A DNA stretch of 64,000 nt from NCBI GenBank assembly GCA_017651265.1, contig JAGCDO010000062.1, positions 1 through 64,000 on the forward strand, given 5' to 3'. Positions within the stretch are counted from its first letter, which is position 1. Each line of letters starts with the position of its first letter. The notes beneath the pieces were generated by a model, which searched no databases, was not told the DNA's origin, and was given only the letters and a program-made list of their open reading frames with translations. The stretch is from Prevotella sp. (GTDB lineage: Bacteria > Bacteroidota > Bacteroidia > Bacteroidales > Bacteroidaceae). Of the stretch, positions 1-64,000 are shown piece by piece. The position numbers and the translations under genes were made by a program.

Positions 1-178
1 CCAGACTCAAATAGTAACCGAACGACTCGTCATCATCCTTGTAAGTGAAGATTGAGTACTCGCCCTTGTCGGTCTCAGCCTCGGCCACTTCCATTCTTAT
101 ACCTGCCGGCTGCTTCTGTGCCATCACATTCACTGTAGTCATCATGGCGACTACGACCATCATCAATACCTTTTTCAT
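1..178 (-). CDS. Secreted protein, 3' end outside window (partial)
   Basis: The first 59 codons are visible, read leftward from an ATG at 178; the rest lies beyond the window. A hydrophobic signal peptide ends at about residue 20 (NVMAQ, cleavage likely after the Ala), so the protein is exported. The mature part is acidic and its family cannot be assigned from this fragment. The signal-peptide DNA is close to that of the genes at 256-729 and 1085-1693. The gene lies 77 bp downstream of the lipoprotein gene on the same strand and shows no clear promoter of its own, so the two are probably cotranscribed. Confidence 0.75.
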   Translation of the reverse strand, partial: MKKVLMMVVVAMMTTVNVMAQKQPAGIRMEVAEAETDKGEYSIFTYKDDDESFGYYLSL

Positions 179-255
179 TGTTGTCATTGTTTTAATTGTT
201 TCTAGCATGTACCAGTCGCAATTGTTAAGGTAAAAATTCAGTTATTATATAGAAA

Positions 256-729
256 TTATCGAGTCATCCTCACCTCGTAGGTCTTGTTCTCCTTGTAGAA
301 ATAGAGGGAGCACTCCATTACTGACGAAACCTCCTTGTGAAGTGTGATGCGGAAAAAATGTTTGCCGTCGACCATTCCTTCGATGATCTTTGCATCCTTG
401 ATGGCGTAGAGAGTGTTGTCGTTGCTGTCGTATTTCTCGCGTGTTGACTCGTCGGCCACACCATCCTTGTAGTAGAACTTTTCTGCCTTGTAGTTGTGTT
501 TGCTGGCGCTGAACTTTACATTGAAATTGAACAGTGCTGCATCTTCCCAGCGCACCCAGCTGCCGTTGTCGTCCAGAATCATGTCTACATGCCAGGTAGG
601 ACCGTTAATAACGTTACGCAGAATCCAGTCCTCATTGCTCTCGCCTTCTTCTTGTTCGGCACAACTGGTTAAACTCATACTCATTGCAGTCATCATGGCG
701 ACTACGACCATCAAAAATACCTTTTTCAT
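256..729 (-). CDS. Small lipoprotein with lipocalin-like length
   Basis: A 157-residue protein with a lipoprotein signal peptide ending in lipobox LTSC (Cys23), so it should be anchored to a membrane facing the periplasm or surface. The mature part has alternating polar and hydrophobic strands and a Trp-rich early segment (GPTWHVD, GSWVRWED), the feel of a small lipocalin-like beta-barrel, but no family is recognised. The first 17 codons are identical in DNA to those of the gene at 1085-1693, although the mature proteins are unrelated. A -7 box lies at 776-783, giving a leader of about 40 nt. Confidence 0.8.
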   Translation of the reverse strand: MKKVFLMVVVAMMTAMSMSLTSCAEQEEGESNEDWILRNVINGPTWHVDMILDDNGSWVRWEDAALFNFNVKFSASKHNYKAEKFYYKDGVADESTREKYDSNDNTLYAIKDAKIIEGMVDGKHFFRITLHKEVSSVMECSLYFYKENKTYEVRMTR

Positions 730-735
730 TGTTGT
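679..735 (-). repeat. 57-bp exact repeat of signal-peptide DNA, copy 1
   Basis: This stretch covers the first 17 codons and the bases just before the ATG of the lipoprotein gene. It is identical to 1643-1699 in the next gene upstream. A diverged third copy opens the gene at 1-178. Promoter and upstream inverted repeat are also shared (855-893 and 1806-1845), so the unit that was copied is regulatory region plus export signal. Confidence 0.85.
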
Positions 736-775
736 AATTGTTTTTTTATTGTTTAATTGTTTCTGATTTCTGATG

Positions 776-783
776 CAAAATTA
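776..783 (-). promoter_or_regulatory. Promoter -7 box of lipoprotein gene
   Basis: TAATTTTG on the minus strand matches the Bacteroidetes TAnnTTTG -7 element. It lies 47 bp before the ATG at 729. Confidence 0.6.
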
Positions 784-854
784 CAACCGGTATTTTTACC
801 CTGGAAACTATTTCGTGTTTTTCTAACAGAGTATTTACGACAAGGGCATAATAA

Positions 855-893
855 TTGCGACAGATTCAAAAAACATGTCTGAATCTGTCGCAA
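855..893. promoter_or_regulatory. 14-bp perfect inverted repeat upstream of promoter
   Basis: Arms TTGCGACAGATTCA (855-868) and its exact complement (880-893) flank an 11-bp loop, about 75-100 bp upstream of the -7 box at 776-783. A near-identical dyad sits at the same place upstream of the gene at 1085-1693. The position upstream of the promoter and the conservation suggest an operator for a dimeric regulator; a structural role is also possible. The 730-1084 gap otherwise holds this dyad, the promoter and the terminator hairpin at 991-1018. Confidence 0.55.
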
Positions 894-990
894 ATATAAT
901 TCACGATGGCCTTTTTGCCATTGTGGATATCCACTCCTTTCTTCACAGGCTTCCCACTGAGCCATAGGATGGCCTAGGGCATAAACAAAG

Positions 991-1018
991 GAGTGGCGGA
1001 CTTCCCTGTCCGCCACTC
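991..1018 (-). terminator. Hairpin terminator after beta-barrel gene
   Basis: Arms GAGTGGCGGAC (991-1001) and GTCCGCCACTC (1008-1018) pair over 11 bp with a 6-nt loop. On the minus strand the hairpin is followed by CTTTGTTT, consistent with intrinsic termination of the gene ending at 1085. A second small GC-rich inverted repeat (GCGGAC/GTCCGC) lies between the stop codon and this hairpin. Confidence 0.65.
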
Positions 1019-1084
1019 GAATCCAATACTCGTGATTGTCTGCGGACTAAGTCCGCTCTTCCTATAAACCCTATTAGTTTTGGA

Positions 1085-1693
1085 TTAGAACTTGAATTTT
1101 ACACCGCCCAGGATAATTCCCTGCTCACCTACACCTGCCTCGAAGAAGCCGCGTACCTTCGCACCAAACTCCAGACCGATGAATGAGAGCTGATACATGA
1201 AGAAGGTGTCGTTGTCCTCATATTCTTTATTAGTCGCAAGGTCCTTCTCATTGGAGTTGTGGAACATAACACCAGCAGCTGCCTTAGAATAGAGGGCGAA
1301 ATGTGACTTATGAACCCAGTCGTACTTTACTGCGGGCATCACCGTGAAATAATCGCGTGTGCGTTCACCTACCTTAATATCATTATCCTTTTTCTTCACA
1401 ACGTCATCACTATAGTGTGCAAAAGCCACGATACCACCGATGGCAATACGCGGGTTGTTCAGATGGTAGAAGTACTCAATAGCGACAGTACCCAAGTCAT
1501 CTTTTGTCTTTGCTTCGACACCTGAAAGACTGTCGAATATACCGTTACTTACACCATAGCCTAAACCATCGAATACGGCAGAGGCGCCTAATCCATAGCT
1601 CAGACCGATCTCATGACGGGGTTCATTACTCTGTGCATTCACACTCATTGCAGTCATCATGGCGACTACGACCATCAAAAATACCTTTTTCAT
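1085..1693 (-). CDS. Outer-membrane beta-barrel protein
   Basis: A 202-residue protein with a cleavable signal peptide (residues 1-21, SVNAQS). The mature part shows the aromatic, alternating strands of small outer-membrane beta-barrels (EIGLSYGLGA, VAIEYFYHL, FTVMPAVKYDW, FALYSKAAAGV) and ends in KFKF, a typical terminal strand with C-terminal Phe. Function unknown; porin-like or adhesion roles are possible. It has its own -7 box at 1727-1734 and an upstream dyad at 1806-1845 shared with the lipoprotein gene downstream. Confidence 0.8.
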   Translation of the reverse strand: MKKVFLMVVVAMMTAMSVNAQSNEPRHEIGLSYGLGASAVFDGLGYGVSNGIFDSLSGVEAKTKDDLGTVAIEYFYHLNNPRIAIGGIVAFAHYSDDVVKKKDNDIKVGERTRDYFTVMPAVKYDWVHKSHFALYSKAAAGVMFHNSNEKDLATNKEYEDNDTFFMYQLSFIGLEFGAKVRGFFEAGVGEQGIILGGVKFKF

Positions 1694-1699
1694 TGTTGT
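1643..1699 (-). repeat. 57-bp exact repeat of signal-peptide DNA, copy 2
   Basis: Identical to 679-735. It covers the start region and first 17 codons of the beta-barrel gene; similarity ends where the mature proteins begin. Confidence 0.85.
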
Positions 1700-1726
1700 T
1701 GTTTAATTTGTTTCTGATTTCTGATG

Positions 1727-1734
1727 CAAAGGTA
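1727..1734 (-). promoter_or_regulatory. Promoter -7 box of beta-barrel gene
   Basis: TACCTTTG on the minus strand, 33 bp before the ATG at 1693, followed by the same GCATCAGAAATCAG leader start as the lipoprotein gene. Confidence 0.65.
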
Positions 1735-1805
1735 TGATCGTTTTCGTCAGACTAGAAGTTTTTTCGTGTTTTTCTATCAGAGTTGTTACGACAGGGATAT
1801 AATAA

Positions 1806-1845
1806 TTGCGACAGATCCAGAAAACCATGCCTGAATCTGTCGCAA
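1806..1845. promoter_or_regulatory. Second copy of upstream inverted repeat
   Basis: Arms 1806-1819 and 1832-1845 match in 13 of 14 positions and are the same sequence as the dyad at 855-893. Spacing to the promoter is also similar. Likely the same regulator or structure acts at both genes. Confidence 0.55.
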
Positions 1846-1901
1846 AAGGGGGGTTCCAAGGAGTTTTATTGAGAAAGGAAGGGCTTCTCAATCCTCATAA
1901 A

Positions 1902-2456
1902 CTAGAAGTTCACGCCGACGGTAAGGAAGATGGACGCATGCTCCTCATCTCCGTCCTGCTCCACCAATCCGGCATTCACACCAAGGTTAGTATAGAACTG
2001 ATTATAGGTAAATGCAACACCTTCGCGAATACCGAAATCGAGTTTCTCATAATCGATACCATACGAAGTATAGAAGCCGGTGAATGGCTGTAATGTCATG
2101 TTCTTACCGATATAGAAATGGTAGCTGGCCACAGCTGGAATAAAGATGGAGTGGTTGTGGTCGGTGTAGTCCTTATGATCACCCCACCATTCATAGCGGC
2201 AACCTTTATCCATATAATAGGCACCTGTCTCCACATAGATGGGCAGTTTAGCCACCTTGAAATCAACAGCCAATCCACCATAAGGTGCTGTCAACACCTC
2301 GGCATTGCCATAATCCATCGTTGAAAACGTGATACCACCTCTTACACCTATATGCATCTTCGGTGCATTTTTGTATGCAGGATAGAACTTGGCACTCACT
2401 TGAAGTGACGTTGCAACAAATACTGTTAACAGTGTGAATCTCAATAACTTTTTCAT
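1902..2456 (-). CDS. Outer-membrane beta-barrel protein (PorT-like)
   Basis: A 184-residue protein with signal peptide (residues 1-22, LQVSA). The mature part resembles small PorT-type beta-barrels of Bacteroidetes: HIGVRGGITFSTMDYG near the N-terminus, several aromatic strand segments, and a C-terminal strand FLTVGVNF ending in Phe. It is the last gene of a minus-strand operon, 15 bp after the DUF1460 gene. An inverted repeat at 1868-1892 follows the stop codon and may weakly terminate. Substrate unknown. Confidence 0.8.
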   Translation of the reverse strand: MKKLLRFTLLTVFVATSLQVSAKFYPAYKNAPKMHIGVRGGITFSTMDYGNAEVLTAPYGGLAVDFKVAKLPIYVETGAYYMDKGCRYEWWGDHKDYTDHNHSIFIPAVASYHFYIGKNMTLQPFTGFYTSYGIDYEKLDFGIREGVAFTYNQFYTNLGVNAGLVEQDGDEEHASIFLTVGVNF

Positions 2457-2471
2457 CGTAATAATATTTAA

Positions 2472-3338
2472 TTAGTTAGTATATCTTTCATCTCTCATCT
2501 TCGGTCTTATAATCCTAATGCCTGGCATGGTCTTATGCTGGAAGAGGTACTGCTGGAGCGTCATGGGTTCCTCCACCACCTTATGATGGATGCTGGAAGC
2601 GTTGAGCAGATGCAGTCCGTCATCATGCCAAACGGCAATACCGATATGCTGCGTATCAAGACCGGCAATCGTTGTGATAATGGCGATGATATCCCCATCG
2701 TGGATGGTATTGCGCAGCAGTTTCGTATTGGTGAGTTGTTCCTGTGGAATATAACGGTATTGTCGTCCGTTTATTGCCTGTTCTTGTTTACGGATGCCTG
2801 GTATGTCACCCGGATTTACCTTGAGCATCCGATAGAGATCAGGATGTTGTGTCATGTAGTTAACCTGGATGGTCTGCACAGCCGTGAAGGGCGGGTTAGG
2901 CGACTGTATCTCCTTGCAGAATCCCATGGATGTGTTATCCTCGATCCACGAGGTAAAGTAATGCAAACGTCTGACGTACGCCGGCTCATCGCCTTGTGCA
3001 TAGCGGATCTTCTGCAGGATATGACAAAAGGCCTCGAAGGAATACAGACTGTCACGTACGCACAGGCTCAATGCCAGTGCATTCTCCACCATCGTGGTAC
3101 AGTCGAGCTCGCGCAGGTTGATAATCAACCGTTCCTTGTCAAACGGCTCCAGGGTATGTCCTACGTAGGGAATATCCTTCAGTTGACGAGCGAAGTGCAC
3201 CAGCAGATTCCCCTTACGGGGCGCCTCTGCAAGTAATCGCATCACCTTCACACTATCCTCGCGCTGATAATGCACCTGTGCTTGACACATGGGCAATAGC
3301 ATCACTAACGCGAACAATATAACAACAACTCTTTTCAT
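2472..3338 (-). CDS. DUF1460 protein, NlpC/P60-like amidase
   Basis: A 288-residue exported protein (signal peptide to about residue 20, MCQAQ). It matches the DUF1460 family, proposed N-acetylmuramoyl-L-alanine amidase or peptidase with a papain-like NlpC/P60 fold. The hallmark LRELDCTTMVEN places the likely catalytic Cys at residue 80, and QHIGIAVW near residue 225 supplies the His. It should act on cell-wall peptides in the periplasm. It sits 19 bp after DUF4421 and 15 bp before a beta-barrel gene, in a likely four-gene operon. Confidence 0.85.
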   Translation of the reverse strand: MKRVVVILFALVMLLPMCQAQVHYQREDSVKVMRLLAEAPRKGNLLVHFARQLKDIPYVGHTLEPFDKERLIINLRELDCTTMVENALALSLCVRDSLYSFEAFCHILQKIRYAQGDEPAYVRRLHYFTSWIEDNTSMGFCKEIQSPNPPFTAVQTIQVNYMTQHPDLYRMLKVNPGDIPGIRKQEQAINGRQYRYIPQEQLTNTKLLRNTIHDGDIIAIITTIAGLDTQHIGIAVWHDDGLHLLNASSIHHKVVEEPMTLQQYLFQHKTMPGIRIIRPKMRDERYTN

Positions 3339-3357
3339 TATCTAATTCTCAATTGAT

Positions 3358-4512
3358 TCAATGTCCTCTCTTCCTCTTGAAATTCATGCCTACATAGAAG
3401 TTCAGACTACCGAAGCTATTATTCGTGGAGAACTGCGTCTTGCGGTAATTGTAACTGTGGATGATGGCACTCATACCTGCAAACCAGCGCGTATTGTTCC
3501 ATACGATACCAAAACGCCCTGTGCTATCAAATGTGATATTACTGAATGAGAAATCGCGGAAACGACTCGTCTGACTCTTCCACAGGTCACCTTCCGACTC
3601 TTTATAGGCCAAGGACAACGACAGACTGGCGGCTGCCAACCAGTTGTGAGCAAAGACCCAGTTATAGGCATATCCTCCTGACACAGAGATGTTCTTGTAT
3701 TTCACATCATTAAACATCAGACCGCTATCGAGCTTGATGGTGCCGTACTTCTCCTCTATATCCGATGGGAGGTTATTCATGGTCTTCTGCAGTTTCTCAT
3801 AATCCAGATGGATGCTATGACGTGTATAACCTATTCCCATCAATGCCGATCCGCAACTACGCCGCTGGACAGTGCTCTGACTGAATGCCGCAGGATATGA
3901 GAACTTCTTGTGATTGAAGATATAATAAAGGTCGAAACCTATGATTCCCACATTCAATCCTGAGAACGGAATATCCACATCACGGATGGTCTTCTGCTGA
4001 TGATTCAGTCCGATGTTTCGGATCTTATAGTCATTACCTGTTTTCCTGTAGTAGAGGTCGATACTCATCAGGTTACTGTACAGACTGATGTCGAACTCTT
4101 TCTTGTTATGACTGCTGGTTAAATGACTGATATCAAAGGTGTATCCAAGGAATATCCATCGCCATCCGAAATAAGGACCGATGCGGTAGGTCATCTCAGG
4201 GGCAAATGATACCGATTGGCCCGACTTACTACTAATCCTATAAGTCTCGTAAGTATTGGTGTTCTGCAACATCACTGCGTAGTTGTAATGCTGAGGTTCG
4301 ATATAGGTGGTATCGATTTCATTGAAGTCCTTGAAGTAACGGGTGAAGAAGTTTCCCACCTTATGGGGAATATCCTCCTTGCTTGCCATCACTTCCATGG
4401 TAGAGGGCTCAGAAACGAACATGATTGTATCGGCTACGTCATCCATGGCGGAAACTTCTTGTATTACCGTCATCAGCAAACCCATCAACAACCATTTTAC
4501 CTTACTTATCAT
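3358..4512 (-). CDS. DUF4421 family secreted protein
   Basis: A 384-residue protein counted from ATG 4512 (MISKVKW), chosen over the upstream ATG at 4533 because the hydrophobic signal peptide begins here and the upstream codons lie in the heptamer array. The mature part fits DUF4421, a Bacteroidetes beta-barrel-like family: YIFNHKKFSYPAAFSQS followed by a paired-Arg and GSALMGIGY segment is its recognisable core at about residues 205-240, and the C-terminus NFYVGMNFK looks like a terminal strand. Probable outer-membrane location; function unknown. Likely cotranscribed with the Gfo/Idh gene upstream. Confidence 0.8.
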   Translation of the reverse strand: MISKVKWLLMGLLMTVIQEVSAMDDVADTIMFVSEPSTMEVMASKEDIPHKVGNFFTRYFKDFNEIDTTYIEPQHYNYAVMLQNTNTYETYRISSKSGQSVSFAPEMTYRIGPYFGWRWIFLGYTFDISHLTSSHNKKEFDISLYSNLMSIDLYYRKTGNDYKIRNIGLNHQQKTIRDVDIPFSGLNVGIIGFDLYYIFNHKKFSYPAAFSQSTVQRRSCGSALMGIGYTRHSIHLDYEKLQKTMNNLPSDIEEKYGTIKLDSGLMFNDVKYKNISVSGGYAYNWVFAHNWLAAASLSLSLAYKESEGDLWKSQTSRFRDFSFSNITFDSTGRFGIVWNNTRWFAGMSAIIHSYNYRKTQFSTNNSFGSLNFYVGMNFKRKRGH

Positions 4513-4517
4513 CTCAC

Positions 4518-4552
4518 AACTGTCAACTGTCAACTGTCAACTATCAACTGTC
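4518..4552. repeat. Heptamer array, Gfo/DUF4421 junction
   Basis: Five tandem 7-bp units (AACTGTC four times, AACTATC once) fill the gap between two cotranscribed genes. The stop codon of the oxidoreductase (4551-4553) lies in the last unit. The unit is TCAACTG in another phase, sharing the TCAA core with the arrays at 18056, 22982 and 55797. Confidence 0.85.
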
Positions 4553-5534
4553 AGAACTTCCCTAACACTCTGTCAAGCACCCAGTTCACGGGCGTGGCAC
4601 TCACGCTTGTGGCCGTACAGATACCGATACCTTGCAGATCCTCAATCACAGAGCGGATAATAGGTAACTGCACGTATGGAGGATTGGGAACAACAATCTC
4701 CGTGGAGCCCTCGCTGGTAACTAAGCGAATGGGATCATAGTTATAAACGGAGAAACTCAAGGTGCCCTGCTCACCAATCATCTCAATACAGTCCTCCTGA
4801 GCCGACTGATGACCAACAAAACACCAAGAACCGCTGCCGGGAACGCCACTCTCGAAACGGAAACATGCACTCACACTATCTTCTGCCTTGTACAGATGAC
4901 CGCAATTGGCACAGATACCATCGGCCTCAGTAATTACGCCGAAGATATCCTGCAGCAGATCGAGTTGATGCGGGGCTAAGTCATAGAAATAACCACCTCC
5001 GGCAATGGCAGGCTGCAGTCGCCAAGGAAGCGTTTCCTCAGAGGTATAATCCAAATCGCGCGGCGGAACAGAGAAACGTATCTGTACGTTGACGATATTT
5101 CCTATCACCCCACCCTGAACAATCTCTTTTACACGCTGGAAGTACGGGAGGTAACGACGGTAGTAGGCCACAAAGCAGGGAACGCCCGTCTCCTCACTCA
5201 CTCTGTTGATGCGTACACACTCGTCGTAGCTGGCCGCCAAAGGCTTCTCCACATAAACTGGTTTTCCCGCCTTCATGGCCATGATGGCGAAGGTGGCATG
5301 ACTGCTGGGTGGTGTGGCCACATAGATGGCGTTTACATCGGGATCGTTGATAAGTTCCTGCGCATCAGTGTAGTACTTAGGAACATGATGACGCTCTGCG
5401 TAAGAGCGGGCACGACGTTCGGTGCGACTCATCACCGCCACGACTTTCGATCCCGTCACCTCATTAAAGGCCGGTCCCGACTTCTTCTCAGTTACCTCAC
5501 CGCAACCGATAAAACCCCAATTGATCAGTTTCAT
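4551..5534 (-). CDS. Gfo/Idh/MocA family oxidoreductase
   Basis: A 327-residue NAD(P)-dependent sugar or inositol dehydrogenase-like protein. The N-terminal Rossmann fold opens with GFIGCGEV (residues 7-14), followed by AIYVATPPSSHA and the family's EKP motif (residues 96-98). The C-terminal domain carries GGGYFYDLAPHQLD, where the His-bearing motif is usually catalytic. Substrate cannot be told from sequence. First gene of a likely operon with DUF4421, DUF1460 and a beta-barrel. Its -7 box (5540-5547) is so close to the ATG that the transcript is probably leaderless. Confidence 0.9.
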   Translation of the reverse strand: MKLINWGFIGCGEVTEKKSGPAFNEVTGSKVVAVMSRTERRARSYAERHHVPKYYTDAQELINDPDVNAIYVATPPSSHATFAIMAMKAGKPVYVEKPLAASYDECVRINRVSEETGVPCFVAYYRRYLPYFQRVKEIVQGGVIGNIVNVQIRFSVPPRDLDYTSEETLPWRLQPAIAGGGYFYDLAPHQLDLLQDIFGVITEADGICANCGHLYKAEDSVSACFRFESGVPGSGSWCFVGHQSAQEDCIEMIGEQGTLSFSVYNYDPIRLVTSEGSTEIVVPNPPYVQLPIIRSVIEDLQGIGICTATSVSATPVNWVLDRVLGKF

Positions 5535-5539
5535 GGGGA

Positions 5540-5547
5540 CAAAGGTA
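5540..5547 (-). promoter_or_regulatory. Promoter -7 box, probably leaderless transcript
   Basis: TACCTTTG on the minus strand is separated from the ATG at 5534 by only 5 bp. Initiation 4-6 nt after this box would fall at or next to the A of the ATG. Confidence 0.6.
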
Positions 5548-5690
5548 CGAAAAATCTGATTAAGTGAGAGAGAAACGAATAAATTTGTTTATCCGAACGT
5601 GAAGATTTTATATAATAAGTGAGTGAAATGCAAAAGGAAAACAAGTTTTTCTTTTCATTTCCGAACGAGAGTACTTTCGGCGTAGCCAAA
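5540..5690. repeat. Left arm of ~150-bp inverted repeat (promoter module)
   Basis: Read on the plus strand, this arm matches the reverse complement of 6441-6590 over about 150 bp with scattered substitutions (roughly three quarters or more identical by eye). Both arms contain the promoter of the adjacent divergent gene, an A/T-rich hairpin near the middle and a TTCGGCG core at the inner end. The arms bracket the non-coding island 5535-6620. Confidence 0.75.
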
Positions 5691-5691
5691 C

Positions 5692-5801
5692 CTATGGTAT
5701 CGAGGTGCAATATCATAGATATTAGAGTCTGAAAGCATAGGTATTGGAGCCTAAAACCATAGGTATTGGAGTCTAAAACCATAGGTATCGCAATGCAAAA
5801 C
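5692..5801. repeat. Five 22-bp tandem units
   Basis: Units start at 5692, 5714, 5736, 5758 and 5780. The consensus begins CATAGGTATTGGAG; the two central units differ at a single position and the outer ones are diverged. No spacers, so this is not a CRISPR array. No reading frame is maintained. Confidence 0.8.
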
Positions 5802-5903
5802 CTAACAATTCAATTTTTGAATTCACAAAACTGGCGCAACATACACGGATTTCGCTGGAAACACCTTTATATACGAGAGAAATGGGTGTTTTCAACATAC
5901 ACG

Positions 5904-5946
5904 CAACATACACTATACGGGCTTTAACATACACGCAACATACACG
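5904..5946. repeat. 43-bp perfect inverted repeat, left arm
   Basis: Exact reverse complement of 6136-6178. The arm contains ACATACACG motifs and the unique stretch CTATACGGGC. Confidence 0.9.
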
Positions 5947-5969
5947 CAACATACACGCAACATACACGC
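5926..5969. repeat. Four 11-bp tandem units AACATACACGC
   Basis: Four consecutive perfect copies overlap the end of the left inverted-repeat arm. Fewer copies are found in inverted orientation around 6136-6198. Confidence 0.85.
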
Positions 5970-5990
5970 GAGATTCACATGAGAGTTATT

Positions 5991-6077
5991 GTTCCCAACA
6001 TGGGAATAAAAAGTTCCCAACATGGGAATAAAAGTTCCCAACGTGGGAATAAAAAGTTCCCAACGTGGGAATAAAAA
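5991..6077. repeat. Four tandem palindromic 21-22-bp units
   Basis: Units begin at 5991, 6013, 6034 and 6056. Each contains the dyad TTCCCA-n3-TGGGAA followed by an A-run. The first two carry ACA and the last two ACG in the dyad centre. A dimeric DNA-binding protein site array or a set of small hairpins would look like this. Confidence 0.85.
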
Positions 6078-6135
6078 GAAACTATGCTACTCTCTCATAG
6101 AAACTAAGCCACTTATCTTCGCAACAACCCGTCGG

Positions 6136-6178
6136 CGTGTATGTTGCGTGTATGTTAAAGCCCGTATAGTGTATGTTG
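6136..6178. repeat. 43-bp perfect inverted repeat, right arm
   Basis: Reverse complement of 5904-5946 without mismatch. With 5904-5946 it encloses about 190 bp that includes the palindromic tandem units. Confidence 0.9.
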
Positions 6179-6440
6179 GTGTATGTTGCGTGTATGTTAA
6201 AACTGATAGAATTCCCTTTATTTATTGGGATTTCCGTGTTTTTTCGTGTACCTTTGAGTGAGTTTTATAAATTGTCCATAAATTGAAGTGACTAATACCA
6301 GTAATGCAAAAAACTTAAGATTGACAAAAAAAGCATTCATTCTTTTGGATGTGCGACTAACTTTCGTTACCTTTGACTTCGTCGATATTGCTCACGCTCG
6401 GCAATTGATGCAAGCATCATTGCTCTCACTTAAACGCAAC

Positions 6441-6590
6441 TTTGGCTTCGCCGAAGATACTCCCACTCAACAATAAAAAGAAAAAACCGTTTTTCTTTTG
6501 TATTGTATTCGTTTATTGCATAAAATCTTCACGCTCGAGTAAACAAATTATTTGTTTTCTTCTCGCTTAATCAGATTTTTCGTATCTTTG
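6441..6590. repeat. Right arm of ~150-bp inverted repeat (promoter module)
   Basis: Inverted partner of 5540-5690. It ends with the promoter of the membrane-protein gene at 6621. The region 6200-6440 between the arms contains a further copy of the TACCTTTG...TTCGTCG core near 6366-6390 but no gene. Confidence 0.75.
6583..6590 (+). promoter_or_regulatory. Promoter -7 box of membrane-protein gene
   Basis: TATCTTTG followed by GCAGC, 30 bp before the start at 6621. It is the mirror copy of the promoter at 5540-5547. Confidence 0.65.
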
Positions 6591-6620
6591 CAGCAAATAT
6601 TAGCATTCGTTGATAATTGA

Positions 6621-7559
6621 ATGACAAACATGATACAACTGAAACAAGAAGAACTGATCAAGAGTCGTGGCTACCGCGCAACGATCAAGGCAGCATACAA
6701 TCTGTTCACCGACAATTATAAGGTGATACTCAAGCATATCTGGCCGTATGCGCTCGCTATGGCTGTTGTGCTGGGTGCGTTCGTACTGAACCAATTCAGG
6801 GTTTATGGACAACCGCCTATGATGCTGTTGAGCATGCTTTCCTCCTTATGCATGATAATCCTTGTCTTTGTCACAGATGCTTTATTCACAGGAAGGATTA
6901 TGATGTTTATCAACGGACAGTCATTCCCCTGGAACTTCCAACGCTCCCTCAAAATCTGGCTCTGGATGCTGCTCCTGTTAGCAATCGTATCCGTCTTCGT
7001 CTTTACCATCTCTTATCTTATTTTACCGGGCGCGGATGATACTTCTGCAGGCATTCCTCAGACAGATCCAATGATCCAGATGCAACAACAACAGATGGAC
7101 TACTTCAAATCAATGGGAGTTGTGACAATTACCATGACAGCATTCTTACTGTTACTGCTGCCTCTTGTCTATATCATCATGCAGTATTTTGTGGAGACAA
7201 ACACCCACTTCCACAAGATCTTCTTCAAGGGATGGAAGATAGGAATGAAGCATTGGGGATATATCTTCATCACCCTTTTGGTGGTCACTATCTGTATGAC
7301 TGTGGTCACGATGATTCTTTCTCTACCACTGACCATTCTGTTCACGGCATACGGCATTTCATTACAAGGTGTGGCGATGGGCGACGAAGCGGGTCTGCCG
7401 GGATATTTCATCCCCCTGGCCTTCGTCGTTTCCTTGATTTCATACTTTATCTATTTCATCCTGACGATATTCCCTCTGTTTGCGATTTATTATATCTACG
7501 GCTCCATCGAAGCAAAGGAACAGGAGAAGAGGAACCTGAAGCTGAATACAGAGTATTGA
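6621..7559 (+). CDS. Multi-pass membrane protein, function unknown
   Basis: A 312-residue integral membrane protein. About six hydrophobic segments are visible: residues ~38-58, 70-92, 112-135, 172-192, 212-240 and 262-290, interrupted by a Gln/Met-rich loop (MIQMQQQQMDYF, ~150-161). The last stretch is basic and cytoplasmic. ATG at 6621 or the in-frame ATG at 6630 could start it. It precedes hisB by 24 bp on the same strand, so it may share its transcript, but nothing ties it to histidine synthesis. No family recognised with certainty. Confidence 0.75.
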   Translation: MTNMIQLKQEELIKSRGYRATIKAAYNLFTDNYKVILKHIWPYALAMAVVLGAFVLNQFRVYGQPPMMLLSMLSSLCMIILVFVTDALFTGRIMMFINGQSFPWNFQRSLKIWLWMLLLLAIVSVFVFTISYLILPGADDTSAGIPQTDPMIQMQQQQMDYFKSMGVVTITMTAFLLLLLPLVYIIMQYFVETNTHFHKIFFKGWKIGMKHWGYIFITLLVVTICMTVVTMILSLPLTILFTAYGISLQGVAMGDEAGLPGYFIPLAFVVSLISYFIYFILTIFPLFAIYYIYGSIEAKEQEKRNLKLNTEY

Positions 7560-7583
7560 GTATCACCTATTATTATATGAATC

Positions 7584-8657
7584 ATGAAACCACAAAAGAT
7601 ATTATTCATCGATCGCGACGGTACGCTGATAGAAGAGCCTGCCGATGAGCAGATTGATGCTTTCGAGAAATTGAAATTCGTCAAAGGAGTGTTCCGCAAC
7701 CTGGGATTCATCCGACAGAATCTTGACTTCCGCTTCGTCATGGTGAGCAACCAGGACGGACTGGGTACGGATGCTTTCCCTGAGGACACGTTCTGGCCTG
7801 TTCATAACTTTATCCTGCAAACACTCGAAGGAGAAGGGATTACTTTCGATGATATCAAAATCGACCCGCATTTCCCGGAGGATAACCATCCTAACCGCAA
7901 ACCAGGCATCGGAATGCTCAAGGAGTATATCAATAACCCTGCTTATGATATTCCTGGCAGCTACGTGATTGGCGACCGCGAAAGCGACCGTCAACTGGCT
8001 GAGAACTTAGGGTGTAAGGCATTCATACTCGATAAAGATTTGACCTGGGAACGAATCGCTGAACTCCTGTTTGCTGGGGAACGTGTTGCTGAGGTGAGAA
8101 GGACTACCAAGGAAACGGATATACACGTCAGACTGAACATCGACGGAACGGGAAAATGTGATATATCCACAGGACTGGGCTTCTTCGACCACATGTTGGA
8201 GCAGATTGGCAAACATGGAATGATGGACCTGCTGATACACACCAAGGGAGACCTCCATGTGGATGAGCACCACACCATCGAAGATACAGCCATCGCATTA
8301 GGTGAGTGTATCTTACAAGCATTAGGCGACAAGCGCGGCATCGAGCGTTACGGCTATTGTCTGCCCATGGATGACTGTCTGTGCTCAGTGGCACTTGACT
8401 TCGGCGGTCGTCCCTGGCTCGTATGGGATGCCACGTTCCAACGGGAGCGCATCGGTGAGATGCCCACAGAAATGTTCCTCCATTTCTTCAAGAGTCTGAG
8501 TGATGCGGCCAAGATGAACCTGAACATCAAGGCAGAAGGACAAAATGAGCACCATAAGATTGAAGGAATCTTCAAGGCACTGGCTCGTGCGCTGAAAATG
8601 GCGGTACGTCGTGACATCTATCACTACGAACTACCATCCACTAAAGGCGTGCTATAA
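7584..8657 (+). CDS. hisB: HisB, histidinol-phosphatase / imidazoleglycerol-phosphate dehydratase
   Basis: A 357-residue bifunctional enzyme for steps 6 and 8 of histidine synthesis. Residues 1-165 form a HAD phosphatase domain with FIDRDGTL (Asp10 nucleophile, Asp12 acid/base) and [14 protein letters not shown]. From about residue 168 comes the dehydratase domain with [11 protein letters not shown], the metal-binding DEHHTIEDT and a second EHHKIEG. Both active-site sets appear intact and the length is normal for the fused form. Separated from hisG by a transglycosylase gene on the opposite strand. Confidence 0.96.
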
Positions 8658-9863
8658 TCAAACGTGATATTTGTATTTCTTCTTGGCTTTTCGTGGAGCC
8701 ACGGGAGAAATGCTACCACCTGCTGAAGGGAGTTTACCCATTGGTACGCCACGGTACTGAGCATAACGGGCACGGATTCGATCGACGTAATCGACAGTCT
8801 CGTTGGCACGCATATAACCGTGCTTCACCACCGGGTCGTTATAGCCTGCAGGCTCACGCAACAACAACATGTTACGTGCCACATCGCCCCATCGCTGGGG
8901 GTTGCCACCATTCTTACGGGTCAATGCCATTGCATCCCTTACATGCATGGCACCTCCGTTATAGGCTGCCAAAACGAAGTTCTGTCGTTCGGTTACGTTA
9001 GGAATATCACTAAAGGTACTGCTCAGTTCCTGAAGATAACGGGCAGCGGCAGAGATATTCGGTTCTGGTGTATGGATATCCGACATAGCGAGACCTAAGT
9101 GCGCAGCAGTACCAGGCATAATCTGCATCAGTCCGCGAGCCCCGGCCCACGACCGTGCTTGCGGGTCAAAACAACTCTCCTGATAGCACTGCGCTGCCAT
9201 CAAACGCCAGTCCCACCTTGCCAAAGGCGCATATTTTCTGAACAGATCATCGTATTTGGAGATCACACCCGTACTCCTGTTGAGAAACGGCGAATAAACA
9301 TGTCGTTTCACGCTTGCGGTAGTCAGCAACCGATGCTCCTCCTGCTTGATATCCTCCAGCATATTCGGTTTGTACCACTGATTGAGTGCATCGGCAAGTT
9401 CCGTGTTATTTGATTGTACCAGCCAACGACCTTCCACACCGCAGAACTTCAAACTGTCACTACCAAGGATAGAATCAGGCAAAGTTTTCATCAAACTGTC
9501 GGGCAACATATAAGCAATTACATCTGCCTCACCACGCCCTAGTTTCCAGATCATCTCCAAAGTATCCTTGCACAACTCTACCCGCAAGGATACGCCGAGA
9601 CTCTGTGCGAACTTCTCGCATAAGAGGAACTGTGCTCCCATTCCCTTTCCATGATAGTCGTAGTAGGTCTCAGGACCAGACAACGTCAGCATGATCATCT
9701 CACCGTTTGTCTGAATATCCCTTAAGGTGAAACTATCAGACACAGGAATACTATCCGTCTGCACCTCACCCCATGGAGTGACGAGTCGGGTATCCTGCTT
9801 TTCTTTCTTGCATGAAGTCAAACAGATCATCCCTAACACGATGTACAAACATATCCTCTTCAA
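8658..9863 (-). CDS. MltF-like lytic transglycosylase lipoprotein
   Basis: About 401 residues from TTG 9863. Upstream in-frame ATG 9917 is disfavoured because a -7 box (9873-9880) lies between the two; from the TTG the sequence reads as a clean lipoprotein signal with Cys18 (CLTSCKK). Residues ~50-210 resemble a periplasmic solute-binding (SBP_bac_3) domain; residues ~235-365 are an SLT lysozyme-like domain with catalytic Glu in YQESCFDP and the GLMQIMPGTA motif. This order is that of membrane-bound lytic transglycosylase F, which cleaves peptidoglycan glycan strands. Convergent with hisB, whose stop codon ends at 8657. Confidence 0.88.
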   Translation of the reverse strand: MKRICLYIVLGMICLTSCKKEKQDTRLVTPWGEVQTDSIPVSDSFTLRDIQTNGEMIMLTLSGPETYYDYHGKGMGAQFLLCEKFAQSLGVSLRVELCKDTLEMIWKLGRGEADVIAYMLPDSLMKTLPDSILGSDSLKFCGVEGRWLVQSNNTELADALNQWYKPNMLEDIKQEEHRLLTTASVKRHVYSPFLNRSTGVISKYDDLFRKYAPLARWDWRLMAAQCYQESCFDPQARSWAGARGLMQIMPGTAAHLGLAMSDIHTPEPNISAAARYLQELSSTFSDIPNVTERQNFVLAAYNGGAMHVRDAMALTRKNGGNPQRWGDVARNMLLLREPAGYNDPVVKHGYMRANETVDYVDRIRARYAQYRGVPMGKLPSAGGSISPVAPRKAKKKYKYHV

Positions 9864-9872
9864 AACGCGGGA

Positions 9873-9880
9873 CAAAGGTA
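9873..9880 (-). promoter_or_regulatory. Promoter -7 box of transglycosylase gene
   Basis: TACCTTTG on the minus strand, 9 bp before the proposed TTG start, implying a very short or absent leader. It forms the edge of a promoter module that runs to the palindromic core at 9944-9968. Confidence 0.55.
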
Positions 9881-9968
9881 GTGCAAACCAAGCGAAACAC
9901 CAAAGAAAAACAACCATTTCTTTGGTTTTTCACTCACTTATTCGTACTTTTGGCTTCGCCGAAGGTAC
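9873..9968. repeat. Promoter module copy between transglycosylase and hisG
   Basis: Starts with the CAAAGGTA edge, carries an A/T-rich hairpin (CCAAAGAAA/TTTCTTTGG) and ends with the core GTACTTTTGGCTTCGCCG...GGTAC (9944-9968). Same architecture as 5540-5690, 19540-19701 and 62553-62711. Confidence 0.65.
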
Positions 9969-10092
9969 TCCCGTTCGGAAAAACTCAAATTAATTTGACC
10001 TTTGGTCTTATTTTGTCACGACTCAACAAATGAAATGCAAGCATTTCTTTGTTTTCGCTGCTCCAAAATTTGGTTTTTCTCTCACTTATTCG

Positions 10093-10100
10093 TACCTTTG
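10093..10100 (+). promoter_or_regulatory. Promoter -7 box of hisGDC
   Basis: TACCTTTG followed by GCAGC, 49 bp before hisG. No His-rich leader peptide or attenuator-like hairpin is seen between it and the gene. Confidence 0.65.
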
Positions 10101-10148
10101 CAGCGTTTTATAAGTAAGAATACCATAAAAGTAAGAGATTATAACGAT

Positions 10149-11000
10149 ATGTTAAGGATAGCTGTACAATCCAAAGGTCGTCTGTTTGAAGACACCATCA
10201 ATCTGCTGACAGAAGCCGATATCAAGATCAGTGCGTCAAGGCGCACATTGTTGGTTCAGTCGTCTAACTTCCCCCTCGAAGTGCTGTACCTGCGTGATGA
10301 TGACATCCCGCAAAGTGTGGCAAGCGGTGTGGCCGACATCGGTGTGGTGGGCGAAAATGAGTTCGTAGAACGCCACGAGGATGCGGAGGTCATCTCACGC
10401 TTGGGCTTCAGTAAGTGCCGGTTGAGTCTGGCCATCCCCAAGAGTATCGACTACCCAGGTTTGGAATGGTTCAATGGTAAGAAGATTGCCACCTCCTACC
10501 CCTATATCCTCCGCCGTTTCCTGGAGGAGAAAGGAATCAACGCCGACATCCATGTGATTACTGGTAGCGTTGAGATCAGTCCGGGTATCGGACTGGCCGA
10601 CGGTATCTTTGATATCGTTAGCAGCGGCTCTACCTTGGTAAGCAATAACCTGAGCGAGGTGGAAGTGGTGATGCAGAGTGAGGCCCTGCTTATCGCCAAC
10701 AAAAATTTGAGTGAGGACAAACGTCAGATCCTAGCCGATATGCTCTTCCGCTTCGAGGCTGTGAAACAGGCGGAGGATAAGAAATATGTGCGTATGAATG
10801 CGCCGAAGGCCAAGTTAAAGGAGATTATCGAGGTACTGCCTGGACTGAAGAGTCCTACCATCATCCCATTAGCCGACGAAGAATGGTGCTCTGTGCATAC
10901 CGTGCTCGACCAGAAACGGTTCTGGGAGATTATCGGTAAGTTGAAAGAGTTGGGCGCGCAAGGTATTCTGGTGACTCCCATCGAAAAGATGATTCTGTAA
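10149..11000 (+). CDS. hisG: HisG, ATP phosphoribosyltransferase (long form)
   Basis: A 283-residue enzyme starting at ATG 10149 (MLRIAVQSKG); the frame is open further upstream but that would cross the promoter. It makes phosphoribosyl-ATP from ATP and PRPP, the first and feedback-regulated step of histidine synthesis. Residues 1-205 hold the two catalytic lobes with the PRPP-loop region GIFDIVSSGSTLVSN (about 155-170); residues ~210-283 are the ACT/PII-like regulatory domain typical of the long form, which does not need HisZ. Leads hisG-hisD-hisC. Confidence 0.96.
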   Translation: MLRIAVQSKGRLFEDTINLLTEADIKISASRRTLLVQSSNFPLEVLYLRDDDIPQSVASGVADIGVVGENEFVERHEDAEVISRLGFSKCRLSLAIPKSIDYPGLEWFNGKKIATSYPYILRRFLEEKGINADIHVITGSVEISPGIGLADGIFDIVSSGSTLVSNNLSEVEVVMQSEALLIANKNLSEDKRQILADMLFRFEAVKQAEDKKYVRMNAPKAKLKEIIEVLPGLKSPTIIPLADEEWCSVHTVLDQKRFWEIIGKLKELGAQGILVTPIEKMIL

Positions 11001-11001
11001 A

Positions 11002-11036
11002 ATTGAAAATTGATAAATGATAATTGAAAATTAAAA
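11002..11036. repeat. Heptamer array, hisG/hisD junction
   Basis: Five units of exactly 7 bp (ATTGAAA, ATTGATA, AATGATA, ATTGAAA, ATTAAAA) run from 1 bp after the hisG stop to the base before the hisD GTG start. On the other strand the core is again TCAAnnn. Confidence 0.88.
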
Positions 11037-12323
11037 GTGAAGATCATACGATACCCCGAGAGAGGTGAATGGAAGAAGATTGTGGAACGTCCGCACCTGG
11101 ACGTGTCACAGTTGAATGCCATTGTGAAGAGCGTACTGGATGATATCCGCGCCAACGGTGACAAGGCCGTGATGGCTTATGAAGAGAAGTTCGACCATGT
11201 GAAGCTTTCTTCTCTCGTTGTCAGTGAAGCGGAGATCGAAGAGGCCATGACATTGGTCAGTGAAGATCTGCTTTCATCGCTCCGCACCGCCCATCATAAC
11301 ATCAAGGCATTCCATGAGGCACAGCGCTATGAGGGTATCCGTGTAGAGACAGCCCCTGGCGTTACCTGCTGGCAGAAGAGTGTTCCCATTGATAAGGTAG
11401 GACTCTATATCCCCGGTGGAACAGCCCCCTTGTTCAGTACGGTTCTAATGCTGGCCACTCCAGCAAAGATTGCAGGATGTAAGGAGATCGTGCTCTGCAC
11501 ACCTCCGAACCGAGAAGGAAAGGTGAATCCAGCCATTCTGGCCGCAGCACGTATCGCGGGTGTCAACAAGATCTTCAAAGCTGGTGGTGTGCAAGCTATT
11601 GGTGCCATGGCCTACGGTACGGAAAGTGTTCCTAAGGTCTATAAGATCTTCGGTCCTGGAAACCAGTATGTGATGGCTGCCAAACAACAGGTGTCACTGC
11701 ATGATGTGGCCATCGACATGCCTGCAGGACCTTCAGAGGTATGCGTGGTAGCCGACGAGACCAGTCGTCCCGACTTCGTAGCAGCCGACCTCCTGTCGCA
11801 GGCGGAGCATGGTATCGACTCACAGGTGTTCCTCATCTCCACCTCAGAAAAGATGATTGAAGAGGTAAGAAAGGAGATTGATATACAACTTGAGCAATTA
11901 CCCAGAAAAGAACTGGCTGCCAAAACGTTGGAAAACTCAACCTTCGTGTTGGTACACGATGGTCAGGAGGCCATGGACCTGAGTAACGCTTACGCTCCCG
12001 AACACCTGATCATTACAACAGCCAACTATCAGGAGCTGGCTGAGAAAGTGGTGAATGCTGGTAGCGTATTCCTCGGACTGTATGCTTGTGAGAGTGCTGG
12101 CGACTATGCCAGCGGCACAAACCATACTCTGCCCACCCATGGATATGCCACCGCCTATAGTGGCGTGAACCTCGATAGCTATAACCGCAAGGTTACCTTC
12201 CAGCATCTCACTGAGGAAGGAATCCGCAGCATAGGACATGCTGTAGAGGTAATGGCCGAGAACGAGCAACTGGATGCCCACAAAAATGCCATGACCCTGC
12301 GTGTTCGCGCAATTGATAATTGA
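11037..12323 (+). CDS. hisD: HisD, histidinol dehydrogenase
   Basis: A 428-residue NAD-dependent zinc enzyme that performs the last two oxidations to L-histidine. GTG start at 11037, directly after the heptamer array. Family signatures are present: [15 protein letters not shown] (~122-136), [15 protein letters not shown] (~203-217), DMPAGPSEV and [11 protein letters not shown] with zinc ligands, and the C-terminal SGTNHTLPT. Normal length. The stop codon falls in an ATTGATA-type repeat. Confidence 0.96.
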
Positions 12324-12334
12324 TTATTATATTG

Positions 12335-12406
12335 CCCATCAACCCCATTCTGCCCATTCTGCCCATCAACCCCATCAACCGCATCAACCCCATTAACCCC
12401 ATATTA
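12335..12406. repeat. Nonamer array, hisD/hisC junction
   Basis: Eight tandem 9-bp units of the type CCCATCAAC with variants CCCATTCTG, CGCATCAAC and CCCATTAAC; the last is imperfect. Because 9 is divisible by 3 the array stays open and prolongs the hisC reading frame upstream (LPINPILPI...), but the conserved HisC protein starts at 12413. Related arrays join hisA/hisF and hisF/hisIE. Confidence 0.88.
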
Positions 12407-12412
12407 TCAAAC

Positions 12413-13447
12413 ATGAAATCCCTTGAGCAACTCACCAGACCCAACATCTGGAACCTCGCACCCTATAGCTCTGCCCGCAACGAATATGCGGGGCGCGAAG
12501 CAAGAGTGTTCCTCGATGCGAACGAGAATCCCTACAACCAGCCCTTCAACCGCTACCCTGATCCGTTGCAGTTGGAGCTGAAGAAACGTCTTTCTGCTGT
12601 GAAAGGGGTACCCGAGGATTGTATCTTCCTCGGTAACGGCAGTGATGAGGCCATCGACCTCCCCTACCGTTGCTTCACCCGTCCGGGCATTGATAATGTG
12701 GTGGCCATGGAGCCCACCTACGGCATGTACAAGGTGTGTGCCGACATCAACGACGTCGAGTATCGTCCAGTACTACTGGACGAACATTACCAGATCACTG
12801 CCGACCGACTCCTTGCAGCCTGCGATGACAACACCAAGATCATCTGGCTCTGCTCTCCTAACAACCCCACAGGTAACAGCATTCAACGTGAGGAGATCAT
12901 CAAGGTGATCAATAGTTTCGAAGGACTCGTCATCGTTGACGAGGCTTACAGTGATTTCGCTGCAGAACGTCCGTTACGACTGGATATCCAGAAGTACCCG
13001 AACCTGATTGTATTGAACACGTTCAGTAAAGCTTGGGGCTGTGCTGCCATCCGCCTGGGAATGGCATTTGCCCAGTCTGCTATTATTGATTTATATAATA
13101 AGGTGAAATATCCGTATAACGTGAACCAGCTCACGCAGCAACAGGCTTTGGAAGCGTTGAAAGATCCGTACGAGGTAGATAAATGGGTGAAGATGCTGAT
13201 GCAGGAGCGTTCCCGTATGATGCAGAACGTGGCCTTGTTACCCATCACCGAGAAGGTCTATCCCACTGATGCGAACTTCTTCCTCGTGAAGGTTACCGAT
13301 GCTCAGAAAATTTATAACTACCTTGTTGACCGCGGTATCATTGTTCGTAACCGCAACCGCGTGCAACTTTGTCAGAACTGTCTGCGTATCACCGTTGGAA
13401 ACAAATCGGAGAACAACGAATTACTCGCTGCTCTCCGACAGTATTGA
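12413..13447 (+). CDS. hisC: HisC, histidinol-phosphate aminotransferase
   Basis: A 344-residue PLP-dependent class II aminotransferase that converts imidazole-acetol phosphate to histidinol phosphate. ATG 12413 ([13 protein letters not shown]) is chosen because the 31 upstream codons are 9-bp repeat. Motifs: [40 protein letters not shown] and the PLP Schiff-base Lys in [13 protein letters not shown]. Last gene of hisGDC; convergent with the C69 peptidase gene. Confidence 0.95.
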
Positions 13448-13454
13448 TATTTAT

Positions 13455-13513
13455 GTGGAATGAGAATTCTCATTCCACATTCCTCATTCCACATTCCACA
13501 TTCCTCATTCCAC
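13455..13513. repeat. 24-bp perfect palindrome followed by six heptamers
   Basis: 13455-13478 is a perfect palindrome with the centre GAATTC. Its right half continues into six 7-bp units (ATTCCAC or ATTCCTC) to 13513, just before the stop codon of the convergent peptidase gene. It may act as a two-way terminator between hisC and that gene. The unit differs from the TCAA type but keeps the 7-bp period. Confidence 0.8.
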
Positions 13514-13515
13514 CA

Positions 13516-15177
13516 TCACTCAGGTACCGCAAAGCGGTCGCCGGTGGTTTCCACCAACTGCTTAGCCACCTTTTCTGAATAGCCTGTACGTTTTACGGTA
13601 GCGCCTAAGCCCGTTTCTGTGCGCAGGAACTTTCCGTCTTTCTCGGGTTTCACCACCATATCATTGTATTTCACCACGAGATACCAGCCAAGCTGCTTCC
13701 AGCGAGCCAGCATCTGTTGTGCCTTTTCAATTCCGTAGTTATTCAGGAAAGTCACAGCCTCAGCGGGGTTCTTCTCATAAAGTGCCTGCGCTTTCTCTTC
13801 CACTTCTTTCTGAGCAGCGAAATACGAGTTCTCCAAAGAGTCGCGTACCTCCTTCAATGACGGGAACATCTGTGAATAACGCGGATAGACCATATTGCTC
13901 ACCCAGTTACATACCCAGAAGGCATTCTTATCAGAGAACGTCACATCGTCGGCTCCAGGTGTATCGTAGCACTCCGGCTGACGGGTGGAACTACAATAGA
14001 TTGGCGTGTAGGCCACCATGTTACCATCGTCATTACCAAACCAGATAATACCACCAATGGCATCCGGCAGCCAGGAACGAAGCTGACAGACATATGAGAA
14101 CCCAGCCTGCTGCGTAGAGATAGGACGTTCGTTGAAATACTTCTTATCCCCCACCTTGAAACTCAGTGGTGTGATACGGTAGGGCATTTCCCACAACCCT
14201 TGTCCCATGTCATTACTCAGGTCGAAAGGTGTTCCTTCGTAGTGATCGCGCATACAAGCCTCCATGTCCTGCAGAGATACCTTCTTGTTAGGTACAATCC
14301 ACAACGGCATCGGTTCGGCATCCTTCACGATACCAGCAGCATAATCCACATAGCGGTCCATCTCATCCGAGAAATGGTTGAAGAAACTCCATACACGAGC
14401 TTCACAAGCACGACGACCGGAGAAGTCGGGCGCTGCAAAGGCCGCATTGAACGAGAACTCTGCATCCTTACCGCTGAACCAGCCCATGTCGCGGGCATAC
14501 TGGATCATACCCTTGGAGAACATCACGTTCTTCTTATCCTTCTGGTTGAAGGTGGTAATACGACTCTGGTTAGCATGGGCACAGATGCACTCATCAGGAA
14601 TACGAAGAGCCACCCACACCACACGCGGGGCCTTGTCGGTATGGTACTTCGTGCCTGGTGTTCCCGTGCCCATCATCTCCATGATCCATGCCTCGTTGGG
14701 ATCACAGATCGTGAAGGTCTCACCTTCCGAGTTATAACCATATTTCTCTACCAAGGATGTCATTACCATGATAGCCTCCCGTGCTGTCTTAGCCCGTTGC
14801 AATCCGAGGTACATCAGACTACCGTAGTCGATGATGCCTGTGGTATCTACCATTTCCTCACGACCGCCGAAGGTGGTCTCACCGATCGACACCTGATACT
14901 CATTGATATTCCCGATAACGTTATAAGTAATCGGTGCTTCAGGAATCCATCCATGGTTCACATCCGTGTCGTAGTCGATGATCCATCGTTTCTCATCTGC
15001 CGTATGCTTCCCAGCCGGGTAATGACAGAGATTGGTAAACATACCATAGCTGTCGGCACTATACGAACAGAACACACTGCCGTCGGTGGTTGCTTTCTTC
15101 CCTGCAATCAGGTTGGTGCAGGCCATTCCATAAACAGCCATGCTCAAGAGGGAAACTGTTAGAATAATCTTTTTCAT
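13516..15177 (-). CDS. C69-family dipeptidase (PepD-like)
   Basis: A 553-residue Ntn-fold peptidase of family C69/U34. ATG 15177 (MKKIILT) gives a proper signal peptide; the in-frame ATG at 15213 adds a polar extension. Cleavage before Cys20 (GMACTNLIAGK) would expose the N-terminal Cys nucleophile, as in other exported members. Further motifs: TTDGSVFCSYSAD, GEGETFTICDPNEAW-like (GETFTICDP, ~175) and AHANQSRIT. Likely cleaves dipeptides in the periplasm. Last of the minus-strand run cstA, beta-barrel, nadC, M23, C69. Confidence 0.9.
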   Translation of the reverse strand: MKKIILTVSLLSMAVYGMACTNLIAGKKATTDGSVFCSYSADSYGMFTNLCHYPAGKHTADEKRWIIDYDTDVNHGWIPEAPITYNVIGNINEYQVSIGETTFGGREEMVDTTGIIDYGSLMYLGLQRAKTAREAIMVMTSLVEKYGYNSEGETFTICDPNEAWIMEMMGTGTPGTKYHTDKAPRVVWVALRIPDECICAHANQSRITTFNQKDKKNVMFSKGMIQYARDMGWFSGKDAEFSFNAAFAAPDFSGRRACEARVWSFFNHFSDEMDRYVDYAAGIVKDAEPMPLWIVPNKKVSLQDMEACMRDHYEGTPFDLSNDMGQGLWEMPYRITPLSFKVGDKKYFNERPISTQQAGFSYVCQLRSWLPDAIGGIIWFGNDDGNMVAYTPIYCSSTRQPECYDTPGADDVTFSDKNAFWVCNWVSNMVYPRYSQMFPSLKEVRDSLENSYFAAQKEVEEKAQALYEKNPAEAVTFLNNYGIEKAQQMLARWKQLGWYLVVKYNDMVVKPEKDGKFLRTETGLGATVKRTGYSEKVAKQLVETTGDRFAVPE

Positions 15178-15187
15178 ATATGTTGTA

Positions 15188-16588
15188 TCATTTTTGTTTA
15201 TAGCCGATTTCATACGACAAACCCAGGTCGCGTATCTTTCCTGTCACCCAACCGTCATGGTATTCCGCCTCCACCTCCTTGTCGCCATCGCACAGGATGC
15301 AAAGATGTTCGGTATCTTTCACCTCGCGGTCAAGACGGATGGAGAGTGTGGCCCAGCTGAAGAGCGGATAGGAAACATCGGTGAAGCGATAGACTTTAGA
15401 AAGACCGCCTCCTTTGCTCACTATCGTTGGATTCATCTCCACATCATCTGGCAACAGACCCCGACGAACCATCAGTTGCACGCCCGGTAGCTGGAAGTTA
15501 TTCATGCGGTCCCAGTGCAGCACCCATGCCGCATGCTGTGTCCGTTTGGGCGGAATTGTCTGTTTCTTCCCTCGTACCACGAAGGTATATTGCGACTGGT
15601 TTCCAAACTTATCCGTGAGGGTATACACAAAGCGGTAATCACGCTCCTCATTGAAGTCGACAATTCCCCTGTTAGCGTTGGCATGGATTACAGGAAGCGT
15701 GTTTCCCGGCTCGATGAACGATTTCATGAACCACACGCTGGCATAACGGAAGAAAGGATAGTCGCCCCAGGAGTTCACCATGCGGTTGCAGTCCATCGGG
15801 ATCTTATCCACATCGCTCGAGAACACCAGCTCGTCGTCAACCATCAGCTCCGTTTTGCGGATACCGTATTTGTTATACGACTCCTCCATGTAGTCGTTCG
15901 CCCAGATGCCAAATCCCACCTTTCCCCAAGCCGTGAAAGGACGGTCGAGATGATGCGCATTGAAGGGGAACCACTGCTGGACAGACGATTCACAGAACAC
16001 GCCCTCCCCCGATACTGGATAAGCCTTGAAGGCATGCGCCATGGGTGGCGTGGTATCTTTGATAAGATCTGGGAGGAAGTCGAGCGGATCAACCATATCC
16101 CACGACTTCGTCTCGTGGAGTTCCAGATGCAAATGGGGAGCCTGACTGCTTCCCGTATTCCCACTGATGGCGATCAGCTGCCCTGCAGACACAGGGTATT
16201 CCGTCGGTGAGAGGATAATATCTGCCGGTGGAGAAGGTTTCTTGTATTCGTCGATGATGTCCGACTGTCCGTTTGCTCTGCGATGACGACTCACGGCTGC
16301 CCGCAATACCGGCACAAAGTCCTTGAGATGACAATACACGCTGGTGTAGCCATTAGGGTGTTGGACATAGACGGCGTTTCCGAAGCCGGAGATGCCGATG
16401 GTGATTCTGCTCACATAACCTTCACCGATCGAAAAGATCGGTTTCCCCACGGCCTGCTGCGTCTTCACGTCGATGCCGCCATGGAAATGGTGCGGTCGGG
16501 GCTCACCAAAGTTTCCCGCCAACGATACAGGATAGTTGACGGGAGATGAAAACTGTAAGGATACAGCCAGCAGAAGCGATGCTAACAT
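15188..16588 (-). CDS. M23-family metallopeptidase
   Basis: A 466-residue exported LytM-type peptidase. A short signal peptide (residues 1-12) is followed directly by the catalytic domain: zinc ligands in HFHGGID (His36, Asp40) and HLH (His152, His154). It likely cleaves peptidoglycan cross-links. The remaining ~300 residues form a beta-rich C-terminal region without a recognised domain. Its ATG overlaps the nadC stop codon by 7 bp, so translation is probably coupled; the C69 peptidase starts 10 bp after its stop. Confidence 0.9.
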   Translation of the reverse strand: MLASLLLAVSLQFSSPVNYPVSLAGNFGEPRPHHFHGGIDVKTQQAVGKPIFSIGEGYVSRITIGISGFGNAVYVQHPNGYTSVYCHLKDFVPVLRAAVSRHRRANGQSDIIDEYKKPSPPADIILSPTEYPVSAGQLIAISGNTGSSQAPHLHLELHETKSWDMVDPLDFLPDLIKDTTPPMAHAFKAYPVSGEGVFCESSVQQWFPFNAHHLDRPFTAWGKVGFGIWANDYMEESYNKYGIRKTELMVDDELVFSSDVDKIPMDCNRMVNSWGDYPFFRYASVWFMKSFIEPGNTLPVIHANANRGIVDFNEERDYRFVYTLTDKFGNQSQYTFVVRGKKQTIPPKRTQHAAWVLHWDRMNNFQLPGVQLMVRRGLLPDDVEMNPTIVSKGGGLSKVYRFTDVSYPLFSWATLSIRLDREVKDTEHLCILCDGDKEVEAEYHDGWVTGKIRDLGLSYEIGYKQK

Positions 16589-17505
16589 GCCTTGAACTTC
16601 GTTCGAGCCTGCTCACACTCGGCCGAATCAACACTAGCCTTGTTCGGCACTCGCTCAACCGCAGCCTTGAAGCTCATGTCGAGACCCTTCACGGAATGTG
16701 TCAATGCTCCCACGGAGACGTAGTCAACACCACATTCCGCATAGTCGCGTATTGTGTCGAAGGTAATACCACCGCTCGATTCTGTCTCGTAACGACCACC
16801 GATGATTTCCACCGCCTTCTTCGTGTCGGGCACGGAGAAGTTGTCGAGCATGATGCGGTTCACGCCACCACAATCGAGCACCTGCTGGAGCTCATCGAAG
16901 TTACGCACCTCGATCTCGATCTTCAGATTGAGACCTTTCTCCTTGAGGTATGCATGACAGCGGTTGATGGCGTTGGCAATACCGCCGGAGAAATCCACAT
17001 GGTTATCCTTGAGCAGGATCATGTCGAAGAGTCCGATACGATGGTTCACGCCACCGCCAATCTTCACTGCCTGTTTCTCCAACATACGCATGCCAGGAGT
17101 CGTCTTACGGGTATCCAGCACCCTTGTATGTGTTCCTTCGAGCCGTTTCACATAACGGTTGGTCATCGTGGCAATACCGCTCATCCGTTGCATGATGTTC
17201 AGCATCAGGCGTTCCGTCTGAAGCAGCGAGCGCACCTTTCCTGTTACGACCATGGCCACATCCCCTTTCTTCACCGGGGAGCCATCACCAATCAGCACCT
17301 CCACCTGCATGTCGGGATCAAAGCGAGCAAACACCCGCTTTGCCACCTCCACGCCAGCCAGAATGCCGTCTTCCTTGATCAGCAATCGACTCTTCCCCAT
17401 CGCATCCTCAGGGATGCAGCAAAGAGTGGTATGGTCGCCATCTCCGATATCCTCCGCAAACGAAAGATCAATCAGAGCGTCTTCCAATTCATTGACGGAT
17501 AACAT
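16582..17505 (-). CDS. nadC: NadC, nicotinate-nucleotide pyrophosphorylase
   Basis: A 307-residue quinolinate phosphoribosyltransferase of NAD synthesis. N-terminal LSFAEDIGDGDHTT, then DTRKTTPGMRMLEKQAV and GGGVNHRIGLFDMILLKDNH, which bind quinolinate and PRPP, and the barrel ends with SSGGITFDTIRDYAECGVD. Complete and of normal length, with a slightly long C-terminus. nadA and nadB are not in the window. Starts 9 bp after the beta-barrel gene stop. Confidence 0.95.
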   Translation of the reverse strand: MLSVNELEDALIDLSFAEDIGDGDHTTLCCIPEDAMGKSRLLIKEDGILAGVEVAKRVFARFDPDMQVEVLIGDGSPVKKGDVAMVVTGKVRSLLQTERLMLNIMQRMSGIATMTNRYVKRLEGTHTRVLDTRKTTPGMRMLEKQAVKIGGGVNHRIGLFDMILLKDNHVDFSGGIANAINRCHAYLKEKGLNLKIEIEVRNFDELQQVLDCGGVNRIMLDNFSVPDTKKAVEIIGGRYETESSGGITFDTIRDYAECGVDYVSVGALTHSVKGLDMSFKAAVERVPNKASVDSAECEQARTKFKAC

Positions 17506-17514
17506 AGTTGTTCA

Positions 17515-18024
17515 TTAAAGATAAACACCAATACCGATCTTCAATCCGATCTTACTGTAGTCAGAGTGCTCTTTGAAACTCTGGTTGTAATAAATAGAGG
17601 GTTCAACCGTTACGGTACGACTCAAGAAGAAGGCATAGCCCACTTCCACGCCTGGCATCACGTCGTTATAACTCTTATAGCCGTGCACATAGTTCACCTT
17701 GGCACCGAGGAACAGACCGTTCTGCTCAATGTAATAGCGACCGCCTACACCAGCCAACAAAGCATAGCACTTGTCATCAGAGCAGTCAAGACCAGCCTCA
17801 GCGGTAAGCATCAGGTTGTCGAGTGCCAGATAGCCCACCTGAGCAGACCCTTTTGCAGCAAATTTCTCACTACCATTATAGCTCAAGTCCAATCCTGACA
17901 GTGAAGCACCGATATAGAATTTACCTTCAGAGAACGGTGTTGTGCTCCTGCCAGAGCGATAATACTGTGCCTGTGCGGCCATGGCCATCGTTGTAACGAT
18001 GAGGAATACTAAAAATCTCTTCAT
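17515..18024 (-). CDS. Outer-membrane beta-barrel protein
   Basis: A 169-residue protein with signal peptide (residues 1-19, AAQAQ). Strand-like segments (FYIGASLSGLDLSY, VGYLALDNLMLTAEAGL, FLGAKVNYVHGY, VEVGYAFFLSRTVTVEPSIYY) indicate an eight-stranded OmpA-like barrel; the end KIGLKIGIGVYL is a terminal strand. Function unknown. It is linked to cstA upstream by the heptamer array at 18056-18097 and to nadC downstream by a 9-bp gap. Confidence 0.8.
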   Translation of the reverse strand: MKRFLVFLIVTTMAMAAQAQYYRSGRSTTPFSEGKFYIGASLSGLDLSYNGSEKFAAKGSAQVGYLALDNLMLTAEAGLDCSDDKCYALLAGVGGRYYIEQNGLFLGAKVNYVHGYKSYNDVMPGVEVGYAFFLSRTVTVEPSIYYNQSFKEHSDYSKIGLKIGIGVYL

Positions 18025-18055
18025 AATTATACAGTTTAAAATTATTCTTATTATT

Positions 18056-18097
18056 TAATTTTCAATTTTCAATTCTCAATTCTCAATTTTCAATTCC
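18056..18097. repeat. Heptamer array, cstA/beta-barrel junction
   Basis: Six 7-bp units (CAATTTT, CAATTCT, CAATTCC and one TAATTTT). The last residues of CstA (LKIEN) and its stop codon (18076-18078) are encoded within the array. Confidence 0.88.
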
Positions 18098-19512
18098 TTC
18101 CTGTACCATCCGCAGAACCAAGCCACGGCGATAATCAGGGCAGCGCCTCCCACGGCATAGCCAACGGTCATATCAAGACCGAATGCATTCTTTGATACCA
18201 TGATGAAGGAAGAGCATACGACCGTCATAAACAGTGCTGGAAGCAGCGTCACCCAGAAAGGTTTACGTTCCCTAACGAGATAGACCGTAATAGCCCAAAG
18301 CGTAAACACAGCTAATGTTTGGTTGGCCCAGCCGAAATAGCTCCATATCACGTTGAAGCCATCGGGATTCTCGATGTTATAGAACAGCAGTGCCAGCGTA
18401 GCGCCAAAGAGCGGGATACAGATCCAGATACGTTTCATGATGGTCTTTTGCTCCAAATGGATGAACTCAGCAATGATCAGTCTGGCTGAACGCAGAGCCG
18501 TATCACCACTGGTAATCGGTGCAGCCACAACACCCAGCAAAGCAAGGATACCACCGAAGGTTCCGAGCCAGCCTTCGCTCACCGCTGTCACTACTTCAGG
18601 AGCCTGCAGGGTTAACGGCTGTCCCAAATCCTGTGCTGCTCCACCATAGAAGAAGTACATCGAGACGGTTGCCCAGATCAAGGCTACCAGACCTTCGGTA
18701 ATCATAGCACCATAGAACATCGGTCGTCCCATCTTCTCGCTCTTCACACAGCGTGCCATCAACGGTGTCTGTGTAGCATGGAAACCACTGATAGCACCGC
18801 AGGCAATCGTGATGAACAAGGCTGGGAATATCGGTGTCGTGAATCCTTCACCACTGATGCCTTCATACAGCTCGGGCAGCGTAGGCCACTTGATGAACAA
18901 TACAGCCATCAGGGCCACGGCCATGAACAACATGGAGATGGCGAACAGTGGGTAGATCTTTCCGATAATCTTATCAATAGGAAGCATCGTGGCAATGATA
19001 TAATACACAAAGATGATACCGCACCAGATATATACCCAAGTGAGTCCTTCACCGCAGATCTTACCGAGGATCAGCGCAGGACTATATACAAACACTGCAC
19101 CTACCATCATCAGGAGGAATACGGAGAATACCAGCATCACGTTCTTAGTGGTCTTACCCAAGTAACGACCAATCAGCTCGGGCTGTCCGGCACCATCATT
19201 TCTCATAGAAAGCATACCGCTGAGGTAATCGTGTACTGCTCCGGCAAAGATACAGCCCAACACAATCCACAGATAGGCAGCGGGACCGAACTTTGCTCCC
19301 ATGATAGCACCGAAGATGGGACCTGTACCAGCAATGTTCAGGAACTGGATCATAAAGATCTTCCATCCGGGAAGGACAATGAAGTCCACACCGTCGGCTT
19401 TCGACAAGGCAGGTGTCGGTCGGTCGTCAGGACCAAAAACTTTCTCAATAAACTTACCATAGACCATGTAGCCTATGACCAAAGCGAAAAGACTCAGTAC
19501 AAAAGTAATCAT
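18076..19512 (-). CDS. cstA: CstA-like pyruvate/peptide transporter
   Basis: A 478-residue integral membrane protein of the carbon-starvation CstA family, short form with about a dozen transmembrane segments. Signature stretches are at the N-terminus (GYMVYGKFIEKVFG, FIVLPGWKIFMIQFLNIAGTGPIFG) and further in, AGAVHDYLSGMLSMRNDGAG and GFHATQTPLMARC. Family members import peptides or pyruvate, probably with protons. Own promoter at 19540-19547. Its C-terminal residues come from the heptamer array. Confidence 0.92.
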   Translation of the reverse strand: MITFVLSLFALVIGYMVYGKFIEKVFGPDDRPTPALSKADGVDFIVLPGWKIFMIQFLNIAGTGPIFGAIMGAKFGPAAYLWIVLGCIFAGAVHDYLSGMLSMRNDGAGQPELIGRYLGKTTKNVMLVFSVFLLMMVGAVFVYSPALILGKICGEGLTWVYIWCGIIFVYYIIATMLPIDKIIGKIYPLFAISMLFMAVALMAVLFIKWPTLPELYEGISGEGFTTPIFPALFITIACGAISGFHATQTPLMARCVKSEKMGRPMFYGAMITEGLVALIWATVSMYFFYGGAAQDLGQPLTLQAPEVVTAVSEGWLGTFGGILALLGVVAAPITSGDTALRSARLIIAEFIHLEQKTIMKRIWICIPLFGATLALLFYNIENPDGFNVIWSYFGWANQTLAVFTLWAITVYLVRERKPFWVTLLPALFMTVVCSSFIMVSKNAFGLDMTVGYAVGGAALIIAVAWFCGWYRKELKIEN

Positions 19513-19539
19513 TTTCTATGCTTGTAACGTTTGATATGG

Positions 19540-19701
19540 CAAAGGTACAAATTAACAAGCAAAAAACCAAATGAAAAGTCAATTTCTTTTTGTTTTTTGC
19601 TCACTTATGTGTACCTTTGACTACGTCGAAGGTACTCTCACTCGACAATAAAAGAAAAAAACGCTTTTTCTTTGTATTGTGCTCGTTTATCCGTACCTTT
19701 G
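19540..19701. repeat. Two back-to-back promoter modules
   Basis: From the CAAAGGTA edge at 19540 to the TACCTTTG edge at 19701, two modules meet at the palindromic core at 19611-19635 (GTACCTTTGAC ... GTCGAAGGTAC). Each has an A/T-rich hairpin. The left edge is the cstA promoter (minus strand, -7 box 19540-19547) and the right edge that of the GHL10 gene (plus strand, -7 box 19694-19701). Confidence 0.7.
19694..19701 (+). promoter_or_regulatory. Promoter -7 box of GHL10 gene
   Basis: TACCTTTG followed by GCAC, 16 bp before the ATG at 19718. Confidence 0.6.
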
Positions 19702-19717
19702 CACTCAAAATTCTGTC

Positions 19718-21157
19718 ATGAAGAAAATAATCGTACTCATCATACTGTTCCTGACGATAGGAACACCCCTATATATTACCGCTCAGACAGTCGACCGCGA
19801 GATCCGTGCCGTATGGCTTACTACCATCGGCGGTATTGACTGGCCCCGCCAATACGCCAACGCCTCTTCGCCTGCTTCTATTGAACGTCAGAAACAAGAG
19901 CTGACAAGGGTGCTCGACCGACTAAAAGCCATCAATATCAATACCGTTTTATTACAAACCCGTATTCGCGGAAGCGTGATCTACCCGTCGAAATATGAAC
20001 CGTGGGATGGCTGTATGTCGGGCAGACCTGGTGTCAGTCCAGGATATGACCCGCTACGTTTCGCTATCGATGAATGTCATAAAAGAGGAATGGAAATCCA
20101 TGCCTGGGTAGTAACCATTCCCATGGGTAAATGGAACGGTATAGGCTGTCAGCAGATGCGCCGTAAGAATGCCTCCCTTTTACGGAAGATCGGTGATGAG
20201 GGATACCTCAACCCAGAGCTACCACAAACCGCTGATATCATTGCAGATATCTGCGAAGAGATAACGAAAAACTATAATGTTGACGGAATCCACCTTGACT
20301 ATATCCGTTACCCCGAGAACTGGAAGCTTCGTGTGAGCAAGCAGCAAGGACGGGAAAATATTACTCGCATTGTACGGAAAATTCACAGCAAAGTAAAAGC
20401 CATCAAACCACAGATCAAGTTATCGTGCTCCCCTCTTGGAAAGTACGACGACCTGACTCGCTATCCTTCCCGTGGATGGAATGCTCGCACCACAGTTTGT
20501 CAGGATGCACAGATGTGGTTGCGTACCGGTTTGATGGATCAGCTATACCCGATGCTGTACTTCAAGGACAACAACTTCTACCCCTTCGCCATCGACTGGG
20601 CCGAACGCAGTAAGGCAGGACAAGTGGCTGCTGGCTTGGCTATCTATATGCTTGACCCCAAGGAAGGGAACTGGAAGATCAGTGAGGTGAAACGACAACT
20701 CAATGTGTGCCGACAACTCGGATTGGGCCACTGTTTCTTCCGTGCCAAGTTCGTGTTAGACAACCATCAAGGTATCTACGATTACCTGCGTGTTTTCAAC
20801 TTCGCTCAGCAAGGAATGGATGGATTTGCCTATCCATACTACAGTATTAATAACACTGTTCAAAGCAGTGGAAACGCTGTGAGCCTCATCAACACACAGG
20901 TGCCAGATCCCAAGCAAATCCGTCAAGATCTCCCTTGGATAGTTAGCAACGGACAGCGGGTATCTCTTCCCAATAAATCAGAAGCGCTCGATACCGACAT
21001 GATACTCGTAAAAAACCTTGCTGGGAACGCTGTTGCTACGCTAGTGCGCCACGGTAACCAGCTGGACATCCACACATTGCCAAACGGCATGTTTATCCTT
21101 TATACACTTGATAAACGAGGAAAGACGCACCGATTGGCGTTCTTAAAGAAGGTTTGA
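19718..21157 (+). CDS. GHL10-type glycoside hydrolase (DUF187)
   Basis: A 479-residue exported protein; ATG 19718 gives a clean signal peptide (residues 1-22), whereas the longer frame from 19679 crosses the promoter. It matches the GHL10/YngK family: REIRAVWLTTIGGIDWPRQ at the N-terminus, HAWVVTIPMGKWNG, GIHLDYIRYP (barrel strand with acidic residues, ~200) and QLYPMLYFKDN. Family members are thought to cleave peptidoglycan-like or other glycosides. Residues ~395-479 look like a C-terminal beta domain. A structured region follows: CTCCGCCA at 21164-21171 pairs with TGGCGGAG further on, around a smaller hairpin. Confidence 0.88.
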   Translation: MKKIIVLIILFLTIGTPLYITAQTVDREIRAVWLTTIGGIDWPRQYANASSPASIERQKQELTRVLDRLKAININTVLLQTRIRGSVIYPSKYEPWDGCMSGRPGVSPGYDPLRFAIDECHKRGMEIHAWVVTIPMGKWNGIGCQQMRRKNASLLRKIGDEGYLNPELPQTADIIADICEEITKNYNVDGIHLDYIRYPENWKLRVSKQQGRENITRIVRKIHSKVKAIKPQIKLSCSPLGKYDDLTRYPSRGWNARTTVCQDAQMWLRTGLMDQLYPMLYFKDNNFYPFAIDWAERSKAGQVAAGLAIYMLDPKEGNWKISEVKRQLNVCRQLGLGHCFFRAKFVLDNHQGIYDYLRVFNFAQQGMDGFAYPYYSINNTVQSSGNAVSLINTQVPDPKQIRQDLPWIVSNGQRVSLPNKSEALDTDMILVKNLAGNAVATLVRHGNQLDIHTLPNGMFILYTLDKRGKTHRLAFLKKV

Positions 21158-21375
21158 TAATGCTCCGCCACGATTCTTCTGGTAATCACGTAATTACATT
21201 AATATGGCGGAGGAATATGTGAATAACTTATGACAGACGCTAATTGAAATATCAGGTGCCTCTTTTTCTTAGGTTTTTCGCTCGGTTTGCACTACTTTGC
21301 GAATAAATCCGCGAACTTACTCCATCTTGGCATAAAAAAAGAATGAATTCTTTTTGTTCTGCTCTCGATTTTTCG

Positions 21376-21383
21376 TAACTTTG
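21376..21383 (+). promoter_or_regulatory. Promoter -7 box of purU-his run
   Basis: TAACTTTG followed by GCACG, 49 bp before purU. It may serve the whole plus-strand series through fbp, since no comparable box is seen in the short gaps that follow. Confidence 0.6.
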
Positions 21384-21432
21384 CACGCGATATAAAATAT
21401 GAGGGAATTGAACAAACAGAAATAAGTTAAGA

Positions 21433-22296
21433 ATGAAACCCACAGCAATTATGCTTCTGCACTGCCCGGATCAGCCTGGCATCATTGCAGAAATAACCAA
21501 GTTCATCACGGATAACAACGGTAACATTGTCTATCTAGACCAGTATGTTGACCGTCAGGATGGAATGTTCTTCATGCGCATTGAATGGGAACTTGACCAG
21601 TTCCTCGTACCGCGTGAAAAGATCAAGGAATACTTCGAAACGCTCTATGCACAGCGCTATCAGATGACCTTCAGTCTGTACTTCAACGACGAGAAGCCGC
21701 GCATGGCGATCTTCGTATCGAAGATGAGTCATTGTCTGTACGACCTGCTGGCACGCTGGAAGGCGGGAGAGTTCGATGTGGAGATTCCTTGTATCGTATC
21801 CAATCATGAGGACCTCCGCTACGTGGCTGAGCAGTTCGACATCCCCTACTACGTGTGGAGCATCAAGAAAGACCACTCGAACAAGGCTGAGGCGGAAGCT
21901 GCCGAGATGGAACTGCTGAAGGAAAAGAAGGTGACATTCATCGTGCTGGCCCGCTATATGCAGATTATCAGCGACGAGATGATTGCCAAATATCCGCACC
22001 ATATCATCAATATCCACCATTCGTTCCTGCCAGCCTTCATCGGCGCCAAGCCTTATCATCAGGCATGGGAAAGAGGCGTGAAAGTGATTGGTGCTACCAG
22101 TCATTATGTAACAGCCGACTTGGATGCGGGTCCTATCATTGAGCAGGACGTGACACGCATTACCCATAAGGACACACCAGAGAGTCTGGTACTCAAAGGC
22201 AAGGACCTGGAGAAGATCGTGCTCTCACATGCAGTATCCAAGCATATCCAGCGTAAGATTCTCACCTACAACAATAAGACAATCATATTTAGCTAG
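21433..22296 (+). CDS. purU: PurU, formyltetrahydrofolate deformylase
   Basis: A 287-residue enzyme that hydrolyses 10-formyl-THF to formate and THF, supplying formate for purine synthesis. Residues 5-80 are an ACT domain (LLHCPDQPGIIAEITKFI); residues 90-280 are the formyltransferase fold with LARYMQIIS, the catalytic HHSFLPAFIGAKPYHQAW and GATSHYVTADLDAGPIIEQD. Complete. Its stop codon lies in the GTGAGAG-type heptamer array that leads to hisH. Purine and histidine synthesis share AICAR, which may explain the neighbourhood (inference). Confidence 0.95.
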   Translation: MKPTAIMLLHCPDQPGIIAEITKFITDNNGNIVYLDQYVDRQDGMFFMRIEWELDQFLVPREKIKEYFETLYAQRYQMTFSLYFNDEKPRMAIFVSKMSHCLYDLLARWKAGEFDVEIPCIVSNHEDLRYVAEQFDIPYYVWSIKKDHSNKAEAEAAEMELLKEKKVTFIVLARYMQIISDEMIAKYPHHIINIHHSFLPAFIGAKPYHQAWERGVKVIGATSHYVTADLDAGPIIEQDVTRITHKDTPESLVLKGKDLEKIVLSHAVSKHIQRKILTYNNKTIIFS

Positions 22297-22333
22297 AAGT
22301 GAGAAGCTAGAGGTGAGAGGTGAGATAGTGAGA
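22291..22333. repeat. Heptamer array, purU/hisH junction
   Basis: Units AGCTAGA, AGTGAGA, AGCTAGA, GGTGAGA, GGTGAGA and an 8-bp TAGTGAGA. The purU stop TAG (22294-22296) is part of the first unit. A short 9-bp array (TTCGTCTAA-like, about 22341-22366) follows. The same heptamers recur inside hisH at 22753-22780. Confidence 0.85.
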
Positions 22334-22384
22334 GGCGAAAATTCGTCTAATTCGTCTAATTCGTAGAGGAGATATTTAGTAGAG

Positions 22385-22996
22385 ATGCAAGTTGCAATAG
22401 TTAAATATAATGCAGGGAATGTGTATTCCGTGGTGAACGCTGTCAGACGACTGGGAATTGATCCGGTGCTGACCGATGATCCCGTACTGCTCGGACAGGC
22501 CGACCGCGTGATCTTTCCAGGACAAGGGGAGGCACGTACCGCCATGGAGTATCTGCATCAGCACGGACTAGTGGAGGTGATTCGCTCACTCAAGCAACCC
22601 GTACTGGGCATCTGCATCGGACAGCAGTTACTGTGCAGCCATTCCGAGGAGGGAGATGTCGACTGCATAGGCATCTTCGACGCGGAGGTGAAACGGTTCC
22701 AGCCGCAACGGCACGAAGACAAGGTACCATGCATGGGATGGAACAGAATAGAGGTGAGAGGTGAGAAGCCAGAGGTGAGAGACCTGTTTGCCGGACTCGG
22801 TGAGGATCCCTACGTCTATTTCGTACACAGCTACTATGTACCGCTGTGCAACGATACGGCTGCCGTGTCCGACTATATCCTGCCCTACTCTGCCGCCCTG
22901 CAAAAAGATAATTTCTATACCTGCCAGTTCCACCCGGAGAAGAGCGGTAGCGTGGGCGAAAGAATACTTAGGAACTTCATCAACTTTGAACTTTGA
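22385..22996 (+). CDS. hisH: HisH, IGP synthase glutaminase subunit
   Basis: A 203-residue class I glutamine amidotransferase that feeds ammonia to HisF. The nucleophile Cys is in LGICIGQQLL (~80), with the His/Glu pair near the C-terminus in FHPEKSG. A loop at about residues 123-135 (IEVRGEKPEVRD) is encoded by four heptamers of the GGTGAGA type. The usual sequence around it (MGWN before, YFVHSYY after) is intact. The last residues and the TGA stop lie in a TCAAAGT-type array. Confidence 0.95.
   Translation: MQVAIVKYNAGNVYSVVNAVRRLGIDPVLTDDPVLLGQADRVIFPGQGEARTAMEYLHQHGLVEVIRSLKQPVLGICIGQQLLCSHSEEGDVDCIGIFDAEVKRFQPQRHEDKVPCMGWNRIEVRGEKPEVRDLFAGLGEDPYVYFVHSYYVPLCNDTAAVSDYILPYSAALQKDNFYTCQFHPEKSGSVGERILRNFINFEL
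22753..22780. repeat. In-frame heptamers inside hisH
   Basis: Units GGTGAGA, GGTGAGA, AGCCAGA, GGTGAGA match the array just upstream of the gene (22291-22333). The upstream AGCTAGA, which carries a TAG, appears here as AGCCAGA, which does not. The copy encodes part of a loop before the FVHSYY motif. Confidence 0.8.
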
Positions 22997-23023
22997 ACCT
23001 TGAACTTTGAACTTTGAACTTTA
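22982..23023. repeat. Heptamer array, hisH/hisA junction
   Basis: Six units AACTTTG with single variants (AACCTTG, AACTTTA). The hisH stop TGA (22994-22996) lies within it, and hisA starts 3 bp after it. Same unit as the arrays around the four-helix-bundle gene and between the ABC genes. Confidence 0.88.
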
Positions 23024-23026
23024 ATT

Positions 23027-23755
23027 ATGATAGAACTCATACCCGCCATTGACATCATCGGAGGAAAGTGCGTAAGACTGACCAAAGGTGACTACAACCA
23101 GAAGACCGTCTATAACGACGATCCTGTGGAAGTAGCACGCGAGTTTGAGGCCATGGGCTTCAAACGACTGCATGTAGTTGACCTTGACGGGGCGAAATCG
23201 AAACACATCGTGAATGTGGATGTGCTTCGTCGTATCACAACGGAAACCAATCTCACTGTAGATTTCGGCGGAGGTATCAAGACCGAGGAGGATATCCAGA
23301 CGGCCTTTGACAATGGTGCCGCCATGGTGACAATAGGTAGCGTGGCTGTAACCCAGCCAGAGCTGTTCATCTCATGGCTTCATACCTTTGGAGCAGAACG
23401 AATGATTCTAGGCGCTGATGTGCGCAACGGTATGATCAGCATCAACGGATGGAAAGAGGACTCGCAGGAATTGTTACTACCGTTCCTGCAACGATATATC
23501 GACCACGGTGTGAAGAACGTGCTCTGCACGGAGATTTCCAAGGACGGTACCCTGTCAGGACCGGCTGTTACCCTGTATAAGGAGATTATGGCTGCCTATC
23601 CCGACCTCCACCTCATCGCCAGCGGCGGTGTGTCTTCCACAGAGGATATTCTCGAGCTGGAGCGCGAAGGAATCCCTGCTGTCGTCTTCGGCAAGGCCTT
23701 CTACGAGGGCCGCATCGATGCATCCCGATTACTAAAACGTCCAACAACCCTATAA
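23027..23755 (+). CDS. hisA: HisA, ProFAR isomerase
   Basis: A 242-residue TIM-barrel isomerase acting on phosphoribosylformimino-AICAR phosphate. Begins ELIPAIDIIGGKCVRLTKGDY with the catalytic Asp of strand 1; the second half has the matching catalytic residues in CTEISKDGTLSGP and the phosphate site in IASGGVSSTEDI. Normal length. Lies between hisH and hisF in the usual order. Confidence 0.96.
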   Translation: MIELIPAIDIIGGKCVRLTKGDYNQKTVYNDDPVEVAREFEAMGFKRLHVVDLDGAKSKHIVNVDVLRRITTETNLTVDFGGGIKTEEDIQTAFDNGAAMVTIGSVAVTQPELFISWLHTFGAERMILGADVRNGMISINGWKEDSQELLLPFLQRYIDHGVKNVLCTEISKDGTLSGPAVTLYKEIMAAYPDLHLIASGGVSSTEDILELEREGIPAVVFGKAFYEGRIDASRLLKRPTTL

Positions 23756-23798
23756 ACCCCATTAACATATTATGCCCATCAACCCCATACACCCATCC
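23740..23798. repeat. Nonamer-type repeat spanning hisA end and hisF start
   Basis: Degenerate CCCATnAAC units follow the hisA stop and run through the hisF start codon, so that the first ten residues of HisF ([10 protein letters not shown]) are repeat-encoded. Confidence 0.7.
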
Positions 23799-24566
23799 GG
23801 ACTCGCCAAAAGAATCATCCCCTGCCTGGACGTCAAAGACGGACAGACCGTCAAGGGAACGAATTTTGTCAACCTGCGCCATGCAGGCGACCCGGTGGAA
23901 CTGGGGAAAGCCTACAGCGATGCAGGTGCCGACGAACTGGTGTTCCTCGACATTACCGCCTCGTTCGAGGGTCGTAAGACCTTCACAGAGATGGTAACAC
24001 GCGTGGCACAGGAGATCAATATCCCCTTTACCGTGGGCGGCGGCATCAATGCCTTGGAGGATGTGGAACGACTGCTCCATGCGGGAGCTGATAAGGTGAG
24101 CGTGAACTCTGCTGCCATCCGACGGCCGGAGCTGATCGATGAGATTACCCGTCAGTTTGGTTCACAGGTATGTGTTTGCGCCATCGACGCCCGCTTCGAT
24201 CCCGACGGCTGGCACTGCTATGTGAAAGGCGGTAGGGAACGTGTGGAACGCGGACTCTTTGAATGGGCCCATGAAGCCCAGGAACGTGGTGCAGGAGAGA
24301 TTCTGTTTACCAGTATGGATCATGATGGCGTGAAGGAAGGCTATGCCAACGAGGCACTGGCACGACTGGCAGACGACCTGAAGATCCCTATCATCGCCAG
24401 TGGCGGTGCAGGAAAGAAGGAACATTTCCGTGATGCCTTCACCATCGGTAAGGCCGATGCGGCACTGGCTGCCAGCGTGTTCCACTTCGGCGAGATACCT
24501 ATCCCTGAACTGAAGGAATACCTCCAGTCGGAAGGCATCAACGTCCGTCCTCCTTCCACCCATTAA
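23772..24566 (+). CDS. hisF: HisF, IGP synthase cyclase subunit
   Basis: A 264-residue TIM-barrel cyclase that with HisH makes imidazole-glycerol phosphate and AICAR. Catalytic Asp in [19 protein letters not shown]; the second Asp is in [14 protein letters not shown]; the phosphate site is in [12 protein letters not shown] and [12 protein letters not shown]. Homologues usually start just before [10 protein letters not shown]; the extra N-terminal [10 protein letters not shown] comes from the 9-bp repeat. The stop codon lies within the next repeat array. Confidence 0.96.
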
Positions 24567-24603
24567 CCCCATCAAGTCCATCAACCCCATTAAGCCCATC
24601 AAA
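24559..24603. repeat. Nonamer array, hisF/hisIE junction
   Basis: Five 9-bp units (CCCATTAAC, CCCATCAAG, TCCATCAAC, CCCATTAAG, CCCATCAAA). The hisF stop TAA (24564-24566) is in the first unit and hisIE starts 5 bp after the last. Confidence 0.85.
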
Positions 24604-24607
24604 TCAT

Positions 24608-25258
24608 ATGAACAAGATAGATTTCAACAAACTCAACGGCCTCGTCCCTGCCATCATTCAGGACGCTACAACAAAGAACGTACTGATGCTCGGATTCATG
24701 AATCAGGAGGCTTACGAAAAAACCCTTGCCACCAAGCACGTCACCTTCTGGAGTCGTTCGCGCAACTGCTTATGGACAAAAGGAGAAACAAGTGGCAACT
24801 TCCTCGATCTGGTGAGTATCCAGAACGACTGTGATAACGACACGCTACTGATCAAGGTGCACCCGCAAGGTCCTACCTGTCATACAGGTACCGACACCTG
24901 CTGGGGTGAGGACAATGTTGGGCATCCACTCGCCTTCCTCTCCGAACTGCAGGACTTCATCGAGAAGCGCCACGAGGAGATGCCTGAGGGTTCCTACACC
25001 ACCAAGCTGTTCAAGGACGGTGTAAACAAAATGGCACAGAAGATGGGTGAAGAGGCACTGGAGGCAGTCATCGAGGCTTGCAACGGCACTAACGAGAAAC
25101 TCATCTACGAGGTGTCGGACATGATCTACCATATGCTCGTCCTGCTCACCGGCAAAGGTCTTCGTATCGAAGACATCGTTACGGAACTGGCCAAACGCCA
25201 TGATCCTAACTGGGACAAGAAACGTCGCGTGGCGAAGAGCAAAGGCGAGATGGAATAA
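24608..25258 (+). CDS. hisI: HisIE, PRA-CH cyclohydrolase / PRA-PH pyrophosphatase
   Basis: A 216-residue bifunctional enzyme for steps 2 and 3 of histidine synthesis. Residues 1-115 are the HisI cyclohydrolase with metal-binding FWSRSRNCLWTKGE, NDCDNDTLLI and GPTCHTGTDTC; residues 120-205 the HisE pyrophosphatase with GSYTTKLFKDG and KMGEEALEAVIEA. Usual fused form in Bacteroidetes. It completes the histidine pathway in this window. Confidence 0.95.
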   Translation: MNKIDFNKLNGLVPAIIQDATTKNVLMLGFMNQEAYEKTLATKHVTFWSRSRNCLWTKGETSGNFLDLVSIQNDCDNDTLLIKVHPQGPTCHTGTDTCWGEDNVGHPLAFLSELQDFIEKRHEEMPEGSYTTKLFKDGVNKMAQKMGEEALEAVIEACNGTNEKLIYEVSDMIYHMLVLLTGKGLRIEDIVTELAKRHDPNWDKKRRVAKSKGEME

Positions 25259-25291
25259 GTAAACGACCATCCTATCATAATAAATACAACC

Positions 25292-26002
25292 ATGTTGATA
25301 GAATACAAGAAAGTACGTATCTTCCAGGAAGATGTATGTGTGTTGAACGATGTTGACTTCCATGTGGAGGAAGGCGAGTTCATCTACATCATCGGTAAGG
25401 TGGGATCAGGAAAGAGCTCACTCCTGAAGACCACCTATTGTGAGCTGGACATTGAGAGCGGTGAACAGGCAATGGTGCTCGACCGCGATATCTTGAACAT
25501 ACGACGTAGGGAGATTCCTGCCCTGCGGAAGGAGATGGGTATCATCTTCCAGGATTTCCAGCTGCTGCACGACCGCACAGTGGCCAAGAATCTACGCTTC
25601 GTACTGAAGGCTACGGGATGGAAGAACAAGAAAGAGATTGAGGAACGCATCGACGAGGTATTGGAGATGGTGGGCATGCTGGAGAAAAAGGACAAGATGC
25701 CCCACGAGCTGTCGGGCGGTGAACAACAGCGTATCGCCATCGCCAGGGCTATCCTGAACAAACCCAAGATCATCATCGCCGACGAGCCCACGGGAAACCT
25801 CGACCCTGAGACCGCAACCTATATCATCGACCTGCTCCGACAGATCAGTCAGACGGGTACGGCCATCGTTATGACCACGCATAATATCCCGATGCTCGAC
25901 AAGTTCCCTGGGATTGTCTATCGCTGTAAAGACGGTGCCATCTATGACGTTACGAACGATTATAACAAGATGGACCTAACGGAAGACTCGGAGGATAGTT
26001 GA
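25292..26002 (+). CDS. ftsE: FtsE-like ABC ATPase
   Basis: A 236-residue ABC ATPase. Walker A GKVGSGKS (~36-43), Q-loop IIFQDFQLLHDRTV, signature LSGGEQQR, Walker B IIIADEPTGNLD and the switch His in MTTHN. The sequence pattern is that of Bacteroidetes FtsE, which with FtsX controls peptidoglycan hydrolases at the septum; a LolD-type exporter ATPase is the alternative. No FtsX permease is adjacent, so it works with a partner elsewhere. The stop codon lies in a heptamer array before lysC. Confidence 0.82.
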   Translation: MLIEYKKVRIFQEDVCVLNDVDFHVEEGEFIYIIGKVGSGKSSLLKTTYCELDIESGEQAMVLDRDILNIRRREIPALRKEMGIIFQDFQLLHDRTVAKNLRFVLKATGWKNKKEIEERIDEVLEMVGMLEKKDKMPHELSGGEQQRIAIARAILNKPKIIIADEPTGNLDPETATYIIDLLRQISQTGTAIVMTTHNIPMLDKFPGIVYRCKDGAIYDVTNDYNKMDLTEDSEDS

Positions 26003-26031
26003 CAGTTGATAGTTGACAGTTGACAATTAAG
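25997..26031. repeat. Heptamer array, ftsE/lysC junction
   Basis: Units AGTTGAC, AGTTGAT, AGTTGAC, AGTTGAC and AATTAAG. The ftsE stop TGA (26000-26002) lies in the first unit. It is the reverse complement type of the array at 4518-4552. Confidence 0.85.
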
Positions 26032-26062
26032 TGATGAAAGTATAACAATAAAAAATAAGGAT

Positions 26063-27388
26063 ATGAAAGTAATGAAATTCGGCGGCACCTCCGTGGGCTC
26101 ACCAGAGCGCATGAAAAGTGTATCGCAACTGGTAACGAGAAGTGGAGAACCTGTTTTCGTGGTGCTTTCTGCTATGTCGGGCACTACTAACTCTCTGGTG
26201 GAGATTAGTAACTATCTCTACAAGAAGAACCCCGAGGGGGCTAACGACGTAATCAACCGTCTGGAACAGAAGTACATGGGACACGTGGAGGAGTTGTATT
26301 CAACCGATGAGTACAAGCAGCTGACACGCGAATTCCTGAAAGGGGAATTCCAGTTCCTGCGCTCATTCACCAAGGATCTCTTCACCAGCTTCGAGGAGAA
26401 GAGCATCGTGGCTCAGGGCGAGATCATCAGCACCAATATGGTGGTGAACTACATGAAGGAGCAGGGCATCAACGCTGTACTGCTGTCAGCACTCGACTTC
26501 ATGCGTACCGATAAGAACGGTGAGCCTGATCCGGGTTACATCAAGGAGAAACTCGCCAAGGTGATGGAAGAGAATGAGGGCTATCAGATCTACCTCACAC
26601 AGGGATTCATCTGTCGTAATGCCTACGGCGAGGTAGATAACTTGGAGCGCGGTGGTTCCGACTATACCGCCTCACTGATTGGGGCGGCCATCAATGCCGA
26701 TGAGATTCAGATTTGGACTGATATCGATGGTATGCACAACAACGACCCGCGTATCGTTGACAAGACAGAGGCCGTGCGTCAGCTGCATTTCGAGGAGGCT
26801 GCCGAGTTGGCTTACTTCGGTGCGAAGATCCTCCACCCCACCTGCGTGCAGCCTGCTAAGTTCGCAGGCATCCCCGTACGTCTGAAGAACACCATGGAGC
26901 CGGATGCTCCTGGTACCATCATCGACAATGTTACTGTGAGGGGAAAGATCAAGGCCGTGGCTGCCAAGGACAATATCACCGCCATCAAGATCAAGAGCTC
27001 ACGCATGTTACTGGCTACTGGTTTCCTGCGCAAGGTGTTCGAGATATTCGAGAGCTACCAGACCGCTATCGACATGGTGGCTACCTCTGAGGTGGGTGTA
27101 AGCATGAGTATCGATAACGACACGCACTTGCACGACATCGTGGACGAACTGAAGAAATATGGTACGGTAACAGTTGATAGTGATATGTGTATCATTTGCG
27201 TGGTGGGCGACCTCGACTGGAGTAACATCGGCTTCGAGACACTGGCTACTGATGCCATGAAGAATATCCCGGTTCGAATGATTTCCTACGGCGGTTCCAA
27301 CTATAACATCTCTTTCTTGATCAAGGCAGCTGACAAAAAGCGCGCCCTGCAGAGTTTGAGTGACACCTTATTTAATAAAGGAAATTAA
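26063..27388 (+). CDS. lysC: Aspartate kinase
   Basis: A 441-residue monofunctional aspartokinase, first step of the aspartate family pathway. Kinase domain motifs: KFGGTSVGSPERM at the N-terminus, QGFICRNAYGEVDNLERGGSDYTAS (~182-206; split motif with the substrate loop) and WTDIDGMHNNDPR. Residues ~295-440 hold two ACT domains, the site of amino-acid feedback in the family. No homoserine dehydrogenase is fused. Followed after 41 bp by lysA, so this enzyme probably serves lysine/diaminopimelate supply. Confidence 0.93.
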   Translation: MKVMKFGGTSVGSPERMKSVSQLVTRSGEPVFVVLSAMSGTTNSLVEISNYLYKKNPEGANDVINRLEQKYMGHVEELYSTDEYKQLTREFLKGEFQFLRSFTKDLFTSFEEKSIVAQGEIISTNMVVNYMKEQGINAVLLSALDFMRTDKNGEPDPGYIKEKLAKVMEENEGYQIYLTQGFICRNAYGEVDNLERGGSDYTASLIGAAINADEIQIWTDIDGMHNNDPRIVDKTEAVRQLHFEEAAELAYFGAKILHPTCVQPAKFAGIPVRLKNTMEPDAPGTIIDNVTVRGKIKAVAAKDNITAIKIKSSRMLLATGFLRKVFEIFESYQTAIDMVATSEVGVSMSIDNDTHLHDIVDELKKYGTVTVDSDMCIICVVGDLDWSNIGFETLATDAMKNIPVRMISYGGSNYNISFLIKAADKKRALQSLSDTLFNKGN

Positions 27389-27429
27389 AAGAAGAATTGG
27401 AAGCAACACAACACAAGAGGAAACCGTTT

Positions 27430-28629
27430 ATGAATCAAAGAACACAACCTACGGGGAAGGGCAAAGGAGTATTCCCCATCGAGCAATTCAGGCAGGTACA
27501 TACACCGTTCTACTATTACGATACAAACCTGCTCCGTGACACCCTGCGAGCCATCAACCAAGAGGCTGGCAAGCATGAGGGATTCTGCGTGCACTATGCC
27601 ATCAAGGCTAATGCCAACCCGAAGATACTCAATGTCATCTGTCAGGCAGGACTGGGTGCCGACTGTGTCAGTGGCGGGGAGATCAAAGCCTGCATCGCTG
27701 CCGGCTTTCCACCCAGTAGGATTGTCTATGCCGGTGTAGGTAAGAGTGATTGGGAGATCAATATCGGTCTGGATCACGATATCTTCTGTTTCAACGTGGA
27801 GAGCATCCCTGAACTGGAGGTTATCAACGAGCTGGCAGCAAAGAAAGGAAAGGTGGCCCGTGTGGCTTTCCGACTGAATCCCAATGTGGGTGCTCACACC
27901 CATGCAAACATCACCACCGGACTGGCAGAGAACAAGTTCGGCATTGCCATGCACGACATGCTGAGTGTTATTGAGGAGGCAGCAGGGATGAAGAACATCA
28001 AGGTCGTGGGTCTGCACTTCCATATCGGCAGTCAGATACTTGACATGGGTGACTTCGAAGCCCTCTGTAACCGTGTCAATGAACTGCAGAATGAGTTGGA
28101 GCGCCACCACATCGTGATGGAACATATCAACGTGGGAGGCGGTCTCGGTGTAGACTATCAGCATCCCAACCGCGTGCCCATACCCGACTTCAAGGCTTAC
28201 TTCGACACGTATGCCAAGAAACTGAAGCTGCGTCATGGACAGACGCTTCACTTTGAGTTAGGACGAGCCGTCGTAGCGCAATGCGGCAGTCTGATTACCC
28301 AGACACTGTATGTGAAACAGGGTGCCACCAAGCAGTTTGCCATCGTTGATGCCGGTTTTACCGACCTCATCCGACCTGCCCTCTATCAGGCCTATCATAA
28401 GATTGAGAATATCTCCAGTGATGAGCCGAGTCAAGCCTACGATGTAGTGGGTCCTATCTGCGAATCGACGGATGTGTTTGCCAAACACATTGACCTGAAC
28501 GAGTGCCGCCGTGGTGACTTGTTGGCCATCCGCTCTGCAGGAGCCTACGGAGAAATCATGGCTTCAGGCTACAACTGTCGTCAGCTCCCTAAAGGGTATA
28601 TTACAGAGGACTTTCAAGGACGGGGATAA
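27430..28629 (+). CDS. lysA: LysA, diaminopimelate decarboxylase
   Basis: A 399-residue PLP enzyme converting meso-diaminopimelate to lysine. ATG 27430 is preferred over an in-frame TTG at 27397. The PLP Lys is in HYAIKANANP, the glycine-rich phosphate site in NVGGGLGVDYQHP, and the active-site Cys in VGPICESTDVFAK; SAGAYGEIMASGYN closes the fold. Forms a pair with the aspartate kinase gene upstream. Confidence 0.94.
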   Translation: MNQRTQPTGKGKGVFPIEQFRQVHTPFYYYDTNLLRDTLRAINQEAGKHEGFCVHYAIKANANPKILNVICQAGLGADCVSGGEIKACIAAGFPPSRIVYAGVGKSDWEINIGLDHDIFCFNVESIPELEVINELAAKKGKVARVAFRLNPNVGAHTHANITTGLAENKFGIAMHDMLSVIEEAAGMKNIKVVGLHFHIGSQILDMGDFEALCNRVNELQNELERHHIVMEHINVGGGLGVDYQHPNRVPIPDFKAYFDTYAKKLKLRHGQTLHFELGRAVVAQCGSLITQTLYVKQGATKQFAIVDAGFTDLIRPALYQAYHKIENISSDEPSQAYDVVGPICESTDVFAKHIDLNECRRGDLLAIRSAGAYGEIMASGYNCRQLPKGYITEDFQGRG

Positions 28630-28673
28630 AGCGTTTATCAAAACATAAATGAGTCTTAGACAAGGTTGAATAC

Positions 28674-29843
28674 ATGATACAAATCAGTGTAACGACAATC
28701 GTTATTTGTGCCATTATCATCGTGGCGGCAGTCATAACACCGATGGTCAACATCTTCTTCCGGAAGGTGGACAACGGACAAGATGTGACGGATGATTCAC
28801 AGCTCCCTTGTCTGTCGGTCCTGCTGACCGTTCAAGACAATGCCAGCGAGTTGGAACAGCACCTGCCGGCAATTCTCACACAGGATTATCCTGCGGGCTT
28901 TGAGGTAATCGTGGTTGTTGGTAAGGGGGAAGACGATACCGATGATGTACTGAAAAAGCTATCGGCCACCTACCCCAACCTCTATACAACGTTCATACCT
29001 GACAGCTCTCGTTATATGAGCAGGAAGAAACTCGCCGTGACCTTGGGCGTGAAGGCTGCCCGACACGAATGGATTCTCATGACTGAGGCAAGCTGTCAGC
29101 CCGCTTCCGACCAATGGCTGAAGACCATGGCACGCCATTGTCAGGAAACAACTGATATGGTTATCGGCTACGGGAACTACGATGAGGAGGCCAGTGACTA
29201 CAAACGCTTCGAGTACCTTCAGGAGCAATGCTATATCCTAAGGCAAGCCAATCGGGGTACAGCCTTCCGCTGTGAACCGGGGAACTTGCTGTTCAGGAAG
29301 AGTCTCTTTCTTGACAACAGAGGATTCGAAGGGAATCTTAAATATGTACGCGGGGAATATGACTTCATTGTTAACAAGTTCGCAGAAAAAGGGAACACGG
29401 TTATTGAGACATCACCCGAAGCATGGGTTATTGAGGATGCTCCCACCAAGAAGACATGGAAGAACAGACACCTCTATCTCATGGAGACAAAGAGACATCT
29501 CAAACGTTCGTTCTGCTCGTTACTACCCTATCGGATGGATCATCTCCTCATGCACTTGAACTACCTGCTCATCATCGGCTGTGCCTGCTATGGCTACTGG
29601 CTCATGCGACAGGGAAACGGACTGACAGAACCGTGGATTCTATGGGGAACGGCCATTGCAGCTTTCCTCATTACCATTATCCTACGCATGATTATTGCCA
29701 AGAAAGCCTGCAAGCAGTTCGACGAGGATATCCCATTCTGGAAGATCATCCCATTCGAGGTCTCCAGATGCTGGCGGAACCTGATATGGCGTATCCGATA
29801 CATCTTCTCTGACAAATACAGCTTCATCTGCCATAAGGTATAG
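28674..29843 (+). CDS. Membrane GT2-like glycosyltransferase
   Basis: A 389-residue protein with an N-terminal membrane anchor (residues ~5-30), a GT-A family 2 domain (~45-270) and two C-terminal membrane segments (~290-310 and 318-340). The donor-site region LPCLSVLLTVQDNASELEQHL is clear, but the usual DxD is replaced by TEAS (LMTEASCQP), which questions metal binding. GEYDFIVNKFAEKG stands where the acceptor ED motif normally lies. Overlooked substrate; probably a surface polysaccharide or lipid. It is 7 bp from a second glycosyltransferase-like gene. Confidence 0.82.
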   Translation: MIQISVTTIVICAIIIVAAVITPMVNIFFRKVDNGQDVTDDSQLPCLSVLLTVQDNASELEQHLPAILTQDYPAGFEVIVVVGKGEDDTDDVLKKLSATYPNLYTTFIPDSSRYMSRKKLAVTLGVKAARHEWILMTEASCQPASDQWLKTMARHCQETTDMVIGYGNYDEEASDYKRFEYLQEQCYILRQANRGTAFRCEPGNLLFRKSLFLDNRGFEGNLKYVRGEYDFIVNKFAEKGNTVIETSPEAWVIEDAPTKKTWKNRHLYLMETKRHLKRSFCSLLPYRMDHLLMHLNYLLIIGCACYGYWLMRQGNGLTEPWILWGTAIAAFLITIILRMIIAKKACKQFDEDIPFWKIIPFEVSRCWRNLIWRIRYIFSDKYSFICHKV

Positions 29844-29850
29844 AGAATCT

Positions 29851-31050
29851 ATGAGAGTCCTGCACTATATCCCGGAACGATTGCTCTCCTCCGAGGAAGA
29901 GGGGGGCTTTCACGGAAGCACAGACCTGACACGGGAATACGTTTCCGTGCTTACCACGGGTATGGGCGAAGGGATTGAGGCGCAGGTAACCACTACCCTC
30001 TCACAGTTTAAGCAGAAGGTAAAGGAGATACAGCCAGATATCGTACATATCCACGCCTGCTGGAACATCTCTGCCTATCGGGCGCAGCACTGGGCCATGA
30101 AACAGCGTGTCGCTTTGGTTCTATCACCGCACAATGGTATGCAGCCATGGCACATCCATCATCATTTCTGGCTTCATAAGCTACCGCTGCTCATCCTTTA
30201 TCAACGTCATGCCATCAAGACTGCTGATGCCATTCACGTATTCAGTCAATCGGAACACCAGCGCATGAAGGCCATTAAATGGAACACCCGTCTGGCTTTG
30301 GTTGGGAACAGTACTATCGACAGTCGGACGCAGGAGTGGCAGATGACATCAGCATTGGAAGCGCTATATCAGAAGGTGATTGACAGTAACAGCTTCCGCC
30401 TGATGACAGAGGAAGAGAAAACGGCCGAGAGTTTGATGCTCCACGAAGCGATACTAAAAGAAGAAAGTCTGGAGATACCGGAAGATCATAACGAAGGAAA
30501 AGAATTGGCACTATCCACAAGTTCAATTCGAAAGATCTTTATCCATGCTCATGATGAAGGTATTCTGCAAGAGGTGAAGACAGGTGCCTTACTCATGCAA
30601 CAAAACGTGGAAGAGCTTGATGTAGAACACCTTGAGCGTTTTCCGCAACGTATCATAAAAAGTGCTGGCCCCTTGGAGCAAGAAAAGGTCTTGCCAAAGA
30701 GTCCTTTAACAAAGTCAACACTCTCCAACCTCCGACAAGATGAGAAACCCAGTGAGACAGAAACAAGTCTCACGGTCATGCTCATCAACATCCAGCATGA
30801 ATTGAAACACAGGAAGCTCTCGCGTGCTCACCTCACCACCTTCTACCGCTTATTACGTTTCGGGGAATACGACGAGGACAAGCTCCTGCGCATGCTCAAG
30901 CAGCTGAAACTGCAGAAGTTTACCGCACGACTGATGCAGATCTTACATGAGACCTATTACTTGGAAGAGGGCTACATGCCCATCTCCCCTATCGATGATA
31001 AGAGAACAAATAACTTAAGAAGATCACTACAAAAATCTGACACACTATGA
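29851..31050 (+). CDS. GT4-like N-terminal domain with unusual C-terminal half
   Basis: A 399-residue protein. Residues 1-155 resemble the acceptor half of a GT4 glycosyltransferase (MRVLHYIPE, PDIVHIHACWN, LVLSPHNGMQPWH, ADAIHVFSQSEHQRM). The nucleotide-sugar-binding half that normally follows VGN is absent. Instead, residues ~165-399 are helical, charged and without a recognised domain. It may be a non-catalytic partner of the preceding GT2 protein or a degenerate enzyme. Its last codon overlaps the fbp start (ATGA), indicating translational coupling. Confidence 0.8.
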   Translation: MRVLHYIPERLLSSEEEGGFHGSTDLTREYVSVLTTGMGEGIEAQVTTTLSQFKQKVKEIQPDIVHIHACWNISAYRAQHWAMKQRVALVLSPHNGMQPWHIHHHFWLHKLPLLILYQRHAIKTADAIHVFSQSEHQRMKAIKWNTRLALVGNSTIDSRTQEWQMTSALEALYQKVIDSNSFRLMTEEEKTAESLMLHEAILKEESLEIPEDHNEGKELALSTSSIRKIFIHAHDEGILQEVKTGALLMQQNVEELDVEHLERFPQRIIKSAGPLEQEKVLPKSPLTKSTLSNLRQDEKPSETETSLTVMLINIQHELKHRKLSRAHLTTFYRLLRFGEYDEDKLLRMLKQLKLQKFTARLMQILHETYYLEEGYMPISPIDDKRTNNLRRSLQKSDTL

Positions 31051-33035
31051 GTAACTATCGTGAGAATGTTGAGAAAGACATGCGCTACCTTGAACTGTTA
31101 GCCCAGTCGTTTCCTACTGTCGCCGCGGCAAGCACGGAGATCATTAACCTACAAGCTATCTTGAACCTGCCCAAGGGAACGGAGCATTTCCTGGCCGACC
31201 TCCACGGGGCCTTCCCCCCGTTTCAGCATGTCCTGAAGAACGCCTCTGGAAACATCAAACGAAAGGTCAGTGAACTCTTCGGAAACGAAATCCGCGAAAG
31301 CGACAAGAGGGAACTATGTACGCTCATCTACTACCCGGAGCAGAAACTCGAGTTGATGAAACAGACTGAGACGGATATGAACGACTGGTATCATATCACC
31401 ATCCATCAGCTGGTGAGGGTATGCCGAGACGTCTCCAGCAAATATACACGTTCAAAGGTGCGGAAGGCGTTGCCTGCCGATTTCTCCTATATCATCCAGG
31501 AACTGCTTCACGAACGGACCGAGGATACCGATAAGGCTGCATATGTGAAGATGATCATCAATAGCATCATTGACACAGGACGGGCTGATGACTTCATCAT
31601 CGCCATTTGTAATGTCATTCAACGACTGGCTATCGACAAGCTTCATATCTTAGGAGATATATACGACCGCGGACCTGGGGCTCATCTCATTCTCGACCTG
31701 TTGCGGCAATACGAGAACTGGGATATCCAGTGGGGTAACCACGACATTCTCTGGATGGGTGCCTGTGCAGGAAACGATGCCTGCATCTGCAACGTTATCC
31801 GTCTCTGCCTGCGATACGCAAACCTTACCACACTCGAGGAGGCATATGGTATCAACCTCGTTCCCTTGGCTACCTTCGCCATGGAGACCTATGGTGACGA
31901 CCCTTGTACGGAGTTCATGCCAAGGACCACTGGCGGTAGCGAGGAACTTGACGAGAAGAATGCGCGTCTTACCGCGATGATGCACAAGGCCATCGCCGTT
32001 CTTCAATTCAAGGTAGAGGCCCAGATCTTCCACAAGCACCCCGAGTGGGGCATGGAAGACCGTGACCTGCTGAGTACCATAGACCTTGAGAAAGGTACGT
32101 GCAAAGTGGATGGGAAGGAGTATCCCATGACCTCCTGTAACTTCCCCACCATCGCAGGAAACGACAGTTATATAACACTCACACCCGAAGAGGACGACCT
32201 CATGAAACGGCTCCACCACTCTTTCACGGTGAACGAGAAACTGCGCAAGCACATCAAACTGATCTTCTCGCATGGATGCATGTACTCCATTGTTAACCAT
32301 AACCTGCTGTTCCATGCTTCCTGTCCGCTTAACGCCGATGGTTCCCTGAAAGAGGTGGAATTATATAATGGTAAGAAGTATTGCGGAAAGGACTTGATGC
32401 ACCATACCGGCATGCTGATCCGCTCTGCCTTCCAAGGTGATACCAATCCGGAGGAACGCGACTATGGTATCGACTATTTCCTGTACCTTTGGTGCGGCCC
32501 AGACAGCATCCTCTTCAACAAGTCGAAGATGGCCACGTTCGAGCGGTATTTCATCGCCGACAAAGCTACGCACAAGGAAGAGAAAGGAAACTATTTCAAG
32601 TTACGCGACAATGAGGATATCTGCGACCGGATCATGGACGCCTTCGAGGTGGAAGGACCGAACCGTCATATCATTAACGGTCATGTACCCATCCATGCGG
32701 CCGATGGCGAGAACCCCATCAAAGCCAACGGAAAGTTGATGGTTATCGATGGCGGATTCTCACAGGCATATCATAAAACAACTGGTATTGCCGGCTACAC
32801 GCTGGTCTATCACTCGCGCGGCTTCCAGCTTGTACAGCATGAGCCGTTTACAAGCGAGGAAGACGCGGTGAAACGCGGAATCGATATCAAGAGTACCACG
32901 CAGATTGTTGAGATGACTGCCCAACGCATGATCGTGGCAGACACTGATATCGGTAAAGAACTGAAAAAGCAAGTAGCTGACTTGCTTGAACTACTCTACG
33001 CCTACCGCCACGGCTTTATTAAGGAGAAGCGATAG
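31047..33035 (+). CDS. fbp: Class III fructose-1,6-bisphosphatase
   Basis: A 662-residue gluconeogenic phosphatase of the Firmicutes/Bacteroidetes class III type. Metallophosphoesterase motifs are present: FLADLHGAFPPF, LGDIYDRGPGAHLI, WGNHDILWMG, the later HPEWGMEDR and NGHVPIHA. Length is normal for this class. Overlaps the upstream gene by 4 bp and is the last gene of the long plus-strand run from purU. Confidence 0.94.
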   Translation: MSNYRENVEKDMRYLELLAQSFPTVAAASTEIINLQAILNLPKGTEHFLADLHGAFPPFQHVLKNASGNIKRKVSELFGNEIRESDKRELCTLIYYPEQKLELMKQTETDMNDWYHITIHQLVRVCRDVSSKYTRSKVRKALPADFSYIIQELLHERTEDTDKAAYVKMIINSIIDTGRADDFIIAICNVIQRLAIDKLHILGDIYDRGPGAHLILDLLRQYENWDIQWGNHDILWMGACAGNDACICNVIRLCLRYANLTTLEEAYGINLVPLATFAMETYGDDPCTEFMPRTTGGSEELDEKNARLTAMMHKAIAVLQFKVEAQIFHKHPEWGMEDRDLLSTIDLEKGTCKVDGKEYPMTSCNFPTIAGNDSYITLTPEEDDLMKRLHHSFTVNEKLRKHIKLIFSHGCMYSIVNHNLLFHASCPLNADGSLKEVELYNGKKYCGKDLMHHTGMLIRSAFQGDTNPEERDYGIDYFLYLWCGPDSILFNKSKMATFERYFIADKATHKEEKGNYFKLRDNEDICDRIMDAFEVEGPNRHIINGHVPIHAADGENPIKANGKLMVIDGGFSQAYHKTTGIAGYTLVYHSRGFQLVQHEPFTSEEDAVKRGIDIKSTTQIVEMTAQRMIVADTDIGKELKKQVADLLELLYAYRHGFIKEKR

Positions 33036-33056
33036 GACTAACACGTAAAGTACTGA

Positions 33057-33509
33057 TTAGAAGGGAAGATCGTCTGCGGAATTCTCTCCTTCCTGCTGTA
33101 CTGGGGGGAAAGGATTCTCCTGTGCTGCCGGTGTAGCGGTCTGTGCTGCTGGGGCAAATCCTGCTGGCGGCGGAGGGAATGCACCTGGAGCAGGCATTGG
33201 CTGAGCACCCATGGCAGCAGCCTGAGCGGCAGCGGGATCAACACGGTCAACGCGCCAAGCGGAAAGGGTGTTGTACCATCTTCCCTGATACTCACGAGCG
33301 TCCACGTCAAAACTTACACGCAGTTCCTCGCCTACTTGGATGTTCATGTTAGAGATACGGTCGGCACCAAAAACCCTGAAACAACACTTACGCGGATACT
33401 GGTCGTGTGTCTCAATCACATATTCCTGACTCTTCCACGCATTTCCTGTACGTGGAGATACGCCTCCCTGCTCAGGGAGAACGGCTATCACTTTACCTTC
33501 TATTTCCAT
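33057..33509 (-). CDS. DUF3127 OB-fold-like protein
   Basis: A 150-residue cytoplasmic protein. Residues 1-92 match DUF3127 (MEIEGKVIAVLPEQGGVS, YPRKCCFRVFGADRI, YQGRWYNTLSAWRVDRV), a small beta-barrel reminiscent of single-strand DNA-binding proteins. Residues ~95-140 are a disordered Ala/Pro/Met-rich linker and the C-terminus is acidic with a final Phe (SADDLPF), just like the partner-binding tip of SSB. A nucleic-acid role is therefore plausible but unproven. Convergent with fbp. Confidence 0.85.
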   Translation of the reverse strand: MEIEGKVIAVLPEQGGVSPRTGNAWKSQEYVIETHDQYPRKCCFRVFGADRISNMNIQVGEELRVSFDVDAREYQGRWYNTLSAWRVDRVDPAAAQAAAMGAQPMPAPGAFPPPPAGFAPAAQTATPAAQENPFPPVQQEGENSADDLPF

Positions 33510-33687
33510 ATTAATCTATTTATTTATTCGTTTGATTGTCTGTCTTTCTTCGAAAAGTTGGCGTCTGTTTTTGCAAAACGTCGTACCTTTTTGCTTACGG
33601 AGTGCGAAATTAATAAAATAGTTCTTAATCTGAAAACATTTTAAGCGTTTTTTTATTCTTTTATTTTTTTATTCTTCTATTTTTTCG

Positions 33688-33695
33688 TATTTTTG
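33688..33695 (+). promoter_or_regulatory. Promoter -7 box of dnaN operon
   Basis: TATTTTTG followed by TAGCC, 44 bp before dnaN. Confidence 0.55.
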
Positions 33696-33739
33696 TAGCC
33701 AATTAATAGGAACAGGTAATAACTAAAAGCATCATACAA

Positions 33740-34864
33740 ATGAGATTTACACTTTCAAGCTCTGCATTGAGCAGCCGACTGTCTATTCTCTCCAAGGTGA
33801 TTAACAGCAAAAATGCGCTGCCCATACTGGATTGTTTTCTTTTTGAAGTCGTAAACAACACACTGACCATCACCGCTTCCGACAGCGAGAACGTGATGAA
33901 GACTAGCATGCCGCTCGATGACAGCGATGGCGAGGGAAAGTTTGCCGTGAACAACCGGACTATCCTTGATGCCGTAAAGGAACTGCCCGAGCAGCCGCTG
34001 ACCATCGACGTGGATACGCAAAGCTATGTCATCAAGGTGATCTATCAGAATGGTTTGTACAACTTCACAGGACAGAATGCAGAGGAATACCCCATGGCAC
34101 AGACCATGCCAGAGGGAGCGTTCACCCTGACACTCGCTTCAAACGTACTGTCAGACAACATCACCCGTTCGGTCTTTGCTACAGCTACTGAGGAGTTGCG
34201 CCCGGTAATGAACGGTATTTACTTCGACTTGACTCCTGATGCACTGGCCATTGTAGCCAGTGATGGACATAAGTTGGTACGCAACCGTAACTTCAGTATC
34301 AAGACAGAAACACCCACCTCTTTTATACTACCTAAGAAACCGGCCAACTTGCTGAAGGGTGTTCTGGCAAAAGACGACAGCGAAGTGATCATGCGCTTTG
34401 ACGACCGCAATGCAGAGATCACCTTTGGTGACACCGTCCTGCTGTGCCGTTTGATCGAAGGTCGCTACCCCAACTACAACAGCGTGATTCCTCAGGACAA
34501 TCCCAACCAGCTTACCATCGACCGCAAGGTGCTCATCGGCGCCTTACGTCGTGTGTTGCCCTTCGCCAGCGAAAGCAGTCAGTTGGTTAGGTTACACTTG
34601 GAAGCAGGAAAGATGGAGATCTCATCAGAAGATATCGACTTCTCCACCAGCGCCAAGGAAGAGATTCCTTGCGACTACAACGGAAACATCATGAGTATCG
34701 GTTTCAAGGGTACATCGCTGAGCGATATCCTCAACAACCTGGCAAGCAGCGAGGTTGAACTGCAGCTGGCTGATCCCAGTCGTCCTTGTCTGATTGTTCC
34801 CAGCGAGCAACCAGAAAACGAGGACATCCTGATGCTCATCATGCCCATGCTCCTGAACGACTGA
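33740..34864 (+). CDS. dnaN: DnaN, DNA polymerase III sliding clamp
   Basis: A 374-residue beta clamp with three repeated clamp domains (about 1-120, 125-245, 250-374). Recognisable stretches: NALPILDCFLFEV, ATATEELRPVMNGIYFD, SDGHKLVR and the C-terminal LIMPMLLND. It encircles DNA and tethers polymerase and repair factors. Heads an operon with a DnaQ-like exonuclease, DUF4835 and recN, with gaps of about 10 bp. Confidence 0.96.
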   Translation: MRFTLSSSALSSRLSILSKVINSKNALPILDCFLFEVVNNTLTITASDSENVMKTSMPLDDSDGEGKFAVNNRTILDAVKELPEQPLTIDVDTQSYVIKVIYQNGLYNFTGQNAEEYPMAQTMPEGAFTLTLASNVLSDNITRSVFATATEELRPVMNGIYFDLTPDALAIVASDGHKLVRNRNFSIKTETPTSFILPKKPANLLKGVLAKDDSEVIMRFDDRNAEITFGDTVLLCRLIEGRYPNYNSVIPQDNPNQLTIDRKVLIGALRRVLPFASESSQLVRLHLEAGKMEISSEDIDFSTSAKEEIPCDYNGNIMSIGFKGTSLSDILNNLASSEVELQLADPSRPCLIVPSEQPENEDILMLIMPMLLND

Positions 34865-34875
34865 TTTGAAACGAC

Positions 34876-35730
34876 ATGAAATTGAATCTTACAAAGCCCC
34901 TTATTGTCTTCGATCTGGAGACAACGGGGCTTGATCTTGTTAAGGACAGGATCATCCAGATATCCTATATTAAGGTTTTTCCCGATGGCACTGAGCAGCG
35001 GGAGAACTTGTTCGTGAACCCCGAACGCCCCATCCCCGTTGAGGTGATGCAGCTGACGGGTATCACCAACGAGCAGGTACAAAACCAGCCCACCTTCAAA
35101 CAGCTATCCACGAGACTTGCACAGCAGTTTACGGGGTGCGACTTCGCAGGCTTCAACTCCAACCACTTCGACGTACCGATGCTGGCTGAGGAATTCCTCC
35201 GTGCCGGGGTGGACTTCGACTTCTCCAAATGTCGACTGATTGATGCTCAGACCATCTTCCATAAGATGGAGCGACGGAACTTGGCTGCCGCCTATAAGTT
35301 CTACTGCGGTAGGAAGATGGAAGATGACTTCACAGCCCATAAGGCAGATGAAGACACAGAGGCCACCTACCGCGTGCTGATGGCTGAGCTTGACATGTAT
35401 GCACCTGGAAAGCAGGAAGAAGCCGACCGTCAACTGAACAACGACATGGATGAGTTGGCCCGGTTCTCCAAGACGAACGACAATGTGGATTTCGCCGGAA
35501 GGATTGTGTGGAAAGACATGACGGATGCACAAGGGAACGTGATGACCGACAAGGACGGGAACCCACGGAAGTATGAGGTATTCAACTTTGGCAAATACAA
35601 AGGATGGGGTGTGGCTGACGTACTGCACCGAGATCCGGGCTATTACAGTTGGATGCTGTCGAGTGATTTTACCTACGACACCAAGCAAGTGCTGACAAGA
35701 ATCCGTCTGCGTGAGTTTAATAACCGATAG
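34876..35730 (+). CDS. DnaQ-like 3'-5' exonuclease with DUF3820 domain
   Basis: A 284-residue protein. Residues 5-180 are a DEDDh exonuclease: FDLETTGLD (Asp13, Glu15), NSNHFDVPML, and AHKADEDTEATYRVL with the His and last Asp. Residues ~230-265 (FNFGKYKGWGVADVLHRDPGYYSWML) match the small DUF3820 domain often attached to such nucleases. Probably proofreading or repair, given its place behind dnaN by 11 bp. It may be the epsilon-like subunit of the replicase. Confidence 0.9.
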   Translation: MKLNLTKPLIVFDLETTGLDLVKDRIIQISYIKVFPDGTEQRENLFVNPERPIPVEVMQLTGITNEQVQNQPTFKQLSTRLAQQFTGCDFAGFNSNHFDVPMLAEEFLRAGVDFDFSKCRLIDAQTIFHKMERRNLAAAYKFYCGRKMEDDFTAHKADEDTEATYRVLMAELDMYAPGKQEEADRQLNNDMDELARFSKTNDNVDFAGRIVWKDMTDAQGNVMTDKDGNPRKYEVFNFGKYKGWGVADVLHRDPGYYSWMLSSDFTYDTKQVLTRIRLREFNNR

Positions 35731-35740
35731 GAACAAGACA

Positions 35741-36649
35741 ATGGAAAAGAAGATACTGACTTGGCTGTTTGCCCTCATCTCCCTCTGCTCCCTGCCCTCA
35801 CAAGGACAGGAGCTGCTGGCTAAGGTTACCATTAACCATAACCAGATACAGGGAACGGATGCCAGCGTCTTCGAGAACCTGCAACAGACACTTGAACAGT
35901 TCATCAACGACAGACAGTGGACCAGTCTGCATTTCCAGAAGAATGAGCGGATCAACTGTAACTTCAATATCACGGTAACGAAATACGACCAGAGCGAGAA
36001 CCTGTTCACCTGTACGGCACTGATTCTGGCCAACAGACCGGTCTTTAATGCTTCTTACACCACCACCTTATATAATAATAGGGATGCTGACTTCAATTTC
36101 CAGTTTGCGCAGTTCGACCAACTGAACTTCAACGAGGAACAGATCGACAACCAGCTGACTGCCCTCATCGCCTATTATGCCTATCTGATTATTGGTATGG
36201 ACCTTGATTCTTTCTCCCCCATGGGCGGAGAGGATATCCTGCAGCGTTGTCTGAACCTGGCCAATAATGCTCAGAACCTGAACTTCCCTGGCTGGAAGGC
36301 ATTTGACAATAGCCGGAACAGGTTTGCCATCATCAACGACTACATGGAAGGTGCTATGAAACCATTCCGCCAGTTGCAATACGACTACTATCGTACTGGT
36401 CTTGACGAGATGGCCAATAACGTGGAACGCGGTAGGACAAACATCAGTACCGCTTTGGAGAACCTGAAGAAGAGTCATGAAGACCGTCCGCTGAGTCTGC
36501 TCCCGCAGATCTGGACCGACTATAAGAAAGAGGAACTGGCCAATATATATAAAGGTAAAGGAACACAAAAGGAGAAAGAGGCTATCTATGATATCCTGTT
36601 CTCGATCAATGCTTCGCAGAACAACTACTGGGAGCGAATCAAAGAATAG
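35741..36649 (+). CDS. DUF4835 family protein (PorD-like)
   Basis: A 302-residue exported protein from ATG 35741; the in-frame ATG at 35711 overlaps the exonuclease gene and lacks a signal peptide start. Signal peptide to about residue 23 (PSQGQELLAKVTINHNQIQGTD). It matches DUF4835, which some annotations call PorD in connection with type IX secretion. In many Bacteroidetes it lies directly before recN, as here; coaBC, often found between the exonuclease and this gene, is absent. Confidence 0.87.
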   Translation: MEKKILTWLFALISLCSLPSQGQELLAKVTINHNQIQGTDASVFENLQQTLEQFINDRQWTSLHFQKNERINCNFNITVTKYDQSENLFTCTALILANRPVFNASYTTTLYNNRDADFNFQFAQFDQLNFNEEQIDNQLTALIAYYAYLIIGMDLDSFSPMGGEDILQRCLNLANNAQNLNFPGWKAFDNSRNRFAIINDYMEGAMKPFRQLQYDYYRTGLDEMANNVERGRTNISTALENLKKSHEDRPLSLLPQIWTDYKKEELANIYKGKGTQKEKEAIYDILFSINASQNNYWERIKE

Positions 36650-36658
36650 TCAGACCTC

Positions 36659-38329
36659 ATGATCAAGCAACTGTACATCAAGAACTTCACACTCATTGAT
36701 ACGCTGGATATGACTTTCCAGCCCGGATTCTCTGTCATTACAGGTGAGACCGGTGCGGGAAAGAGCATCATTCTCGGCGCTATCGCCCTCCTGCTTGGAC
36801 AACGGGCTGACTCGAAAGCCATCAAGAGTGGGGCCGACCGCTGCATCATCGAGGCACACTTCGACCTGAGTCGCTATTCGATGGCGGATTTCTTCACTGA
36901 ACATGAGATAGATTATGATGCTACCGACTGTATCTTACGTCGTGAACTGACTGCCTCAGGAAAGAGTCGTGCCTTTATCAACGACACGCCCGTGCAATTG
37001 TCGTTGATGCGACAGCTGGGTCAACAACTGGTGGACATCCACTCACAACACCAGAACCTGCTCCTTCAGGAAGAGGACTTCCAACTGAACGTGGTGGATA
37101 TCATAGCCAACGACCAGAAACAGTTGGAGCAATACCATCAGCTGTACCAAGAGTACCTGTCGGCTAAAAAGGCTGTCAAGGAGACGCAGGAAGCGATTGA
37201 CCAGGCAAACGACAATCAGGATTTCCTACGCTTCCAGCTGTCAGAACTGAACGATGCCGACCTCAGCGAGGGTATTCAGGAGGAGTTGGAACAGGAACGC
37301 GAAACGCTCAGTCATGCGGAAGACATCAAGAGTGGTTTTTTCGCTGCCGACCAGCTGCTGAGCAGAGGCGAGGGCGGTATTATAGAACGACTGAAGGAAA
37401 CGACGAAAGCACTTGATGCTATCAAGAACGTATTTCCGGACATCCTGGATGTGGCGGAACGTACCGAAAGTTGTTACATTGAACTGAAAGATATTGCTGG
37501 TGATATCAGCAGTTGCGCTGAGGATTTCGATTTCGATCCACAACGTCTTGAGATCATCCACAACAAGCTCGACCAGATTTACTCCCTGGAAAAGAAGCAT
37601 CATGTGGATTCCGTGGAACAGCTCATCGCCATCAGGGATGAACTCGCCCGTCAGCTTGACAGAATCGACAACAGCGAGGATGAGTTAAAGAATCTCCAGG
37701 CAAAGGAAACCGCCCTACTCAACCAATGCAGGGAAACAGCCGCGAAGTTAAGTCAGCTTCGTGAGAAAGCAGCTCGCAAGATCGAGAAGGAGATGCTGAA
37801 ACGTCTCGTTCCCTTAGGTATTCCCCATGTGCGCTTTGAGGTACAGCAAGCACCGAAAGAGCTATCGTATGACGGAGCCGACCGCGTTACCTTCCTGTTC
37901 AGTGCCAATACCAGTACCCCGCTACTACCCGTCAGCGAGGTGGCCTCCGGTGGTGAGATTGCCCGCGTGATGCTTTCCTTGAAGGCCATGATCAGCGGAG
38001 CCGTCAAACTGCCCACCATCATCTTCGACGAGATCGATACAGGTGTGAGCGGTAAGACAGCCGAGATGATGGCGAAGATCATGCAGGAGATGGGTGCGTC
38101 CGACAGACAGGTGATCAGTATTACGCACCTGCCGCAGATTGCTGCCTTAGGAACGACACATTATAAAGTATATAAAGAAGAGAGTCAGCAAGGCACCATC
38201 TCTCACATGCAGCTTCTTCAGGAAGAGGAACGCGTGCAGGAGATCGCCCAGATGCTGAGCGGCAGCAATGTTACAGAAGCTGCTGTTGTCCATGCCAAGG
38301 AACTCTTGAAACAATCCAAGAAGATATGA
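36659..38329 (+). CDS. recN: RecN, DNA repair ATPase
   Basis: A 556-residue SMC-like protein for double-strand break repair. Walker A GETGAGKS (residues 29-36), long coiled-coil arms from about 160 to 370, signature VASGGEIARVMLSLK and Walker B PTIIFDEIDTGVSG (~455-470), with DRQVISITHLPQIA behind it. Complete. The stop codon overlaps the ATG of the next gene (ATGA), so the TPR protein is coupled to it. Confidence 0.96.
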   Translation: MIKQLYIKNFTLIDTLDMTFQPGFSVITGETGAGKSIILGAIALLLGQRADSKAIKSGADRCIIEAHFDLSRYSMADFFTEHEIDYDATDCILRRELTASGKSRAFINDTPVQLSLMRQLGQQLVDIHSQHQNLLLQEEDFQLNVVDIIANDQKQLEQYHQLYQEYLSAKKAVKETQEAIDQANDNQDFLRFQLSELNDADLSEGIQEELEQERETLSHAEDIKSGFFAADQLLSRGEGGIIERLKETTKALDAIKNVFPDILDVAERTESCYIELKDIAGDISSCAEDFDFDPQRLEIIHNKLDQIYSLEKKHHVDSVEQLIAIRDELARQLDRIDNSEDELKNLQAKETALLNQCRETAAKLSQLREKAARKIEKEMLKRLVPLGIPHVRFEVQQAPKELSYDGADRVTFLFSANTSTPLLPVSEVASGGEIARVMLSLKAMISGAVKLPTIIFDEIDTGVSGKTAEMMAKIMQEMGASDRQVISITHLPQIAALGTTHYKVYKEESQQGTISHMQLLQEEERVQEIAQMLSGSNVTEAAVVHAKELLKQSKKI

Positions 38330-39999
38330 AAAGACTGAGAATATTACTGGCTTCGGCCGTTATGTTATGTAATACAGCCGTCATGGCACAATCAGCAGCC
38401 GTCAAGAACGTCGCCAAGAGCGTGTTCTCGCTTACCACGTTCCGCGCTGACGGTTCCCTGCTCGCCTCATCCCATGGTGTCTTTGTAGGCAACGATGGTG
38501 AGGCAGTCAGCGACCTCACCCCTTTCCGCGGTGCTGCCAAGGCTGTGGTCATCGACCAGAAAGGTAATAAGATGGAGGTGACCCGTATGCTGGGTATCAA
38601 TGATATTTATAATGTGGCACGTTTCCGTGTTAACGGAAAGACCACTCCCGCTACCATGGCCTCCTCTTCCCTATCAACGGGTGCTCATGCCTGGCTGGTA
38701 GGCTACGCTGTGAAGAACCCGGAGATTACTGGCACTACCGTGAAGAGTGTGGAGACCTTCATGGACAAGTATGCTTATTATATCTTCGGTATGAATGCGC
38801 CCGACAATGCCATCGCTTGTCCGTTTGTCAATGACAACGGCGAGGTGATTGGTATTCTGCAGGTGAGCAACACCACCTTCGACACCCATGCCACTGATGC
38901 ACGTTTCATCAATAGTCTGACGCTGAACGGTCTTTCACTGAACAATGCTGATATCCGACAGATGGGTATCCCCATTGCCATGCCCACCAATCTGACACAG
39001 GCTCAGGTGTTGCTGATGATGGCAGGACAAAGTGGCGACTCCCTCAAATATGTGGCAGCCATTGACGATTTCTGTCAGCTTTTCCCCACTCAGCTCGACG
39101 GTTATGATGCTCGGGCTCGCCTGCTCATCAGACAAAACCGGTTCGACGAGGCGGCCAAGACCATGGAGAACGCTATCAAACAGGCAGAAAAGAAAGACGA
39201 GGGTCATTACTATTACGGAAAGTTGATCTACGACAAACTGGTCAACCAACCCAATCCCGCCTACGAGAAATGGACGATCGACAAGGCCATGGAAGAGCTG
39301 AACGAAGCCTATGCCCTCTCACCGCAGGCACACTACCGTCATCTGATGGCGCAGATCACCTTCTCGAAGAAGGCCTATCAGGAAGCATACGACATGTTCA
39401 TGTCGCTTTATCAGGACAAAGAGTATAGGAATCCGGAGCTGCTCTATGAGGCTGCACGTTGCAAGCAGATGCTCGATGCACCGGCTACAGAGGTGATTGC
39501 CCTGCTCGACAGTGCCATCAATACCACCGACTCCCTGCAGATCATCAGTGCTGCACCTTATTTCCTGGCCCGTGCCACAGCATACGAACAAGTTGACAGT
39601 TTCCGTCAGGCTGTATTCGATTACTCTCGATATGAGTACTTGGTGCAAGGAAGGGTGAATGCCAATTTCTATTACATCCGCGAACAAGCCGAGGTAAAGG
39701 GTCATCTGTACCAGCAGGCACTCACGGATATTGCCCGTGCCATCATCCTTGCACCGGAGGAAGCTACCTATATTGCAGAGATGGCTTCCCTGCAACTTCG
39801 TGTGAATCTTGTTGACCAAGCTTTGCTGTCTGCTGAGCAGTGTACGAAGGTAGCGCCGGAATACAGCGATGGCTACCTATTGTTAGGACTCGCACAGATC
39901 AAAAAGGGAAAGCAAGCAGAAGGAATTGCTAACTTGCAGAAAGCAAAAGAGTTAGGAAATCCGCAAGCAGACGGCCTGATTGAGAAATATTCTAAGTAA
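38326..39999 (+). CDS. Trypsin-fold pseudoprotease with TPR repeats
   Basis: A 557-residue exported protein (signal peptide to about residue 21, AVMAQSA). Residues ~25-200 follow the course of an HtrA-like serine protease (KSVFSLTTF, HGVFVGNDGEAVSD, IACPFVNDNGEVIGILQ). The positions for the catalytic His (usually in an NxHV motif) and Ser (GNSGGP) are replaced, so it is probably inactive. Residues ~220-557 are TPR-like helical repeats (GYDARARLLIRQNRFDEA, LLLGLAQIKKGKQAEGIANL). Likely a periplasmic scaffold or binding protein. Confidence 0.8.
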   Translation: MKRLRILLASAVMLCNTAVMAQSAAVKNVAKSVFSLTTFRADGSLLASSHGVFVGNDGEAVSDLTPFRGAAKAVVIDQKGNKMEVTRMLGINDIYNVARFRVNGKTTPATMASSSLSTGAHAWLVGYAVKNPEITGTTVKSVETFMDKYAYYIFGMNAPDNAIACPFVNDNGEVIGILQVSNTTFDTHATDARFINSLTLNGLSLNNADIRQMGIPIAMPTNLTQAQVLLMMAGQSGDSLKYVAAIDDFCQLFPTQLDGYDARARLLIRQNRFDEAAKTMENAIKQAEKKDEGHYYYGKLIYDKLVNQPNPAYEKWTIDKAMEELNEAYALSPQAHYRHLMAQITFSKKAYQEAYDMFMSLYQDKEYRNPELLYEAARCKQMLDAPATEVIALLDSAINTTDSLQIISAAPYFLARATAYEQVDSFRQAVFDYSRYEYLVQGRVNANFYYIREQAEVKGHLYQQALTDIARAIILAPEEATYIAEMASLQLRVNLVDQALLSAEQCTKVAPEYSDGYLLLGLAQIKKGKQAEGIANLQKAKELGNPQADGLIEKYSK

Positions 40000-40046
40000 A
40001 TTTGCAAAAAAACACAAATAAATTTTTGTATCACACAGAAAACTTG

Positions 40047-40054
40047 TATCTTTG
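40047..40054 (+). promoter_or_regulatory. Promoter -7 box of HU gene
   Basis: TATCTTTG followed by GCAG, 43 bp before the HU start. Confidence 0.65.
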
Positions 40055-40097
40055 CAGTCCGAAATGAATAAGAACAACTTTTAATCATTCAAAAGAT

Positions 40098-40379
40098 ATG
40101 ACAAAAGCAGAAATTATTGAAGAGATCGTTGCTAAAACGGGTATCGCTCGCAAGGATGCTTCAGCATCCGTAGAAGCATTCATGGAGATCATCAAAGACA
40201 GTCTTCTGGAGAAGAAGGAAAACGTTTATCTGCGCGGATTCGGCAGCTTCATCGTGAAGCATCGTGCTGAGAAGACCGCCCGTAACATCTCCAAGAACAC
40301 GACCATTGTCATTGCAGCACATGACTTCCCCAGCTTCAAGCCGGCTAAGAGCTTCGTTGCAAAGATGAAGGGAGAGTAA
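40098..40379 (+). CDS. HU/IHF-family DNA-binding protein
   Basis: A 93-residue histone-like protein that bends DNA. MTKAEIIEEIVAKTGIARKD begins the dimerisation helices; the DNA-binding arm carries VYLRGFGSFIVKHRAEKTARN, in which the usual GRNP tip is altered to NISKNTTIVI. The C-terminal FKPAKSFVAKMK is typical. Own promoter; the mini-protein and rng follow. Confidence 0.93.
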   Translation: MTKAEIIEEIVAKTGIARKDASASVEAFMEIIKDSLLEKKENVYLRGFGSFIVKHRAEKTARNISKNTTIVIAAHDFPSFKPAKSFVAKMKGE

Positions 40380-40440
40380 ATCAGGTAGATGTTGCCTGCA
40401 ATCAAGACATACGTAATAATCATCATTAATTCATTTAATT

Positions 40441-40530
40441 ATGCCAAACGGAAAAAAGAAAAAGGGTCACAAGATGGCCACGCACAAGCGTAAGAAGAGA
40501 TTAAGAAAGAATCGTCATAAGAGCAAGTAA
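40441..40530 (+). CDS. COX24/AURKAIP1-like mini-protein
   Basis: A 29-residue, extremely basic protein starting MPNGKKKKGHKMATHKRK and ending RKNRHKSK. The block KMATHKRKKRLRKNRHK matches the small COX24/AURKAIP1 domain known from the mitochondrial ribosomal protein mS38. Such mini-proteins are widespread in Bacteroidetes and commonly missed by gene callers. A ribosome-associated role is inferred from the domain and from the neighbouring rng. It lies 61 bp after HU and 36 bp before rng. Confidence 0.85.
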   Translation: MPNGKKKKGHKMATHKRKKRLRKNRHKSK

Positions 40531-40566
40531 CCATACTTGCTCTTATGGTAAACAAGAAAAGCAGAA

Positions 40567-42141
40567 ATGACCAGCGAAGTTGTAATTGACGTCCGACAGA
40601 AAGATATCTCAATTGCCCTGCTGGAAGATAAGAACCTGGTGGAGTACCAGACTGAGCCTCGCTCAGCATCTTTCGCTGTCGGAAACATCTACATCGCCAA
40701 AGTAAAGAAACTGATGGCGGGACTGAATGCCAGTTTTGTGGATGTAGGTTATGAACGGGACGCTTTTCTGCATTATCTTGACCTAGGAAATCAATTCAGT
40801 TCCTACGAGAAGTATCTCAAACAGGTACAGAGCGACAGGAAGAGACTTTACCCATTTGCCAAGGCATCACGCCTACCCGATCTGAAGAAAGACGGCAGTG
40901 TGGCCACCACCCTGCAGAAAGATCAGGAGGTACTGGTGCAGATTGTCAAAGAACCCATTTCCACAAAAGGACCCCGACTAACGGCGGAATTGAGTTTTGC
41001 AGGCCGTTATCTCGTGTTGGTTCCTTTCAACGACAAAGTCTCTGTTTCCTCAAAAATCAAAAGCGGTGAAGAGCGGGCACGCCTCAAGCAGCTCATCCAG
41101 AGCATCAAGCCCAAGAATGTTGGCGTCATCGTACGCACAGTAGCAGAGGGCAAGCGTGTTGCCGAACTCGACACTGAGCTTAAAATTCTTCTAAAGCGTT
41201 GGGAGGAAGCCATTACCAAAGTACAGAAAACCACCTCACGCCCACAGCTCGTCTATGAGGAGACCAGCAGGGTCGTTGCTATGTTGCGCGACCTGTTCAA
41301 TCCTTCATACGAAAATATTTACGTGAATGACGAGCAGGTATTCAATGAGGTAAAAGACTATGTCACTCTTATCGCCCCTGAAAAGGCGGGCATCGTCAAG
41401 CTCTACAAAGGTAATGTGCCTATCTTTGACAACTTCAACATCACTAAGCAGATCAAGTCGAGTTTCGGCAAGACAGTCAACTACAAGCACGGGGCCTACC
41501 TCATCATTGAGCATACAGAGGCCATGCACGTGGTTGATGTGAATAGCGGTAACCGCACAAGGGCTGAGAAAGGTCAGGAGGGAAATGCCCTGGAAGTGAA
41601 TCTCGGTGCCGCCGATGAACTGGCTCGTCAGCTGCGTCTGCGCGATATGGGCGGTATCATCATCGTTGACTTCATCGATATGAACCTGGCAGAAGATCGC
41701 CAGATGCTCTATGAGCGCATGTGCAAGAACATGCAAAAAGACCGCGCGCGCCATAACATCCTGCCACTAAGCAAGTTCGGCTTGATGCAGATTACCCGTC
41801 AGAGGGTTCGTCCTGCCATGGACGTGAATGTTGAAGAGGATTGCCCAACGTGTTTCGGCAGTGGAAAGATCAAGTCGAGTATCTTGTTCACTGACCAGCT
41901 CGAAAGGAAGATTGACTACCTGGTCAATAAGATTGGCGTCAAACGATTCTACCTGCACGTCCACCCGTATGTGGCTGCCTACATCAATCAGGGCTTCATC
42001 AGTATGAAGCGTAAGTGGCAGATGAACTACGGACTGGGTGTACATGTGATTCCCTCGCAGAAAATGGGCTTCTTGCAGTACGAGTTCTATGATGACAAGA
42101 AGCAACTCATCGACATGCGCGAGGAGATGGAAAACAAATAA
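40567..42141 (+). CDS. rng: Ribonuclease E/G family endoribonuclease
   Basis: A 524-residue RNase G-type enzyme for rRNA and mRNA processing. S1 domain at about 35-125 (GNIYIAKVKKLMAGLNASFVD region); catalytic DNase-I-like part with DVNSGNRTR and IIIVDFIDM, whose acidic residues bind magnesium; Zn-link CPTC (~427-430) in EEDCPTCFGSGKI for dimer pairing. No long C-terminal scaffold of RNase E. A strong terminator follows. Confidence 0.94.
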   Translation: MTSEVVIDVRQKDISIALLEDKNLVEYQTEPRSASFAVGNIYIAKVKKLMAGLNASFVDVGYERDAFLHYLDLGNQFSSYEKYLKQVQSDRKRLYPFAKASRLPDLKKDGSVATTLQKDQEVLVQIVKEPISTKGPRLTAELSFAGRYLVLVPFNDKVSVSSKIKSGEERARLKQLIQSIKPKNVGVIVRTVAEGKRVAELDTELKILLKRWEEAITKVQKTTSRPQLVYEETSRVVAMLRDLFNPSYENIYVNDEQVFNEVKDYVTLIAPEKAGIVKLYKGNVPIFDNFNITKQIKSSFGKTVNYKHGAYLIIEHTEAMHVVDVNSGNRTRAEKGQEGNALEVNLGAADELARQLRLRDMGGIIIVDFIDMNLAEDRQMLYERMCKNMQKDRARHNILPLSKFGLMQITRQRVRPAMDVNVEEDCPTCFGSGKIKSSILFTDQLERKIDYLVNKIGVKRFYLHVHPYVAAYINQGFISMKRKWQMNYGLGVHVIPSQKMGFLQYEFYDDKKQLIDMREEMENK

Positions 42142-42142
42142 G

Positions 42143-42178
42143 AAGGAGGGTATGCAGCAATTGCATACCCTCCTTTTC
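42143..42178 (+). terminator. Intrinsic terminator after rng
   Basis: A 14-bp perfect stem (42143-42156 with 42162-42175) and 5-nt loop, followed by TTTTCG. It begins 2 bp after the rng stop codon. Confidence 0.88.
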
Positions 42179-42258
42179 GTTTATTTTCGTTTTTGGTTCT
42201 TTTAACCGTCTATTAGTTTTTTTTTCCTTAAATAAGGTGTTGTTTAAAAAAATATGTG

Positions 42259-42266
42259 TAATTTTG
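42259..42266 (+). promoter_or_regulatory. Promoter -7 box of first CotH gene
   Basis: TAATTTTG followed by CCACC, 40 bp before the ATG. Confidence 0.6.
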
Positions 42267-42306
42267 CCACCAAATAACAATCATGTAATATTACACTCAT
42301 AAATCT

Positions 42307-44940
42307 ATGAAGAAATTATTAACGCTGGCATTATTCATTGCTAGTACTTACAGTGCTCATGCACAACTTATTATCAACGAAATCATGCAGTCGAATGTCG
42401 AGTGCATCATGGATGACATCAAAGAGTTTCCCGACTCTTGGGTAGAACTGTACAACAGTGGCGATGAGGCTATCAACCTCAAAGACTACAAGATCAGCGA
42501 CAAGAACAAGGAAAAGAAAGCTTGGCAGTTGCCCGACAAGACCGTTGCTGCAAAGGGATATGCAATTATCTACTGCGACAAGGAAGGAAAAGAGAATAAC
42601 CGTCTTCACGCCGATTTCCGTCTGGAGTCAGGTAAGGGATGTACCGTTTATCTCTTTAATAACAAAGAGGTAGTTGACAGTCTTCCTTATATCGATGACA
42701 AACCCATGGTCAAGATGCCTGCACCCGATATCGCATTCGGTCGTAAGACTGACGCTTCCGACGAGTGGGGCTATCAGCTCACGCCAACCCCAGGTAAGGC
42801 CAATACGGGCGAGATCTGTAACGCCAAGCATATCTTAGGTGCTCCTGTATTCAGCGAACCAGGTCATGTCACTTCCGGTAATGCAGCCATCAACCTCGAA
42901 CTGAGTCTGCCCGAGGGTGCTCCCGAAGGTGCCTATATCACCTATACCACCAATGGTAGTGAGCCGACAAGTCAATCCACAAAATATACGCAGCCCATCA
43001 GTATCACCAAGACAAAGGTGATTCGTGCCAAGGTATTCTGTGATGGTTGGCTCTCACCGCTGAGCACAGCTCAGTCGTATATCTTCCACCCCAGAGAATT
43101 CACCATTCCTATCTTCTCTGTTCAGACCAACGACAAGTATCTGAACGCCAGGGATATCGGTCTTTTCGCTAACAACAACAGCAAGGAAGATAAGAAGACA
43201 CACGACTGGCGTCGTCCTGTCAATATTGAGTTCTTCCCCGCCGAAGGTGAGCCAAGTGCTTTCAACCAGCCCGGTGAGACCCGTATCCAAGGTGGACAGT
43301 CACGTTCGAATGCCTTGAAGTCAATGGTATTCTATGCCAACAAGCGTTTTGATGCAGACAAAAAGCGTTTCTCTTATGAGTTCTTCCCCGATCAGAAACC
43401 GGGTATAACCGAGTTCAAGTCGTTCTCTCTCCGCGATGGCGGTAACGACTTCAGCGACCTGTACTTCCGTGATCTCATCATCCAGCGTACCATGGGTCCG
43501 AATGTTGACCTCGACTGGCAGGCTGGTCACTCAGCCGTTCTCTACATCAACGGTGAGTATATGGGTATGCTCAACATCCGCGAGCGTTCCAACGAAGACA
43601 ATATCTACAGTAACTACGACGGTCTTGAGGATGTGGACGAGATTGAGATCTCTCACGAGCAACAGGGAAACCAAGACCTGTTCATCGAGGAGTTGAAGGA
43701 AGGCGACGATGTCTTCTATCAAGCCTTCAAGGAATTCTACAGTGAGAAGGGTCATACCAAGGCAGAATACGAGCAGTGGCTTGATGTCAGCGAGTATCTG
43801 AACGTGATGATTCTGAACCTCTTCTATTGCAATATCGACTTCCCGGGCAACAACATCGTGTTCTGGCGTCCCAACGAAGATGCAAAAGTAGATCTGCCTA
43901 AGAGATTCCGTGCGATTGTCAAGGATACTGATTTCGGACTTGGTCTCTACAATTTTAATGAAACCAGCAGTTCTTCCAACACCATTGACATGATTTACAA
44001 TCCCAGGAATTATGGTAACTCTTGGGCTTTCACCGAACCTGCTACCCGTTTGTTCAGGAACATGATGGAGAATCCTGAACTGTTACAGATGTTCATTGAC
44101 AAGAGCTGCGTCTATATGGGCGACTTCATGAATGCCGAGGGAACAAGTGCTGTCATGGATGCTATCCTGGAAGAAGCTCTGGATGAGTTTGTAGCCCATC
44201 GCGACAAGTATAATAGCTGGGGTAATAACTATAACGATATCCTGAACAAGTTCGAGAACGCCAAGAAATGGATCGCCGGCTACGAAGAAAAGCAGCAAGG
44301 CTGGGGCGGCGGCTGGCCAGGCTGGGGCGGCGGCTGGCCAGGCGGCGGCGGTGGCCAAGAGACCACCATCGTACACCTCCCCCGTACAGATTACTTCCTT
44401 CAGTATCTTAGTGCCAAGTACCTGAATGGTGTTGATGCTATTCCTGTGACCATCAACAAGGGTATCACCAACCTGCCTAATGAAACCATCATCAACGACA
44501 TCAAGCTTACAAAGGGTATCTTCGACGGTAAATTGTTCCTCAATCGTCAGATTACCTTAGAGGGTAAGACCGAAGGTGAACCGTATGTGACAGGTTGGGA
44601 CATTGAGCAGACTGCTTCCAATGATGCTGTTACAAAGACTCATGTGGACGGTGCTTTCTATACTTTCAATGTACCAGCATGCAAGAGTCTGGCCATCAAC
44701 GCCGTCCTTGGTAACCAAACAGGTATCGCTAATGTGGATGCTAAGAACTGGAGATGGAGCGTTGCTAACCAGATGCTTAGCGTAAGCGGTGTTCCCGCTG
44801 GTACCGATGTTACCTTATACAACCTGCAGGGTATGCTCATCAAGCAGATCAAGTCTGACGGCTCAACAATCCAGTTGCCGCTCATGAATAATCAGGTTTA
44901 TATCCTGAAGGTGGGTAAGGAAACCATTAAGGTGAAGTAA
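42307..44940 (+). CDS. CotH-kinase surface protein with lamin-tail domain
   Basis: An 877-residue exported protein (signal peptide to about 19, YSAHAQL). In order: lamin-tail domain (~20-135, INEIMQSN..WVELYNSG), chitobiase-type C-terminal domain (~195-255, TYTTNGSEPTSQSTKYTQP), CotH kinase-like domain (~265-620) with YINGEYMGMLNIRERSNEDN and FRAIVKDTDFGLGLY, a Gly/Trp linker (~664-683) made of a 21-bp direct repeat, and a C-terminal Por-type sorting tail (YNLQGMLIKQIK..VYILKVG). The tail suggests export by type IX secretion. CotH proteins phosphorylate spore or cell-surface proteins in other bacteria. Paralogue of the next gene. Confidence 0.88.
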   Translation: MKKLLTLALFIASTYSAHAQLIINEIMQSNVECIMDDIKEFPDSWVELYNSGDEAINLKDYKISDKNKEKKAWQLPDKTVAAKGYAIIYCDKEGKENNRLHADFRLESGKGCTVYLFNNKEVVDSLPYIDDKPMVKMPAPDIAFGRKTDASDEWGYQLTPTPGKANTGEICNAKHILGAPVFSEPGHVTSGNAAINLELSLPEGAPEGAYITYTTNGSEPTSQSTKYTQPISITKTKVIRAKVFCDGWLSPLSTAQSYIFHPREFTIPIFSVQTNDKYLNARDIGLFANNNSKEDKKTHDWRRPVNIEFFPAEGEPSAFNQPGETRIQGGQSRSNALKSMVFYANKRFDADKKRFSYEFFPDQKPGITEFKSFSLRDGGNDFSDLYFRDLIIQRTMGPNVDLDWQAGHSAVLYINGEYMGMLNIRERSNEDNIYSNYDGLEDVDEIEISHEQQGNQDLFIEELKEGDDVFYQAFKEFYSEKGHTKAEYEQWLDVSEYLNVMILNLFYCNIDFPGNNIVFWRPNEDAKVDLPKRFRAIVKDTDFGLGLYNFNETSSSSNTIDMIYNPRNYGNSWAFTEPATRLFRNMMENPELLQMFIDKSCVYMGDFMNAEGTSAVMDAILEEALDEFVAHRDKYNSWGNNYNDILNKFENAKKWIAGYEEKQQGWGGGWPGWGGGWPGGGGGQETTIVHLPRTDYFLQYLSAKYLNGVDAIPVTINKGITNLPNETIINDIKLTKGIFDGKLFLNRQITLEGKTEGEPYVTGWDIEQTASNDAVTKTHVDGAFYTFNVPACKSLAINAVLGNQTGIANVDAKNWRWSVANQMLSVSGVPAGTDVTLYNLQGMLIKQIKSDGSTIQLPLMNNQVYILKVGKETIKVK
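44299..44340. repeat. Two exact 21-bp direct repeats in CotH gene
   Basis: 44299-44319 and 44320-44340 are identical and encode a GWGGGWP unit twice, followed by a run of Gly. The second CotH gene has no counterpart of this linker. Confidence 0.85.
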
Positions 44941-44969
44941 TTCTCATAGAAGATTAGATATCTGGATAT

Positions 44970-45014
44970 CTCGGCATAAAGAACGTAAAATGTTTTTTAT
45001 GCCGAGTTTTTTTT
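44970..45014 (+). terminator. Intrinsic terminator after first CotH gene
   Basis: Arms CTCGGCATAAA (44970-44980) and TTTATGCCGAG (44996-45006) form an 11-bp stem followed by eight T. Confidence 0.88.
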
Positions 45015-45034
45015 GTTTTGCTCGATACTTTTCG

Positions 45035-45042
45035 TATCTTTG
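45035..45042 (+). promoter_or_regulatory. Promoter -7 box of second CotH gene
   Basis: TATCTTTG followed by CCAAC, 18 bp before the ATG at 45061. Confidence 0.6.
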
Positions 45043-45060
45043 CCAACAAATTGGTACTAA

Positions 45061-47541
45061 ATGAACTTCAAGAAATACATACTAACTGCTGTCGTCTGTG
45101 TCATAACATCTTACTACGCCAAGGCGCAGATAGTGATCAATGAGCTGATGCAGTCGAACATCGATTGTGTCATGGACGATCTCAATGAGTTTCCCGACTC
45201 ATGGGTGGAACTGTATAATACAGGTACCACCGCCGTCAACCTCCAGAACTACAAGATAGGTCTGACCGATGTGGCTTCGGAAGCATGGAAACTGCCCAAC
45301 CAGACCATCGGTCCCAAGCAGTATGCTCTGGTGTTTTGCGACAAGGAGGGAAACAAACTGCACACCGACTTCCGTCTTGACTCAGGTAAAGGGGGCTCTG
45401 TCTACCTATTTAATAATGGGACTGTCATCGATAAGGTGGAGAAGCTGAAGAAGCAACCAGCACCGAATATCGCATACGGACGGAAAAACGATGGAAGTGA
45501 AGAGTGGGGTTATATGCTCTCTCCCACCCCGAAGACCGCCAACTGCGGACAAGTTTGCGACCATGACCAGATTCTCGGTGAACCGGTGTTCAGCGAGAAG
45601 GGAAAGGTAGTGACGGGCTCAATGAATATCTCACTGACCCTTTCATTACCCGTAGGATCACCCGAAGGCGCTACCATCCGCTATACCACCGACGGTAGTG
45701 AGCCTACCATCAACAGCGCACCATACATGAATCCCATCACGATTACCCAAACACGGGTTATCAGGGCAAAGATCTTCTGCGAGGGATGGCTGTCACCACG
45801 CTCCACCACCCATACCTTCATCCTTCATCCCAGAGAGGTAACCCTTCCTGTCATCGCCATTAGTACCAACGACCAATACTTGAACGATCCCAAGATAGGT
45901 ATCTATGTAGATGGAACTTACAAGAATGGGAAGAAGAACTATGAATACGACTGGCGACGACCCATTCACTTCGAGTATTTCGAAGGTGTGAACAAATCGA
46001 GCAGTCTCAACCAGCTTTGCGAAACACGCATCATGGGCGGTGCTACAAGAAGCAACAAATTCAAGTCGTTGGCCGTCTACGCCAACAAACGGTTCGGAAC
46101 CAAGCGTCTGGAATATGAGTTCTTCCCTGATCAACGACCCGGAATAACCGATTTCAAGAGCATCTCCCTGCGCAATGCGGGTAACGATTTCGACTATCTG
46201 TATATGCGCGATGCGATTATCCAGCGTACCATGGCGCAGCATGTAGATCTTGATTGGCAGGCTTGGAGTCCAGCCATCATCTATATCAACGGCGAATACA
46301 AGGGAATGCTCAATATCCGTGAACGTAGTAACGAGGATAATATCTATACCAACTACGACGGGTTGGAGGATATTGACATGATCGAGAACTGGAATCAGCT
46401 GAAGGAAGGTAGCATAGACAACTGGAACAAGTTCAAGGAGTTCTATGCTGAGCACAACCACACACTGAAGGAATATGAGCAGTGGATCGACTGGCAGGAG
46501 TTCTTTAACCTCATGATCATGAACCTGTATTATAACAATCAGGATTTCCCGGGTAATAACATCGTGATGTGGCGGCCGCAGGCACAGGGTGGCAAGTGGC
46601 GTTTCATCGCTAAAGATACCGACTTCGGACTGGGTCTCTACGGATCATCGGCCAACTATAATTCAATTGAATGGCTGCATAATCCCGACTACGACCGAAA
46701 TCGTGACTGGGGCAACAAATCTGAATATACACGTCTGTTCCGACGGATGATGGAAGATCCCGACCTGAATCGCGAGTTCCTCGACCGTTGCGCTATCTAT
46801 ATGGGTGACTTTATGAATGAGAAAGGTACGCGTGAGGTGTGGGACCCGATGTACGAAATGATCAAATACGAATACCCACACCATCGTAAGCTGATCAACG
46901 AATGGTGGCCCAAATACGAGGATGAGGTGAACAGTGCCCGTAACTGGCTGTCACAACGTACGGATGAGTTCTACAAGCAGATTGGCAACTACTATCAGCT
47001 CGGCTCCCCTATCCCCATGACCATCAATGCACAGCTGTCGGAAGAGGAACAGCAGGCGGTTCAGATCCGTTTCAACGGTATTCCGCTCAGCAGAGGTGTC
47101 TTCGACGGGAAATTCTTTGTCAACCGACAAATCACCTTAGAAGCTACCACTGCTGAAGGAACGCAGATTGCAGGATGGGAAGTGAAACAAATCACCAGTA
47201 GCGGTTCGAATGCCGCTACCTATAGCGGTAACACCTATTCGTTCACCATGCCATCCTGTTACCGACTGATGGTCAATGCCATATTGGGTGATCCAAGCGG
47301 TATCACTCAGGTGGATAAGCCAAACTGGCATTGGCAGATAGATCAGCAACAACTGATACTGACCAATGTGCCGGCACAGACATCCGTAGCATTGTATAAC
47401 CTGCAGGGAATCCTGTTGAGGAAGGTGAAAGCTGATGGATCAACCCTCTACCTTCCTCTGCAAGACCAACAGAAGGTTTATATCCTAAAGGTAGGAAACG
47501 ACTCGAAGAAGATTACTTCAACTTCGCATTCTTCTCGATAG
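45061..47541 (+). CDS. CotH-kinase surface protein, paralogue
   Basis: An 826-residue paralogue of the preceding protein with the same order: signal peptide (to ~22), lamin-tail domain, chitobiase-type domain, CotH kinase-like domain (YINGEYKGMLNIRERSNEDN; FIAKDTDFGLGLYG) and sorting tail (YNLQGILLRKVK..VYILKVG). It lacks the Gly/Trp linker. The C-terminus runs on by about 12 residues (SKKITSTSHSSR) because the reading frame enters the convergent hydrolase gene. The pair is a local duplication with separate promoters. Confidence 0.88.
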   Translation: MNFKKYILTAVVCVITSYYAKAQIVINELMQSNIDCVMDDLNEFPDSWVELYNTGTTAVNLQNYKIGLTDVASEAWKLPNQTIGPKQYALVFCDKEGNKLHTDFRLDSGKGGSVYLFNNGTVIDKVEKLKKQPAPNIAYGRKNDGSEEWGYMLSPTPKTANCGQVCDHDQILGEPVFSEKGKVVTGSMNISLTLSLPVGSPEGATIRYTTDGSEPTINSAPYMNPITITQTRVIRAKIFCEGWLSPRSTTHTFILHPREVTLPVIAISTNDQYLNDPKIGIYVDGTYKNGKKNYEYDWRRPIHFEYFEGVNKSSSLNQLCETRIMGGATRSNKFKSLAVYANKRFGTKRLEYEFFPDQRPGITDFKSISLRNAGNDFDYLYMRDAIIQRTMAQHVDLDWQAWSPAIIYINGEYKGMLNIRERSNEDNIYTNYDGLEDIDMIENWNQLKEGSIDNWNKFKEFYAEHNHTLKEYEQWIDWQEFFNLMIMNLYYNNQDFPGNNIVMWRPQAQGGKWRFIAKDTDFGLGLYGSSANYNSIEWLHNPDYDRNRDWGNKSEYTRLFRRMMEDPDLNREFLDRCAIYMGDFMNEKGTREVWDPMYEMIKYEYPHHRKLINEWWPKYEDEVNSARNWLSQRTDEFYKQIGNYYQLGSPIPMTINAQLSEEEQQAVQIRFNGIPLSRGVFDGKFFVNRQITLEATTAEGTQIAGWEVKQITSSGSNAATYSGNTYSFTMPSCYRLMVNAILGDPSGITQVDKPNWHWQIDQQQLILTNVPAQTSVALYNLQGILLRKVKADGSTLYLPLQDQQKVYILKVGNDSKKITSTSHSSR

Positions 47542-48430
47542 TCCAGTCCTTGCGCTGTGACACACCACAGTTCTTACCTTTGAACATCTTGGCCGACTTC
47601 TTGTCGCCCTTCAGCTGCCAGTTCAGCCAAGCTATGGCTACCACTGAGAACTCACCACCGTGCGGCTGACTGTATGTTCCGCCGTGTCCTACAGGGAAGT
47701 TAGTGGCACAGGCCGGCACATGGTCAATACGGTGGAAATCATCCATACCGTTTTCATAGGCGATATCGGTCTCACCACCCAGGATATAGATGATGGATGA
47801 GTGAATCTCCTTCAGTTTCGACTTCGGCGGCATGGGCATTCCACCCACTGCACTACTGGCATTCTCGCTGTTGAAGAGTCCGCTGTTGCACACCATCAAA
47901 GTCTTGATGCGCGGGTCGGCACAGTTATAGAGTGTCTGCAGACCGCCGCACGACATACCTGCCGCAGCGATGTTCTTCACATCAATCTTCTGGTAATACG
48001 GAGAACTCGGATCAGCATTCTGCGCAATCACCCAGTCAATCGATTCTATCTGCTGCTCAGTGGTTGACATCGGACCGCGATAAGGTTTGTCGTCCATGGG
48101 GATAAAACCTGTAGCAACGACGATATAGCCGTAAGAAGCAATCTCATTGAGGAACTTATAATGCTCCCAGGGAGAGTTCGTGCAAGCGCCGTTTCCCCAT
48201 ACCAATACGGGCAACTTCTTCTTGCCTTTGAAAGTCGTGAGATCCTGAGGCACAAAAATCGTATGCTCCTTGAGCGAAGCCTCCTCCTTCATGATGGCTT
48301 TGTAAGGACCTGTTCCGCCCTCTTCCACGATACGCGACTTCCCTTCGGGTGTAAAACTCATGCTCATCAGACTGCCGGTTACCAGCGCAACCACCGTCAT
48401 TGTTGTTCTAAAAATTCGTTTTGTTTTCAT
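47513..48430 (-). CDS. Exported alpha/beta hydrolase, PETase-like
   Basis: A 305-residue exported alpha/beta hydrolase (signal peptide to about residue 25). Nucleophile elbow GMSCGG (Ser ~164); NGACTNSPWEHY likely forms the oxyanion region; the His is probably that in GHGGTYSQPHGG. The arrangement resembles the poly(ethylene terephthalate) hydrolase-like/dienelactone-hydrolase families, but the natural substrate is unknown. Its 3' end overlaps the CotH gene tail by 29 bp. The -7 box TATATTTG is at 48464-48471. Confidence 0.85.
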   Translation of the reverse strand: MKTKRIFRTTMTVVALVTGSLMSMSFTPEGKSRIVEEGGTGPYKAIMKEEASLKEHTIFVPQDLTTFKGKKKLPVLVWGNGACTNSPWEHYKFLNEIASYGYIVVATGFIPMDDKPYRGPMSTTEQQIESIDWVIAQNADPSSPYYQKIDVKNIAAAGMSCGGLQTLYNCADPRIKTLMVCNSGLFNSENASSAVGGMPMPPKSKLKEIHSSIIYILGGETDIAYENGMDDFHRIDHVPACATNFPVGHGGTYSQPHGGEFSVVAIAWLNWQLKGDKKSAKMFKGKNCGVSQRKDWTIEKNAKLK

Positions 48431-48463
48431 CTTTTTTCGTTAATGGTTTGCAATGTGGACACA

Positions 48464-48471
48464 AATATAGT
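48464..48471 (-). promoter_or_regulatory. Promoter -7 box of hydrolase gene
   Basis: TATATTTG on the minus strand, 33 bp before the ATG at 48430. Confidence 0.5.
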
Positions 48472-48602
48472 GAATAATTTCTATTTCCGCCGAAAGAGTC
48501 ATAGAATGTTAATAATTGATAACAATTCAATTCTCTTTTTTACCTTTATATATATATAACGTCTAATAGTGAAACTATAAACCTAATTATTAATTATTTT
48601 TT

Positions 48603-49916
48603 ATGAAAAAAGTATTTCTTTCATTGATGGCTCTCGCGAGCCTGACGGCATCAGCACAGTTTGGTGCCCAGAGAGGCAACCCCATTGTACCTTCAGTAGC
48701 TGCAGAGGCAGAGGATTTCAAGCCGGCAATCACCAATCAGGAGAACAAGCAGTTCCCGGCAGTGAACTCCAAGCGCCAGGTTCGTGCACAGATCACAGCT
48801 CCTCAGGCCACATTCGTTGGTCTTGACATCGCTGGTAAGATCTATGAGATGACCAAAGATGAGAACGGCGTATGGACCGGTACTTCAGAGCCTCAGGACG
48901 AAGGTTTCCACTACTATCAGCTGAACATCGACGGTGCTAACGTACCCGATCCGAACAGCTTGTATTACTATGGTGCCAGTCGTTGGGGAAGCGGTATCGA
49001 GATTCCTTCAGACGACCAGGATTTCTGGCAGGTGAAGAATGTTCCGCAGGGAACCATGAGCGAAGTATTCTACTGGTCAACCTACACCGAGCAGATGCGC
49101 CGCTGTCATGTATATCTTCCCCACGAGTACTTCACCAACCCCACCAAGAAATACCCCGTTCTGTATCTGCAGCACGGTATGGGTGAGAACGAGTACGGAT
49201 GGGCCGAGCAGGGTCACACCGCTCAGATCATGGATAACCTGATTGCCCAGGGTAAGGCTGTTCCTTGCATCATCGTGATGGACAATGGTCTGAACACCCG
49301 TCGTCCTGGTGAGCAGGGTGGTTTCGGCTTCGGTGGCGGTCAGCGTCCACAGGGTGCTCCTGGTGCACGTCCTCAAGGTGCTCCTGGACAGCGTCCTCAG
49401 GGTGCTCCTCAGGGAATGGGTCAGCGTCCTCAGGGTGCTCCCGGACAAGCTGGTCAGCGCCCTCAGGGTGGTCGTCCTGGTGGCTTCGGCGGCTTTGGTG
49501 GTTTCTCTGAAGGCTTCAAGAACGTGCTCTTCAATGATATCATCCCGATGGTTGAGAAGAACTACCGCGTGATTGCCGATGCCCAGCACCGTGCATATGC
49601 CGGTCTGTCAATGGGTGGTATGCAGGCTCGTGAAATTACACTTGCCAATCCTGACAAGTTCGCTTATGTAGGCTCTTTCAGTAGTGGTGCATGGAGCGTT
49701 GATCAGGTAAAGAACGCAGAAGGTTTCGCCAAGAACGTCAAGCTGCTCTTCATGAGCGGTGGCGGTAAGGAGAACATGGGTTGCGTTGAGGCTGCCAAGA
49801 ACATTAAGGAGCAGGTTGGCATGAACGCCGTTGGTTACGAGTCTCCGGGTACAGCCCACGAGTGGCACACCTGGCGCCGCAGTCTGTACGAGTTCGCACA
49901 GCTGATGTTCAAATAA
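48603..49916 (+). CDS. CE1-type esterase with N-terminal E-set domain
   Basis: A 437-residue exported esterase (signal peptide to about residue 18, TASAQ). Residues ~50-140 form an immunoglobulin-like/CBM48 domain (VRAQITAPQATFVGLD); residues ~155-437 the esterase, with YPVLYLQHGMGENEYGW, nucleophile GLSMGG and the His in GTAHEWHTWRR. Relatives are feruloyl or acetyl esterases of plant-polysaccharide breakdown. Between ~240 and 303 an RPQGAPG-type low-complexity repeat interrupts the hydrolase fold in a loop. Confidence 0.9.
   Translation: MKKVFLSLMALASLTASAQFGAQRGNPIVPSVAAEAEDFKPAITNQENKQFPAVNSKRQVRAQITAPQATFVGLDIAGKIYEMTKDENGVWTGTSEPQDEGFHYYQLNIDGANVPDPNSLYYYGASRWGSGIEIPSDDQDFWQVKNVPQGTMSEVFYWSTYTEQMRRCHVYLPHEYFTNPTKKYPVLYLQHGMGENEYGWAEQGHTAQIMDNLIAQGKAVPCIIVMDNGLNTRRPGEQGGFGFGGGQRPQGAPGARPQGAPGQRPQGAPQGMGQRPQGAPGQAGQRPQGGRPGGFGGFGGFSEGFKNVLFNDIIPMVEKNYRVIADAQHRAYAGLSMGGMQAREITLANPDKFAYVGSFSSGAWSVDQVKNAEGFAKNVKLLFMSGGGKENMGCVEAAKNIKEQVGMNAVGYESPGTAHEWHTWRRSLYEFAQLMFK
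49339..49510. repeat. In-frame Pro/Gly/Gln repeat in esterase
   Basis: About six degenerate copies encode RPQGAPG-like units and then GGFGGFGGF. The repeat sits between the strand VPCIIVMDN and the helix GFKNVLFNDIIP, so it forms a surface loop rather than a linker between domains. Confidence 0.8.
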
Positions 49917-49941
49917 ACTACAATAATCTTAAGAATCCATT

Positions 49942-49979
49942 AAGCCCTGGTGGTCATCCCGACTACCAGGGCTTTTCTT
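49942..49979 (+). terminator. Intrinsic terminator after esterase
   Basis: Arms AAGCCCTGGT (49942-49951) and ACCAGGGCTT (49965-49974) with a T-run behind. Confidence 0.85.
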
Positions 49980-50027
49980 GTAACAGGATTGTAACATCTG
50001 TGTAATAGTGCTGTTACATAACTGCTG

Positions 50028-50035
50028 TACTTTTG
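50028..50035 (+). promoter_or_regulatory. Promoter -7 box of Na/Pi transporter gene
   Basis: TACTTTTG followed by GCATTG, 25 bp before the ATG at 50061. Confidence 0.6.
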
Positions 50036-50060
50036 CATTGTAATTACAAAATACAATGCA

Positions 50061-51770
50061 ATGGATTTAATAATCAATGGTTTCTCGCTTCTTGGTTCGC
50101 TGGCACTATTCCTCTTTGGAATGAAGACAATGTCGGAGGGTCTTGAAAAGTTTGCAGGCGACCGTCTGCGAAGCATCTTGGCAGCCATGACGAAGAATCG
50201 TGTGATGGGTGTATTGACGGGTATTCTCATCACAGCACTCATCCAGTCGTCGAGTGCTACCACAGTAATGGTGGTGAGTTTTGTGAATGCCGGACTGATG
50301 ACACTGGCGCAGTCAATCGGTGTCATCATGGGTGCTAACATCGGTACTACCGTTACAGCGTGGATTATCTCTGCTGTTGGTTTCAAAGTGAACATCGCAG
50401 CCTTCGCCATCCCCATGCTGGCCATCGGCATGCCACTGATATTCAGCGGGAAAGGCAACAGGAAGAGCATTGGTGAGTTCATCTTCGGCTTCTCGTTCCT
50501 CTTCATGGGACTGTCGTTCCTTCAGGAGGCAGCCACCGCCATGAACATTGGCGATATGGTGGCCGGTATGCTGGCCCATGTGCCGCAGGATTCGTTCCTC
50601 ACCATCATCCTCTTCGTTATAGTAGGAGCTATCGTCACCATGATTGTTCAGGCCTCAGCAGCCACGATGGCCATCACGCTGATGCTCTTCGGTATGAACA
50701 TCCCTGGCTTCGGATTTGAGCAGGCAGCCGCACTGGCCATGGGTCAGAACATCGGTACGACCATTACGGCATTCATGGCATCACTTACCGCCAACACACA
50801 GGCACGCCGTGCCGCCTTGGCCCACATGTTCTTCAATGTATTCGGTGTCGTGGCATTCCTCATTGTGTTCTACCCTGCTTGTCATGCTGTCAGCTGGTTT
50901 GTAGAGAATGTGATGGGTGGCGGTAACGACCTCTTCAAGCTTTCTGCCTTCCACACAGCGTTCAATATCATCAACACGCTGCTGCTCATCGGTTTTGTCA
51001 AACAGATAGAGATGTTGGTATGCAAGGTACTGCCCATGAAGGTACAAGACGAAGACTACCGTCTGAAGTTTATCAGCGGCGGTCTGCTATCAACAGCCGA
51101 ACTCAGCATCATGGAAGCTCAGAAGGAGATTCACAGTTTCGCGGAGCGCTGTCAGCGGATGTTCGGCTTTGTGCCGGAGCTGTTGCATATAAAAGACGAG
51201 ATGGAGTTCAACAAACTCTTCTCACGTATTGAGAAATATGAGAACATCACCGACTCGATGGAGATGGAGATTGCCAGCTATCTGAACAAGGTGAGTGAAG
51301 GACGATTATCAGATGCCTCTAAGAGTCAGATCCAGAAAATGCTGCGACAGATCACAGAACTGGAATCCATCGGCGACTCTGTGTACAACCTCGGTAGAAC
51401 CTTAAACCGCCACCGCTTGCACTGTCAGGAGGAATTCACTGCTGAGCAGATTCAGCACATGACGACCATGATGCAGCTGGTGGATGGTGCTTTGGCAGAG
51501 ATGCTGAAACGGATAGATCTGCCCACAACCAGGGCAGGACTTAAGATCTCCCTCAACATTGAGCATGAGATCAACAATTACCGCACACAACTGAAGAACC
51601 AGAACATGCACGACGTGAATACTGGTCTTTATAATTATCAGCTCGGGGTGTTCTACGTTGACTTCATTTCAGAGTGTGAGAAACTTGGCGATTACGTAAT
51701 GAACGTGGTGCAGGCAGGAAAGGGTCTTAACAACGACTTCGGTGACCATCCTCGTAACGGACAAGGTTAG
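50061..51770 (+). CDS. Na/Pi cotransporter (NptA-like) with PhoU-like domain
   Basis: A 569-residue sodium-phosphate symporter of the PNaS family. Residues ~1-320 hold the membrane part with two inverted repeats, each with the substrate motif (QSSSATTVMVVSFVNAG and the variant VQASAATMAITLMLFG) and GQNIGTT/GANIGTT. Residues ~350-560 form a helical PhoU-like cytoplasmic domain. It overlaps the convergent histidine kinase gene by 4 bp, suggesting phosphate control by that two-component system (inference). Confidence 0.93.
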   Translation: MDLIINGFSLLGSLALFLFGMKTMSEGLEKFAGDRLRSILAAMTKNRVMGVLTGILITALIQSSSATTVMVVSFVNAGLMTLAQSIGVIMGANIGTTVTAWIISAVGFKVNIAAFAIPMLAIGMPLIFSGKGNRKSIGEFIFGFSFLFMGLSFLQEAATAMNIGDMVAGMLAHVPQDSFLTIILFVIVGAIVTMIVQASAATMAITLMLFGMNIPGFGFEQAAALAMGQNIGTTITAFMASLTANTQARRAALAHMFFNVFGVVAFLIVFYPACHAVSWFVENVMGGGNDLFKLSAFHTAFNIINTLLLIGFVKQIEMLVCKVLPMKVQDEDYRLKFISGGLLSTAELSIMEAQKEIHSFAERCQRMFGFVPELLHIKDEMEFNKLFSRIEKYENITDSMEMEIASYLNKVSEGRLSDASKSQIQKMLRQITELESIGDSVYNLGRTLNRHRLHCQEEFTAEQIQHMTTMMQLVDGALAEMLKRIDLPTTRAGLKISLNIEHEINNYRTQLKNQNMHDVNTGLYNYQLGVFYVDFISECEKLGDYVMNVVQAGKGLNNDFGDHPRNGQG

Positions 51771-53224
51771 AACCGTGCGAGGGTAAAGCTGATGGTGAGT
51801 CCGCCGCCAGGAGAAGAATATGCAGTTGTTTGTCCACCGTGGGCGGCAACTGCATTTTTCACAATGGCAAGACCGAGACCAGTGCCACCGAGTTTGCGCG
51901 AGCGACCTTTGTCCACACGGTAGAAACGCTCAAAGAGATGCTCCAGATGCTGTGGTTCTACCCCTGGTCCGTTGTCGCTCACCTGGAATTCATAGTAATG
52001 ACGTCCTTCTGTTTCTTTCTCTTGACAGACGATGCCAAGGTGTGAAGCCCCATTGGCATAGGCGATGACATTATCAATCAAGTTACGGAAGATACTATAT
52101 ATCAGACTTGCATCGCCCAGCACTTCTATGTGCGGCGGCACTTGGAGCGAAGGCATCAGACCCTTTTCCTGAAGTTGCAGATTGGTATCATCGAGCACAC
52201 TTTTGATGACTTGCAACACATCAACCGGACGATATTCCTGACGAGCTTGTGAACGATTGTCGTCCATATCATCAAGTTTGGTAAGAGCACTCATATCGAG
52301 CAACAGCTTACTCATGCGTTCACTCTGGGCATAGCAACGTTCCAGGAAATGCTTCTTCTTGTCTTCGGGCATGTCGGGATTATCGAGGATGCTCTCCAGA
52401 TAGCCATGAATACTGGCAGCAGGAGTTTTCAGTTCGTGGGCGGCATTCTGTGTGAGCTGACGCTTGATGCGCACCTTGTCTTCTTCTGAATGCCTCAGCT
52501 TCCAGTAGAGCATGATGATGGTATGACTGATGTCACCTAACTCGTCATCGGGCAGTCGTCGTTCCAGTTCATGATCGAGCTCCTCACCCTTTTCCGCCTT
52601 CATGGCAAACTCTCGCAGATAACCTATGTGGCGACTGATGCGATGGGTGATATAGTAAAGTACGATACCTAAAAGCAGCGTGAGGACTCCTGCAAAATAG
52701 ATATAGGTGTTGTCGGCCTGTAACGAGCGGGTCAGCTCAGTTGAATAAGGAACAGCAGCACGCACAATGACATCTCCGAAGCGGGTGGCGGAATAGAAGT
52801 AGGTTTCGTGGGTAGATTGCGACATACGCTTGATGTCGTAACCATTGCCCCCATGCAGTGCCTGCTGGATTTCCGTTCGCTGCAAGTGATTACCCAATGA
52901 GTCAATATTCGTATCGTAGCTGTCGAGGATAACCCGTCCTTTCAGGTCGATTACCGACACACGGAGTCCTTCCATCTGATGGCGGGCCACATAATCATGA
53001 AACATTTTACTACTTGTCAGACTGTCCTCTCCAAGTGTCTGCGCCATCTCGTAGTTATACATCTGCAGTCGCGAGTGAAGAATGTCAATCTTATATTCTT
53101 TTTCCCGCTGATATTGATACACACTGAAGCAAATGGCAAATAGCAGGAATACACCGCCAAGACTGAGCAACAAGTTGCGCTGAAACGATTTCCTTTTTGA
53201 TTTACTTTTCAAAGCAGTAGCCAT
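51767..53224 (-). CDS. Sensor histidine kinase
   Basis: A 485-residue membrane kinase. Membrane segments at ~16-36 and ~170-190 bracket a periplasmic sensor domain; a HAMP-like linker follows. HisKA domain with the phosphorylated His in NAAHELKTPAASIHGY (~268), then the ATPase domain with NLIDNVIAYA, DNGPGV and GTGLGLAIVK. Its start overlaps the response-regulator gene by 23 bp. A PhoR-type role is plausible from the overlapping Na/Pi transporter gene, but the sensor domain is unassigned. Confidence 0.92.
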   Translation of the reverse strand: MATALKSKSKRKSFQRNLLLSLGGVFLLFAICFSVYQYQREKEYKIDILHSRLQMYNYEMAQTLGEDSLTSSKMFHDYVARHQMEGLRVSVIDLKGRVILDSYDTNIDSLGNHLQRTEIQQALHGGNGYDIKRMSQSTHETYFYSATRFGDVIVRAAVPYSTELTRSLQADNTYIYFAGVLTLLLGIVLYYITHRISRHIGYLREFAMKAEKGEELDHELERRLPDDELGDISHTIIMLYWKLRHSEEDKVRIKRQLTQNAAHELKTPAASIHGYLESILDNPDMPEDKKKHFLERCYAQSERMSKLLLDMSALTKLDDMDDNRSQARQEYRPVDVLQVIKSVLDDTNLQLQEKGLMPSLQVPPHIEVLGDASLIYSIFRNLIDNVIAYANGASHLGIVCQEKETEGRHYYEFQVSDNGPGVEPQHLEHLFERFYRVDKGRSRKLGGTGLGLAIVKNAVAAHGGQTTAYSSPGGGLTISFTLARF

Positions 53225-53888
53225 AACCTACACGTGTTTTTATCTGTTTGCCATAACGACCGATCTTCTTTCGCAGTCGGGTAATGTTCACATCCACCGT
53301 ACGGTCGAGCACCATCACATCCTGCGGCCAGCAATACTTCAGCAAGTCCTCACGCGAAAACACCTTGTTAGGATGCTGCAGGAAAAACGACAGCAGTTCA
53401 AACTCCAGTTTGGTAAACACCAACTCCTCACCATCGCAGGTAGCAGTCTTCGCATTCAAGTCGAGCGTGATTCCTTCATAAACCACTTGATTATCATCGT
53501 GTGTTTCCACCGCTTGCTGTAAAGGCACCGACCGTCTGAGTACTGCTCTAACCCTGGCTTTTACCTCTTTCATACTCAGAGGTTTGGAAATATAGTCGTC
53601 AGCCCCGATGTTCAGTCCTTTAACCAGATTGTCCTCGCCGTCGAGTGCCGTGATAAAGATAATGGGAATATGTGCCGTGGCAGGATTATTCTTCAACTTC
53701 CGCGCCATCTGGAAGCCAGACATCTCGCCCATCATCACATCCAACAGTATCAGCGAAAAGTCCTGCAAAGGCAGTTCCAGCGCTTCCTCTGCCGAATAGG
53801 CTGTCACCACTTCAAAGCCTTCCGTTTCAAGATTGTATTGAAGTATCTCACAAATGTCGAATTCGTCATCAACAACAAGTATTTTCAT
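53202..53888 (-). CDS. OmpR-family response regulator
   Basis: A 228-residue regulator. Receiver domain 1-120 with the acidic pocket DDE near residues 7-9, phosphorylated Asp in LILLDVMMGE (~53) and the Lys in ISKPLS; winged-helix DNA-binding domain ~130-228 (LTKLEFELLSFFLQ-like, DRTVDVNITRLRKKIG, RVGYGYCFEK). Cotranscribed with the histidine kinase from the -7 box at 53910-53917. PhoB-like by general similarity. Confidence 0.93.
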   Translation of the reverse strand: MKILVVDDEFDICEILQYNLETEGFEVVTAYSAEEALELPLQDFSLILLDVMMGEMSGFQMARKLKNNPATAHIPIIFITALDGEDNLVKGLNIGADDYISKPLSMKEVKARVRAVLRRSVPLQQAVETHDDNQVVYEGITLDLNAKTATCDGEELVFTKLEFELLSFFLQHPNKVFSREDLLKYCWPQDVMVLDRTVDVNITRLRKKIGRYGKQIKTRVGYGYCFEK

Positions 53889-53909
53889 AAGTCACAAACA
53901 TTTAGACGA

Positions 53910-53917
53910 CAAAGTTA
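53910..53917 (-). promoter_or_regulatory. Promoter -7 box of two-component operon
   Basis: TAACTTTG on the minus strand, 21 bp before the ATG at 53888. Confidence 0.6.
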
Positions 53918-54025
53918 CTGATTATTTACGAAAACCAAGAAGAATGTGTATTACAATGTTATGACAATTGTGTGTCTTTTTTCATAAAAAACGTTCAAGA
54001 AAAGAATAATGTCAAACATTTTGTG

Positions 54026-54033
54026 TACTTTTG
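54026..54033 (+). promoter_or_regulatory. Promoter -7 box of ABC exporter operon
   Basis: TACTTTTG followed by TAGTCGG, 29 bp before the TTG start at 54063. Confidence 0.6.
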
Positions 54034-54062
54034 TAGTCGGAAGACTAAAAGAATAGACTACA

Positions 54063-55799
54063 TTGATTAAGAAACTGATACAACAGGTGAGGCAGTTCCG
54101 TACTGCCGCCTTTCTCACCCCATTGTTCACCGCCCTCGAAGTGGTGATGGGCGTACTGATACCGTATGTTACCTCGTGGATTATCGACCGTGGTATCATG
54201 GCGGGCGATCTCAAGCAAGTATATCTGTATGGCGGACTGATGCTGGTCATGGCCTTCTTCAGTATGCTGTTCGGTATCTTAGCGGGCAGGTTCTCTGCCT
54301 ACGCCTCCTCAGGATTCGCCTCTAACCTGCGCAGTGCGATGTTCAGGAACATCCAGACATTCTCGTTCTCAAACATCGACAAGTACTCCAGCGGTGGCCT
54401 CATCACCCGTATGACCACCGATGTGCAGAGTCTGCAACAGGCTTTCCAGATGCTGATGCGCATCTCCGTGCGAGCCCCGCTGAACCTGGTGTTCAGTGTG
54501 TTCATGTGCGTTTTCATCAACCTGAAGATGAGTATGATCTTCGTGGTGGCCCTGCTTATTTTAGGTACGGCCCTATACATGATCATCTCACGCACCGTGA
54601 AACTCTTCGCACAGGTGTTCCAGCGCTACGACGATCTGAACAGCTCCGTGCAGGAGAATATCGCTGCCATCCGCGTGGTGAAGGCTTTTGTCAGGGAGGA
54701 CTTCGAGAAGAAGAAGTTCGGTAAGGCGGCAGAAGCCCTGTATAAGCTGTTTGTCAAGACCGAGAGTCTGCAGGCCCTCAACCACCCCATCATGATGATG
54801 GTGGTCTATGGCTGCATCATCTCCCTGTCGTGGTTCGGAGCCCAGTTCATTGTCGTTGGCGACCTCACCACGGGTCAGCTCACTTCTCTGTTCACCTACG
54901 TCATGACCATCCTCTCCTCGCTGATGATGCTGTCGATGATCTTCGTGAACCTCACCATGAGTGCGGCCAGCGCCAAGCGTGTGATTGAGGTGATTGACGA
55001 GAAGGCCGACATCACCAATCCCGAGAAAGATGCGGTGATGGAAGTGGCCGACGGCAGTATCGACTTCGACCACGTGAGCTTCAGCTACGGCTCAGCACCG
55101 CCTTACGCCATCCGCGACATCAACCTGCATATCCACAGTGGTGAAACCATCGGTGTGATTGGTGGAACAGGCTGCGGTAAGTCATCCTTAGCCACCTTGG
55201 TGAGTCGCCTATACGACACCACCGAAGGTACAGTGAAGGTGGGCGGAGTGGATGTCAGACAGTACGATCTCACCGCCCTGCGCAACGAGGTGTCGATGGT
55301 ACTGCAGAACAATGTCCTCTTCTCAGGCTCTATCCTTGATAATCTGCGCTGGGGAAAGGAAGATGCCACGTTGGAGGAGTGTCAGGAAGTGTGCCGACTG
55401 GCTTGTGCCGATGAGTTCATCGAACAGATGACCGATGGCTACAATACCTATCTGGAACAGAACGGCAGTAATGTGTCGGGCGGACAGAAGCAGCGTCTTT
55501 GCATTGCCCGTGCCCTGCTGAAGAAACCTAAGATCCTGATCCTCGACGATTCCACCAGCGCCTGCGACACGGAAACCGATGCACGTATTCAGAGAGCGTT
55601 CCGCGAGCAGCTGCCCGAGGTAACCAAGCTCATCATTGCCCAGCGCATCCAGAGCGTGATGTATGCCGACCGTATCATCGTGATGCAGAGCGGACAGGTT
55701 ACGGGCTTCGATACGCATGAGAACCTCCTGAAGAACAATGCACTCTATCAGGAGATCTATCAGATACAGACCAAGGACAAGGGCGACTTTGATCATTGA
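54063..55799 (+). CDS. ABC exporter half, degenerate ATP site
   Basis: A 578-residue ABC exporter subunit (six membrane helices, then nucleotide-binding domain), TTG start. Walker A GGTGCGKSS and signature VSGGQKQR are intact, but the Walker B ends LILDDST instead of DE, and the switch motif reads IIAQRIQS where AHR is expected. Both the catalytic Glu and His are thus replaced, as in heterodimeric exporters such as TM287/288 and TmrAB. Partner is the next gene, joined through a heptamer array that begins in this gene's stop codon. Substrate unknown (drug or lipid). Confidence 0.92.
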   Translation: MIKKLIQQVRQFRTAAFLTPLFTALEVVMGVLIPYVTSWIIDRGIMAGDLKQVYLYGGLMLVMAFFSMLFGILAGRFSAYASSGFASNLRSAMFRNIQTFSFSNIDKYSSGGLITRMTTDVQSLQQAFQMLMRISVRAPLNLVFSVFMCVFINLKMSMIFVVALLILGTALYMIISRTVKLFAQVFQRYDDLNSSVQENIAAIRVVKAFVREDFEKKKFGKAAEALYKLFVKTESLQALNHPIMMMVVYGCIISLSWFGAQFIVVGDLTTGQLTSLFTYVMTILSSLMMLSMIFVNLTMSAASAKRVIEVIDEKADITNPEKDAVMEVADGSIDFDHVSFSYGSAPPYAIRDINLHIHSGETIGVIGGTGCGKSSLATLVSRLYDTTEGTVKVGGVDVRQYDLTALRNEVSMVLQNNVLFSGSILDNLRWGKEDATLEECQEVCRLACADEFIEQMTDGYNTYLEQNGSNVSGGQKQRLCIARALLKKPKILILDDSTSACDTETDARIQRAFREQLPEVTKLIIAQRIQSVMYADRIIVMQSGQVTGFDTHENLLKNNALYQEIYQIQTKDKGDFDH

Positions 55800-55831
55800 A
55801 CTTTGAACTATGAACTTTGAACTTTGAACTA
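55797..55831. repeat. Heptamer array spanning exactly stop to start in ABC pair
   Basis: Five units (TGAACTT, TGAACTA, TGAACTT, TGAACTT, TGAACTA). The first three bases are the stop codon of the first subunit and the last base is the A of the ATG of the second. The array therefore is the whole junction. Confidence 0.9.
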
Positions 55832-57840
55832 TGCCACCAAGAATGAACATGGGACCCGGCGGAAGAGGCGGGCACGGAGGAAGGAACATGGGAATCGCCA
55901 AGATGCCCAAGGGCGGAATGAAGCTCATCAGACGACTCATCCGCTATGTAGCAGTGAACTACAAATGGTCGCTGCTGGCCGTACTGGTATGTATCCTCAT
56001 TACCTCGGTCACCACCCTCACCTCTACCCTCTTCACCCGAACACTCATCGACGATTATATCCTGCCCCTCACACAGATGGAGCATCCTGATTTCACCCCA
56101 TTGGCACACGCCCTGATGAAACTCGCGGCCGTGCTCATGGTGGGCGCCTTGTGTTCCTATATCCACAGTAGGTTGATGATCAACGTGAGTCAGGGCACGC
56201 TGAAGCGTCTCCGCATCGACGTGTTCAGTCATATGCAACAGCTGCCCATCAAGTATTTCGACACCCATGCCCACGGCAACACCATGTCGGTCTATACCAA
56301 CGATATCGACACGCTGCGCCAGATGATCAGCTCCATGCCGAACCTCTTCTCCTCGCTCGTCACCATCATCCTCACCCTTACCAGTATGATCGTGTTGAGT
56401 CTGCCGCTTACCATCCTCACCTTCCTCATGTCGATGGTGATGATCTACACCACGCGCAAGCTGGGCAGCCGGTCGTCGAAGTTCTTCTATGCGCAGCAGA
56501 CCAACCTGGGAAACATGAACGGTTTTGTGGAGGAGATGCTCACCGGTCAGAAGGTAGTGAAGATCTTCTGTCATGAAGACGAGGCCGTCGATCAGTTCCA
56601 GCAACTGAACGAGAACCTGCGGTCGAGCACCTACAACGCCAACCGCGTGGCCAATATCGTGATGCCCGTAAACGGAAACCTGTCGAACCTCATCTATGTG
56701 ATGACCGCCATCTTCGGCGCCATGCTCGCCCTGCGCTACAGCTTGAATGCCACACCTTTAGCTACTCCCATGACACCCCTTGTGGGCGAGGTACTGCCCA
56801 TCGCATCGGCCCTCACCGTGGGAACCCTCGTCAGCTTCCTCACCCTCATCAAGAACTTCACCCGTCCTATCTCCGAGGTGTCCAACCAGATCAACAGCAT
56901 CATCAATGCCGTGGCTGGTGCCATGCGTGTGTTTGATGTGCTCGATGCGGAACCCGAGAAGGAAGAGCAGGCCGATGTCACCTTGGTGAATGTCAGGGAG
57001 CAGTCAGACGGTACACTCACAGAGACCAAGGATTCTACGGGTATCTGGGCATGGAAGACCACCGACGGACTGGTTCGGCAGCGTGGCGAGGTGGATTTCT
57101 TCGGAGTTGACTTCAGCTACCCCATTATTCAGGAAGACGGAAAGGAAGGTCTTGGACGACAGGTGTTGTTCGACATTGAGATGGACACTGATGCCGGACA
57201 GAAGATTGCGCTGGTGGGTGGTACAGGTGCTGGTAAGACCACCATCACCAACCTCATCAACCGCTTCTATGATATTCAGGACGGACGCATCCTGTACGAT
57301 GGTATCAATATCAGCAGCATCCGTCGCCAGGAACTGCGACGCTCCTTGGGTATGGTACTCCAGGAGACGCACCTCTTCACCGGAACGGTCATGGAGAATA
57401 TCCGCTACGGCAGGTTGGAAGCCACCGACGAGGAGTGTATTGCTGCCGCCAAGCTGGTCCATGCTGACGATTTCATCAGTCGTTTGTCAGAGGGTTACCA
57501 AACCATGCTCACTGGCGATGGCGGGAACCTCTCCCAAGGAGAGCGCCAGCTCATTGCCATTGCCCGCGCCGCCGTGGCCAATCCGCCAGCCCTGATTCTC
57601 GACGAGGCCACCAGTAGCATCGATACCCGCACCGAACAGCTCGTGCAGCAAGGTATGGACTCGCTCATGCAAGGGCGCACCACCTTCGTCATTGCCCACC
57701 GTCTCAGTACCATCCGCAATGCCGACTGGATCATGGTGATGGACCACGGTCGTATCATTGAGCGTGGCAACCACACCCAGCTCCTTGCCATGAAGGGCAA
57801 GTACTACCAGCTCTATACAGGAAATCAAATCACAGCATAG
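55831..57840 (+). CDS. ABC exporter half, canonical ATP site
   Basis: A 669-residue partner subunit. A Gly/Arg/Met-rich N-terminus (residues 1-30) precedes six membrane helices; the nucleotide-binding domain carries Walker A GGTGAGKTT, signature LSQGERQL, Walker B LILDEATSS with the catalytic Glu, and IAHRLST with the switch His. An extra ~50 residues between membrane part and ATPase (~385-435) contain an EQSDGTLTETKDSTG-like loop. Together with the upstream subunit it forms a heterodimer with one hydrolysing site. Confidence 0.92.
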   Translation: MPPRMNMGPGGRGGHGGRNMGIAKMPKGGMKLIRRLIRYVAVNYKWSLLAVLVCILITSVTTLTSTLFTRTLIDDYILPLTQMEHPDFTPLAHALMKLAAVLMVGALCSYIHSRLMINVSQGTLKRLRIDVFSHMQQLPIKYFDTHAHGNTMSVYTNDIDTLRQMISSMPNLFSSLVTIILTLTSMIVLSLPLTILTFLMSMVMIYTTRKLGSRSSKFFYAQQTNLGNMNGFVEEMLTGQKVVKIFCHEDEAVDQFQQLNENLRSSTYNANRVANIVMPVNGNLSNLIYVMTAIFGAMLALRYSLNATPLATPMTPLVGEVLPIASALTVGTLVSFLTLIKNFTRPISEVSNQINSIINAVAGAMRVFDVLDAEPEKEEQADVTLVNVREQSDGTLTETKDSTGIWAWKTTDGLVRQRGEVDFFGVDFSYPIIQEDGKEGLGRQVLFDIEMDTDAGQKIALVGGTGAGKTTITNLINRFYDIQDGRILYDGINISSIRRQELRRSLGMVLQETHLFTGTVMENIRYGRLEATDEECIAAAKLVHADDFISRLSEGYQTMLTGDGGNLSQGERQLIAIARAAVANPPALILDEATSSIDTRTEQLVQQGMDSLMQGRTTFVIAHRLSTIRNADWIMVMDHGRIIERGNHTQLLAMKGKYYQLYTGNQITA

Positions 57841-57868
57841 TCTGATGGTCAATCACCACAGACTATGC
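57835..57868. terminator. Hairpin between convergent ABC and AlaX genes
   Basis: Arms GCATAGTCTG (57835-57844, includes the ABC stop codon) and CAGACTATGC (57859-57868). No T-run, so termination strength is doubtful. Confidence 0.5.
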
Positions 57869-57873
57869 CATGC

Positions 57874-58377
57874 TTATTGTACAATCTTATAACGAATACG
57901 GAAGTTTCGCGTTGACTCGTCCCAATTGGTGCCGAGCATCTCGAAGCGTCCTATCTGCGATGTGGAACGCACGTGCTTACCGATACACGGACACACATCG
58001 TAATCGCCGATTCGCACCAACCGGATGGTCTCGCTGGCATTCTCGGGCAGACGCTCCAACGACAGCAGTGCATCAGGCGTTCCCTCCTCCGCATCCATGA
58101 TGATGCCGTCCAGTTCGGCACGAGTCACGAACTGGAATGTCACGGGCAGATCCTCCTCAATCAGCTCGTTCATCTGTCGTTCAATTTCCCGCTCCACCTT
58201 CCTATCGGGCTTACGGTCAAGAATATAGCTAATCTTACTCTTCTTCCGCTCTATATGAGCATTTCTTGAACGTTCACAACCAAACATTCTCACCATCAGC
58301 TGGTTGAGCAAATGCTCAGCCGTATGTGCTGGCGGAAACTCCTCTTTGTTATGGTCGTTTAACAGATACTCTTCCAT
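57874..58377 (-). CDS. AlaX-like tRNA-editing domain protein
   Basis: A 167-residue protein from ATG 58377 (MEEYLLND); the longer frame from 58449 crosses the promoter. It resembles the stand-alone editing domain of alanyl/threonyl-tRNA synthetase: zinc ligands in PPAHTAEHLLNQ (His, His) and CPCIGKHV (Cys, His), and a central ELDGIIMDAEEG stretch. It would hydrolyse mischarged tRNA in the cytoplasm. The N-terminal beta-barrel of larger AlaX types is absent. Single gene; -7 box TATTTTTG at 58397-58404. Confidence 0.85.
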   Translation of the reverse strand: MEEYLLNDHNKEEFPPAHTAEHLLNQLMVRMFGCERSRNAHIERKKSKISYILDRKPDRKVEREIERQMNELIEEDLPVTFQFVTRAELDGIIMDAEEGTPDALLSLERLPENASETIRLVRIGDYDVCPCIGKHVRSTSQIGRFEMLGTNWDESTRNFRIRYKIVQ

Positions 58378-58491
58378 GATTTTTGAAATATGGGCACAAA
58401 AATACAAATATAATTCAAATAAAACAAGTATTTTGCAACTTTTCGTCATCTATGCCCGTCAAACAGTAAACAATAACAATAAGAAAAGAAT

Positions 58492-59166
58492 ATGAAAAAG
58501 AGTTTGATTTTGATGACTTGCGTGTTCGTACTGACAGCATGTCAAATAGATTTAAACAGTTGGGACTCCAAAACAATTAAAGCCAGTAAAAACATTGTTA
58601 CCAAGGAGTATCATCTTACTCCGTTTGAAGAGGTGGAACTGAGCTGTGTAGGTGCTGTGGAGTTGATACAAAGCGATACTAAAGACGGCGTGGTTGTGCT
58701 GACCGCACCCGAAAACTACATCGATTTGTATCAATTTACGAGCAACGGTAAGAAACTGGATGTCGATTATGTCAAGAGGAGTGTAAACATCCATAGCAAG
58801 CACGTAAAGATCAAGATATATACCACCGACCTCATCAAGTTAGAAAACGACGGTGCTGCAACGATAAGGATGGACAAACTAGACACTGACATCATCAGGA
58901 TCGATAACAGTGGCGTAGGCGACATCAAGATTGGTGGAATAGCTGACGAGGCAGAACTGATCTGCAGCGGTGTAGGTAGCATTCACGCCGCTCAGCTGAA
59001 AGCATTGAAAGTAAAAGCAGATATATCAGGTGTGGGCAGCATTGAATGCTACGCATCAGAAGAGATTGACGGCAGTGTATCAGGTGTAGGTTCACTGAAA
59101 TACGGCGGTCATCCCAAACAGAAGGAAACAAGTCGAAGTGGAATCGGAAGCATCTCCGAGATATAA
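58492..59166 (+). CDS. DUF2807 (head GIN domain) lipoprotein
   Basis: A 224-residue lipoprotein with lipobox LTAC (Cys17). The mature part is a DUF2807 beta-helix: FEEVELSCVGAVELIQSD, then repeated rungs IRIDNSGVGDIKIGG, ELICSGVGSIHA, KADISGVGSIECYA, GSVSGVGSLKYGG and RSGIGSISEI. The recurring SGVGS turns mark successive coils. Function unknown; surface or periplasmic. No operon partner on its strand. Confidence 0.88.
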   Translation: MKKSLILMTCVFVLTACQIDLNSWDSKTIKASKNIVTKEYHLTPFEEVELSCVGAVELIQSDTKDGVVVLTAPENYIDLYQFTSNGKKLDVDYVKRSVNIHSKHVKIKIYTTDLIKLENDGAATIRMDKLDTDIIRIDNSGVGDIKIGGIADEAELICSGVGSIHAAQLKALKVKADISGVGSIECYASEEIDGSVSGVGSLKYGGHPKQKETSRSGIGSISEI

Positions 59167-59182
59167 AACAATCATCAACAAC

Positions 59183-59211
59183 AAGGGCGATCACAACGAT
59201 CGCCCTTTTCT
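59183..59211. terminator. Two-way terminator between DUF2807 and amylase genes
   Basis: Arms AAGGGCGATC (59183-59192) and GATCGCCCTT (59198-59207), T-run on the plus side. It separates convergent genes and touches the amylase stop codon. Confidence 0.82.
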
Positions 59212-61088
59212 TATGCTTTGAACTTCAGAACGACAGCTCCAAGCGGTGGGAGCTGCATACTGACCGCCTCATCACGTCTCAGCACTATTCTCTTTTTCTT
59301 GCCCGAAAGCAAATCGGTAGCGATGGCGTTCTTCTCCTTGATCTGCAGATAATCGAAGGCATGGGAAGGAATCGTCACAGCCATGTCAACCGACTGCTCC
59401 TCGAAGTTTGCCACAACCAGTAACACCTCGGTGTCTGATTTACGCAGAAAAGCATATTGGCGTTGATACTGCTGATTCACATACATCAGATCGAACGACG
59501 CACCTTCGGCAACGCTTTTCTCTGATCGTGCGATGTTCAGCACCTTGTCATACATTGCCTTCAATGCCTTCTCCTCCTTCGTGAGCTTCCGTTGCTCAGC
59601 CCTCGTCAGCGTATCCACGCACCAATAATCGAAGATCGTGGTTCGTCCGTCTTTACCGCTGAAACCCTCTTCATCCATGCCCCGCTCGCCATATTCCTGT
59701 CCTGCATAAAGCATGAACGGATTCTGTTGCAACAGCACGCTGACAATCAAACCAGGAATTCCCTTCTCAGCCTTACCCGCGAAAAAGTCAGAGGCGATGC
59801 GCTGCTCATCGTGGTTCTCCAGGAAATACAGCATGTGGTCGCGGATATCATCCGTTGCCTGCCACTGAGAGGTAATATCTGTCGTACTGCGTCTTCCACA
59901 AATCACGTCACGGATACAGTCGTACATCCCCACCTTATCATACAGGTAATCAAACCCCGCACCGATATAGGTACGGTACTGGTTCGGATCATACACCTCA
60001 CCGATAAAAAGACAGTCAGGATACAGGAACTTCACCTTGTCGGTTGCCCAGTTCCAGAAGGCTGCAGGCACCATCTCGGCCATGTCGCAGCGGAATCCGT
60101 CTATCCCCTTCCCTGCCCAGAAAAGCAGGATGTCCGTCATCTTTCCCCACGTGTTGGGAATCGGATCAAAGTGTTCCGACCGTCCCCCAGCATCACAGTA
60201 GTCAATGCCATAGTTCAGCTTCACCGTCTCATACCAGTCGTTCCTACCAGGTTGGTTCGAGAACTGATCGTTACCCGTTGCACGTGCTGGAAGTTCCTCG
60301 TATCTTTGAACTTTGAACTTTGCGCTCGGCTCTGCCGCTTTGCTTTGCAAAGAACTTTGAACTTTATGATTACCATTGTCTATTGAACTTTGAACTTTGA
60401 GCTTTGAGCTTTGAACTTTATGATTACCAATGGCTATTGAGCTTTGAACAGGTTGATCAATTTTTTCTTGATCAGAAATCATATCATAAAGTTCAAAGTT
60501 CAAAGCTCCATGTTCAAAGTTACATGCTCCATGTTCAAAGTTACATGTTCCATGTTCAATGTTAGAGAGATCCAGCGGTTGCCCCCAGCAGTAGTAGAAG
60601 TTATTCTTGGTGGAGAAGTGCATGGTGGTGTCATCCTCCTCGCCCAGATCCTTCACCCCCTCAGGTTTGCAGATACTCTTGTATTCGCGCGCCACATGAT
60701 TCGGTACGAAGTCGATAACCACCTTCATGCCCGCCTGATGAACCCGTTCCACCAGCGCCTCGAACTCACCCATTCGGTTGTTCACATCCTCGGCCAGATC
60801 AGGGTCTATATCATAGTAATCAACTATGGCATAAGGCGACCCCGCCCTACCCTTCACCACCTCAGGATGTTGTGTTGGAATGCCGTACGCCGAGTAGTCG
60901 GTCTGCGTAGCATGGCGAATCACGCCGGTGAACCAGATATGGCTCACGCCCATCGCCCTGATATTCTTCAGGACAGTGGGCGTGAAATCATTCATCTTTC
61001 CGCATCCGTTTTCGGTCTGCGAACCATTCTTGATCCGAGCCGTGTTACGATTGCTGAAAAGACGTGTAAATACTTGATACACTATCAT
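59211..61088 (-). CDS. GH13 alpha-amylase family protein with heptamer-encoded insert
   Basis: A 625-residue protein from ATG 61088 (MIVYQVFTRLF); the frame extends 8 codons upstream into a heptamer array. GH13 barrel motifs: VIDFVPNHV, GIDGFRCDMAEM (nucleophile Asp), FIGEVYDPN (acid Glu) and FLENHDEQR (third Asp), then a C-terminal beta domain. No signal peptide is evident, so it may be cytoplasmic. Residues ~176-262 are encoded by heptamer repeats (NFEHGAC, KVQSSKL units) in a loop between CWGQPLDLS and YEELPARATGNDQF. All catalytic motifs are intact, so the insert is probably tolerated. Confidence 0.9.
   Translation of the reverse strand: MIVYQVFTRLFSNRNTARIKNGSQTENGCGKMNDFTPTVLKNIRAMGVSHIWFTGVIRHATQTDYSAYGIPTQHPEVVKGRAGSPYAIVDYYDIDPDLAEDVNNRMGEFEALVERVHQAGMKVVIDFVPNHVAREYKSICKPEGVKDLGEEDDTTMHFSTKNNFYYCWGQPLDLSNIEHGTCNFEHGACNFEHGALNFELYDMISDQEKIDQPVQSSIAIGNHKVQSSKLKVQSSIDNGNHKVQSSLQSKAAEPSAKFKVQRYEELPARATGNDQFSNQPGRNDWYETVKLNYGIDYCDAGGRSEHFDPIPNTWGKMTDILLFWAGKGIDGFRCDMAEMVPAAFWNWATDKVKFLYPDCLFIGEVYDPNQYRTYIGAGFDYLYDKVGMYDCIRDVICGRRSTTDITSQWQATDDIRDHMLYFLENHDEQRIASDFFAGKAEKGIPGLIVSVLLQQNPFMLYAGQEYGERGMDEEGFSGKDGRTTIFDYWCVDTLTRAEQRKLTKEEKALKAMYDKVLNIARSEKSVAEGASFDLMYVNQQYQRQYAFLRKSDTEVLLVVANFEEQSVDMAVTIPSHAFDYLQIKEKNAIATDLLSGKKKRIVLRRDEAVSMQLPPLGAVVLKFKA
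60303..60563. repeat. Heptamer array inserted in frame in the amylase gene
   Basis: About 261 bp of 7-bp units (CTTTGAA, CTTTGAG, CATGTTC, CATGCTC and relatives) without frame loss. The edge motif CTTTGAACTTTATGATTA occurs at 60355-60372 and 60409-60426, and its inverted form ATCATAAAGTTCAAAG at 60483-60498. Between the inverted edges lies TGATCAA-n7-TTGATCA (about 60454-60474). It looks like a gene-less derivative of the cassette at 61089-61617. Confidence 0.85.
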
Positions 61089-61128
61089 CTTTGTACTTTG
61101 AACTTTGAGCATTGAACTTTATGATTAG
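61089..61128. repeat. Cassette left inverted repeat (40 bp)
   Basis: Heptamer array ending ATTGAACTTTATGATTAG. It pairs with 61578-61617 in 37 of 40 positions. Its outer edge touches the amylase start codon at 61088. Confidence 0.88.
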
Positions 61129-61133
61129 ATCTA

Positions 61134-61493
61134 TTATTTTGTAGCTTTGACTATTTTAGTCAATATAGCAATGATTTTGTTGCAGTCATCTTCAATAGAC
61201 ACAAACATTTCATCATTTATGAACTTCGTTTCGTGCAACAAATCAAGCCAGTAACCTGTTTCTGTTGCTTCTTTCAAAGCAATATTCATTTTTGACGAGA
61301 AGTCAGGTCTGCTTTGAGCATTCTTACCTTCGAACACGTTAGCTCCGATACTTGTACCAGAACGAAAAACCTGTTTCGACATAATAATTTCGCCTTTCTC
61401 TTCTTTCAGAAACTTATATAAGTTTACAATCCGAATGGCAAAGGAACGAACTATCACATAAACATCGTTTTCTACTTCCTTTCTCTGGAGCAT
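61134..61493 (-). CDS. Four-helix-bundle protein (S23/Avd-like)
   Basis: A 119-residue protein of the 23S-rRNA-intervening-sequence family (S23, four-helix bundle). ATG 61493 (MLQRKEVEND) is preferred over 61538, whose extra codons read through heptamer repeat. Family hallmarks: FAIRIVNLYKFLKEEK, then SKQVFRSGTSIGANVFEGKN and MNIALKEATETGYWLDLL. Relatives form pentameric helical bundles; the family includes Avd, the partner of reverse transcriptase in diversity-generating retroelements. Stop codons TAA TAG follow in tandem. Flanked by inverted heptamer arrays; no reverse transcriptase is nearby. Function unknown. Confidence 0.88.
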   Translation of the reverse strand: MLQRKEVENDVYVIVRSFAIRIVNLYKFLKEEKGEIIMSKQVFRSGTSIGANVFEGKNAQSRPDFSSKMNIALKEATETGYWLDLLHETKFINDEMFVSIEDDCNKIIAILTKIVKATK

Positions 61494-61577
61494 ATCATAT
61501 AGTTCAAAGTTAAATTGAATTTCGCTACAACCCGACAAACCTCATGCAAGCTTGGTTTTGCTCTCACAACTCATAAG

Positions 61578-61617
61578 CTAATCATAAAGTTCAATGTTCA
61601 AAGTTCAAAGATCAAAG
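61578..61617. repeat. Cassette right inverted repeat (40 bp)
   Basis: Reverse complement of 61089-61128 with three mismatches. The inner 33 bp (61578-61610) have one mismatch. The fabD stop codon begins 2 bp further out. Confidence 0.88.
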
Positions 61618-61619
61618 TC

Positions 61620-62510
61620 TTAGGCGATTCCGTGAGCGGAAACTTCTTTGTTGATCTTAGCGATCATACCCTGCAGCGCCTTGCCAGGACCGCATTCTGT
61701 GAAGTCATCAGCACCATCGGCAATCATGTTCTGAACGCTCTGAGTCCAGCGAACAGAGCTTGTGAGCTGAGCAATCAGGTTAGCCTTGATCTCAGCAGGA
61801 TCAGTGTGAGGCTTAGCATCAACATTCTGATATACAGGACATGTAGGAGTCTTGATCTCAGTAGCTTCGATAGCTGCCTGCAGCTCATCCTTGGCAGGCT
61901 GCATCAGCGGAGAGTGGAAAGCGCCACCCACCTTGAGTACCAGCGCACGCTTGGCACCAGCAGCTTTCAGCTGCTCGCAAGCCTCCTCGATAGCCTCAAC
62001 ATTACCAGAGATCACCAGCTGTCCAGGACAGTTATAGTTAGCAGGAACCACTACACCCTTGCCCAGCTTACTAACCTCAGCACAAACCTCCTCAACCTTC
62101 TCGTCGGGCAGTGCAATGATGGCAGCCATCGTTGAGGGCTGAGCCTCGCATGCTTTCTGCATCGCCATGGCACGGGCATAGACAAGCTTCAAGCCATCCT
62201 CGAAACTCAGAGCGCCAGCAGCAGTAAGAGCAGAGAACTCACCCAGAGAGTGACCAGCAGTCATCTCAGGCTTGAAATCCTCACCCATGCAGAAGGCAGA
62301 GATCACGCTGTGCAGGAATACTGCAGGCTGCGTCACCTTGGTCTGACGGAGATCCTCGTCAGTACCTTCGAACATGATGTCGGTGATTCTGTAGCCCAGA
62401 ATCTCATTAGCTTTCTCAAAAAGTTCCTTTGCTTTGGGGTTGTTATCATACAGATCCTTACCCATTCCTACGAACTGTGCTCCCTGACCGGGAAATACAA
62501 ATGCTTTCAT
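61620..62510 (-). CDS. fabD: FabD, malonyl-CoA:ACP transacylase
   Basis: A 296-residue enzyme that charges ACP with malonate for fatty-acid synthesis. MKAFVFPGQGAQFVGMG opens the fold; nucleophile Ser88 in GHSLGEFSAL; His about 199 in GGAFHSPLM; the C-terminal TECGPGKALQGM is typical. Complete. The promoter is at 62553-62560. Downstream on the same strand come the four-helix-bundle cassette and the amylase, so these may be transcribed from here. Confidence 0.96.
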   Translation of the reverse strand: MKAFVFPGQGAQFVGMGKDLYDNNPKAKELFEKANEILGYRITDIMFEGTDEDLRQTKVTQPAVFLHSVISAFCMGEDFKPEMTAGHSLGEFSALTAAGALSFEDGLKLVYARAMAMQKACEAQPSTMAAIIALPDEKVEEVCAEVSKLGKGVVVPANYNCPGQLVISGNVEAIEEACEQLKAAGAKRALVLKVGGAFHSPLMQPAKDELQAAIEATEIKTPTCPVYQNVDAKPHTDPAEIKANLIAQLTSSVRWTQSVQNMIADGADDFTECGPGKALQGMIAKINKEVSAHGIA

Positions 62511-62552
62511 CTTTTTACTGTTTTAATACCTTTGATTAATAATAAAGCGCTG

Positions 62553-62560
62553 CAAAGGTA
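62553..62560 (-). promoter_or_regulatory. Promoter -7 box of fabD
   Basis: TACCTTTG on the minus strand followed by GCAGCGC, 42 bp before the ATG. Confidence 0.65.
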
Positions 62561-62711
62561 CGAATAAGCGAGCACAGGACAAAAGAAAAAGCGTTTTTTC
62601 TTTTGTTTTGTCGAGCGAAAGTACCTTCGACGAAGTCAAAGGTACGGATAAACGAGTGAAATACAAAATAAAAAGACTTTTTATTTTTATTTCCGAGTGA
62701 AAGTACCTTCC
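62553..62711. repeat. Two tandem promoter modules upstream of fabD
   Basis: Two roughly 75-bp copies in the same orientation, each from a CAAAGGTAC edge to a GTACCTTC edge (62553-62627 and 62637-62711), joined by the palindromic core 62621-62645. Each carries an A/T-rich hairpin; that at 62580-62605 has perfect 11-bp arms. Confidence 0.72.
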
Positions 62712-62715
62712 CTTT

Positions 62716-62877
62716 CTATTCTACCATACCAGCAACAGGCCCGGTCACTACTGAGTCTTGTATTCCCGAACTCAATGAGTCATTCACTTCACGCTCCATA
62801 CCCGGACCGTCAAGAGGTTTGATGAACTGGCAACTGCTCAGCATCAGGGCTGCAATCAAAAAGAATATCTTTCTCAA
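62716..62877 (-). CDS. Very small lipoprotein, TTG start
   Basis: A 53-residue protein starting at TTG 62877 (MRKIFFLIAALMLSSCQF). The signal peptide ends at lipobox LSSC (Cys16); the mature part has only 38 residues, Ser/Asp/Gly-rich. It starts 5 bp after the stop of the upstream lipoprotein gene, supporting cotranscription. Short length and TTG start would hide it from most gene finders. Function unknown. Confidence 0.65.
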   Translation of the reverse strand: MRKIFFLIAALMLSSCQFIKPLDGPGMEREVNDSLSSGIQDSVVTGPVAGMVE

Positions 62878-62882
62878 AATTA

Positions 62883-63287
62883 CTATTTTTTTCGATAAAA
62901 TTTTAGATATAGGCTATTGGCACTCCCGTTGACAGGAATCTCATCCCATTCCATCCTATCTTTCGATAAACTAACTATTATGTATTCAAACTCCGTCTGG
63001 CCATAATAGGTTTCCGTATTCATAAGACGCAAAGTGATACGATTCCCTTCTATTTTGTACCGGAAAGATCCTGTGGCTAATGGCCAACTGCCAGTACCAT
63101 TAGCATTGAAAGTGAAATCCCACATGTCTCCAGTGTCATAATATTGGGGATTCTTACTTTGATGACTTGCCTCCCATTCTCCAACTATCAGTTGAGGATT
63201 GGAAATATCATCTTCATCACTGCAACTGTTCAGTCCTGCCATTGATAGGAACAGGATGCCCATCCATAAGAAAATGCTCTTTTTCAT
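62883..63287 (-). CDS. Lipocalin-like lipoprotein
   Basis: A 134-residue lipoprotein (lipobox LNSC, Cys22). The mature part LIVGEWEASHQS..WDFTFNANGTGSW..GSFRYKIEGNRITLRL..FEYIIVSLSKDRMEW follows the strand pattern of small lipocalin-like or DUF5004-type domains: a GEW opening, a central Asn-Gly-Thr-Gly turn and a late RMEW strand. Ligand unknown. Cotranscribed with the small lipoprotein downstream; 14 bp separate it from the DUF2461 gene upstream. Confidence 0.82.
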   Translation of the reverse strand: MKKSIFLWMGILFLSMAGLNSCSDEDDISNPQLIVGEWEASHQSKNPQYYDTGDMWDFTFNANGTGSWPLATGSFRYKIEGNRITLRLMNTETYYGQTEFEYIIVSLSKDRMEWDEIPVNGSANSLYLKFYRKK

Positions 63288-63301
63288 ATTTGTTTGTTCA
63301 G

Positions 63302-64000
63302 CTACTCATAATCATCAATCACCCCATTCATCATATCCATCATCGGCTTCGCCGCGCGGAACATCCGTTCCGCCTCGTCCAGCCATTGGTCACCCTGGAA
63401 GAAGTCATCCGGCACCCGATGCCAGCAGCAATAATCCTTCTGTCGCAAATACTCTATGTGTTCCCAGTCGCGCGGGAACCCCGCAGGACACGTCTTCAAA
63501 CGCTCCAGTCCGAAGCCCTGTGGCTGATCCCAGCTCGCCACATCCGTAGGAGTCGGGATGCTGCTCTTCGTGTCACTCCCGAAGTATTTCAGGAACTCAT
63601 CACTGCGCACACACCGCAGCCACTCCTCCGTATTCGCCATGATCTCGTTACGGCACGAAGTAAGGATATTCGTTGGAAGCCAGTAGTTGCCGCAGGCCAC
63701 CGTACAGTGTCCCGGTTCAAGATGAATGTAGTAGCCCCCGTGCAACGACATCTTTCCGTGCGCAGAGATATACGCCCCCAGATGGTTCTTATACGGCGAT
63801 TTATCCTTGGAGAACCGCGTATCGCGATAGAAGCGGTACGTACAGTCCTTCACTTTCAGGTGAGCAATCGACTCATCAAATGTCATGATGCGCATGATGG
63901 TCTGTTGAACCCCCTGTTCAAAGTCAGCCCTCACCGCCTCATACTCCTTCTTATGCTCCAGAAACCACTCCCTGTTATTATTCGCCATCACCTGGCGCAG
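63302..64000 (-). CDS. DUF2461 family protein, 5' end outside window (partial)
   Basis: 232 codons are visible and the frame is open to the window edge. DUF2461 proteins normally begin some 15-20 residues before NNNREWF, so the start lies beyond 64000; the GTG at 63991 is probably internal. Family motifs: NNREWFLEHKKEY, YRFYRDTRFSKDKSPYKNHLGAYIS, GGYYIHLEPG and LKTCPAGFPRDWEHIEYLRQKDYC. Cytoplasmic; biochemical role unknown. Confidence 0.88.
   Translation of the reverse strand: MRQVMANNNREWFLEHKKEYEAVRADFEQGVQQTIMRIMTFDESIAHLKVKDCTYRFYRDTRFSKDKSPYKNHLGAYISAHGKMSLHGGYYIHLEPGHCTVACGNYWLPTNILTSCRNEIMANTEEWLRCVRSDEFLKYFGSDTKSSIPTPTDVASWDQPQGFGLERLKTCPAGFPRDWEHIEYLRQKDYCCWHRVPDDFFQGDQWLDEAERMFRAAKPMMDMMNGVIDDYE

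Follow-up and report, generated by a model that had tools for sequence, protein, structure and literature searches.

The 23S rRNA genes of Leptospira, Coxiella and other bacteria hold intervening sequences (IVSs) with a common protein family, S23p/PF05635; in Coxiella these measure 428-444 nt, and their complementary ends form a 28-bp stem that leaves the ORF in the loop (PMC4990558). Their mobility, as presented in that source, is a proposal only (PMC4990558). Solo heptamer arrays between genes have been described separately, as TAACTGA repeats in Beggiatoaceae, cyanobacteria and Bacteroidetes (PMC4679880) and as GGGAATC/GGGGATT repeats in Xanthomonas and Nostoc (PMC4692102). They are of the same kind as the arrays we find in S23-carrying genomes, and both sources report them without an owner. 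In the searchable text of PMC4679880 the terms 's23' and 'four helix' are absent, as are '23s' and 'four helix' in that of PMC4692102; S23 genes are not named in either text. The preliminary description of the locus studied here knew of no described system of this kind. This stands in that the open text of PubMed Central (preprints lying outside it), including the searchable text of the three papers above, yielded no paper joining heptamer arrays to S23 genes or IVSs, but the parts, rRNA IVSs with S23 ORFs and orphan heptamer arrays, have each been described.

The window, by which we mean the whole 64,000-nt stretch of Prevotella DNA analysed, holds a cassette of IVS-like size between fabD and an alpha-amylase gene (Table 1). 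Its 40-nt inverted repeat is complementary at 37 of 40 positions (93%), and arm-versus-arm local alignment gives a score of 65, the highest of 30 shuffles being 30. The protein encoded between the arms belongs to PF05635 (E 7e-25, 87.7 bits against a cut-off of 33.8), also matches TIGR02436 and the solved structure 2rld (E 2e-33), and has no family in PHROGs or PADLOC. Another S23 protein of solved structure is XCC0516 of Xanthomonas (2gsc). Both the inverted heptamer arms around a 119-residue S23 gene and the reported span of the element are therefore confirmed: two bases separate the fabD stop (61620-61622) from the 5' arm, the 3' arm directly touches the apparent amylase ATG, and the element fills the whole gap between the two genes; a mechanical ORF caller sets the amylase start farther up, within the arm, at 61112. 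A third arm-like copy, lying over the S23 start codon, had been missed. In the predicted RNA fold the arms pair and the ORF occupies the loop (-153.6 kcal/mol, z -5.6), and the antisense strand folds well too (z -6.2). Upstream of fabD, at 62553-62710, we also note an 84-bp unit in about two copies (77% match).

Table 1. Features of the S23 element, its neighbours and the solo arrays in the window
Feature	Positions	Strand	Remarks
5' arm (gene orientation)	61578..61617	-	tandem CTTTGAA heptamers, inner box ATGATTAG at end
3' arm	61089..61128	-	inverted TTCAAAG heptamers, adjoins amylase ATG
S23 / 23S_rRNA_IVP four-helix-bundle gene, 119 aa	61134..61493	-	
Third arm-like copy, across S23 start codon	61491..61519	-	read from sequence
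fabD, upstream neighbour, same strand	61620..62510	-	TIGR00128
alpha-amylase, downstream neighbour, same strand	59211..61088	-	apparent start ATG 61086-61088
Heptamer cluster within amylase reading frame	60304..60563	both orientations	same heptamers as arms
Solo CTTTGAA array	22982..23022	+	between two + genes, sense
Solo CTTTGAA array	55789..55833	+	between two + genes, overlaps upstream ORF end, runs into next ATG
Solo AGTTGAC array (unit of element L003)	4517..4553	-	between two - genes, sense
Solo AGTTGAC array	25994..26028	+	between two + genes, sense
Solo AATTGAA-type array (unit like element L004)	10999..11036	+	between two + genes, sense
Solo AATTGAA-type array	18048..18095	-	between two - genes, sense
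Weaker GAGGTGA-type array	22295..22325	+	between two + genes
Solo TGGAATG array	13471..13511	-	between convergent genes; no matching element found

We consider this cassette to be probably one copy of a widespread small S23 mobile element whose arms are built of a private unit. The genome of origin (G000) has seven PF05635 matches, five of which lie between inverted tandem arms, each with a different unit (GAAGCAA, GAGGAAG, AGTTGAC, AATTGAAG of 8 bp, and CTTTGAA); the two without arms are short (L006, 80 codons) or weak and below the cut-off (L007). A reading of L006 as the Avd gene of a diversity-generating retroelement (DGR) was dropped, as no reverse transcriptase (RT) was seen among its neighbouring ORFs and the sole RVT_1 match of the genome is on another contig. 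Across Bacteroidota, arms score at least 30 at 83 of 106 loci (76 of the 106 being from this genus), against 29 of 839 pairs made from the left flank of one locus and the right flank of another and 1 of 126 at shifted positions, an RT locus (L037) being left out of the survey. By subset, the score is reached at 5 of 7 loci of the own genome, 26 of 29 genus loci and 14 of 30 phylum loci (the best locus of each genome), and 38 of 40 further genus loci (L068-L107), which were hand-picked from the middle score range rather than drawn at random. The phylum sample, with clear arms in just 14 of 30, speaks against our reading.

The architecture extends to other phyla and to plasmids. PF05635 matches are present in 23 of 24 genomes chosen by hand among bearers of TAACTGA arrays (Cyanobacteria, Bacteroidota, Chloroflexi, Acidobacteria, Firmicutes, Verrucomicrobia and others), a rate that is weak evidence taken alone because 90 of 118 sampled Bacteroidota genomes carry PF05635 anyway. 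At the best one or two loci per genome in this set, scored without a separate control and with 3 of 30 loci skipped at contig ends, arms are found at 22 of 27; TAACTGA itself is abundant beside the S23 gene at only two of the 27, one Microcystis and one Chloroflexi element, on one flank each. Ten of 25 plasmid records were opened, some of them sharing a neighbourhood (L391-L393 one, L399-L400 another), and all ten have arms above the maximum of 60 shuffles; their hosts are Nostoc, Planktothrix, Bernardetia, Treponema saccharophilum and Monoglobus, and their PF05635 gene is labelled 'four helix bundle protein' or 'hypothetical protein' or is left unannotated. The one opened phage contig, of two phage records, has no arms above its shuffle maximum. 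Flanking arrays, which the preliminary description had made its first check on other family members, are thus present in most of those examined. An Rfam search of 16 loci returned no known RNA family at the elements and no rRNA, the one hit being a tRNA at a distance.

Each element owns its unit. Elements are about 490 bp long (median 486), and in the 61 of 75 with an assignable period (14 being ambiguous) this is 7 in 36, 8 in 20, 10 or 11 in 3, and 9 or 12 in 2. The fixed TCAAnnn family that had been expected therefore gives way to element-specific units, mostly of 7 or 8 bp and at times of 9-12. Left and right arms change together: in 45 pairs of elements at the same junction, median arm similarity is 0.65 within an element and 0.27 between relatives, and the within-element value is higher in 34 of the 45 pairs and in 12 of 16 independent pairs (Wilcoxon p=0.006), with 11 of the 45 running against concerted change. 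Arm similarity also follows protein identity, at 0.69 for pairs at least 70% identical (20 pairs, often from one junction in related genomes), 0.21 at 55-70% and about 0.15 below.

The arms are rich in stop codons. Stops in all three frames occur in 48 of 75 5' arms and 18 of 75 3' arms (discordant elements 37 versus 7, p=5e-6), whereas shuffles give means of 20.2 (maximum 29) and 7.3 (maximum 14), respectively. Part of this excess, in both arms, comes from the unit length itself, since a tandem repeat of that size carries any stop it contains into all frames; stops are also favoured by the richness of the 5' strand in purines. We suggest that the 5' arm would stop translation in every frame. 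If the sense-strand RNA stem were under selection, the arms should show an excess of G-U pairs, and none was seen (71 wobble mismatches sense versus 93 antisense, p=0.10); thus, pairing at the DNA level fits as well or better. Recurrent boxes mark the inner edges of the arms (L079, L090, L096, L099 and L107): TTTGCTACCGC or a near-identical sequence or, in other elements, GACAATA, ATGATTAC or small hairpins. Such boxes may be a second recognition site.

Elements follow the orientation of the genes around them. The S23 gene is on the same strand as both neighbours at 85 of 99 classifiable loci and opposite to tandem neighbours at 2; this count omits L006 and L007, five of the remaining 104 loci have an unclassified neighbour, and loci at one junction in relatives are not independent. 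The baseline, built from greedy ORFs of genus stretches only, is 437 same, 80 opposite and 308 mixed (437 of 825), so that both-same orientation exceeds it (Fisher 7e-11), also among tandem neighbours alone (85 versus 2 against 437 versus 80, 3e-4). Individual elements lie between the S and R subunits of a type I restriction system in Monoglobus (L397), with DISARM drmD on one side and an MmeI-type gene on the other in Planktothrix (L400), and directly upstream of xisH/xisI-type genes on plasmid pNsp_b of Nostoc sp. ATCC 53789 (L390). MacGregor compared the distribution of xisH/xisI with that of TAACTGA repeats (PMC4679880).

Units of these elements also stand alone. The window contains 20 arrays of period 7-11, against none in each of five Markov shuffles, and the arm heptamers recur inside the amylase and at other junctions, as had been reported (Table 1). 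Amylase residues ~190-255, where the in-frame arrays lie, are unmatched in 29 of 29 orthologues (gap 178-269 in most). The GAGGTGA-type unit is found in no element of the own genome and is present in relatives' elements L030 and L210. Densities of period 7-11 arrays, counted in 20-kb stretches that were hand-chosen, some adjacent and two holding elements (L177 left out), are 19.4 per 100 kb in G000, 17.5 in G028 and 12.0 in G044, all carriers, and 28.1 in the window. The PF05635-free genus genomes give 0.7 (G024), 1.2 (G010), 2.5 (G003), 6.4 (G042), 0 (G038) and 5.0 (G052); Markov nulls are 0, and some 9-bp arrays resemble coding repeats. For periods 7 and 8 the three carriers have 119 arrays in 862 kb, element arms included.

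The units of the solo arrays point to the same source. In G000, 53 of 61 heptamer arrays (arms included) can be assigned to the units of its five elements, with unit families picked after looking; the formal version is a comparison of own with foreign arms, made on arrays of period 7 or 8 outside S23 loci and on arms scoring at least 28 (5 loci in G000, 9 of 15 in G028, 7 of 10 in G044 and 7 of 10 in G059). Of G000's 62 solo arrays, 35 match its own arms, 3 those of G059, 2 those of G044 and none those of G028. The corresponding counts are 13 own, 12 G044 and 2 G000 for the 31 arrays of G028, and 7 own, 5 G028 and 2 G000 for the 20 of G044, a weak contrast because these two genomes share units.

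The arrays could instead be ordinary slippage-prone repeats on which S23 genes land or persist, recombination or template switching keeping the arms alike with the protein uninvolved. Heptamers are over-represented in many bacterial genomes (PMC4692102), array copy number varies among close Microcystis relatives, the arms lack wobble asymmetry, and one searched Parabeggiatoa genome, from the group in which TAACTGA arrays were described, has such arrays and, alone among the 24 genomes above, no PF05635 match, all of which would suit this reading. We nevertheless think it unlikely, given that six PF05635-free genomes of the genus hold just 3 arrays of period 7 or 8 in 378 kb, that the arms are inverted rather than direct, and that the solo arrays of G000 mostly repeat units found in its own S23 elements. 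It is on co-occurrence, unit identity and layout that we link the S23 elements to the arrays.

Two further repeats of the own genome deserve mention beside these. At window positions 5706-6249, inverted 11-bp arrays, AACATACACGC in four copies (5926-5969) and GCGTGTATGTT from 6135, surround four 22-bp repeats, with no ORF of at least 110 aa; an 11-mer of the AACATACACGC type recurs elsewhere in the genome (L150, 6796-6818), and the structure is possibly a gene-less derivative. A second dispersed repeat, with 9-bp spacing around CTAGT and unlike the heptamers, occurs in L152, L153 (for example, 1271-1320), L157 and the flank of L007.

Elements come and go at conserved junctions. The fabD-amylase adjacency is kept, and the S23 gene absent, in all 29 junctions fetched from among 52 other genomes with a fabD match, so that the cassette is not fixed at this site. 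At 4 of these 29 element-free junctions an array lies near the fabD stop, and at one of them (L114) the same heptamers form a hairpin without a gene. Comparison with the empty sites revealed no clean target-site duplication. At another junction, whose flanks we take to encode succinate dehydrogenase subunits, the DNA flanking L012 and L019 is 91-92% identical, yet their S23 proteins share 50% identity and their arms differ in unit.

Relocation was seen in Microcystis. One ~490-bp element occupies a locus in G179, G205, G201 and G202, and in G203 it is broken across two contigs; between flanks that are 92-99% identical, G204 and G206 are free of it and carry other heptamer arrays plus a few old ones, and in G207 the two flanks fall on different contigs. 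The same element, 94-95% identical, occurs at a second locus in G203, G207, G206 and G205, and G204 has no copy among the matches listed, yet many of its arrays. Each of eight Microcystis genomes has 60-82 matches to the element query, most of those listed being an arm array. Insertion and deletion are inseparable at the first locus because a few of the heptamers persist in the relatives without the element, which have other arrays as well. The data show relocation of a defined ~490-bp unit, by whatever route it moves.

These observations also bear on a regulatory reading, by which the S23 protein binds junction arrays and controls the translation or stability of operon mRNAs, the element being a resident rather than a selfish one. 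The 60 assigned arrays of G000 comprise 22 at tandem junctions in sense orientation, 6 antisense, 11 at convergent or divergent junctions and 21 in ORFs (the last by a crude ORF caller), and those at tandem junctions often cover stop and start codons. The 38 arrays outside sense tandem junctions count against our own reading. The sense bias agrees with such a role, as does the post-transcriptional role that MacGregor proposed for TAACTGA arrays (PMC4679880). The S23 protein is, moreover, under purifying selection: dS could be computed for 5 of 14 pairs, four of them near saturation, and these five give dN/dS of 0.045-0.10. We judge a resident regulator quite unlikely, as units and elements turn over fast at conserved junctions, the fabD-amylase junction is element-free in relatives, and a profile search for PF05635 comes up empty in 8 of 60 genus genomes.

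The preliminary description had read the locus as a small non-autonomous element with derivatives, possibly spread by reverse transcription in trans. Element and derivatives are supported; the proposed route is not. The own genome has a single RVT_1 match (L379, 6201-7460, C30), on a different contig from the S23 element, and it is an RT of the UG26 defence type (PADLOC RT_UG26, E 2e-160). RVT_1 has no match in G028 (15 PF05635 matches, 99% complete), G008 (11), G004, G019, G053, G046 or G055, and is present in four of the eight PF05635-free genus genomes (G003, G010, G024 and G042). Y1_Tnp, the one transposase family searched, has no match in G000 or in the carriers G008 and G058; some of the genomes with either absence are incomplete. 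We therefore reject both a detectable RT and a detectable Y1 transposase as requirements.

The wider form of this idea, a non-autonomous element moved in trans either by an RT, DGR-like and with S23 in the place of Avd, or by a Y1/REP-type transposase, appears very unlikely to us on the same grounds. A master gene with dispersed repeats does resemble RAYT/REPIN, and among 60 genus genomes 23 have RVT_1 and 34 have Y1_Tnp, both sets including carriers. Avd, a DGR accessory protein, is from a related protein family and resembles PF05635 (PMC10053308).

We return to the S23 element as an entity of its own and propose how it may work. It consists of one S23/PF05635 gene between two inverted arms, in each of which a unit particular to the element is repeated in tandem about four times, and is at home mainly at junctions of co-directional genes and in their orientation. 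In the transcript, base-pairing of the arms can form a stem that leaves the S23 ORF looped out, an arrangement shared with rRNA IVSs, and the 5' arm, with stops in all frames in most elements and a unit length that is rarely a multiple of three, could end any upstream frame. The S23 protein would recognise its own arm unit and, with host enzymes, may help both the complete cassette and solo arm arrays to spread. As arms and protein would have to match, elements would diverge into lineages with private units. Unit binding, the transposition route and stem processing are what we infer here.

In our view, S23 elements form a broad class of small mobile cassettes, each with tandem units of its own, and they have left behind many of the orphan heptamer arrays in these genomes as by-products. 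The full reading is more tentative, possible rather than probable: S23 elements as a transposase-free and RT-free class, in which a four-helix-bundle protein reads a private unit and spreads cassette and bare arrays between operon genes, with many orphan heptamer arrays as products and rRNA IVSs as one branch. Should the link prove right, one element class, in which no recombinase is recognised, would account for a large share of these bacteria's short repeats. Additionally, S23p function would be open to a simple binding assay with one candidate ligand per protein, and the unit-protein pairs would constitute many natural specificity tests.

Among known systems, the cyanobacterial STRR are heptamer arrays of a like kind. 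DGRs have an RT beside their Avd-like gene, whereas the S23 element has no adjacent RT. REPIN/RAYT systems and MITEs combine a master gene with many short dispersed derivatives at gene junctions, as S23 elements do. In contrast to REPIN/RAYT, S23 elements need no Y1 transposase, and their arms are tandem arrays and not single palindromes; with MITEs the window element shares terminal inverted repeats, a clear target duplication not being seen at the fabD-amylase site. An IVS sits in a 23S rRNA gene, and the window element, lying outside rRNA, is by definition not an IVS, yet it is built like one. Unlike IVSs, S23 elements have tandem-repeat arms with a private unit, several copies per genome, dispersed solo arrays and observed turnover. 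If this full reading is true, it would explain where many orphan heptamer arrays come from in cyanobacteria, Bacteroidota and other groups, and the rRNA IVSs would be a specialised branch of these elements.
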